A stretch of 28,916 nt of DNA from IMG/VR virus record IMGVR_UViG_3300018065_000058, positions 1-28,916 of that record, one strand, 5' to 3'. Position 1 is the first letter of the stretch. Each line of letters starts with the position of its first letter. The stretch is from a virus. A model generated the notes under the pieces. The model had not been told where the DNA came from. It did not search any database and saw only the letters and a list, made by a program, of their open reading frames with translations. Both the position numbers and the translations under genes were made by a program. Positions 1 to 28,916 of this stretch are shown here, piece after piece.

Positions 1-436
1 CATCAGACAAGAAGGCTTCTTCTCCGGGTAGGGTGTGTTGAAGACACCGACCTACCCCGCCCTGGTAGACCCCACGGACTATCACGCCAGCGTAGGCTGG
101 GAGCGTGGTTTCATCCCCGTCATACTGACAAGGAAGGTATACAGGCGGAGCCCATCCGTGGTTATGTTTTCCGTATAGATGGGGGACGAAGGGAAGCATG
201 ACCTGACCTTCACGGGGGATGTGGGTGTCCCCTATCAGGTCCGTGGCCATCTCCACAAAGCCCTGGTCAGTGATGACAGGGGACTGGCCGCCTTCGTCCA
301 CCTGGACACCTGTGGTCCCGCCCTGGTTCGTGGTGGCGTGTTCCACAGCGTACAGGCCGCGCCCGTAGTTCAGGTTGGTCCGTCCCTTGGAGTCAGCTTT
401 TCCGCTGAACATGGCTATGATCTTGTCCCTGATCAT
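1..436 (-). CDS. Tail-end protein of unknown function, cut by the window edge
   Basis: The frame is open from an ATG at 436 to the left edge (145 codons, no stop), so the 3' end lies outside the window. The ATG overlaps the TGA of the previous gene as ATGA, the coupling used throughout this operon. The product begins MIRDKIIAMFSGKAD and is rich in Gly, Tyr and His; I see no signal peptide or membrane segment. It lies last in a run tape measure, tail-tip protein, two small genes, so a tail-tip or minor tail role is likely by position only. I do not recognise the family. The long + strand frame across 179-712 is its shadow. Confidence 0.75.
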   Translation of the reverse strand, partial: MIRDKIIAMFSGKADSKGRTNLNYGRGLYAVEHATTNQGGTTGVQVDEGGQSPVITDQGFVEMATDLIGDTHIPREGQVMLPFVPHLYGKHNHGWAPPVYLPCQYDGDETTLPAYAGVIVRGVYQGGVGRCLQHTLPGEEAFLSD

Positions 437-624
437 TCAGTGTCCCCTTTCAACATGGGGACCCGTCCCCGCTCTTCACTGGCTATCACCTTGACCAATG
501 GTCCGTCCCTCTGGATCACGATCTTCCCAGACATCTCTTCCTTGGAGATGACCACAGCGCTTCCCGTACAGATGAAGATCCCCCGCTGGCCGTGGGTGTT
601 CAGAACTTCAAACCTGTCCTTCAT
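433..624 (-). CDS. Small tail-module protein, 63 aa, unknown
   Basis: It encodes 63 aa starting MKDRFEVLNTHGQRGIF. Start and stop both form ATGA overlaps with neighbouring genes (621-624 upstream, 433-436 downstream), which is strong support that it is translated. The pattern of short hydrophobic runs alternating with charged residues (GIFICTGSAVVISKEE, GKIVIQRDGPLVKVIA) suggests a small all-beta domain, but no family is recognised. By position it belongs to the distal tail genes. No cysteine pairs or membrane segments are seen. Confidence 0.65.
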   Translation of the reverse strand: MKDRFEVLNTHGQRGIFICTGSAVVISKEEMSGKIVIQRDGPLVKVIASEERGRVPMLKGDTE

Positions 625-818
625 AAGATCACCATCTTATGGCCGCCCGCGATGGGGAGCGCCACACGATGGTTCCCCAGATGTCCCGCCTTTCCGGTGG
701 GGCCGATCATGACCGCCATGTGGCCGCCGCCCGTCAGGCCGTAGGACCTTTTCCGCTGGACCGCCTGGGTCCGTCTTCGTAGTGTGATTTCTATGGGTTC
801 AAACCCGTGTCTTCTCAT
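621..818 (-). CDS. Small basic tail-module protein, 65 aa, unknown
   Basis: The frame is open back to 911, but the best start is the ATG at 818, five bases after the TGA of the 701-aa gene (823-825); earlier starts would lie deep inside that gene. The product starts MRRHGFEPIEITLRRRTQ and ends in a Gly/His-rich stretch (GGHMAVMIGPTGKAGH). It is coupled to the next gene by ATGA at 621-624. The ribosome site is weak (GGGTGA), so translation probably depends on the upstream gene. Function unknown; distal tail by position. Confidence 0.6.
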   Translation of the reverse strand: MRRHGFEPIEITLRRRTQAVQRKRSYGLTGGGHMAVMIGPTGKAGHLGNHRVALPIAGGHKMVIL

Positions 819-822
819 GTTG

Positions 823-2928
823 TCACCCGTAGCCAATGACCACCAGCGTGGTGGTGGCGTTTCCTGATCCATCGTAGACGTGGGACCAGCCTTCCACCCT
901 GGCCCTGTCACCGTAGCTGACAGGCGGGAAGTCCTTCATGGCGTCCTGGACTGATCCTGTGATCCTGGTTCCTATCGGAACCGTGACTATCCCCTTCAGG
1001 GTCACCGTGGTTCTGATCTGTTTGGAGGACTGGACCGTGTTGTCCCTGACGAAGTCCGCCAGCCTGTAGGCGTCATCCCAGTCTACCACCAAACCCATGG
1101 ACACCGAAGCCATCCCCAGGTCACTGTCTCCGCCTGGGAGGTTTCTGTAGACTTTGATGGGCATTCCCCGCCGCTTGGACCAGGTGGTGGGGACCTCCGC
1201 CGCCGGGATCTGGGTGATGGAAGCGTTGGTCTTGTAAAGCGTGTAGTTCCAGGAAGCCTTCTGTCCCCTGGTGTTGGGTGGGGTCAGGGTCTTGGTGGGG
1301 TCCAGGACGGAACTGTAGGTGACCTGTTGCGCGTGTCTGTAGGACAGCTCCCTGTAGACCTTCTGGAATAGCCTGATCCTCCACAGGGGCTTGGAAGGAA
1401 GGGCCAGACTGTTGGTGACCTCCGTCCGCTCCAGGTCCTTCAGGGGGTAGTAGAACAGGGGGCCGTGTTTCCAGACGTACTTATTCCGCTGAAGGTTCCC
1501 GTCCTTGTCCCGTAGTAGCTGGTCCGTGAACACCAGCCCCCACTCCTGTGTGACTGACTCTTGAAGCCGTCCGCCATAGGTGTCATCTTCATAGATGTGT
1601 TCCGTCTTCTCCAGACTCCCCTTGTTTGTCCAGACTCCCGCGTAGTCCAGGGAATGTTCCGCGCTGGTGTTCTGGAGCCCGCCAGGAAGGCCAGCTATCC
1701 AGGAATATTCCACAGTTCTGGGGAACCCGCTGGGGATGTAGAGCGTTTCGTCAGGGGCTGGGACGGACGCCTTGGGGAAGTAGAGATAGCGGAGCCGTTC
1801 TGTGTAGGTCCTGACCAAGATGGGCCTGTCAAAGACCACGCCTGTGTTCTTGTAGCTGTTGATCACGAATTCCACGGACTCCAGCTTGTGACGGTCAGGG
1901 CTGACGTTCAATGTGGGTCTGGTGGTGTAGACGTTGTATTGGAGATTTTCAACGTCCCCTATGGAATTCACGGACAGGGGCTCCCAGCGTTTGTAGACCT
2001 CCGTCCACTGGTAGGCCAGGTGGGACACGTCACCAAATGGGGTCTTCGCGTATAGCTGATAGACCAGGGTCAACTGGTCATTGTCTGACGTGACCGTCCA
2101 TCTGTCATCCCATCCGCCTGGGCTGGTGATCTGCCAGTATTTCCCGTAGAAGTAGACCCGCCTGGCGCTGGACGCCCCGCCTTCCCATGGTCCGTCCCAT
2201 TCGTTCTCCTGGAACTCCCCTTCTCCGCCTGTGAACTTCAGTTCCGCCGGGAAGGCCACATAGGACCGCTGACTGGACACCGTCTCCGCGTCCGTCAGGT
2301 TCAGGCTTCCGGAGTAGACGTTAGAAGAGCCTTGGGAAAACAGATAGACCGTGGACCCCTGAACTGTGACCTGGGGCTGGAGCGCCGTGACCCCGCTGAA
2401 GATGGACTGGAACAGGGGGACAGCCTCCTGGACCTGGTACTGTTGGACCCAGAAATTGGGGACCCCATACCACAGGTTCAGCCCCAAGACCTTGGAGAAC
2501 ATGTCAGACATGATGTCCTTCATGGTCCAGCCGCCCACACCGAAGTCATCCCCTTCCCGAAGGAACAGGATGGTGTTGTCATCCGTGTCTTCCTTCATGT
2601 CATCCCAGAAGACCCTGGGAGCCGACACAAACAGGTAGTTTTTCTTGGGGGCCTTCACCAGCATGTTGGACAGCCAGTCTCTGAAATTCACCGTTGTAGA
2701 AGGTTCCCCTTCTATCCCCTGGCTGTTCATGTTCACGTCCGCTATCCGACCTGACCGGCCGTCCAGCGTGGTCTGGTCCCCCGCGTCATAGCCGTCATAG
2801 ATCCCTTCCAAGTCCAGCGTGATCCGTTCAGACAGGTCTCCCAGGGACCTGGCGAAGGTCACAGTCTTGACCCTTCCAGGGACCCCGGCCTTGGCTGAAA
2901 CTGTCTTGGTGGTGTCTATGTATCTCAT
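823..2928 (-). CDS. Large tail-tip/baseplate protein, 701 aa
   Basis: It begins MRYIDTTKTVSAKAG; its ATG overlaps the tape measure stop as ATGA. In siphophages the gene after the tape measure normally encodes distal-tail or tail-hub proteins, so this is probably the main tail-tip or baseplate hub/receptor-binding scaffold. The sequence is rich in aromatic residues and beta-prone throughout (for example RRVYFYGKYWQIT near residue 260) with no membrane segment. The N-terminal part reads like a hub domain (LDLEGIYDGYDAGDQTTLDG). The C-terminus (TTVTLKGIVTVPIGTRI, then RVEGWSHVYDGSGNATTT) resembles the end of phage tail-hub proteins, but I cannot assign a named family. No lysozyme or peptidase motif is visible. 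Confidence 0.7.
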   Translation of the reverse strand: MRYIDTTKTVSAKAGVPGRVKTVTFARSLGDLSERITLDLEGIYDGYDAGDQTTLDGRSGRIADVNMNSQGIEGEPSTTVNFRDWLSNMLVKAPKKNYLFVSAPRVFWDDMKEDTDDNTILFLREGDDFGVGGWTMKDIMSDMFSKVLGLNLWYGVPNFWVQQYQVQEAVPLFQSIFSGVTALQPQVTVQGSTVYLFSQGSSNVYSGSLNLTDAETVSSQRSYVAFPAELKFTGGEGEFQENEWDGPWEGGASSARRVYFYGKYWQITSPGGWDDRWTVTSDNDQLTLVYQLYAKTPFGDVSHLAYQWTEVYKRWEPLSVNSIGDVENLQYNVYTTRPTLNVSPDRHKLESVEFVINSYKNTGVVFDRPILVRTYTERLRYLYFPKASVPAPDETLYIPSGFPRTVEYSWIAGLPGGLQNTSAEHSLDYAGVWTNKGSLEKTEHIYEDDTYGGRLQESVTQEWGLVFTDQLLRDKDGNLQRNKYVWKHGPLFYYPLKDLERTEVTNSLALPSKPLWRIRLFQKVYRELSYRHAQQVTYSSVLDPTKTLTPPNTRGQKASWNYTLYKTNASITQIPAAEVPTTWSKRRGMPIKVYRNLPGGDSDLGMASVSMGLVVDWDDAYRLADFVRDNTVQSSKQIRTTVTLKGIVTVPIGTRITGSVQDAMKDFPPVSYGDRARVEGWSHVYDGSGNATTTLVVIGYG

Positions 2929-5501
2929 CCTGTGATGGCTCCAAAGTCCTTCAGTCTGTTGGCCGCCGCCAGCCCGTCATCCTTGGACGGGGACACAGGG
3001 TTCCTTCCTTCTTCCATGGTCTTTTCCAGGATCTCCCTGGCCCGCTTGGCTTCTTCCGCCTGGACCCGCCCCAGCTCCACCAGCTCCGGGTTGGTCTGGT
3101 ACAGGCTCCCGTATTGGTTGGCCGCGAAGCCTGGTCCAAGCGTGGGTGGTGGCGTGGTCAAGGGGATGGCTGGATTGTCCATCCGCCGGAGAACATCCAG
3201 GCCGCCCAGCTTGGTCATTCCTTCAGTGACCGTGTCAAAGAACAGACCCAAGGCTTCCAGCTTATCCTTCTGGAGCCCGAAGCGTTCCAGACTATCGTTC
3301 AGATCGTTGATCATTTCAGGCTTGAAATTCTCGCCCATCTTGTCAGCGAAGGTTCCAATGGCTGTCAGGGCCTCCGTCAGTCCTGTGGACTTACTGGCTA
3401 CATCCTGCTGGGCCTTGGCCATCTTCTCCGCTGTTTCCGCGACAGTGACCGCTGTGGCCTTCTTCATCTCTTCCAGGAGCGCCCCGTAGGCGCTGAAAAG
3501 CTGGTCCTTCAGACCTTCCATGGGTCCGCCATAGCCCAGCTCCGCCCGTTCACGCTGTAGCTCCGCCAGCCTCTTGGCCGCGTCCATCTGGATCATGGGG
3601 TCCTGGGTGAAGAACTCCGCCGCTTTGTTCCCCGTCAGCCTTTCGTAGACATCCGCGCCCACAGCCTGGGGACCTTCAGATATAGCCCGAAGCTTGGCCT
3701 CTTCTTTGGCCATGTCCGCCAGGATCTTCTCTATGTTCAGGTAGGCTTTCTTCTGGCCTTCCAAGTCATCAGACTGTTGGGCCAGGGACAGAAGCTCCGC
3801 CTGTCTGTTCAGACCCTTGGCGTTCTTCTCCGTGTCGGACATGAGCCCTTCCGCTTCCTTGAACCGGTCAATCATGTCTTCCAGGCCGTGGTTTATGGAG
3901 ACCTGTTCTTCCATGATCCCGCGCCATTCTTTCCTGATCTTTTCCAGCGTGTCCAAGGACTTGGACAGGGCCTCCTGGGCTCCTATGATCCCCTTTCGAT
4001 AGTTGATGTATTCCTGGGTCTCCGCCGCCGTCATCCCCGCCCGTTCCTGGATGGAAGCCGCCAGCTCTTCAGAGATCCCCAACTGTTCCGCCATGGCGGA
4101 CGTGGTCCCCTGGACCAGCTTCTTTATAGCGCCCAGGCCGGACTCCGCCGGGTCAATGTCATTCGCCACACCTTTGATGATCCCCTGGAACTCCGCCGCC
4201 GCGTCAATGATTTCATTCCATACGGACCCCGTCTCCTTCTCTTCTTCTGTCAGGTCAGTGAAGGACCCGGTGATGGCCGCCAGCTTCCTGTTCACCAATT
4301 CGATGATCCCAGAAATCCCTTTCATACTATCCATCATCTTGTCAAAAACCCAGGAGAAGGCCCGCCCAATCAAGGCCGCCACTCTGACCGTGTCTCCGCC
4401 GCTGGTCTGGACAGACCTGAACACGTCAAGAGACCGCTTCTGAAGAACGTAGAACAGGTAGATCAGCCGCCCGATGGTGGAGATCAGCTTGAACGCCCAT
4501 TTGTAGATTTCACGGAAGGGGGCTCCCATGTTCCACATGATCATGGCGAACTTGGTTCCCGCTGATATGATCTTCTTCAACATGGACCACAGAGCGCCAA
4601 GGACCCGCCCGCCCAAGGGGGCCAGGCTGGACAGACCCGCCACTATGATCTTGAAGGTGGACCCTATTTCCCTGGCCCACTTCTGGCCCGTGTCACCCTT
4701 GAAGAACTTTTCCAGAGCCTGGAGCGCTTCGTTCAGGACCCCTACCAGGGCTTCACTGACGCCGCTGGTGTAGATCAGGTCCTTGAACTGGGAGAACTGG
4801 TCCGCGATATTGGAGATCTTGACCTGGACCGTTTCGGACATGGCCTCCATGGTCCCGCCAAATTGAAGCTGAATGTATTTCCTGATGGTTTCCAGCGCCC
4901 GCGTGGGGTTGGACAGATCTGGGGTGACGTTGGCCGCTTCCAAGGTGGACATGATCTGGTCCTTGGAGATACTGAAGCGCATCATGAGGGAACGCCAGTT
5001 CCCTTCCGCCGCCGCTTCTTTGATGGCCCATTGTGCGTCCTGGAGGGACCGGCCCATTCCAAAGGCCAGGTCCGCCATGTCCTCCATGACCACCTTCCCG
5101 TTCAACATGGCCGTGGGGTCAAGCCCTACCGCCTTGAAGGCCCCGAACACGTCCACCACGTCCTGGACCTGGAACGGGGTTCTGGCCGCGATAGCCACAG
5201 CTTCATTCATGGCTTCCGTGGCCAGGGTTATGTCCTTGTAGAGCGCTTTGAACTTGGCTCTGAAGCTATCGAAACTCTGACCGGTCTGTAGGATGGACCG
5301 CCCGATCTTCACGATGGCGAAGGCCAGACCTCCGAAGACACCCGTCAGCGCCAGCGCTATAGGGGACAGTTTACCCATGGTAGATCCGACCTGACCCAGT
5401 CCTTGGACTAGACCACCGGCCGCTTTCCCGATACCAGCCAGGGCTCCAAAAACCTTGGAGGCCCCACTGGTTAAAAAGCTAAGAACTACACTAGCCGCCA
5501 T
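2925..5501 (-). CDS. Tape measure protein, 858 aa
   Basis: This is the longest tail gene and lies directly after the two chaperone frames, the standard siphophage position. The N-terminus has Gly/Ala-rich hydrophobic helices (GALAGIGKAAGGLVQGLG; LALTGVFGGLAFAIVKIG), followed by a conserved-looking phage tape-measure core around residues 75-230 (SFDSFRAKFKALYKD, AARTPFQVQDVVDVFGAFKA, FGMGRSLQDAQWAIKEAAAE). Hydrophobic segments follow at about 285-345, then a long helical, coiled-coil-prone part to about 760. At the usual ~1.5 angstrom per residue, 858 aa predicts a fairly short tail of about 130 nm. The start follows the upstream TAA closely; its ribosome site (GGGG) is only fair. Confidence 0.93.
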   Translation of the reverse strand: MAASVVLSFLTSGASKVFGALAGIGKAAGGLVQGLGQVGSTMGKLSPIALALTGVFGGLAFAIVKIGRSILQTGQSFDSFRAKFKALYKDITLATEAMNEAVAIAARTPFQVQDVVDVFGAFKAVGLDPTAMLNGKVVMEDMADLAFGMGRSLQDAQWAIKEAAAEGNWRSLMMRFSISKDQIMSTLEAANVTPDLSNPTRALETIRKYIQLQFGGTMEAMSETVQVKISNIADQFSQFKDLIYTSGVSEALVGVLNEALQALEKFFKGDTGQKWAREIGSTFKIIVAGLSSLAPLGGRVLGALWSMLKKIISAGTKFAMIMWNMGAPFREIYKWAFKLISTIGRLIYLFYVLQKRSLDVFRSVQTSGGDTVRVAALIGRAFSWVFDKMMDSMKGISGIIELVNRKLAAITGSFTDLTEEEKETGSVWNEIIDAAAEFQGIIKGVANDIDPAESGLGAIKKLVQGTTSAMAEQLGISEELAASIQERAGMTAAETQEYINYRKGIIGAQEALSKSLDTLEKIRKEWRGIMEEQVSINHGLEDMIDRFKEAEGLMSDTEKNAKGLNRQAELLSLAQQSDDLEGQKKAYLNIEKILADMAKEEAKLRAISEGPQAVGADVYERLTGNKAAEFFTQDPMIQMDAAKRLAELQRERAELGYGGPMEGLKDQLFSAYGALLEEMKKATAVTVAETAEKMAKAQQDVASKSTGLTEALTAIGTFADKMGENFKPEMINDLNDSLERFGLQKDKLEALGLFFDTVTEGMTKLGGLDVLRRMDNPAIPLTTPPPTLGPGFAANQYGSLYQTNPELVELGRVQAEEAKRAREILEKTMEEGRNPVSPSKDDGLAAANRLKDFGAITG

Positions 5502-5508
5502 TATTCAG

Positions 5509-6204
5509 TTACCCCTTTTTTGGTTTTCCCAAGACATCCGTGGCGTGAAGCCCGGACTTGGTGGCCGAAAACCCACAAGCCTGGTTGAAGTCATTCAATA
5601 GTTCCGATAGTCTCCCTTCGCTGAACAGGTTCTGACCGTGCCACATGGGAACGGTATCAGCGCCCGCTGTCACTGGTGGCTCCTTCGTCTGGTAGCCCGC
5701 CTTCCGCTCCAGCTTCTGGCGGGTCCGGATCTCCGTGTCTGTGGGGAATAGCTTGAAAGCCGCCCAGTCCATCCTGACACATTGAAGTAGGATCTCCTTG
5801 GTGGGTTCACAGCCGTTCCTTTTCAGTCTCTGGTAGATGGCCCACAGTTCCGACCTGACCGCCGCCCGCTTGGCCAAGGGGTCTTCCCCTTCCAGGGCCG
5901 TCTTTCGTTCTGTGGTCCATAGTGTGTCCAGCTCCTTCTGTGTCAGGGGCTTCCCGATCTTGGCCGCTTCGTCCTTCAGTCTTTCGTGGGCCTGGATCAT
6001 CCGGTCCACGTCTTGACTCTTCAGGATGGAGAAGTCAACGTCATGTGGGAAGTCCCTGAACGGGTCTTCAATATACTTCCTGGCCATCTGTTCCTTGACC
6101 TTCCCCTTCCGTGAAGTGACAGGTTTGTCCGTGTCACCCGCGTCCGGGTCTCCGCCGTGGAGCCTGACCTGGAAGTCAATTTCATCCAGTCTACTTTCTA
6201 CCAT
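5509..6204 (-). CDS. Tail assembly chaperone, second (T) part, probably made by -1 frameshift
   Basis: The first ATG (6204) has no ribosome site. The frame stays open upstream of it, and the codons just before the ATG read like protein (LTAKQFKVYAAA runs straight into MVESRLDEIDFQ). The first chaperone frame stops at 6237, only 32 bases away, so this is most simply the T domain of a G/GT pair reached by -1 frameshifting, candidate site 6261-6269. Slipping there would give a fusion of about 519 aa. The remainder is helical and charged (MIQAHERLKDEAAK; LWAIYQRLKRNGCEPTKE) with no enzymatic motif. In other phages such proteins bind the tape measure during tail assembly and are absent from the virion. 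Confidence 0.75.
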   Translation of the reverse strand: MVESRLDEIDFQVRLHGGDPDAGDTDKPVTSRKGKVKEQMARKYIEDPFRDFPHDVDFSILKSQDVDRMIQAHERLKDEAAKIGKPLTQKELDTLWTTERKTALEGEDPLAKRAAVRSELWAIYQRLKRNGCEPTKEILLQCVRMDWAAFKLFPTDTEIRTRQKLERKAGYQTKEPPVTAGADTVPMWHGQNLFSEGRLSELLNDFNQACGFSATKSGLHATDVLGKPKKG

Positions 6205-6236
6205 GGCCGCCGCGTAGACCTTGAACTGTTTAGCGG

Positions 6237-7067
6237 TCAGCCCGTGGATACGTTCTCTGGCGTGGGGGTAGCCTGTGGCTCTTCCACACCTGTGTCCTTC
6301 ACAGAGTCCTGGCCTGTGTCCTCTCCAGCATCGTTCACCGGTGAAGTCACATTCCCAGAACTTGGTTCCTTGGATGTATTCTCTGGTCCATCCGTAGTTC
6401 CTGGCGAAGGCTTCATAGACTCGCCAGCGCTGGAGGGAATTCTGAAACCGCGCTTCAAAGCTTCCTTCCGGATGGTCTCCAGGGCTTCCTGGCTGGATGT
6501 CTTGTGGTCCTCCAGATCCGCCAGGGTCTCCAGAGTGATGTCCAACATCTCCTGGGTGGGGTTGGGACCCTTCGCCAGGTTGATCCCGAACACCGCCAGG
6601 AAGCCCTCCAAATTTTTTCTGATCCCTTCAGGAAGGTCCGCCATGTCAAAATTCTGTTCATACAGAACAGACAGGATGTGGACGCCCTGTTTCAGGGTCA
6701 GGTTCTTCCGTATCAGTTCAGCGTCCTGTTGAACCGCAATCCCCACGATACTGGCCACCTGGCCAGATGAAAGCATGGTCTGAAGGGTTTCCTTCACCGT
6801 GGTGATCCCCACAGCGATAGGGTCAGCCTTGGCCATGTTGGCCAGCTTCCGCTTTCCCTTCCCGTCCGGGGGAGCGGTCAAGGCGGAAGCGATAGCCGCC
6901 GCCGCCTGACCAAACAGTTCCCCGATTTCGGACCACAGCGCTTCATATTCCCCTTCAGTCAGGGGGAGGATTTCGTAGGCTTCAGAACCTATGATGATCG
7001 TTCTTTTGACAGTTTCAGGTAGGAGATACCGGTATTGTTCCGGAACCTCCGCCAACTTCTGGGACAT
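6237..7067 (-). CDS. Tail assembly chaperone, first (G) part, 276 aa
   Basis: The gene starts MSQKLAEVPEQYRYLLPE after a strong AGGAGG site and lies just before the tape measure, where siphophages keep tail chaperones. Residues 1-200 are a helical domain with the motif EILPLTEGEYEALWSEIGEL near residue 33, typical of phage tail-assembly or tape-measure-associated chaperones. Residues about 210-276 are a disordered Ser/Thr/Pro/Glu linker (SPGTTDGPENTSKEPSSG). A linker is expected if a fraction of ribosomes shift frame near its end and fuse it to the next frame. Nothing suggests a virion component. Confidence 0.75.
   Translation of the reverse strand: MSQKLAEVPEQYRYLLPETVKRTIIIGSEAYEILPLTEGEYEALWSEIGELFGQAAAAIASALTAPPDGKGKRKLANMAKADPIAVGITTVKETLQTMLSSGQVASIVGIAVQQDAELIRKNLTLKQGVHILSVLYEQNFDMADLPEGIRKNLEGFLAVFGINLAKGPNPTQEMLDITLETLADLEDHKTSSQEALETIRKEALKRGFRIPSSAGESMKPSPGTTDGPENTSKEPSSGNVTSPVNDAGEDTGQDSVKDTGVEEPQATPTPENVSTG
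6261..6269 (-). other. Candidate -1 frameshift site of the tail chaperone genes
   Basis: On the coding strand, codons ACC CCC ACG of the first chaperone contain a run of five C (6264-6268). A Pro-tRNA on CCC can re-pair perfectly one base back, moving into the frame of 5509-6204 and continuing CAC GCC AGA. The -1 frame has no stop between here and the second gene. It is not a classic X XXY YYZ heptamer. Other slip points are possible because the -1 frame is open for at least another 50 bases upstream. Confidence 0.4.
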
Positions 7068-7109
7068 CGTGACCTCCTGGGTTCGTGTGTTCGTGTCAGT
7101 GATCAGTCA

Positions 7110-8048
7110 TTATGTGACAGTAACCGCCACAGGCGTGGACGGATCACTGGGGACGCCGGAATAGGACGCCACGTCCGTCAGAGCCGTGACCACAGCGTAG
7201 TAGGTCCCCGCGCCAATGGTGTCACCGCCGCCCGCTATCGCGCCTCCGCCGTACTGGGTGACGTTCACAACAGCTTCCCCGCCGGAGAAGGCCGTGGGAA
7301 GACCCAGAGCGTCAGGGACCATGTCCGGGGTGATGGCCGTGGGCCTGGTGGAACGGATGTAGACCTGGTAGGCCACCACAGCCAAGTCCGTGGACTCTGT
7401 GATGGTGACATCTACCTGACCCGCGCCGCCAACCGCCGAAGCCGTGGGGGTGGTAGGCTGTTCCAACTGGGCCTTCAGACCTAGCTGGCCTTCATCCCCA
7501 AGATTGGAGTCCACCTTGACCTTGGAAAGGTTCACGATGATAGAGCCCTTCAGGAACGCCAGGTTATTGTCCGCGAACGTGGGGACCGCGCCGTTCACGA
7601 TCCGCTGAAGGCTGACCGTGAAAGGTCCGCTTCCGGCGATCTCATGACAGACAAAGCGCCTGAACGTGTTGGCTGACAGAAGGTCCGTCCTGTGGTCCAC
7701 GGAGAAGTCCGTCATGATCAAGATGAAGTCCCCAGCTTCCAGGTTCAGCTTCTCCAGCGCCGTGGCGGACAGGCTGATTGACGGATCTGACACGTCAAAC
7801 AGATCTTCCAGGAAGGCGTAGGGGTACAGGTTGGAAGACTTGTTTGGGGCTCCGTCCAGAAGGTCTTGGACCAGCTCCGTGATCTCCTTGAAGTAGGTCA
7901 AGCCGCCCGCCGTGGCCTTCAGGATGGCCACGTCCACTTCCTGGCCTTCCTTGTCCACCCGCGTTCTGTCCACGGACACGTTGACATTCTGTTCCTGTTG
8001 GGTCTGGTCATTGGCTCTTGTGTACCTCTGACGGATTGCAATGGACAT
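7110..8048 (-). CDS. Tail protein with C-terminal fibronectin-III/Ig-like domain, 312 aa (tail tube candidate)
   Basis: The gene starts MSIAIRQRYTRANDQTQQ with a strong AAGGAGG five bases before the ATG. Residues about 1-195 form a compact mixed alpha/beta domain (DVAILKATAGGLTYFKEI; FSVDHRTDLLSANTFRRF). Residues about 200-312 look like a fibronectin-III or Ig-like domain: Pro-rich entry QPTTPTASAVG, AVVAYQVYIRST strand pair, GTYYAVVTALTDVASYSG near the end. Major tail proteins of siphophages often carry such surface-exposed C-terminal domains and lie just before the chaperones, so this is one of two tube candidates; the other is 8688-9407. I cannot decide between them from sequence alone. 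Confidence 0.6.
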   Translation of the reverse strand: MSIAIRQRYTRANDQTQQEQNVNVSVDRTRVDKEGQEVDVAILKATAGGLTYFKEITELVQDLLDGAPNKSSNLYPYAFLEDLFDVSDPSISLSATALEKLNLEAGDFILIMTDFSVDHRTDLLSANTFRRFVCHEIAGSGPFTVSLQRIVNGAVPTFADNNLAFLKGSIIVNLSKVKVDSNLGDEGQLGLKAQLEQPTTPTASAVGGAGQVDVTITESTDLAVVAYQVYIRSTRPTAITPDMVPDALGLPTAFSGGEAVVNVTQYGGGAIAGGGDTIGAGTYYAVVTALTDVASYSGVPSDPSTPVAVTVT

Positions 8049-8060
8049 GTGATCCTCCTT

Positions 8061-8354
8061 CTAAATAGGTGTCCTCTTCATCCCTGTGGCGGAGATATTG
8101 AACAGCCTAACTCCAGGCTGAACCTGTTTTATGTCTGGCTGGCCGTCCATGGTGAAGCCGCCGTCTCCACCCGGAAAGACCTCTTCCAGCCTTTGAAGCC
8201 CATACTCCAGCGTGGTCCAGTCTATCTTCCACTGTTTGACCGTCACCAGAGCATTTCTGACCACTGTCCCCACCCCGCCCACAGAACAGGAAATGATGTT
8301 CTCTGGGTAGGAGTAGGTCAGTTCATCTTCATAGTGTAGCGCTTCTCCAGCCAT
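8061..8354 (-). CDS. Small tail-module protein, 97 aa, paralogue of the preceding gene
   Basis: The protein starts MAGEALHYEDELTYSYPE. Its C-terminal half matches the neighbouring 108-aa product: FTMDGQPDIKQVQPGVRLFN here against YAMDGEPDVSEISPETRIYN there, followed by a spaced Gly and Pro in both. The shared pattern is MDG-(E/Q)-PD-(V/I), a Pro, Arg and Asn. The pair therefore looks like a tandem duplication. The ribosome site is weak, so translation is probably coupled to the upstream gene (gap of four bases). Function unknown; it lies among tail tube genes. Confidence 0.65.
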   Translation of the reverse strand: MAGEALHYEDELTYSYPENIISCSVGGVGTVVRNALVTVKQWKIDWTTLEYGLQRLEEVFPGGDGGFTMDGQPDIKQVQPGVRLFNISATGMKRTPI

Positions 8355-8358
8355 TTGT

Positions 8359-8685
8359 TTAGCCCGTGGGGGCTATGGTGGTTCCCGTCTCTTCCAGGTC
8401 AGGAAGAAGAGGGGATGTCCCAAACCCACGCCCCATCACCTTGACGTTGTAGATCCGTGTTTCTGGACTGATTTCAGACACGTCCGGTTCTCCATCCATG
8501 GCGTAGATCCCTTCATCTTCATTGATGGCTTCATCTATGAAGGGCTGGATCTCTTCTCTGGACAAGAACATCCCAGTCACCTGGATCATGTGGATATAGC
8601 CGCGAAGCCGCCCCACGTTGGACCCTGGGGTGGTGGACGTGTTCTTGTAAACAGGGATGGAGTACCGGAGAACGTGTCTAGCCAT
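8359..8685 (-). CDS. Small tail-module protein, 108 aa, first of a paralogous pair
   Basis: It starts MARHVLRYSIPVYKNTST. The initiator lies two bases after the TAA of the preceding gene, without its own clear ribosome site, implying coupled translation. Residues about 50-90 contain the motif MDGEPDVSEISPETRIYN that is shared with the next gene. An acidic, Pro-rich tail ends the protein (LPDLEETGTTIAPTG). I do not recognise the family. A small tail tube, tail decoration or adaptor role is possible from position only. Confidence 0.65.
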   Translation of the reverse strand: MARHVLRYSIPVYKNTSTTPGSNVGRLRGYIHMIQVTGMFLSREEIQPFIDEAINEDEGIYAMDGEPDVSEISPETRIYNVKVMGRGFGTSPLLPDLEETGTTIAPTG

Positions 8686-8687
8686 AA

Positions 8688-9407
8688 TTACGCGGGCCAG
8701 ACGCCAGCTCTGGCCGTCCCAAAGTGTTCTTCAACCGTGACTTCAGCCGTGGCCCAAGCCTCCGCGCTGAACGTGGTGGTCCTGGAGATGGTGAAATTCC
8801 CCGCCAGGACCTGGGGTGGGATCGTCACGCCCTGGACCAGGTGGGTGGCTCCCGTGCCATCGTCCTGGGGAACGATCTTCCGTAGTTCAAACGTGAACTT
8901 GTGCCAGTCTGTGATGGACCTGTCCTGTCTGGGGTTGATCAGGATGGCGTCTTCGATCTCCACGAACACCGAACCGTCCCCAGGGATGGCCGTGGCCAAC
9001 TGGAGATCATAGCCCGGGGTTCCGTGAAGGTCTTCCGTGTAGCCATCAGGAAGATCCCCAAACCCGGTCACGGACAGCGTGACTTCCTTGGACAGGATCA
9101 GGAACCCGTCAATGTAGACAAGCTTGTCCACGCCTGGCGTGTTCCCGTCAATGTAGGCTTCATGGGTGGCCACGTTTTCAGACTCCGTCAGCGTGACCGT
9201 TTCAAGGGTTTGACCCAGGGCATTGACCAACTGGGGAGCCAGTCCCCACGCCAGGTTGGTGATGTCCGTGGTGGTCTGTGAGACCGTCCCAGACTCCATC
9301 CTGTAGACCAAGTCAATGTCCAGCCCGTCTCTGAATTCAATCAGATCCGTGGTCCTGGCCAAAGACAGGGAGTCAAGCCCAACTGTACCAAATCCAGGTA
9401 GTGGCAT
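8688..9407 (-). CDS. Tail protein, 239 aa (second tail tube candidate)
   Basis: The gene starts MPLPGFGTVGLDSLSLAR after a near-perfect AAGGAGG site. The protein is beta-rich with many Thr and Val residues (TLETVTLTESENVATHEA; TDWHKFTFELRKIVPQ), no membrane segment and no cysteine. Its place directly after the probable tail terminator is where siphophages usually encode the major tail tube protein, and the length is typical for that role. The 312-aa protein at 7110-8048 is the alternative. Trp-His in the DWHK segment is one of the places where the otherwise avoided TGC trinucleotide is forced. Confidence 0.55.
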   Translation of the reverse strand: MPLPGFGTVGLDSLSLARTTDLIEFRDGLDIDLVYRMESGTVSQTTTDITNLAWGLAPQLVNALGQTLETVTLTESENVATHEAYIDGNTPGVDKLVYIDGFLILSKEVTLSVTGFGDLPDGYTEDLHGTPGYDLQLATAIPGDGSVFVEIEDAILINPRQDRSITDWHKFTFELRKIVPQDDGTGATHLVQGVTIPPQVLAGNFTISRTTTFSAEAWATAEVTVEEHFGTARAGVWPA

Positions 9408-9417
9408 GATTTCCTCC

Positions 9418-9915
9418 TTATAGGATCACATTTGGCCGTGGGACATAGACATAGTATGTCAGGGGGACGAATTCCACCCCGTCCATGGCCCCTTCATTAT
9501 CAGGTCTGGCCATCCCAAGAGCGGACTGAAAAGGTCCGCGCTCTTCAAACCGGATAGCCATGTCCAGTTCTTGACCGTTGAATTCCACTGGGACAGGAGT
9601 CTCTGGGTTTGTGAAGTCAAGGAAGGGAATGGCCCTGACGTTCAGGGCTCCCCGTAGCCGTGTGATCATCTCTTCTAGCCGTCTTCCCATTGGGTCATCC
9701 ACAGGTCTGTTGAAACAGCGGATCATCACCGTGTTGGTGGTGTAGGGGCCGCGTCCAAAGGAGATCCAGTGAAGGTCCACCCACACATCCATGGACGTAG
9801 GGTTGAACTTCACGTCCCCGTAGTTCACAGGGTAGCCGTGAACGTCAGAGAACTGTTCCTGGATGACCTTCTGAAAGCTGGCCTTAATGTTCAGATCAGA
9901 CTGGTCCGCGCTCAT
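9418..9915 (-). CDS. Probable tail terminator protein, 165 aa
   Basis: The frame is open to 9963, but the ATG at 9915 overlaps the upstream TGA as ATGA, matching the coupling used across this operon, so that start is preferred (MSADQSDLNIKASFQ). Length and content (VIQEQFSDVHGYPVNYGD; VMIRCFNRPVDDPMGRRL) fit tail terminator or minor tail U-like proteins, which cap the tail tube before it joins the head. Gene order also fits: connectors, HK97-gp10-like protein, this gene, tube candidates. No family signature is strong enough for a firm name. Confidence 0.6.
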   Translation of the reverse strand: MSADQSDLNIKASFQKVIQEQFSDVHGYPVNYGDVKFNPTSMDVWVDLHWISFGRGPYTTNTVMIRCFNRPVDDPMGRRLEEMITRLRGALNVRAIPFLDFTNPETPVPVEFNGQELDMAIRFEERGPFQSALGMARPDNEGAMDGVEFVPLTYYVYVPRPNVIL

Positions 9916-10391
9916 TTCAAAGTTTTCTTTATTCCGGTTTTCAAGGCCAAGGGGATATACCACCTGGCCCGTTCATTCGCTTCTGGGAGCGTGGACTTCA
10001 CGATCCCCAGGGGTTTGGTCCCTGGGTGATGAACCCACGCCCGTAGTGATATGTCCGACAGAGGAACCAGGGGTCCCATGGCGCTGTCCTTGGGCCAGAC
10101 AGTCAGGGCTCCCTTCCTCCGCGCCCGTATGATGTGGGGCCTGGTTCCATACTCCAGGTAGTCCGCCACCTTGGACGTGTTGTAGACCCTGAACCCTTTT
10201 TCCGTGGGCCGATACATCCGAAGCCGCCACTTGGACCGGGTCACGCCCAGCCGCTTGGGGGTCTTCTTCTTGACCCGCGCCAGGGTCCACTTCCCCAGTT
10301 CACGGACAGCCCGGCGAAGCTCCCGCCGTTCATTCCGCTCCAGCTTGGAGATCCACCTGAACCCCTGGAACACCGCCTTCATGGCCATCAT
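9912..10391 (-). CDS. HK97 gp10-like tail completion protein, 159 aa
   Basis: The protein has a basic helical N-terminus (LERNERRELRRAVREL, residues 17-32), then the family landmark of Tyr-x-x-Tyr-Leu-Glu-Tyr-Gly-Thr type around residues 70-83 (VYNTSKVADYLEYGT), followed by RPHIIRARRKG and a HPGTKPL segment near the C-terminus. This layout is characteristic of the HK97-gp10/SPP1-gp17 tail completion family, which joins tail terminator and head connector. The start overlaps the previous stop as TGATG, with three nearby in-frame ATGs (MMAM), so the exact start may shift by up to three codons. Confidence 0.8.
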   Translation of the reverse strand: MMAMKAVFQGFRWISKLERNERRELRRAVRELGKWTLARVKKKTPKRLGVTRSKWRLRMYRPTEKGFRVYNTSKVADYLEYGTRPHIIRARRKGALTVWPKDSAMGPLVPLSDISLRAWVHHPGTKPLGIVKSTLPEANERARWYIPLALKTGIKKTLK

Positions 10392-10819
10392 CAGCCCACC
10401 CCCGTCTTCTGGGGACGTAGCTGTAGCTCACAGCGTCCGCTGGGTTTGTGGTAGGTCTTCCGCTGGATGGACCAGTAGTTCCCAGAATTCACTTCCATCT
10501 GAATGATGTCCGTGTCCTCCGGGTCAAAGTCATAGATGACCACCAACTGGTCCGTGGACTGGATCAGCCCCCCTGAATTCATGATCTTGTGTTCCGTGTA
10601 GTCCATGAACGTACAGGGGAACGGACCCAAGGTGTCCTCCGTCACGGTCCCTTCATGGGCCGCGTGGGGGATGGAGTCCGTCCGTGTAGTCCTGTGGATC
10701 GTCAGGAAGGGGTGGTCAAGCCGGAGCCTGTCCGTGGCCCAGATGACCTTCTGATCCACTTCATGGATGAAGTCAACGTGGAACTGGTTTATGGGGGTGG
10801 TCTTTGGAGCCCGGATCAT
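10391..10819 (-). CDS. Probable head-closure/head-tail connector protein, 142 aa
   Basis: The gene starts MIRAPKTTPINQFHVDF and overlaps both neighbours (ATGA upstream, TGATG downstream). It lies between an adaptor-like gene and the HK97-gp10-like gene, the usual place of the head-closure (gp16-like) protein. Its size and beta-rich C-terminal half (DQLVVIYDFDPEDTDI; GNYWSIQRKTYHKPSG) fit that family's small beta-barrel. I base the name mainly on gene order. Confidence 0.6.
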   Translation of the reverse strand: MIRAPKTTPINQFHVDFIHEVDQKVIWATDRLRLDHPFLTIHRTTRTDSIPHAAHEGTVTEDTLGPFPCTFMDYTEHKIMNSGGLIQSTDQLVVIYDFDPEDTDIIQMEVNSGNYWSIQRKTYHKPSGRCELQLRPQKTGVG

Positions 10820-11628
10820 AGTGGAGCCTCAACTTCATCAGAAACAGCTATCTTCCCGTTGATGTCCTCCGTGACTACCACGAAATACCAGGAACCCGTT
10901 TCCAGGTCACTGATCCTGATGGAAGTCTTATGGCGTTCTTTGATGGTCTTCAACAGCTCCGCGTTATCCTTGACCCCCTTGAAGGTGGCGTCAGGATTGT
11001 TCAGAGTAGTCAGGTCCTCCAAGCCCGCTTCATCACTGACGTAGACGTAGTAGGCGTTGAAGTCCGTGTCCGTATTTTCAGACCAGACAAGATCACAGGA
11101 GTCCGGTGGGTTCAGAGCCGCCACAGATAAAGCTGAAGCTTCCGGGCCTTCTTGAATAGACAGCGGGGTGATGTTGTCCCACAGGTCATCATAACTGACC
11201 AGAGTCCCCATGGTGACAGTCTCCCCAACCTTGGCCCCAATTTCCAAGTCTTCACAGACCTGGTCATACTCCATCCCCAACTTCTCCGCCAGCTCCATCT
11301 GATACTTGAACCGGATGGAAGGGTCAGCTTCCCCCTGTTGTCCTTTCACAGGAAACTGAAGGGAGACCTGGGTGGCCCGCCACAGACAGATGTCCTTCCA
11401 TGCCAGAAGCATGACAGGCGCTTCTTCCGCCCGTGGGAGCGTGTCCCAGGTGTAGTCAGGGTTATGACGTAGTAGGGCCTCTTCCAGGAACGTGGACGCC
11501 TCCGCGCTTGAAATCTCGAATTCATCCAGTTCCTTCACCCGCGCCCGGGTGACCAGCCGACTGGTCAAATTGACCAGCCGACTGGACCCAGTCACAGAGG
11601 AAACGTCAATCAGCTCCACTAAGGGCAT
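10816..11628 (-). CDS. Head-tail adaptor-like protein with C-terminal fibronectin-III-like domain, 270 aa
   Basis: The gene starts MPLVELIDVSSVTGSS after GGAGG. Residues 1-145 are largely helical (ISSAEASTFLEEALLRH; MLLAWKDICLWRATQV; RFKYQMELAEKLGMEYDQ), consistent with a connector or adaptor protein that packs on the portal. Residues about 160-270 read as a fibronectin-III-like beta-sandwich (SCDLVWSENTDTDFNAYYV; RISDLETGSWYFVVVTED). Such add-on domains on phage structural proteins are usually surface displayed. Gene order (capsid, acidic protein, this gene, head closure) supports a head-tail connector role. Confidence 0.6.
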   Translation of the reverse strand: MPLVELIDVSSVTGSSRLVNLTSRLVTRARVKELDEFEISSAEASTFLEEALLRHNPDYTWDTLPRAEEAPVMLLAWKDICLWRATQVSLQFPVKGQQGEADPSIRFKYQMELAEKLGMEYDQVCEDLEIGAKVGETVTMGTLVSYDDLWDNITPLSIQEGPEASALSVAALNPPDSCDLVWSENTDTDFNAYYVYVSDEAGLEDLTTLNNPDATFKGVKDNAELLKTIKERHKTSIRISDLETGSWYFVVVTEDINGKIAVSDEVEAPL

Positions 11629-11631
11629 GAC

Positions 11632-12189
11632 TTAGCCTCCGAACGCTGAACCGTTCGATATGAGGACGCCAGCCACATTCTGGGGAACCAGGTAGATCTG
11701 ACCTTCCTGACAGTGTGGGAATTCCGCAATCCACCGGAACGTGAAGCTCTTGGACTTCATCATTGGCGGAGTCAGAAGGGTCTTCAACATCCTGATGGGG
11801 ACGTAGCCCGCCGCCTTGGACGCCGCCGCGTCCGGGGCCGACCTGGGGAAGACGGGGGACTGGTTGGAAAGCTTGACCATGATGTCCTTATTCAAAGACT
11901 CACAGATTTCCGCTTCCGCCACCTGTTCTTCCGCCGCCGCGCTGTCCCGCCCGTCCGCCTCTTTAGCGGGGGCCGTTGGCGCTGGAGCGGTTTCTTCCGC
12001 TTCGCCATTGGGTTCATCCTCCACGAACGCCGGGGGCTCCACAGCTTCCGCCACGTCTGGCGTGACTTCTTCCGTAGGTTCCGCCGGAACCTCTTCAGGC
12101 GTGTTGACCGCCTCTTCCTCCACAGCTTCTTCCACCTGGATGGGATCTTCCGTGGGTGTGTTCTTTGGTTGTCTCCTGGATTTCGCCAT
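11632..12189 (-). CDS. Acidic capsid-associated protein, 185 aa
   Basis: The frame extends to 12213, but AGGAGGT lies seven bases before the ATG at 12189, which is therefore the start (MAKSRRQPKNTPTEDP). After a short basic N-terminus, residues about 10-100 are low-complexity Glu/Ala/Pro/Thr (VEEAVEEEAVNTPEEV). A folded-looking C-terminal part follows (GYVPIRMLKTLLTPPMM; QIYLVPQNVAGVLISNG). It lies directly after the major capsid gene, so a head decoration, head-fibre or connector role is plausible. Function not recognised. Confidence 0.7.
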   Translation of the reverse strand: MAKSRRQPKNTPTEDPIQVEEAVEEEAVNTPEEVPAEPTEEVTPDVAEAVEPPAFVEDEPNGEAEETAPAPTAPAKEADGRDSAAAEEQVAEAEICESLNKDIMVKLSNQSPVFPRSAPDAAASKAAGYVPIRMLKTLLTPPMMKSKSFTFRWIAEFPHCQEGQIYLVPQNVAGVLISNGSAFGG

Positions 12190-12238
12190 TGTGCTGACCT
12201 CCTGTAGTGTCAATGGACCAGGAAGGCCCGCCTATCTA

Positions 12239-13210
12239 TTAGGCGGACTCCCCGATGACCACATGACCACCTTCGATCAGCCCCACGCCCCAGATCCCGT
12301 ACCACGCCAGCTTGTGGCGTCTTCCGAAATCATGGACTCCGTCATCCCTCAGTTCCGCCTCCAGTGAGACAGCCAGGCCGATGGAGTGATCCCCCACCAT
12401 GATGGCCCTGTAGACATCTTCTGTCTGACCGGCTGTCACGTCATCCACGCCCGTGTCCAGGCCGTCAGCCCAGACGTTCCCTGACGCGTCGATGTAGGGG
12501 ATCATCGTGGTTTCGATGAACCTAACATCTTCGTAGCGCCCGATCTCCCCACGGAAGATCTGGTCAGGAGCGCCGTAGTGGCTGGCGTCAACCCAGTGTT
12601 CATCATCACGGAGCCTCCGCGCCTGATGGGGGTGGATGAAACAGATGTAGGCGTCCCCGTTGATCTTGGGGGCCTTGTTGGTGGCCAAGATTTCGACCAT
12701 GTCCTTGACCATTTCGGTATCGAAATAGTCAGTTGCGCCGATGGAATCCCTTCCCGTGGCGATCCCGGCGTAGACCACGTTGGACGCGGTCAACAGTTCA
12801 TCCCTGATCATCCCGTCCCGATACTTGGCCATGTGATGGCCCAGCATGGTGGCGGAGTCAGAAAGGATGTCCGTGAAGGCCGTCCGGAGCGCGAACTCCG
12901 TCACCTGAAGGGCCTTACCATGTTCAGACACTGTGATCTGGATCTGGCTGGCCGTCAGGTTATCGGTTTCCATGTCCACGTTTTCCACCAGCGCCGCGTC
13001 CCCGGTCAGGGCCGCATAGCGGAGGAAATTGATGGTCCGTCCAGGCATGACAGACAGCTCTTCCTTTCGGGAAGCGATCTGTTCAAACCTCAGAAGAGGC
13101 TGGGCCTGGAAAAGGATTTCCCGGCTGTAGACTTCGATGATGGCCGGAGTGATGGGAACCGCGTTGGGGGTTCCGCCACTAGCTACCGCAGAGGTGATGT
13201 TGTCAGGCAT
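12239..13210 (-). CDS. Major capsid protein, N4-gp56-like, 323 aa
   Basis: The gene starts MPDNITSAVASGGTPN after AAGGAG. Features match the N4-gp56 group of HK97-fold capsid proteins: PGRTINFLRYAALTG near residues 56-70, a following acidic segment and SQIQITVSEHGKALQVTE, then a helical stretch TMLGHHMAKYRDGMIRDEL, and YICFIHPHQARRLRDD near residue 190. The C-terminal WYGIWGVGLIEGGHVV fits the P-domain end. It is preceded by the scaffold gene. Length is somewhat shorter than many N4-gp56 members. No protease gene is seen nearby, so maturation by cleavage is not indicated. Confidence 0.88.
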   Translation of the reverse strand: MPDNITSAVASGGTPNAVPITPAIIEVYSREILFQAQPLLRFEQIASRKEELSVMPGRTINFLRYAALTGDAALVENVDMETDNLTASQIQITVSEHGKALQVTEFALRTAFTDILSDSATMLGHHMAKYRDGMIRDELLTASNVVYAGIATGRDSIGATDYFDTEMVKDMVEILATNKAPKINGDAYICFIHPHQARRLRDDEHWVDASHYGAPDQIFRGEIGRYEDVRFIETTMIPYIDASGNVWADGLDTGVDDVTAGQTEDVYRAIMVGDHSIGLAVSLEAELRDDGVHDFGRRHKLAWYGIWGVGLIEGGHVVIGESA

Positions 13211-13260
13211 TGACTAACTCCTTCTCTTGTGTGTTCGCTCTTCACTCCGGCCGTCAAGCT

Positions 13261-14109
13261 TTACTGGTTGGGATGTCTCCGTCTCAGTTCAGCCTTCAGA
13301 TTTCCGCGTGAAGCCGCGAACTCTTCAGGTGACATTGACCGGACCTTGGCCGCCATGGCCGAGTCAGCGTCCGCCACTCCTGGCTGGAATTCGCCGTGTC
13401 CCGTCCCAGGACCAGCCGCTGGAGGCGGCCCGCCGTTGGGAGGGGGTGGCCCGGTCTGTTGGGTTTCTTGTCCGTTCACGCTGTCAACCGTCTTTTGCCA
13501 GACAGAACGGGCTTTAGCGTAGGAGTCATCAATTTCCTGTTCCGTGTTCCCTGTGACCAGCTCTTCAATGATCTGGCCCTGGGCCTCCTGTAGCTTCGCC
13601 GCCCTGTATTCCGCCAGGTCCTTCTGTCTCAGTGTTTCCCGTAGGGACGCCGTCTCTGAAGCGTGTTCCGTCTTCATGGCTTCCATCTGACTGGTGAACT
13701 TCTCCGTCAGCTTGGTAGCCACTTCTGTAGTGGCCGCTTCAATTCTGGCGTCCACGTCTTCCGTCTTAGACTTGGACTTGGTGGGTTCAGGTTCCTTCTT
13801 GTCTGGTTCAGGTTGACTTCCTTTTTCAAGGTCCGCCAGACGGGACTTCAAAGCTTCGTTCTCACTGGACACAGCCGCCGCTTTGTCTTCCAAAGCCGCC
13901 GCCCTATCCAGTTGACTCTGAAGCTTCGTCCGCTCTTCCATTCTGACCTTGTCCCTGAACTTGTCTATGTCCTGGGGAACCTTGGGCTCCTGGTTCTGGG
14001 CCGCCTGGGCCGCCGCCTGGGGGTCCTGGTTTCCCTGGGACTGGTTCTGACCCTCTTGGGTCTGTTGGGTCTGGTCTCCCTGACCCGCGTTGTCCTCTTG
14101 GCCTTCCAT
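13261..14109 (-). CDS. Scaffolding protein, 282 aa
   Basis: It lies between portal and capsid genes, the classic scaffold position, with AAGGAG before the ATG. Residues 1-45 are Gln/Gly-rich and disordered (QGDQTQQTQEGQNQSQ). Residues about 47-100 and 115-190 are charged heptad-rich coiled coil (FRDKVRMEERTKLQSQLD; ENEALKSRLADLEKG). A Pro/Gly linker follows (GPPPPNGGPPPAAGPG) and a short basic C-terminal helix (FAASRGNLKAELRRRHPN), which is the usual capsid-binding end. This composition is typical of phage scaffolds. Confidence 0.85.
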   Translation of the reverse strand: MEGQEDNAGQGDQTQQTQEGQNQSQGNQDPQAAAQAAQNQEPKVPQDIDKFRDKVRMEERTKLQSQLDRAAALEDKAAAVSSENEALKSRLADLEKGSQPEPDKKEPEPTKSKSKTEDVDARIEAATTEVATKLTEKFTSQMEAMKTEHASETASLRETLRQKDLAEYRAAKLQEAQGQIIEELVTGNTEQEIDDSYAKARSVWQKTVDSVNGQETQQTGPPPPNGGPPPAAGPGTGHGEFQPGVADADSAMAAKVRSMSPEEFAASRGNLKAELRRRHPNQ

Positions 14110-14162
14110 TCCGTGTCTCCTTTTCAGTGTGAATTAGTCAGAGGATGGTTGAAGTCTTTGAT

Positions 14163-14399
14163 CTACCAGATCTTCTGTCCCTGGGGACCCTTGGGCCTGT
14201 TGGACCAATAGGTTCCACGCCGGACAGGCTGGTTCATTCCCTTACCGGTGAACTCTGAATGGCGCATGGGCTGATGTTTGGAACCCTTCATCTTCTGGTT
14301 CCTACCAGCCGAAGTCCTGAACTTTCCAGCCAGGGGGCCGGTGTTCTTGGGGAACTTCCCCGCCATTCCTCTTCCCTTCGCTGTTCCTAGCTTTGGCAT
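14163..14399 (-). CDS. Small highly basic protein, 78 aa, unknown
   Basis: The gene starts MPKLGTAKGRGMAGKFPK with a strong AGGAGG site and lies between portal and scaffold. It is rich in Lys, Gly and Pro with almost no acidic residues (KFRTSAGRNQKMKGSKHQ), so it is probably disordered and nucleic-acid or scaffold binding. I know of no firm family. An internal capsid or DNA-condensing component is one possibility. The codon usage and the lack of avoided trinucleotides match its neighbours. Confidence 0.7.
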   Translation of the reverse strand: MPKLGTAKGRGMAGKFPKNTGPLAGKFRTSAGRNQKMKGSKHQPMRHSEFTGKGMNQPVRRGTYWSNRPKGPQGQKIW

Positions 14400-14408
14400 G
14401 ATAGCCTC

Positions 14409-16142
14409 CTATTCTTCTTCCTCTTCTGGTTGGGCCTCTTCCTCTTCTTCATCTTCCTGTGGGGTCTCCGTGTCTTCCTTGGCTTGGGCTTCCTGTTCAG
14501 CGACAGAAGCCACCTTCTCTTCAATCTGGGAGACAGTGTCCGCGTTATCCAGGACGATCTTGTCCAGGTCTTTCCACATTTCCATCAGGCCGGTCAGAAG
14601 GGATAGTGACCCAAGAGACAAGGCCCGAAGGTTGGGGATAGCTCCGGAAGAAGCTTTGGCCCGTTCCACATCCGTCAGTAGAAGCTCCCTGTTGTCTGCT
14701 ATCAGCTCCAGGGCCTTCTGTGGGATGTTCTGGACGCCCAACTTCTCCAAGGCTCCCAGCTTGGACTCCAGGCCCATGTCCATGAGCCTCTGAAGGATGT
14801 CTAGCTTTTCGCCTTGGTCCTGTGGGAGGGGTGATGGGAATTCGACTGTGAACCGCGTGGCTTTCGCGGGATCGTCAATGTTGGACGTGATGGGGATGTC
14901 AAGAAATCCCTCCGCTATCCGTATTATAGTACCAGCCGTCTCCAAAAGTCCACCCCCATAGGTCAACTCCTTCCGCTGGGCCTTCTCTATCGAAGGCATG
15001 AACAGAGTTTTCAGGGCCGCTTCTGAAGTGTTGGCCAAGCCTGGGATCTCTGACAGGGCCGCCATAGGCGTGTTGGAAAACTCGCCAAGGGACAGCTTGA
15101 TCTGTTCCAGGTATTGGTTGGCTATGGTCAGCTCCCCCTGAAGCTGTAGGTTCTCCACCCTGGCGTCAGCGGGAAGACACCAAAGCCTATAGGCCGCCTT
15201 TTCCAACTGGCTGGCCCTGGCCCCGAAGATCAGCGTGACAGGCTTGGCGTGGTAGTCCATGATTTCTCTGACGGAAGTCATGGCCGTGTTCAGATCCTGG
15301 TTCAGTTCTTTGATGGGGTCAATGTCCGCGAAGCCAAAGGCGGACGTGGCCAGGGGAAGGTTGGCAATGTGAGCCACGCCGATCTCCCGCAGGATGTTTT
15401 CCCTGGGAGACCCTGGGACCTCCGCCCTGTTGATCCATTCCCTGATTTCATACGGGGTGATGTAGAGACTGTATAGGGCCTTTTCCCTGTTCACCGCGTC
15501 CGGGTCCGTGGCAATGACCAAGGGGCTGGCCGTGCTGATGGGGTACTGGATCAGACAGGCTTCCATCCTGGTGTAGTCAGGATTGTAGATGGGGTAGACG
15601 TAGTGGGAATTCACGGACCTGACAGAGATCCACCACTTATCCTTGGGAAGCTCCGTCCGTTCACCTGTGACAGGGTCCAGGGTAGACGTGACCAAGGTGG
15701 TCTGAAGGTAGGCGTCCCCCGAAACAGACCCGATCTGGAACAGGTCATAGACCATCCTTGGATAGTCATTCATGTCCAGGACCAGGTTGACCACGTCCGC
15801 CGCGTATTCATTCCCAGGGGGAGCCTTGATCACCGGAGGGGTGGCCGCCATCCAGTCCACGGACTTGTCCACGATGGTCCTACAGTAGTTCAGGACCATC
15901 TTCTTCTTCCCGTCCTTCGTCATCTGTTGGAACTGGTCTCCACGATAGAACGCCCAGTTCTCCCTGTACCTGTAGAGCCGCTGGATGGCCGCGTTTCTCC
16001 AGTCCAGCTCCAGGAACCCATCATAGGGTTCAAAGACAGCTTCTCCCATGATGGCGCTGGTCAGGTAGACATCAGACCGCCCCGTGTAGCTGTTCCTCCT
16101 GAACCCTTGAACCACTGAATTCACCATAGACCTGACTGACAT
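14409..16142 (-). CDS. Portal protein, SPP1 gp6-like, 577 aa
   Basis: The gene starts MSVRSMVNSVVQGFRR after AGGAGAACGCC. Portal landmarks are visible: RLYRYRENWAFYRGDQ (about 55-70), LNYCRTIVDKSVDWM (about 84-98), and GSVSGDAYLQTTLV (about 138-151), followed by a long alpha/beta stem and wing. The C-terminal 25 residues are strongly acidic (EDEEEEEAQPEEEEE). The gene follows the large terminase, as in most tailed phages. It forms the dodecameric ring through which DNA enters and leaves the head. Length fits the SPP1-type family. Confidence 0.9.
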   Translation of the reverse strand: MSVRSMVNSVVQGFRRNSYTGRSDVYLTSAIMGEAVFEPYDGFLELDWRNAAIQRLYRYRENWAFYRGDQFQQMTKDGKKKMVLNYCRTIVDKSVDWMAATPPVIKAPPGNEYAADVVNLVLDMNDYPRMVYDLFQIGSVSGDAYLQTTLVTSTLDPVTGERTELPKDKWWISVRSVNSHYVYPIYNPDYTRMEACLIQYPISTASPLVIATDPDAVNREKALYSLYITPYEIREWINRAEVPGSPRENILREIGVAHIANLPLATSAFGFADIDPIKELNQDLNTAMTSVREIMDYHAKPVTLIFGARASQLEKAAYRLWCLPADARVENLQLQGELTIANQYLEQIKLSLGEFSNTPMAALSEIPGLANTSEAALKTLFMPSIEKAQRKELTYGGGLLETAGTIIRIAEGFLDIPITSNIDDPAKATRFTVEFPSPLPQDQGEKLDILQRLMDMGLESKLGALEKLGVQNIPQKALELIADNRELLLTDVERAKASSGAIPNLRALSLGSLSLLTGLMEMWKDLDKIVLDNADTVSQIEEKVASVAEQEAQAKEDTETPQEDEEEEEAQPEEEEE

Positions 16143-16151
16143 GGCGTTCTC

Positions 16152-17855
16152 CTATACAAACAAGAAATTTTCCTGGTGGACCTCCACCATGGATCCGGTG
16201 GGTGGAGTGTTGGCCGCCAGGTTCGCCAACATGGCGCTGTCACAGTAGTCATCCCTGGCCGTCTTTTCATCTGGACAGTGACACTTCATCAGGTCCCCTG
16301 TGTAGGACTTCTGAAGGTCCAACATCTGATGAACAAAGCGCTTCCAGCGTTTGTCCGTCTGGGCTTCCGTCCCCGCCGGATACTGGAACCGCCCGCTGAC
16401 TATGTCCGTGTGGAAGATCTTGTAGGCTTCGCTCTTCTTGGGAGCCGTCAAGACCACGCCTTCTATCTCCACGTCCGCGCCTATCTCCGTGATCAGACGG
16501 TCCAGGAGAACAGCGCCCAACCCCGTGGCGTCCACACACAGCCGCTGAAGGTTGGGGATCTTCTGAAGGTAGTCCACGATGGCCGCAAACTGGATTTCAT
16601 AGTTGTCTCCCTGGATCTCCAGCCAGTCTATGATTGACTTGGTGTAGGCTTCAAAGTAAGCACACCCGTCAGAAGAGAAGGACTCTACTTCCTGACAGAT
16701 CGTGGGGTCATCCCAGTCCACTTCCACCACAGTGACCACTGTGGAGGACTGGCCCTTCCCAAAGTCAATTCCCGCCGCCTGGTATAGGTTGGCGTCCGCC
16801 TTCCCCAGAAGGGAGTAGCGCCCGCTCTTTATACAGACGATAGGCGCGAAGATCTGATCAGGCGTGACAAACTGACCGCGTTCCAGGACCCATTCACATT
16901 CATAGGCCATCCGGACTTCATCAGAGTCCGCGCCGTAGTGTTCAATCTCCTGTTTGACGAAGTCACCATAGAGTGAATTATAGGCCGCCGCCGTCCGCCA
17001 GTTGTATTCAAAATGGTTCTGTTTTCCGCCCTGAAGGCGCTTCTCCATGTTGGACTTGATCGTGGCGTGGAACTCCCCCTTCTGGGTGGTGGCTGTTCCT
17101 ACCGCCATGGTGGTCCCCTTGGTGGCCGCTATCATGGGACGGAGGGACTTCTTGATCTTTCGGCTGGAGATGTCCTGGGCCTCTTCCAGCGCCAGGATGT
17201 CATGGGTGGAGCCTTCCACCTTGGACTGTTCACTGGCGGAACAGGCCCTGATTTCTGACCCGTTGGTCAGCCTGATGGTGTCCCTGTTCCAGGTGTCCAC
17301 TTCAATTCCCAGTTCATCCAGGACTTCCATGGCCGTGTTCGTCTTCAGGTCCTTCATCAGCCGTCTGAACTGGATCTGGGCCTGTTCCAGCTTGGGAGCA
17401 TAGATCCCGATGGAAACGCCCTTCTTGAAGCCCCTGTAGCGTCCCTGTTCATCCGTAAGGTTGAACCGCCAGTCCCGTTCAAACTCCTGGTCATTGGCGA
17501 AGGTTGGAAGAAGGATGGCCAAGGCCGCCAGGATAGCCGCCGTCAGCTCCGTCTTTCCGGACTGACGGGAGAACAGGGCCGTGACTGTAGCGCCTTCATG
17601 AAGAAGGACGGACTCCACCAGCCTGGCCGCTGGGGTGATCTGGTAGGGGTAGAACTGAACTTCACTGATCAGTTGGGCCGTCTGAACGATGACCTGGACC
17701 AAGTATTTGGTCTCCACCTTGGCGTCCGCCTGGGACGTGAGGGGAGTACAAACAGGACACAGGCCGTCAGCCGTCTGACCGCCTGTAGCCCGTTTCCGCC
17801 TGGCCCTTCGCTTCTTGGCCGGTTTAACCTGTTCTTCTACTTGGATCTGGGACAT
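16152..17855 (-). CDS. terL: Large terminase subunit, 567 aa
   Basis: This is the DNA-packaging motor. Visible ATPase motifs are Walker A SRQSGKT at 96-102, Walker B ILALEEAQD at 220-228 and the coupling motif VGTATT at 252-257. The RNase-H-like nuclease follows, with Asp364 (AGIDFGKG), Asp442 (VDATGLG) and an Asp cluster 535-539 (ARDDYCDSAM). The first 30 residues are an unusual polybasic extension (KPAKKRRARRKRATGG), followed by a CPVC pair at 33-36. The start has AGGCGGAA before it and overlaps the 61-aa gene by 32 bases. No small terminase gene is obvious beside it. Confidence 0.95.
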   Translation of the reverse strand: MSQIQVEEQVKPAKKRRARRKRATGGQTADGLCPVCTPLTSQADAKVETKYLVQVIVQTAQLISEVQFYPYQITPAARLVESVLLHEGATVTALFSRQSGKTELTAAILAALAILLPTFANDQEFERDWRFNLTDEQGRYRGFKKGVSIGIYAPKLEQAQIQFRRLMKDLKTNTAMEVLDELGIEVDTWNRDTIRLTNGSEIRACSASEQSKVEGSTHDILALEEAQDISSRKIKKSLRPMIAATKGTTMAVGTATTQKGEFHATIKSNMEKRLQGGKQNHFEYNWRTAAAYNSLYGDFVKQEIEHYGADSDEVRMAYECEWVLERGQFVTPDQIFAPIVCIKSGRYSLLGKADANLYQAAGIDFGKGQSSTVVTVVEVDWDDPTICQEVESFSSDGCAYFEAYTKSIIDWLEIQGDNYEIQFAAIVDYLQKIPNLQRLCVDATGLGAVLLDRLITEIGADVEIEGVVLTAPKKSEAYKIFHTDIVSGRFQYPAGTEAQTDKRWKRFVHQMLDLQKSYTGDLMKCHCPDEKTARDDYCDSAMLANLAANTPPTGSMVEVHQENFLFV

Positions 17856-18009
17856 TTCCGCCTGGTGTCTTTCTGTACCTGTCCTGGATGGACATAGCTT
17901 CAGAAGAACTTAGGCGTGTGGGGGGTGTGTCTGTGGGTGGTGTTTTCGTGATGTTCTTCTTGATCGTGGCCCGCGTTGGGACACTGTATCCTGGCTTGAA
18001 TTTAGCCAT
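17824..18009 (-). CDS. Small basic protein, 61 aa, overlaps the terminase start
   Basis: It starts MAKFKPGYSVPTRATIKK. Its ATG shares one base with the stop of the polylysine peptide gene (TGATG), and AGGAAGAG lies about eight bases upstream. The last 32 bases overlap the terminase in another frame. The product is Lys/Arg/Pro/Thr-rich and probably disordered (TKTPPTDTPPTRL). Unknown function. It is too short for a typical small terminase, although the position would suit one. Confidence 0.55.
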   Translation of the reverse strand: MAKFKPGYSVPTRATIKKNITKTPPTDTPPTRLSSSEAMSIQDRYRKTPGGNVPDPSRRTG

Positions 18010-18077
18010 CAGCGTCTCTTCCTGGACTTCTTCTTCTTTTTCTTCTTCTTCTTCTTCTTCTTCTTGGAACAGGCCAT
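18009..18077 (-). CDS. Micro-ORF for a 22-aa polylysine peptide
   Basis: GGAGG lies eight bases before an ATG at 18077. The frame reads M-A-C-S, then 13 consecutive lysines (twelve AAG and one AAA), then S-R-K-R-R and TGA. It begins one base after the holin-like gene's stop and its TGA overlaps the ATG of the next gene, so it fits perfectly into the coupled operon. A strongly cationic peptide could bind DNA, nucleotides or membranes. It may instead be a microsatellite-driven spacer or a translational slow point. An alternative ATG at 18082 in another frame would give polyarginine, but it is only three bases from the ribosome site. Confidence 0.5.
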   Translation of the reverse strand: MACSKKKKKKKKKKKKKSRKRR

Positions 18078-18078
18078 G

Positions 18079-18387
18079 TCATGATCCTCCGTTTCCTTGG
18101 CTTCTTATGGCCCTCTGGGCCTCTTCAAGCTGTTGGATCAGTTCCGTGACTTTGGTCTGGAGATCTGGGACAAGACACTGTCTCTGACTTAGGGCCGTGA
18201 CTAGACTGACCACAGCCTGTCCCAATGTAACCACGGAAACACTGTTCTTGTCCACAGCCCTGGCCATGGTCTTCAGCGCTTCGTTCTGGTCCTCCTGTTG
18301 GGACCTAGTCCACTTCAGGATCAGAAAGACCGCTATCAGGACTATTCCCGCCGTTCCAAAGTCAGCCAGCCAAGTCAGTTCATTCAA
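18079..18387 (-). CDS. Holin-like small membrane protein with coiled coil, about 102 aa
   Basis: The longer frame begins at 18420 inside the upstream gene. A perfect AGGAGG sits five bases before a TTG at 18387, so I place the start there (M-NELTWLADFGTAG). One transmembrane helix covers about residues 11-24 (TAGIVLIAVFLIL), followed by KWTRSQQ and a long amphipathic coiled coil to the end (TKVTELIQQLEEAQR). One membrane span plus a cytoplasmic coiled coil resembles XhlA-type or other small phage holins. Lysis role is inferred only; no endolysin gene is adjacent. Confidence 0.6.
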   Translation of the reverse strand: MNELTWLADFGTAGIVLIAVFLILKWTRSQQEDQNEALKTMARAVDKNSVSVVTLGQAVVSLVTALSQRQCLVPDLQTKVTELIQQLEEAQRAIRSQGNGGS

Positions 18388-19609
18388 TGTAGCCTCCTGA
18401 TCCGGTCCCTTCTGGACCATTCGCGCCCGTCAGACCGTGACCGCTGGCCGTAGAAGCCGAAGACGCCCGGCTGGCGTAAACGCCCCACTTTTCGTTGGTC
18501 AGTTTCACGGTTCCATCCGCTGTTCCTGACGTGACCTGGCCCGCGCCATTGATGTCAAAGTAGTCCACGCCTGTGGCCACCACTTCATAGGTCCCGTCCG
18601 TGATCCCAGTGTTCCCAAGGATTTCCACCCATAGGGTATGATCCAGTTCATTCTGGGTCAGGGCCGCCCTGGACACCCGCCAGACATCCCCGCCCTGGTC
18701 TACCACGCCGGTGATGTTCTCCGCCGCTCCGCTGGTCACGTTGGCTTCCACAGCCACGTAGCTGGAATGACGGGTCTGGACGCCGCGTTTGTTGGAATGG
18801 ACCACACAGTTCTCCACGGAACCCTTGGAATTCCCCACCAGATAGATCCCAGCTTCACATCTGGTGAAATGGCCTCCTGTGATGACCACGTTCCCCGCTT
18901 CCATGACGTAGATGGCGGACGTGTTGTTGTTGTAGTTGTTGTCCGTGATGTCACAGTTCAGGACCTTCACGTCATTACACTGGAGGATGGCCAGACCCGC
19001 GCCCGTGGCGGACACCTTGTCAATCAGAAGACCGTCCAAGATGACACCGTTGGACCGCGCCACAGCTATCCCACAGGTTCCTGGAACGGAGATCTTTTCA
19101 ATCTCCGCCCCGTGTAGGTTCTCTGACTTGACCCGAAGCTTCCCCGTCCCAAGACAGGTCACGCCGTCAATGGCCAGGTAGGCCGGGGTCTGGACGGTTC
19201 CGAAACCTGGCGCTGTCATCTCCAAGGTGACAGCGTTCTGGTCATAGATCCCGTCAGCCAGTTGGACCGTGACTTCACAGTCCGCTATGGCCTTCCCTTC
19301 AATCAGAGTCAAGGCCGCGTTGGGGGACAGGAAGGGGTTGGCCGCCGTCCCGTCCCCGGTTTCGTCGCTTCCCGTGGTGGCCACGTGGATGGTCAGGGGC
19401 CAGGTGATGACCTCTGGTTCCAGCCTCATTTCCAGCCACTTGGCGTCAGACACGTAGGACAGGCCGCCGCCAGACGTGGTCAGCTTCCAGTCCCCCGTGG
19501 TCCCGATCTTGGTAGCGCCGTCTCCTGGAGCCTGGAGCGGATGGCGGAGAACTTCCGTCTCTTCATCCGCTACCAGTTGGACCGCGCTGATGACATCCTT
19601 TATATTCAT
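18380..19609 (-). CDS. Beta-helix appendage/tail fibre protein, 409 aa
   Basis: The gene starts MNIKDVISAVQLVADEE after AAGGAG. The N-terminal about 70 residues are probably a virion-attachment or linker part. TGSDETGDGT at 79-88 begins a right-handed parallel beta-helix of the pectate-lyase type, with repeated turns such as NGVILDGLLIDKVSATG, NDVKVLNCDITDNNYN, GNVVITGGHFTRCEAGI and GSVENCVVHSNKRGVQ. A small inserted domain (about 305-375) precedes the final coil and a Gly/Ser-rich tail. The build matches the neighbouring 476-aa protein. Such proteins usually bind or cut host surface glycans; no catalytic residues can be assigned. Confidence 0.8.
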   Translation of the reverse strand: MNIKDVISAVQLVADEETEVLRHPLQAPGDGATKIGTTGDWKLTTSGGGLSYVSDAKWLEMRLEPEVITWPLTIHVATTGSDETGDGTAANPFLSPNAALTLIEGKAIADCEVTVQLADGIYDQNAVTLEMTAPGFGTVQTPAYLAIDGVTCLGTGKLRVKSENLHGAEIEKISVPGTCGIAVARSNGVILDGLLIDKVSATGAGLAILQCNDVKVLNCDITDNNYNNNTSAIYVMEAGNVVITGGHFTRCEAGIYLVGNSKGSVENCVVHSNKRGVQTRHSSYVAVEANVTSGAAENITGVVDQGGDVWRVSRAALTQNELDHTLWVEILGNTGITDGTYEVVATGVDYFDINGAGQVTSGTADGTVKLTNEKWGVYASRASSASTASGHGLTGANGPEGTGSGGYIE

Positions 19610-19622
19610 GTCCGTCTCCTTT

Positions 19623-21053
19623 TTAGGTCTCTATCTGGCCGCCCGCATTGGTTCCAGTTTCGCCCAGCTCACATCTGACCAGACTATTTTCAGGGAAGTA
19701 GTAGGCTGTAGCGTTGTAGTCCGCCAGGACCCCGTATTCCAGGTTCCCCACTGAAATGTTTCCGCCTCCGGCTGGTCTAGTGGTGAAGGACCCGCTGGAT
19801 CTTTCAATGTCCACGTAGTATCTACCGCTTCCGCCGTCATAGCCGTAGGCCGTAGCTACCCATGACCCGTTATTACTGGACGCGGAAGATCCGGTCAGCC
19901 TGATGATCAGACCATAAGCCTTCTCCAGATCCGTGAACTGGGTTCCAGCCGGGTCCAAGTGAACCCTGGCCGTCCCTCCACCTGTATCTGTGATTTCGGC
20001 AATGTCAGGAAGAGGGTTGACAGGGTCAGCGTCATAGACCCACCTGGCGGACGCGCCACTACAGTGTGTTGACCTCATGGCCGTTCGACACCCGAAGATC
20101 CGCGAATTGGACACCGTCACCACAGAACAGGCGAACGCCAGAACCCCGAAGGGAGACCCCGAAATCAGACAGGTGTCTATCCCAACCATTTCAGAAGACT
20201 GAATGTAGATGGACGGAACAATCCAGAACCCTGAAATCCCTTCTCCTGGGACTCTGGTGTTGAATATACAGTTGGTCAGGGACACCTTGGAACTGGTGGA
20301 GACAGCTATTCCGCCGCCTACCACGCCGTCTATTTCCACGTTTTCGCTGTTGTCCACAGCCGTGGGTCCTAGCGTGACCTGGCCTGGGTTCTCCGCCTGT
20401 ATCCGGAACTTCCCGCCGCTGTAGGCCCTGACTGTGTTGACCCAGACAGGACCGCCGAAAGGCCCAGTATACCCAAAGGGGAACAGGTAGCTGTAGATGT
20501 CCGTGAACGGGTTGAAAGCGGAGTAGTCACCATCCGCAAACTGGAAGATGATGTCCGCTCCTAAGATCACCCGACCTTCCAAGACCTGTTCATAGCCGTG
20601 TCTGTAGCTTTGCCAAGGTAGTCCCACGGTTCCGTCACCTGTCACGTCACTTCCCGTTGGGGAGAAGTAGTAGGTGGCGCTTTCCGTGATCAGCTCTTCC
20701 GCGCCTGGGCCTGGGGGACCAGCGGGACCTGTGGTCCCTCCGGGTTTGCTGATCCCCCTAGACGCGAAAGGGCCAGACATCACCCGAACTTCCACCAGTC
20801 CGGTGACCGCTCTGACACCTATGACGCCAGGGGTGGAGAAGGTTTCCCCGCCGTAAGGTACAGACTCCTCTTGTTTCAGGATAGGTGTGACCGCTGGGTC
20901 CGCTACAGGGATCTTCCCGGGTTCAATGTAGACATCCCCATCCAAGGGAGTGATGATGATGGGTTCCCTGGTGTTTTCCGTCTTGATCAGGGTCCCCAGC
21001 GTGTCTACTGTGAACTGGCCGCCCCGCTTGTTTTGTAGAAGGAAATCAGCCAT
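19623..21053 (-). CDS. Beta-helix tail fibre/appendage protein with collagen-like segment, 476 aa
   Basis: The gene starts MADFLLQNKRGGQFTVD. Residues about 105-117 form a short collagen-like GxY stretch (GGTTGPAGPPGPG) that often trimerises phage fibres. TGSDVTGDGT at 133-142 opens a right-handed beta-helix (NVEIDGVVGGGIAVST; SKVSLTNCIFNTRV; VVTVSNSRIFGCRTAM). A beta domain is inserted at about 345-440 and the last coil returns with LEYGVLADYNATAYY. The equivalent motif order in the next gene shows they are diverged paralogues. Likely role: host-surface binding or depolymerase fibre. Confidence 0.8.
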   Translation of the reverse strand: MADFLLQNKRGGQFTVDTLGTLIKTENTREPIIITPLDGDVYIEPGKIPVADPAVTPILKQEESVPYGGETFSTPGVIGVRAVTGLVEVRVMSGPFASRGISKPGGTTGPAGPPGPGAEELITESATYYFSPTGSDVTGDGTVGLPWQSYRHGYEQVLEGRVILGADIIFQFADGDYSAFNPFTDIYSYLFPFGYTGPFGGPVWVNTVRAYSGGKFRIQAENPGQVTLGPTAVDNSENVEIDGVVGGGIAVSTSSKVSLTNCIFNTRVPGEGISGFWIVPSIYIQSSEMVGIDTCLISGSPFGVLAFACSVVTVSNSRIFGCRTAMRSTHCSGASARWVYDADPVNPLPDIAEITDTGGGTARVHLDPAGTQFTDLEKAYGLIIRLTGSSASSNNGSWVATAYGYDGGSGRYYVDIERSSGSFTTRPAGGGNISVGNLEYGVLADYNATAYYFPENSLVRCELGETGTNAGGQIET

Positions 21054-21055
21054 TG

Positions 21056-21322
21056 TTACATCCTCCCTTCCTTCTGAAGGTCACTGACGTTCATCCGCCT
21101 GGGGGACTTTGGGGTCCCGTCTGTGACATCCTTCACCACGGACTTCATGGTGGCGTCCAGGGGAGCCAGGGGCTTCATGAACTTGTCATTATCCCCAGGC
21201 CGACCCTTCCCAGCCCTTAGTCCGGTGTTTGTGGCCAGAGAAGACGTGGGCCTGTCAGGCTGACGCCTGGCCCGTTCCTTCCTGGACAGGAACTTGGTGT
21301 TCATTCCCTTTTGGTTCGCCAT
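21056..21322 (-). CDS. Small basic protein, 88 aa, unknown
   Basis: The gene starts MANQKGMNTKFLSRKERA. GGAGGAA lies just upstream, within the end of the previous gene, giving a 68-base out-of-frame overlap. Lys/Arg-rich and probably disordered first half (RARRQPDRPTSSLATNTG), no membrane segment. It resembles the 78-aa basic protein near the portal in composition only. Function unknown. Confidence 0.6.
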   Translation of the reverse strand: MANQKGMNTKFLSRKERARRQPDRPTSSLATNTGLRAGKGRPGDNDKFMKPLAPLDATMKSVVKDVTDGTPKSPRRMNVSDLQKEGRM

Positions 21323-21611
21323 TTTCTTCCTCCATCATTTGGTTGAAGAACCAGATCACGTCAGACACTGACATGTCCGCCAGGTCCTCCGTCTTGATCC
21401 CCATGGTTTCTCCGTTCAGTGTCACCTTGGACACAGGTTGACCAAAGGACACTTCCATCACCGCGCCGTAGGGAACATTGATCAGCTCCGGCTGATAGCG
21501 CCTGACCTCCCCGCCACAGCCTGGCCGTGGACACAGGGTCAGCTTCCCCATCAGGGCCTGGTCTTCCTCTTCCGTGAAGACCTCCATGGCGAACTCACAC
21601 GATGAATTCAC
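21255..21611 (-). CDS. Zinc-ribbon protein; annotated start probably too short
   Basis: From the only canonical start (GTG at 21611) the product is 118 aa. Just upstream in the same frame lie Tyr-Gln-Cys, so the full sequence reads YQCVNSSCEFAMEVF, then CPRPGCGGEVRRYQP about 30 residues later. Together these give a four-cysteine zinc ribbon (two pairs). Starting at the GTG would delete one ligand. The frame is open for 51 codons above the GTG with no ATG, GTG or TTG, overlapping the 97-aa gene. The C-terminal part is acidic (SDVIWFFNQMMEEENGEP). Role unknown; a regulatory or assembly protein is possible. Confidence 0.6.
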   Translation of the reverse strand: MNSSCEFAMEVFTEEEDQALMGKLTLCPRPGCGGEVRRYQPELINVPYGAVMEVSFGQPVSKVTLNGETMGIKTEDLADMSVSDVIWFFNQMMEEENGEPKGNEHQVPVQEGTGQASA

Positions 21612-21625
21612 ACACTGATAGGCCG

Positions 21626-21919
21626 CTACTGGTTCCCGCTCTTCCGCCTGGTTTCCTTCGTTGATCTCTTTTCCCTTCCGCTTCCGTATTTCAGAGTCCT
21701 GGACGCTACCGCCTTCACGGAAGACGCCCCGCCTTTCCGCCCTTCGCCGCGCCTGGGGGATGGGTCAATCTTCTCCCCCTTGGACGCCTGTTGAAGGGCT
21801 TCCCTATCCTGGATTGACTTTTCCGCCGTCTCCATGGTCCGCTCCAGGTCCCATTCAGAATAGAACCTGAACCCTTCCATGAACGTCTTCTTGGCTTCTT
21901 TCATTTTCAACATAGTCAC
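21626..21919 (-). CDS. Small protein, 97 aa, unknown
   Basis: The start is either a GTG at 21919 that overlaps the upstream stop (GTGA) or the ATG at 21913. Residues 1-45 are amphipathic helix (KEAKKTFMEGFRFYSEWD). Residues 46-97 are very basic and Ser/Gly-rich (SRTLKYGSGREKRSTKE), and this part overlaps the out-of-frame upstream extension of the zinc-ribbon gene. The basic tail may therefore be shaped partly by that overlap. Function unknown. Confidence 0.55.
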   Translation of the reverse strand: MTMLKMKEAKKTFMEGFRFYSEWDLERTMETAEKSIQDREALQQASKGEKIDPSPRRGEGRKGGASSVKAVASRTLKYGSGREKRSTKETRRKSGNQ

Positions 21920-22350
21920 GCCAGAACGATAGTCAGAACTTGGATCAGAGCGTAGAGCGTGGTCTTCCCAAGGGCCTTCACAAACTTCTTCCGCCGCTTG
22001 GCTTCCTTGATCAGCTCCACCATCTCTTCCGCGTTCCGGGTTAGGGACAGGATCACCAGATCCGCGTCCATGTGGTCAGCCGCCAGTTCCAGCGCTTCTT
22101 CCATCTTCCCCTGACGAAGCTTGAAGTATATGACTTCCAACAGCTCCCGCCCGAAGGCCAGGAAGAGATCCGCGTTCTGGACTAGGACTTGTAGGTCTGT
22201 GGCCGTGAAGAGATCCCCCACAGGAAGGTCATCTAGCGTGATGTCTCCCACAGGGGTAGTGATGGTAGGACCCGTATCAGCGTGACTGTCAAGAAGGTCT
22301 TTGATAGTGTCTACCGCGTTTTCCCAATCTTCTGTCTTTAGTTTACTCAT
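21916..22350 (-). CDS. Helical protein with C-terminal hydrophobic segment, 144 aa
   Basis: The gene starts MSKLKTEDWENAVDTIKD, 30 bases after the phosphohydrolase stop, with a weak ribosome site. It is predominantly helical and acidic in the first 110 residues (VQNADLFLAFGRELLEVI; MEEALELAADHMDAD), then a basic patch (IKEAKRRKKFVKALG) and a hydrophobic C-terminus (TTLYALIQVLTIVLA) that could be a tail anchor. Placement near holin-like and appendage genes allows a lysis or membrane role, but nothing proves it. Confidence 0.6.
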   Translation of the reverse strand: MSKLKTEDWENAVDTIKDLLDSHADTGPTITTPVGDITLDDLPVGDLFTATDLQVLVQNADLFLAFGRELLEVIYFKLRQGKMEEALELAADHMDADLVILSLTRNAEEMVELIKEAKRRKKFVKALGKTTLYALIQVLTIVLA

Positions 22351-22380
22351 TTCGTGAACCCATTTCCAGTCCCCGGGATG

Positions 22381-23316
22381 TCAAGCCCCGGTTCCTGTAG
22401 CGCCAGCGCCCAACAGTTGGGTCCGCCTGTATCCTTTCATGGTATCAAAGTCTAGCCTGTGACACGAAGACACAGACTCCCCAAGGGAAACTCCAGCTTC
22501 CTCCCCTATCATCTGGCCAACTTCCCAGACAGGTCTGGCTTCTTCTTCCACGCCAGGGGACCCGGAGTAGACACAGATCCCTTCCGTGTCATGTTTCCCG
22601 CCTTCGTCCTGAAAGCCGTGATCTGAACAGACCACCCAGTAGTCTGGCTGGTACATCCAGACCAACATCTTGAAGATCTGTTCCACCCAACAGTGAATTC
22701 CGTAGACCCCATGATCTCCCAGGCCGCCGTAGGCGTGACAGACCCTGTCCACAGCTTTGGTCCCGACAGCCACCACGTCCTTGGACCTCAGATCATTTGA
22801 ATGGCGAAATAGGAACCCGCTGTGGTAGCCAAGGATCAGGACCAGCGTGTCCAGAACTTCAGGCGGGAATGTGGCGTTGACCATCTGACCCCACACCGTT
22901 CCCAGCCTTTCGTCCATCACGTCAAACAGGAATTCCTCTGGAAGGTCAATTCCCTGGGCTATGTCCAAGTCCGTAGGACTAGGCCATCCAGGAACGGTCC
23001 AGCTTTTCCCTACCACTTCCAGACCCCAGGTGAAGGGCATGAGGAAGGAAGCCGTGTTCTCCCCATCCAGCCAAGTAGAAGACCTGACATCCGCGAAGGT
23101 AGGACCAGACATGGTCCGCCCGTTCATGATGACCCCGTGATCCACTGGCTGGAGTCCAGTGTAGATACTGGTCCAGTTTGGCCCAGAAAAAGGTTCCCGC
23201 GCCATGAAGTCCGTGATCATGGCGTCCGACCTGAAGAAGGAGCCCTGGTCTATGAATAGCCCCTTCTCTACACAGTAGCGAAATGAAAGCCCGTCAACTC
23301 CAAAGATCAATATCAT
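22381..23316 (-). CDS. Alkaline-phosphatase-superfamily phosphohydrolase/phosphodiesterase, 311 aa
   Basis: AAGGAG sits six bases before the ATG at 23316, so I prefer it to the ATG at 23340 that overlaps the upstream gene. The N-terminal strand ILIFGVDGLS carries metal ligand Asp8. PNWTSIYTGLQPVDHGV supplies the likely nucleophile Thr49 and His60. Asp190 (AVDRVCH), Ser-Asp-His-Gly at 231-234 (VVCSDHGF) and His242 complete the two-metal site. This is the pattern of the predicted AP-superfamily phosphohydrolases and type I phosphodiesterases. No signal peptide is seen, so it acts in the cytoplasm or in the virion. The substrate is unknown; a host surface phosphopolymer or nucleotide is possible. 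Confidence 0.8.
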   Translation of the reverse strand: MILIFGVDGLSFRYCVEKGLFIDQGSFFRSDAMITDFMAREPFSGPNWTSIYTGLQPVDHGVIMNGRTMSGPTFADVRSSTWLDGENTASFLMPFTWGLEVVGKSWTVPGWPSPTDLDIAQGIDLPEEFLFDVMDERLGTVWGQMVNATFPPEVLDTLVLILGYHSGFLFRHSNDLRSKDVVAVGTKAVDRVCHAYGGLGDHGVYGIHCWVEQIFKMLVWMYQPDYWVVCSDHGFQDEGGKHDTEGICVYSGSPGVEEEARPVWEVGQMIGEEAGVSLGESVSSCHRLDFDTMKGYRRTQLLGAGATGTGA

Positions 23317-23329
23317 GATCTTCTCCTTA

Positions 23330-26300
23330 TCAGATGTCATCCCCTCTGACTATGATGTAGTCTATGGAAATGGTGTCCGTCAGCGTTGGGTCATTGTTCT
23401 GGAACCGTATTCCAAAATTGGCGTTATTATCCGAAGCGCCGCCTGAATGGGTGGAGATGTTGAACGTGTGGGGGCCTTTCCATAGATCACCGTATTGTGG
23501 AATAGTAGCCCTGGTGACCCAGGTGGAGCCGTTGGTGGTGTATAGGAACGTCACGTCCGCTTGGTCATCTGTGGAAGAATAGAAGGTGACCCTGATGTTA
23601 TCCTTCCCCACTGTGGAGATGAACTGATCCATGTAGTGGCCCGCGCTTCCGTTGATCGTCACAAAGCCCTGACCTGTGAAGTCCGTGAACCCGTAGCCTG
23701 GCTTCTGGTAGACTCCCTTCACTGGTCCCGTTCCTGGGTCATCCGGCCAGATGATGTATTCAGCGCCCACGTGGCCGCTGTAGGGGGACAGTTCATTGTG
23801 GATCGTCCTGACACTGGCCGCTGAAGACGTGGTCCATGGTGGAACTTCAAAGGTGGGCTGACGCCCGTCTTCAAAGTCTTCATAGTAGAGAACACTGGCG
23901 GAGTCAGGGACCATAGGATAGCCGTCACAAGCGTCCACCTTGATCTGATCAATGAAGAACTGAGAAGACGCCGTTGAAATTCCAGCCAGTTCAAAACGTA
24001 GCGTCAACTTGGTGTTGTGGGAGTAGGGGTGGGTCCCCAGCCATCTGGTGGACCCGTCTGGAACCGGTGGCGCTTCGTGGTATTCGTTGGCCCCAACCAG
24101 GTTCAGCTCCGCGTAGGTCCACGTGGAACCCACGTAGGGGAACCTGAACATCTCCCCTTCCACTGACGTGTTATTTGTCAGCCAGGCTGAACTGTTATTA
24201 GGGGACGCCCTGACTATCAGATAGCCGGGTCCGTTGTCTCCTACTTGGTGCCAAGCCTTGAACCAGAAAGAAATCACAGGTTCATACTTTCCAAGAAGAT
24301 CTATCCCTTCAGGAAGCTTCACCCAACTGATTCCCGCTAACTCTTCCACCCGGCCTTCATAATTGCTCCCCGTCCTGTTGAAGTCCGCCACAGTACAGTA
24401 GGGATCATTGTGTTCAGACCATGGTGGGGTCTGGGAGTCCCAGTCCAGGCCGTCTTCAAAGTCCTCCAGGTAGACCTGGCTTCCAGTACAGGCCGTAGGC
24501 GTGGGTGATGGTGTTGGTGTGTCCGTTGGGGTGGACGTGGGTGTGTCCGTTGGGGTGGAAGTAGGCGTTTCTGTTGGCGTGTTCGTGGGGGTATCCGTAG
24601 GCGTAGCCGTGGGGGTAGGCGTAGGCGTGAACGTGGGAAGGCTGGCGTCATAACAGCCAAGGACCTGAACGTCATCCACGTAGATGGAGGACACCCCGTC
24701 CGCCGGAGGTTTGTTGATCTTCACTCTGACTGTGACGTGGGGTTTGTGGGAGAAGGGGTCATCAGGGAGAAGGTGGGACCTGTAGGCCCAGATGTCTTGA
24801 CCTGGCGGGCCGAAGAAGAACCGGTCCAGGATCGTGTAGGGTCCCGCTTCCTCTGGAGCCACCATGATCTCCGCCGTGGCCGTGGTGGTGTTCATGACGC
24901 CCTTGGTGTAGTAGGACACCTTGACATCCCGCTGGGACTGGGTAGAAAGCTGGTGTTGAACGTACATGTCCCCTGTGGTGGAGGAAAAGCCCACCCGTCC
25001 TTCCTTGTCCGACCCGTCCCGCCCGTAGTCTCCCAGGTTGAAATACAGGGACCCAGGGAACTCCAGCCAAGGGATGGTCCCAGGCGGAACTGATAGGGTC
25101 CCCCAGTCAGACTCCCCTTCAAAGTCCTCCAGATAGAGCGTGGGACAGGCCGTGGGGGTGGACGTTGGCGTGTCCGTGGGAGTGTTCGTGGGAGTGTCCG
25201 TAGGGGGAGGGGTGGGGGTAGGCGTACACTGTTGGAACCTGGCTTTGTAGATCTGCCAGGTGTCCGCCGCGTCCTTCCGTTCATAGGCCACCCACTGACG
25301 CGCCGGGTCTATCGTGGGTCTGAACTTGTCATAGGGAGATGTGGTGATGACCTGTTCCCCGCCCACAGGTTCAGGGGGGCTCCCCGTCAGCTCCATGATG
25401 GCCATCTGGTAGTAGCCCGCCGAAGTCATCCGCTGATAGGCCAGCCACTGGCCCGTGTGGTCCCAGGTGGCGTTCATGTGGTGGAAGTCCGCGTCCGTCA
25501 GTTGGTATTCCGTCTCTGGAAGGGTTCCGCTGGCGTTCACCACGTACAGTTGAAAGTATCCATCCGCGTCCTTCTTGGAATACACGATCCAGTCCGTCAC
25601 GGGGTTCCACTCCAGATCCACCTTGTCTTCAGGGCTGAAGGTGACCCTCTCCACCTGGGCCAGCTCCCCGAAGACTATAGGGTTGGACAGGGACGCCTTG
25701 TAGATGTTCATGGCCCCGTCTTCCCCTTCTTGGCGGACGTAGGCCACCCACTGGGAGTCATTGGCGTAGGTCAGAAACCCGCGCCAGTTGGAATAGTCTG
25801 TGACCTGTCTGTAGCCCAGGCCGCCCACCACATGGAATATTTCAACTTGCCAATGGTTGGACCTGTGTTCTGGTTCTCTCATGTAGGCCAACCAGGCCCC
25901 GTTGGGGCTGAAGACAGGTTCTTTGTGGTCCATGAAGGGAGCCCCTACGATGGTTCCCCCTGAAGGCGGATCTCCAGCCGCGCCCCCTGAAATGTAGATC
26001 TTGGTCAAGCCCGTGGCGTCCGTGATTTCACAGGCCATCCCTTCCGAAGCCACCAAGGGGTAGAAGATGGTCCTGAAGTAGCTGTTCAGGGGGTCATCAG
26101 TGAAAGGATAATTTCCTAAGAAATCCATCTTCCAGGCGTTGGCCTGGAAGGTCTCCCCAGGTGGCTGGGCCGAATTCGCTATCCAGGTTCCCGAAGGGGA
26201 CCAGTCTGGGTATCTGTGATGAACCCCGTAGGTCTTGGCCGTGATCTGGATGTCATCCACAAACAGCGGGGAATTCACGCCCGTGGAAAAGGAAGACCTG

Positions 26301-27772
26301 AACCTGATGGAACAGGTGTTCACGCCTTCACAGGCCACAGGAAGAACGTCACTCCTGGGACCTGACCAGGTGGCGTCAATCCCCGTCAGCGTGGCCAAGG
26401 TGGTCCAAGGTCCCGCTGGTCCGTTCTCTGACGCTTCCAGGTAGCCGTTGGTGTAGGACGGAAGCGTTGTGGCTCCCCTGTAGGCCCAGGTGACCGTGAT
26501 GTCCTTCATCCCGTAGGTTGGGAAGGTGTAGGTCACCCATTCATCCGCGCCAGAGTAGGCCACTACCTGGGCTTCATAGGAACTTCCTGTCCGCGTGTAG
26601 TCTCCCACATTACAGTTCCCGTCTGTGGTCTCCGTCCAGGCCGGTGTCTGGGAGTCCCAGTCCAGACCGTTTTCAAAGTCCCAGAAGGCTACCTGGATAG
26701 GGTCAGGGATCGTCACCAAGACTTCAGGACAGACCTGGGGAAGGGGGGTCTGGGTGGCCGTAGGCGTGGCCGTGGGAATGTCAGGGGTGGGGGTGTTCGT
26801 AGGACCTGGAAGAGGGGTGGCCGTGGCGATAGGCCCCACAGAAGGAGGGGGTCCCGTGTCAGGGTCAAAAAAGAACCTCATAGCGTATTCACCCAGGTAG
26901 GCGCTGGGATCGTCCCCTGGCTCCCGCTTGTAGCCATCTTGCCATTTGATCCACCCGTAACCGCCTTCTCCCCAGCCGACCCCCCAGGAATTCTTGATCC
27001 GGAACGCCTCCAGGGAGTCATCATAGCCTACGATACAGACCGCGTGTCTCCCCAGGTATTCCCCATAGGTCCATTCATAGACTCCGCCAGTGTAGGCCAG
27101 GATGTCTTCATTGATGTCCATGGTGGCTTCCACAGGCCCGTAGATCACAGCGGACTTTATCCCATCCACGTTCACGCCGCTGGTGGGAGCGTAGCTGACG
27201 TAGAGCCAGTTGGAAATCTTCCAGACCCTGTCCGCCCAGTCCGCGCACCGGTTCAGACAGTTATCATCCACAGCCGCGTAGGGTAGACAGTTATCGTCTG
27301 GGACCCCCACGGTCTTGAAGAAATTGGCCGCCACAGAAATGGACATTCCGCTGGAACAGCTACCGCCGCCACAGGAGAAAAGGAACTGTTCAGATAGGTC
27401 TATGTCATAGTCCTGGTAGCCCGTGACGATCCTGACCAAGCCTTCCACCACAGCCGTCTGACTGAAGGAGGAACAGGCCCCACAGCTTCCCTGTTGTTTC
27501 ACGGGAGTCATCCAGTCAGTCCAGTCCCAGCTTGGGGGGTATAGCTGGAAGGCCGTGGCCGGGGGTTCGTTTTTGGGGTCAGGTGGAGCGCCCGCCGTGT
27601 CAAACATCCCACGAAGCTCTTCTACAGACAGGGAAGTCATGGTGGTCTCCCCGGCCGTCCACTCCGCGCCCTTCGTTTCAATGGCGTCCTGGATCTCTTC
27701 CACTGGGACGCCCGCTCCCTGGGCCAGGCCCCACACCAAACACAGCCCCCAGATGATCACCAGTTTCTTCAT
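23330..27772 (-). CDS. Secreted 1480-aa mosaic: papain-like (C1A) protease, TolB-like propeller, four beta-sandwich modules
   Basis: Signal peptide 1-20 (MKKLVIIWGLCLVWGLAQGA) and a short pro-region precede a C1A protease domain at about 77-303. Catalytic residues are visible: Gln94 and Cys100 (QQGSCGACSSF), His243 (GRHAVCIVGYDD) and Asn261 (KNSWGVGWGEGGYGWI). The Trp that follows Cys in papain is Ser here. Thr/Pro linkers lie at 308-345, 849-876 and 1046-1094. A TolB-like propeller spans about 518-846 (PDWSPSGTWIA, FSPNGAWLAYMRE, EWNPVTDWIVYSKKD, DHTGQWLAYQR, DPARQWVAYERKD). Jelly-roll-like modules begin near 363, 879, 1100 and 1296, mostly with a DFE(D/N/G) motif. Its ATG overlaps the lipoprotein stop. 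Likely acts on the host envelope or as a displayed virion protein. Confidence 0.88.
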   Translation of the reverse strand: MKKLVIIWGLCLVWGLAQGAGVPVEEIQDAIETKGAEWTAGETTMTSLSVEELRGMFDTAGAPPDPKNEPPATAFQLYPPSWDWTDWMTPVKQQGSCGACSSFSQTAVVEGLVRIVTGYQDYDIDLSEQFLFSCGGGSCSSGMSISVAANFFKTVGVPDDNCLPYAAVDDNCLNRCADWADRVWKISNWLYVSYAPTSGVNVDGIKSAVIYGPVEATMDINEDILAYTGGVYEWTYGEYLGRHAVCIVGYDDSLEAFRIKNSWGVGWGEGGYGWIKWQDGYKREPGDDPSAYLGEYAMRFFFDPDTGPPPSVGPIATATPLPGPTNTPTPDIPTATPTATQTPLPQVCPEVLVTIPDPIQVAFWDFENGLDWDSQTPAWTETTDGNCNVGDYTRTGSSYEAQVVAYSGADEWVTYTFPTYGMKDITVTWAYRGATTLPSYTNGYLEASENGPAGPWTTLATLTGIDATWSGPRSDVLPVACEGVNTCSIRFRSSFSTGVNSPLFVDDIQITAKTYGVHHRYPDWSPSGTWIANSAQPPGETFQANAWKMDFLGNYPFTDDPLNSYFRTIFYPLVASEGMACEITDATGLTKIYISGGAAGDPPSGGTIVGAPFMDHKEPVFSPNGAWLAYMREPEHRSNHWQVEIFHVVGGLGYRQVTDYSNWRGFLTYANDSQWVAYVRQEGEDGAMNIYKASLSNPIVFGELAQVERVTFSPEDKVDLEWNPVTDWIVYSKKDADGYFQLYVVNASGTLPETEYQLTDADFHHMNATWDHTGQWLAYQRMTSAGYYQMAIMELTGSPPEPVGGEQVITTSPYDKFRPTIDPARQWVAYERKDAADTWQIYKARFQQCTPTPTPPPTDTPTNTPTDTPTSTPTACPTLYLEDFEGESDWGTLSVPPGTIPWLEFPGSLYFNLGDYGRDGSDKEGRVGFSSTTGDMYVQHQLSTQSQRDVKVSYYTKGVMNTTTATAEIMVAPEEAGPYTILDRFFFGPPGQDIWAYRSHLLPDDPFSHKPHVTVRVKINKPPADGVSSIYVDDVQVLGCYDASLPTFTPTPTPTATPTDTPTNTPTETPTSTPTDTPTSTPTDTPTPSPTPTACTGSQVYLEDFEDGLDWDSQTPPWSEHNDPYCTVADFNRTGSNYEGRVEELAGISWVKLPEGIDLLGKYEPVISFWFKAWHQVGDNGPGYLIVRASPNNSSAWLTNNTSVEGEMFRFPYVGSTWTYAELNLVGANEYHEAPPVPDGSTRWLGTHPYSHNTKLTLRFELAGISTASSQFFIDQIKVDACDGYPMVPDSASVLYYEDFEDGRQPTFEVPPWTTSSAASVRTIHNELSPYSGHVGAEYIIWPDDPGTGPVKGVYQKPGYGFTDFTGQGFVTINGSAGHYMDQFISTVGKDNIRVTFYSSTDDQADVTFLYTTNGSTWVTRATIPQYGDLWKGPHTFNISTHSGGASDNNANFGIRFQNNDPTLTDTISIDYIIVRGDDI
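24491..24637 (-). repeat. Thr-Pro repeat linker (third)
   Basis: Coding-strand ACN-CCN repeats give about 49 residues of the type T-P-T-D-T-P-T-N-T-P-T, with Ser, Asp, Asn and Glu alternating at every third position. It separates two beta-sandwich modules of the secreted protease. Related shorter tracts are at 25145-25228 and 26738-26851. Confidence 0.85.
25145..25228 (-). repeat. Thr-Pro repeat linker (second)
   Basis: About 28 residues (PTPPPTDTPTNTPTDTP and on) join the end of the propeller to the second beta-sandwich module. The underlying DNA repeats a degenerate 12-base unit, so recombination or length variation between isolates is plausible. Confidence 0.8.
26646..26681 (-). repeat. 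Direct repeat copy, first beta-sandwich start (partner at 24429-24464)
   Basis: 36 bases here and 36 bases at 24429-24464 differ at two positions by eye. Both encode the same module entry, GLDWDSQTP. The protein identity falls off after this point, suggesting recent local exchange or a strongly conserved module start. Confidence 0.8.
26738..26851 (-). repeat. Thr-Pro repeat linker (first)
   Basis: About 38 residues (TATPLPGPTNTPTPDIPTA and on) form the hinge between the papain-like domain and the first beta-sandwich. It is less regular than the other two linkers. Confidence 0.75.
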
Positions 27773-28065
27773 TCTTCGTCCTCCGTGTCCTCTGTGTCCT
27801 CCGTGGTCTCCGCCGGTGTCTCTTCTTCGTCCGTGTCCTCCTTCTTGACCTTCCCGCCCAGGAGATCGTCAAAGGATGTCCACAGCTCCGCGTTGACCTG
27901 GATGAATTTCTGTTCCTGTTCCCGCGTGGTTTCTCCCGCCTCCACCAGCTCCGCCATCCGCCGGGCCAGGATGGCGTTCTGGGCCGCCATGGGTTTGACA
28001 GCGTGGGGGACACAGCCCAACATCAGGGCCGCCAGGATCGTGATCATGACCAGTCTTGTCTTCAT
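27769..28065 (-). CDS. Small lipoprotein, 98 aa
   Basis: The gene starts MKTRLVMITILAALMLGC: a basic n-region, hydrophobic core and Cys18 after Leu-Gly give a lipoprotein signal (lipobox MLGC). The mature part is helical (ARRMAELVEAGETTREQE; KFIQVNAELWTSFDDLLGG) and ends in a very acidic Glu/Thr/Asp tail (DEEETPAETTEDTEDTED). GGAGGAAGA precedes the ATG, which overlaps the previous stop, and its own stop overlaps the protease gene. The paired secretion signals suggest the two products meet at the host envelope; a spanin-like or superinfection-exclusion role is conceivable but unproven. Confidence 0.75.
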   Translation of the reverse strand: MKTRLVMITILAALMLGCVPHAVKPMAAQNAILARRMAELVEAGETTREQEQKFIQVNAELWTSFDDLLGGKVKKEDTDEEETPAETTEDTEDTEDEE

Positions 28066-28298
28066 CGTGTTCTTCCTCCCGTGGCCAGCTCCGCCGTCAG
28101 GCTGACGCCAGCTCTGTCTGTGAACGTGGTGGATCTCTTCCCTTCTGGCTCCAGGTTGAAGGCCCCGATCTTCTCCAGGACCGCCGTCATGGAGTCCGCC
28201 AGGTTCCGGTCCGGGTTCTCCTTCTGGTCTTCGCTGATCAGCCGCTTCATGACCAGGTCTCCACCCTTGGACAGCCTGACGTTTCGATGGGAAGACAT
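28062..28298 (-). CDS. First gene of the leftward operon, 78 aa, unknown
   Basis: The gene starts MSSHRNVRLSKGGDLVMK after AAAGGA, about 35 bases below the leftward promoter candidate. A charged, mostly helical product (MKRLISEDQKENPDRNLAD) ends in GVSLTAELATGGRTR. The stop overlaps the lipoprotein start as ATGA. No family recognised and no membrane segment. As the first gene of a late structural operon it could be regulatory or a small virion protein. Confidence 0.65.
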   Translation of the reverse strand: MSSHRNVRLSKGGDLVMKRLISEDQKENPDRNLADSMTAVLEKIGAFNLEPEGKRSTTFTDRAGVSLTAELATGGRTR

Positions 28299-28339
28299 TG
28301 TGTTCCTTTCATCTTTGGGTTGGGATGTCTGTCAGGTCC

Positions 28340-28368
28340 ATGATACTCCAGCCGCTCCGGACGTTCAA
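28340..28368 (-). promoter_or_regulatory. Candidate leftward promoter of the structural operon
   Basis: On the minus strand TTGAAC (28363-28368) and TATCAT (28340-28345) are separated by exactly 17 bases, giving 4/6 and 5/6 matches to a housekeeping sigma-70 promoter. It points into the 28298 start, about 40 bases downstream. No other good promoter is seen inside the tightly packed leftward operon. Confidence 0.55.
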
Positions 28369-28386
28369 GTCAATCTGTCAAGCCCC

Positions 28387-28410
28387 GGGTCCGGTTTCGC
28401 GTGGGGACCC
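28387..28410. promoter_or_regulatory. Inverted repeat between the divergent promoters, possible operator
   Basis: GGGTCC (28387-28392) and GGACCC (28405-28410) flank 12 bases. The element lies about 20 bases upstream of the leftward -35 and about 110 bases from the rightward promoter, a position that would suit a repressor or activator site. It could also be a chance short palindrome. Confidence 0.3.
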
Positions 28411-28522
28411 TGGCTCTTCTACTCCCCTCCGTTACCGTCCCGGACATCCTCCATTCCCCACGCCGCCCGCTGACCCGCCAGAAAAAAAGTCCGCTCCAGG
28501 TCATTTTTTCTTCACTTTTCTC

Positions 28523-28551
28523 TTGACAAATGGGAACAGGTGGTCTATACT
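28523..28551 (+). promoter_or_regulatory. Strong rightward sigma-70 promoter
   Basis: TTGACA (28523-28528) and TATACT (28546-28551) with a 17-base spacer give a perfect -35 and a 5/6 -10 box. An upstream A/T-rich stretch (28504-28520) could act as an UP element. Transcription should begin near 28558, so ATGs at 28540 and 28555 would not be in the message as usable starts. It drives the 82-aa gene and the gene leaving the right edge. Confidence 0.85.
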
Positions 28552-28578
28552 ATGACCATGATGAACGAACAAACAACA

Positions 28579-28608
28579 CCCCAAACCCCGAAGGAGAACC
28601 AGATGAAC
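28579..28608 (+). repeat. Repeated translation-initiation region (partner at 28859-28888)
   Basis: The 30 bases up to and including the first codons of the 82-aa gene match 28859-28888 at 28 positions. Both contain the same AAGGAGAACC ribosome site, followed by ATGAAC. The likeness extends well beyond a ribosome site, hinting at a copied leader shared by genes of the rightward operon. Confidence 0.8.
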
Positions 28609-28851
28609 CAGACACAGATCCCCACAGAAGTCTACCAGGCCCAGATTAAAGCCAACGCCGTAGTCAGCGCCCAAGTCAGGATCAGCGTGTCCCTTCCCTG
28701 GAACGATCCCCAGAAGGACGCCCTGGCGATAGAGCGCCACAAGCTGGACATGATCCGTGTCCAGATCCAGGAAGAGCCCACCCTGGCCGTGGCCGCCGCC
28801 CTGGTGGCGGAAACGGAAGCCCTGTGGAACTACCTGAAGGCCATGAACTAG
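28603..28851 (+). CDS. First gene of the rightward operon, 82 aa, unknown
   Basis: The start is ATG 28603, six bases after AAGGAG (28591-28596); longer frames from 28540 begin inside the promoter. The product starts MNQTQIPTEVYQAQIK and is soluble, helical and Ala/Glu/Gln-rich (ALAIERHKLDMIRVQIQ; AAALVAETEALWNYLKAM). No family is recognised. A strong promoter of this kind usually serves early or middle genes, so a host-takeover or regulatory protein is plausible. It lacks any GCA or TGC. Confidence 0.75.
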   Translation: MNQTQIPTEVYQAQIKANAVVSAQVRISVSLPWNDPQKDALAIERHKLDMIRVQIQEEPTLAVAAALVAETEALWNYLKAMN

Positions 28852-28882
28852 CCCTGAACCCCAAACCCAGAAGGAGAACCAA

Positions 28883-28916
28883 ATGAACTTCCCCACCACC
28901 CAAGAGATCAGAGAGA
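28883..28916 (+). CDS. Next rightward gene, only the N-terminus is present
   Basis: AAGGAG (28871-28876) precedes ATG 28883 by six bases; eleven codons (MNFPTTQEIRE) are visible before the window ends. The ribosome region is almost the same as that of the preceding gene. Function cannot be judged. Confidence 0.65.
   Translation, partial: MNFPTTQEIRE

Follow-up and report, generated by a model that had tools for sequence, protein, structure and literature searches.

What would a phage gain from a giant, secreted, papain-type protease? The question is raised by IMG/VR virus record IMGVR_UViG_3300018065_000058 (28,916 bases, analyzed at its full length and referred to here as the window), in which one gene of the late cluster predicts such a protein. 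To our knowledge, this multimodule protein of 1480 aa exceeds any known lysis protein in size.

The protease gene and its phage setting

The gene lies on the same strand as the gene for the terminase large subunit (TerL), about 5.5 kb upstream of it, between genes for a small lipoprotein and a phosphodiesterase. A first-pass annotation, made from the sequence, had placed it inside a phage structural operon, which is a fair description of the following arrangement:

27769-28065 (-), lipoprotein gene, 98 aa, lipobox LMLGC, upstream of the protease gene and coupled to it by ATGA (from sequence)
23330-27772 (-), predicted secreted pro-C1A protease gene, a single open frame of 1480 aa
22381-23340 (-), alkaline-phosphatase-superfamily phosphodiesterase gene, sharing 11 nt with the 3' end of the protease gene (Pfam PF01663, 7.6e-6)
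18079-18420 (-), gene for a protein of 113 aa that has a single transmembrane segment plus a C-terminal tail (hydropathy peak, 2.22; weak PHROG spanin match, 0.042)
16152-17855 (-), TerL gene, marking the phage context (PHROG, 9.6e-22)

The ATGA overlap reported in that annotation was found at the start of the protease gene, whose start codon shares these bases (27769-27772) with the stop codon of the lipoprotein gene; the 3' end instead shows an 11-nt overlap with the next gene, which is not of the ATGA type. A spanin-like role for the 98-aa lipoprotein is only a guess, and a holin- or inner-spanin-like identity for the 113-aa protein is uncertain.

A search with the terminase recovered a 67.9-kb contig, G001 (L015-L018), that was 99.99% identical to the window across 24,226 bases. 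It also recovered G003 (L009-L013, 99.9 kb) and G002 (L014, 16 kb), related contigs with terminases 88-89% identical. G003 and G002 both encode full-length homologues of the protease (53% identity) at the same position in the late cluster, with lipoprotein and phosphodiesterase flanks. The phosphodiesterase gene adjoins the protease gene in both, and the stretch upstream is homologous in both to the region of the 98-aa lipoprotein, the lipoprotein gene there being a fusion with a CxxCxxCC-type protein. The window also encodes two beta-helix (pectate-lyase-like, tailspike-type) proteins at 18380-19609 and 19623-21053 (-); three related genes occupy the same place in G003, indicating that their copy number varies.

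Since the protease domain is of a bacterial secreted type, we considered whether the gene might be a contaminant or host DNA caught in the contig. Two other phage contigs with a homologue in the corresponding place ruled this out, as did composition: codon usage matched that of the neighboring genes (r=0.97), none of the 101 alanine codons was GCA, and GCA/TGC was observed 6 times in the gene as opposed to about 105 expected, a depletion common to the phage. Recent host insertion and contamination are thus excluded in practice, and the probability left to them is negligible. Judged by its position and composition, and by the purifying selection on its catalytic domain (see below), the protease gene is a genuine, intact, long-resident phage gene, as the first-pass annotation had proposed; the catalytic residues proved intact, and a search of phage metagenomes for the same architecture returned the two related phage contigs, so that homologues are not confined to cellular genomes.

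GCA/TGC depletion and candidate DNA modification genes

The depletion of GCA/TGC extends through the lineage (window, G001, G003, and G002), where it is about 8- to 25-fold and affects all reading frames and both strands. Observed-to-expected ratios were 0.04-0.12 in the lineage as opposed to 0.70-1.46 across 154 unrelated loci, none of which shares the depletion. Because all frames and both strands are affected, the avoidance acts at the DNA level rather than through codon bias, and a codon-only reading was ruled out on these grounds. TGCA was seen once in the window, with 106 occurrences expected, and further depleted motifs were TGAG/CTCA, CGAG/CTCG, GTCG/CGAC, and CTAG. The depletion may reflect evasion of a defence directed at short motifs or an unusual mode of modification or mutation.

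G003 carries a TGT/DpdA-like gene (L012:12909-14081, -; PHROG queuine tRNA-ribosyltransferase, 2.2e-32) and a QueC gene (L013:316-1107, -; 7.5e-26), a combination that suggests 7-deazaguanine DNA modification; similar genes of the 7-deazaguanine type are found in G001 (10465-11640 and 17647-18399). At L012:15855-18582 (-), a gene for a MoxR-type AAA ATPase (bpMoxR, 4.5e-34) adjoins a weakly matching VWA-domain gene, a pair which we take to resemble parts of the MoxR-vWA-beta-propeller ternary systems.

Architecture of the protein

The predicted protein is divided into the following parts, all encoded on the (-) strand:

27716-27772 (-), residues 1-19, Sec-type signal peptide (MKKLVIIWGLCLVWGLAQG); hydrophobic peak at residues 4-22, inferred cleavage site
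27542-27715 (-), residues 20-77, pro-region with the motif I..KG..W.AG.T..S.LS.EE, common to cellular and other viral pro-C1A proteases
26858-27541 (-), residues 78-305, C1A papain catalytic domain with Gln94, Cys100, His243, and Asn261 (Pfam, PDB relatives, Foldseek)
26732-26857 (-), residues 306-347, Thr-Pro-rich linker 1 (from sequence)
26231-26731 (-), residues 348-514, probable beta-sandwich module 1 (repeat of the EDFE-type module)
25229-26230 (-), residues 515-848, PD40/TolB-like beta-propeller (Pfam, Foldseek)
25148-25228 (-), residues 849-875, Thr-Pro-rich linker 2 (from sequence)
24644-25147 (-), residues 876-1043, probable beta-sandwich module 2 (EDFE motif; strand-rich low-confidence model)
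24488-24643 (-), residues 1044-1095, Thr-Pro-rich linker 3 (from sequence)
23915-24487 (-), residues 1096-1286, probable beta-sandwich module 3 (EDFEDG motif)
23333-23914 (-), residues 1287-1480, probable beta-sandwich module 4 (comparison of phage homologues)

The catalytic domain matched Pfam PF00112 (Peptidase_C1) over residues 79-276 (E value, 4.6e-33), and its closest solved relatives were dipeptidyl peptidase I, cathepsins, and papains. With dipeptidyl peptidase I, the alignable sequence starts inside the pro-region, at residue 35. Gln94, Cys100, His243, and Asn261 were invariant across eight sequences (one from the window, two from the related phages, and five from cellular relatives). 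Structures were modeled for the N-terminal 880 aa (mean pLDDT, 50.7) and the C-terminal 605 aa (mean pLDDT, 43.6), and Foldseek was applied to the papain and propeller parts. The papain part, modeled with moderate confidence, aligned to solved papain-family enzymes with a TMt of up to 0.82. By its catalytic residues, domain homology, and papain fold, the protein belongs to the C1A (papain) peptidases, with activity predicted. It has in common with papain, cathepsins, and dipeptidyl peptidase I (MEROPS C1A) the catalytic residues, the fold, and the arrangement of the pro-region; it differs from them in its giant C-terminal extension and in the residue after the catalytic cysteine, where Ser101 replaces the equivalent of Trp26. 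The signal peptide and pro-region together define a predicted zymogen, the inhibition being predicted from sequence and conservation.

The propeller was recognized by Pfam PD40 (3.6e-8 with the whole protein and 7e-12 with the segment alone) and by Foldseek (TolB, 3iax; E value, 2.6e-10), with a pLDDT of about 60-84 across much of its length. The four modules of the C-terminal type are strand-rich repeats, each opening with [YF]xEDFE, for which no Pfam or PDB family matched. Given this and the poor model of the C-terminal part, the beta-sandwich fold is probable rather than demonstrated. Thus, the signal peptide, the C1A domain with its intact Gln/Cys/His/Asn, the three Thr-Pro linkers, and the propeller were all as first described, and structure prediction recovered the papain and propeller folds; of the four proposed beta-sandwiches, the repeats were confirmed, but the fold was modeled with low confidence.

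The signal peptide, found in all three phage homologues (window, G002, and G003), predicts export and bears on whether the protein is part of the virion, as an adhesin or as an entry protease that attacks a protein sheath when the phage infects. Tail genes and beta-helix proteins lie nearby, and the large, beta-rich, modular form would suit such a function. However, virion structural proteins, being assembled in the cytoplasm, are expected to lack an export signal, whereas the Sec signal kept in three phages predicts export away from virion assembly; moreover, Pfam and PHROG revealed no tail-attachment domain in the protease. The earlier suggestion of a displayed adhesin is thus disfavored, and we regard a virion role as improbable.

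A conserved enzyme with exchangeable modules

The C1A domain is the best-conserved globular part of the protein across the three phages (68-70% identity with the window). Its dN/dS ratio was about 0.25-0.28 when the window was compared with G002 and G003 and 0.17 when these two were compared with each other; the domain is under purifying selection. In the propeller and the C-terminal modules, identity between phages falls to 39-66%. G003 and G002 have identical copies of module 1 (dS, 0.03) while their neighboring modules differ strongly, which points to a recent exchange. Module 3 is 51-55% identical between phages. In module 4, G003 stands nearer to the window (66%) than to G002 (54%), as expected of a mosaic assembled module by module. 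Such exchange on a conserved enzyme suggests that the modules are changing targeting parts.

A conserved protease with shuffled, fast-evolving modules would also fit the recognition of variable surface molecules. On infected cells or their neighbors, the enzyme might cut receptors or further surface proteins and so block superinfection and the loss of virions on debris, the C-terminal modules recognizing variable targets. The signal peptide is compatible with this role, and the two beta-helix proteins of the same cluster are possibly receptor facing; nevertheless, the C1A genes of other phages favor lysis genes as neighbors (see below). We consider surface remodeling possible but unlikely.

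Cellular relatives and the host

A scan of genome contigs with a C1A motif pattern identified secreted bacterial C1A proteases as relatives of the pro-region and catalytic domain. The best of them were 30-37% identical and came mainly from candidate phyla of the FCB type, among them WOR-3/Stahlbacteria, KSB1, Coatesbacteria, and Eisenbacteria. Cellular proteases (L043, L038, L032, L041, L100, and L078) show the same order of signal peptide, W.AG-type pro-region, and C1A domain. They are mostly 400-1000 aa long, as opposed to 1480 aa, carry other C-terminal modules, and have CGSCWAF in place of the CGACS[SA]F of the phages. By homology, the catalytic domain belongs to the pro-C1A family of secreted bacterial proteases, among which the window clade forms a long branch in the tree. 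None of the recovered cellular relatives had Thr-Pro linkers. The C-terminal modules had no informative cellular match and, save for weak matches of linker length, went undetected in 47 Eisenbacteria and 82 KSB1 genomes. A bacterial host is suggested by two phage products, a RecA of the bacterial type and an M15 peptidoglycan-peptidase-like protein; linker style, GC content, and the candidate-phylum relatives are only hints to its identity.

Several of the cellular genomes hold 4-12 secreted C1A copies, whose ancestral role may be protein digestion. The phage gene could accordingly be an auxiliary metabolic or moron gene of bacterial C1A origin that feeds the infected cell or its community through digestion of extracellular protein. 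There is a precedent in Bfp3, a secreted papain-clan protease of 431 aa carried by the prophage-like element Bfgi2 of Bacteroides fragilis and described as a case of protease dissemination rather than of lysis (PMC2873492). Bfp3 resembles the window protein in being a secreted papain-clan enzyme on a phage-like element but belongs to family C10 rather than C1A (PMC2873492). Since the window gene sits within a late cluster, is translationally coupled, and has been retained by three phages, it does not behave as isolated cargo, and a metabolic function seems rather unlikely.

Secreted C1A proteases in other viruses

Neither the whole protein nor the C1A domain had a match in INPHARED, and single-protein and alignment scans of IMG/VR viral contigs returned only the two known relatives, G002 and G003. 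The full architecture was therefore found only in three phages among the databases searched. C1A relatives as such are more widespread: at least 48 IMG/VR loci carry one, 40 viral stretches bear one canonical C1A motif, and BFVD also contains phage C1 proteins. By eye, the majority of the viral relatives open with a signal peptide or lipobox. The first-pass annotation had called secreted papain-family enzymes very unusual in phages; they are indeed rare in viral contigs but recurrent, so that the statement was too strong. A constraint placing seven viral pro-C1A proteins in one clade was rejected (AU test, P = 0.00058), which indicates that viruses acquired such proteases more than once.

Lysis genes are prominent among the neighbors of viral C1A genes. 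Among 131 genes located within two places of a viral C1A gene, endolysin and amidase families were the PHROG families with the most members (7, 7, 6, 6, 6, and so on); in a comparison set of 131 genes lying farther off (more than 4 kb), none of the 25 most-matched families was of this kind. An amidase or lysozyme gene was present within about 1.3 kb in 9 of 36 viral C1A loci, although six of the nine represent one arrangement (Amidase_2 upstream of C1A) and may reflect few independent events. Where an amidase, lysozyme, or GH108 gene was detected at all, it lay within about 1.3 kb in 9 of 11 loci, a count for which the enzyme queries were drawn from near genes and some loci were short. Pfam confirmed the lysis-enzyme neighbors for examples.

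Several of these loci deserve mention. At L152:8215-11005, a transmembrane gene, a GH108 endolysin gene, lipoprotein genes, and a secreted pro-C1A gene follow in a row, forming a clear lysis cassette. In L158, L164, L169, L171, L177, and L180, an Amidase_2 endolysin gene precedes a gene for a secreted or lipoprotein C1A protease; after this conserved pair there is usually a gene for another exported protein, about 250-275 aa long, and the one example searched against Pfam had no match. L109, L128/L149, and L144/L151 encode a pro-C1A protease with a C-terminal region resembling, by eye, an F5/8-type binding domain, and in L149 two small transmembrane genes come after it. What L109/L128/L144, L152, and L158/L164/L169/L171/L177/L180 share with the window is a viral contig that encodes an exported C1A protease, in several cases next to lysis genes. 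Unlike the window protein, the other viral proteases are about 260-550 aa long, lack the propeller and the Thr-Pro linkers, and represent separate acquisitions.

The protease and the endolysin

Pfam and PHROG recognized no endolysin among the window genes tested, and the first-pass annotation, which had likewise seen none, suggested that the protease might be a protein-based replacement. Its observation holds within the window but not for the phage: a Peptidase_M15_3 protein with metal-site motifs is encoded elsewhere on the near-identical G001 and also on G003, where it matched PHROG "endolysin" at 2.8e-22. Since a peptidoglycan-peptidase gene is already present in this phage, we do not regard the protease as a substitute for an endolysin. 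Pfam found no peptidoglycan-hydrolase domain within the 1480 aa, and the C1A genes of other phages adjoin endolysin genes instead of replacing them. We rejected the replacement hypothesis, which is very improbable.

An accessory role in lysis or release

The reading that we prefer, with a probability of about 0.45, is that of an exported zymogen protease with targeting C-terminal modules, accessory to lysis or release and acting alongside a conventional endolysin. The Sec signal would export the protease from the cytoplasm late in infection, as its sequence and the position of its gene suggest, and the pro-region, by homology, would hold it inactive until it is outside the cell. There, the C1A domain would cut host envelope or surface proteins, its presumed substrates, for which the first-pass annotation had suggested an S-layer as a possible example. 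Binding and choice of the target probably fall to the TolB-type propeller and the fast-diverging, swapped C-terminal domains, roles consistent with their observed mosaic evolution. With a separate, conventional endolysin at work, the phage may leave the cell and its debris more readily.

In favor of this model are the intact C1A domain, signal peptide, and pro-region in three phages. The accessory role itself is suggested by unrelated phages that keep a secreted C1A gene directly beside endolysin genes; the lysis role, the substrate, and the timing would follow mainly by analogy. At the window itself, the lipoprotein gene upstream and the one-transmembrane gene downstream are tentative lysis candidates, and the endolysin gene of the lineage is distant (about 46 kb from the protease gene in G003), so that the cassette argument is one of analogy. 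The original proposal of a function in lysis gained indirect support from the amidase and lysozyme neighbors in other phages.

We further propose, tentatively and with the odds against it, that secreted papain-type zymogens form a general class of lysis or release proteins, repeatedly recruited by phages and attacking envelope protein beside endolysins. The window protein would be an extreme form of this class, with a propeller and interchangeable targeting modules.

Known phage lysis proteins target membranes (holins and spanins) and peptidoglycan (endolysins), with lipases added in some phages. We found no description of phage C1A or papain-type proteases in lysis cassettes in the open-access literature. 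Enzymes of this class are known, but neither the giant architecture nor the recurrent association of secreted C1A proteases with phage lysis genes seems to have been described in that literature. The conservation of an exported papain-type protease, together with the recurrence of such enzymes next to endolysins in unrelated phages, points to envelope proteolysis as an additional, testable layer of lysis and to a source of phage-derived proteases for mostly uncultured bacteria.
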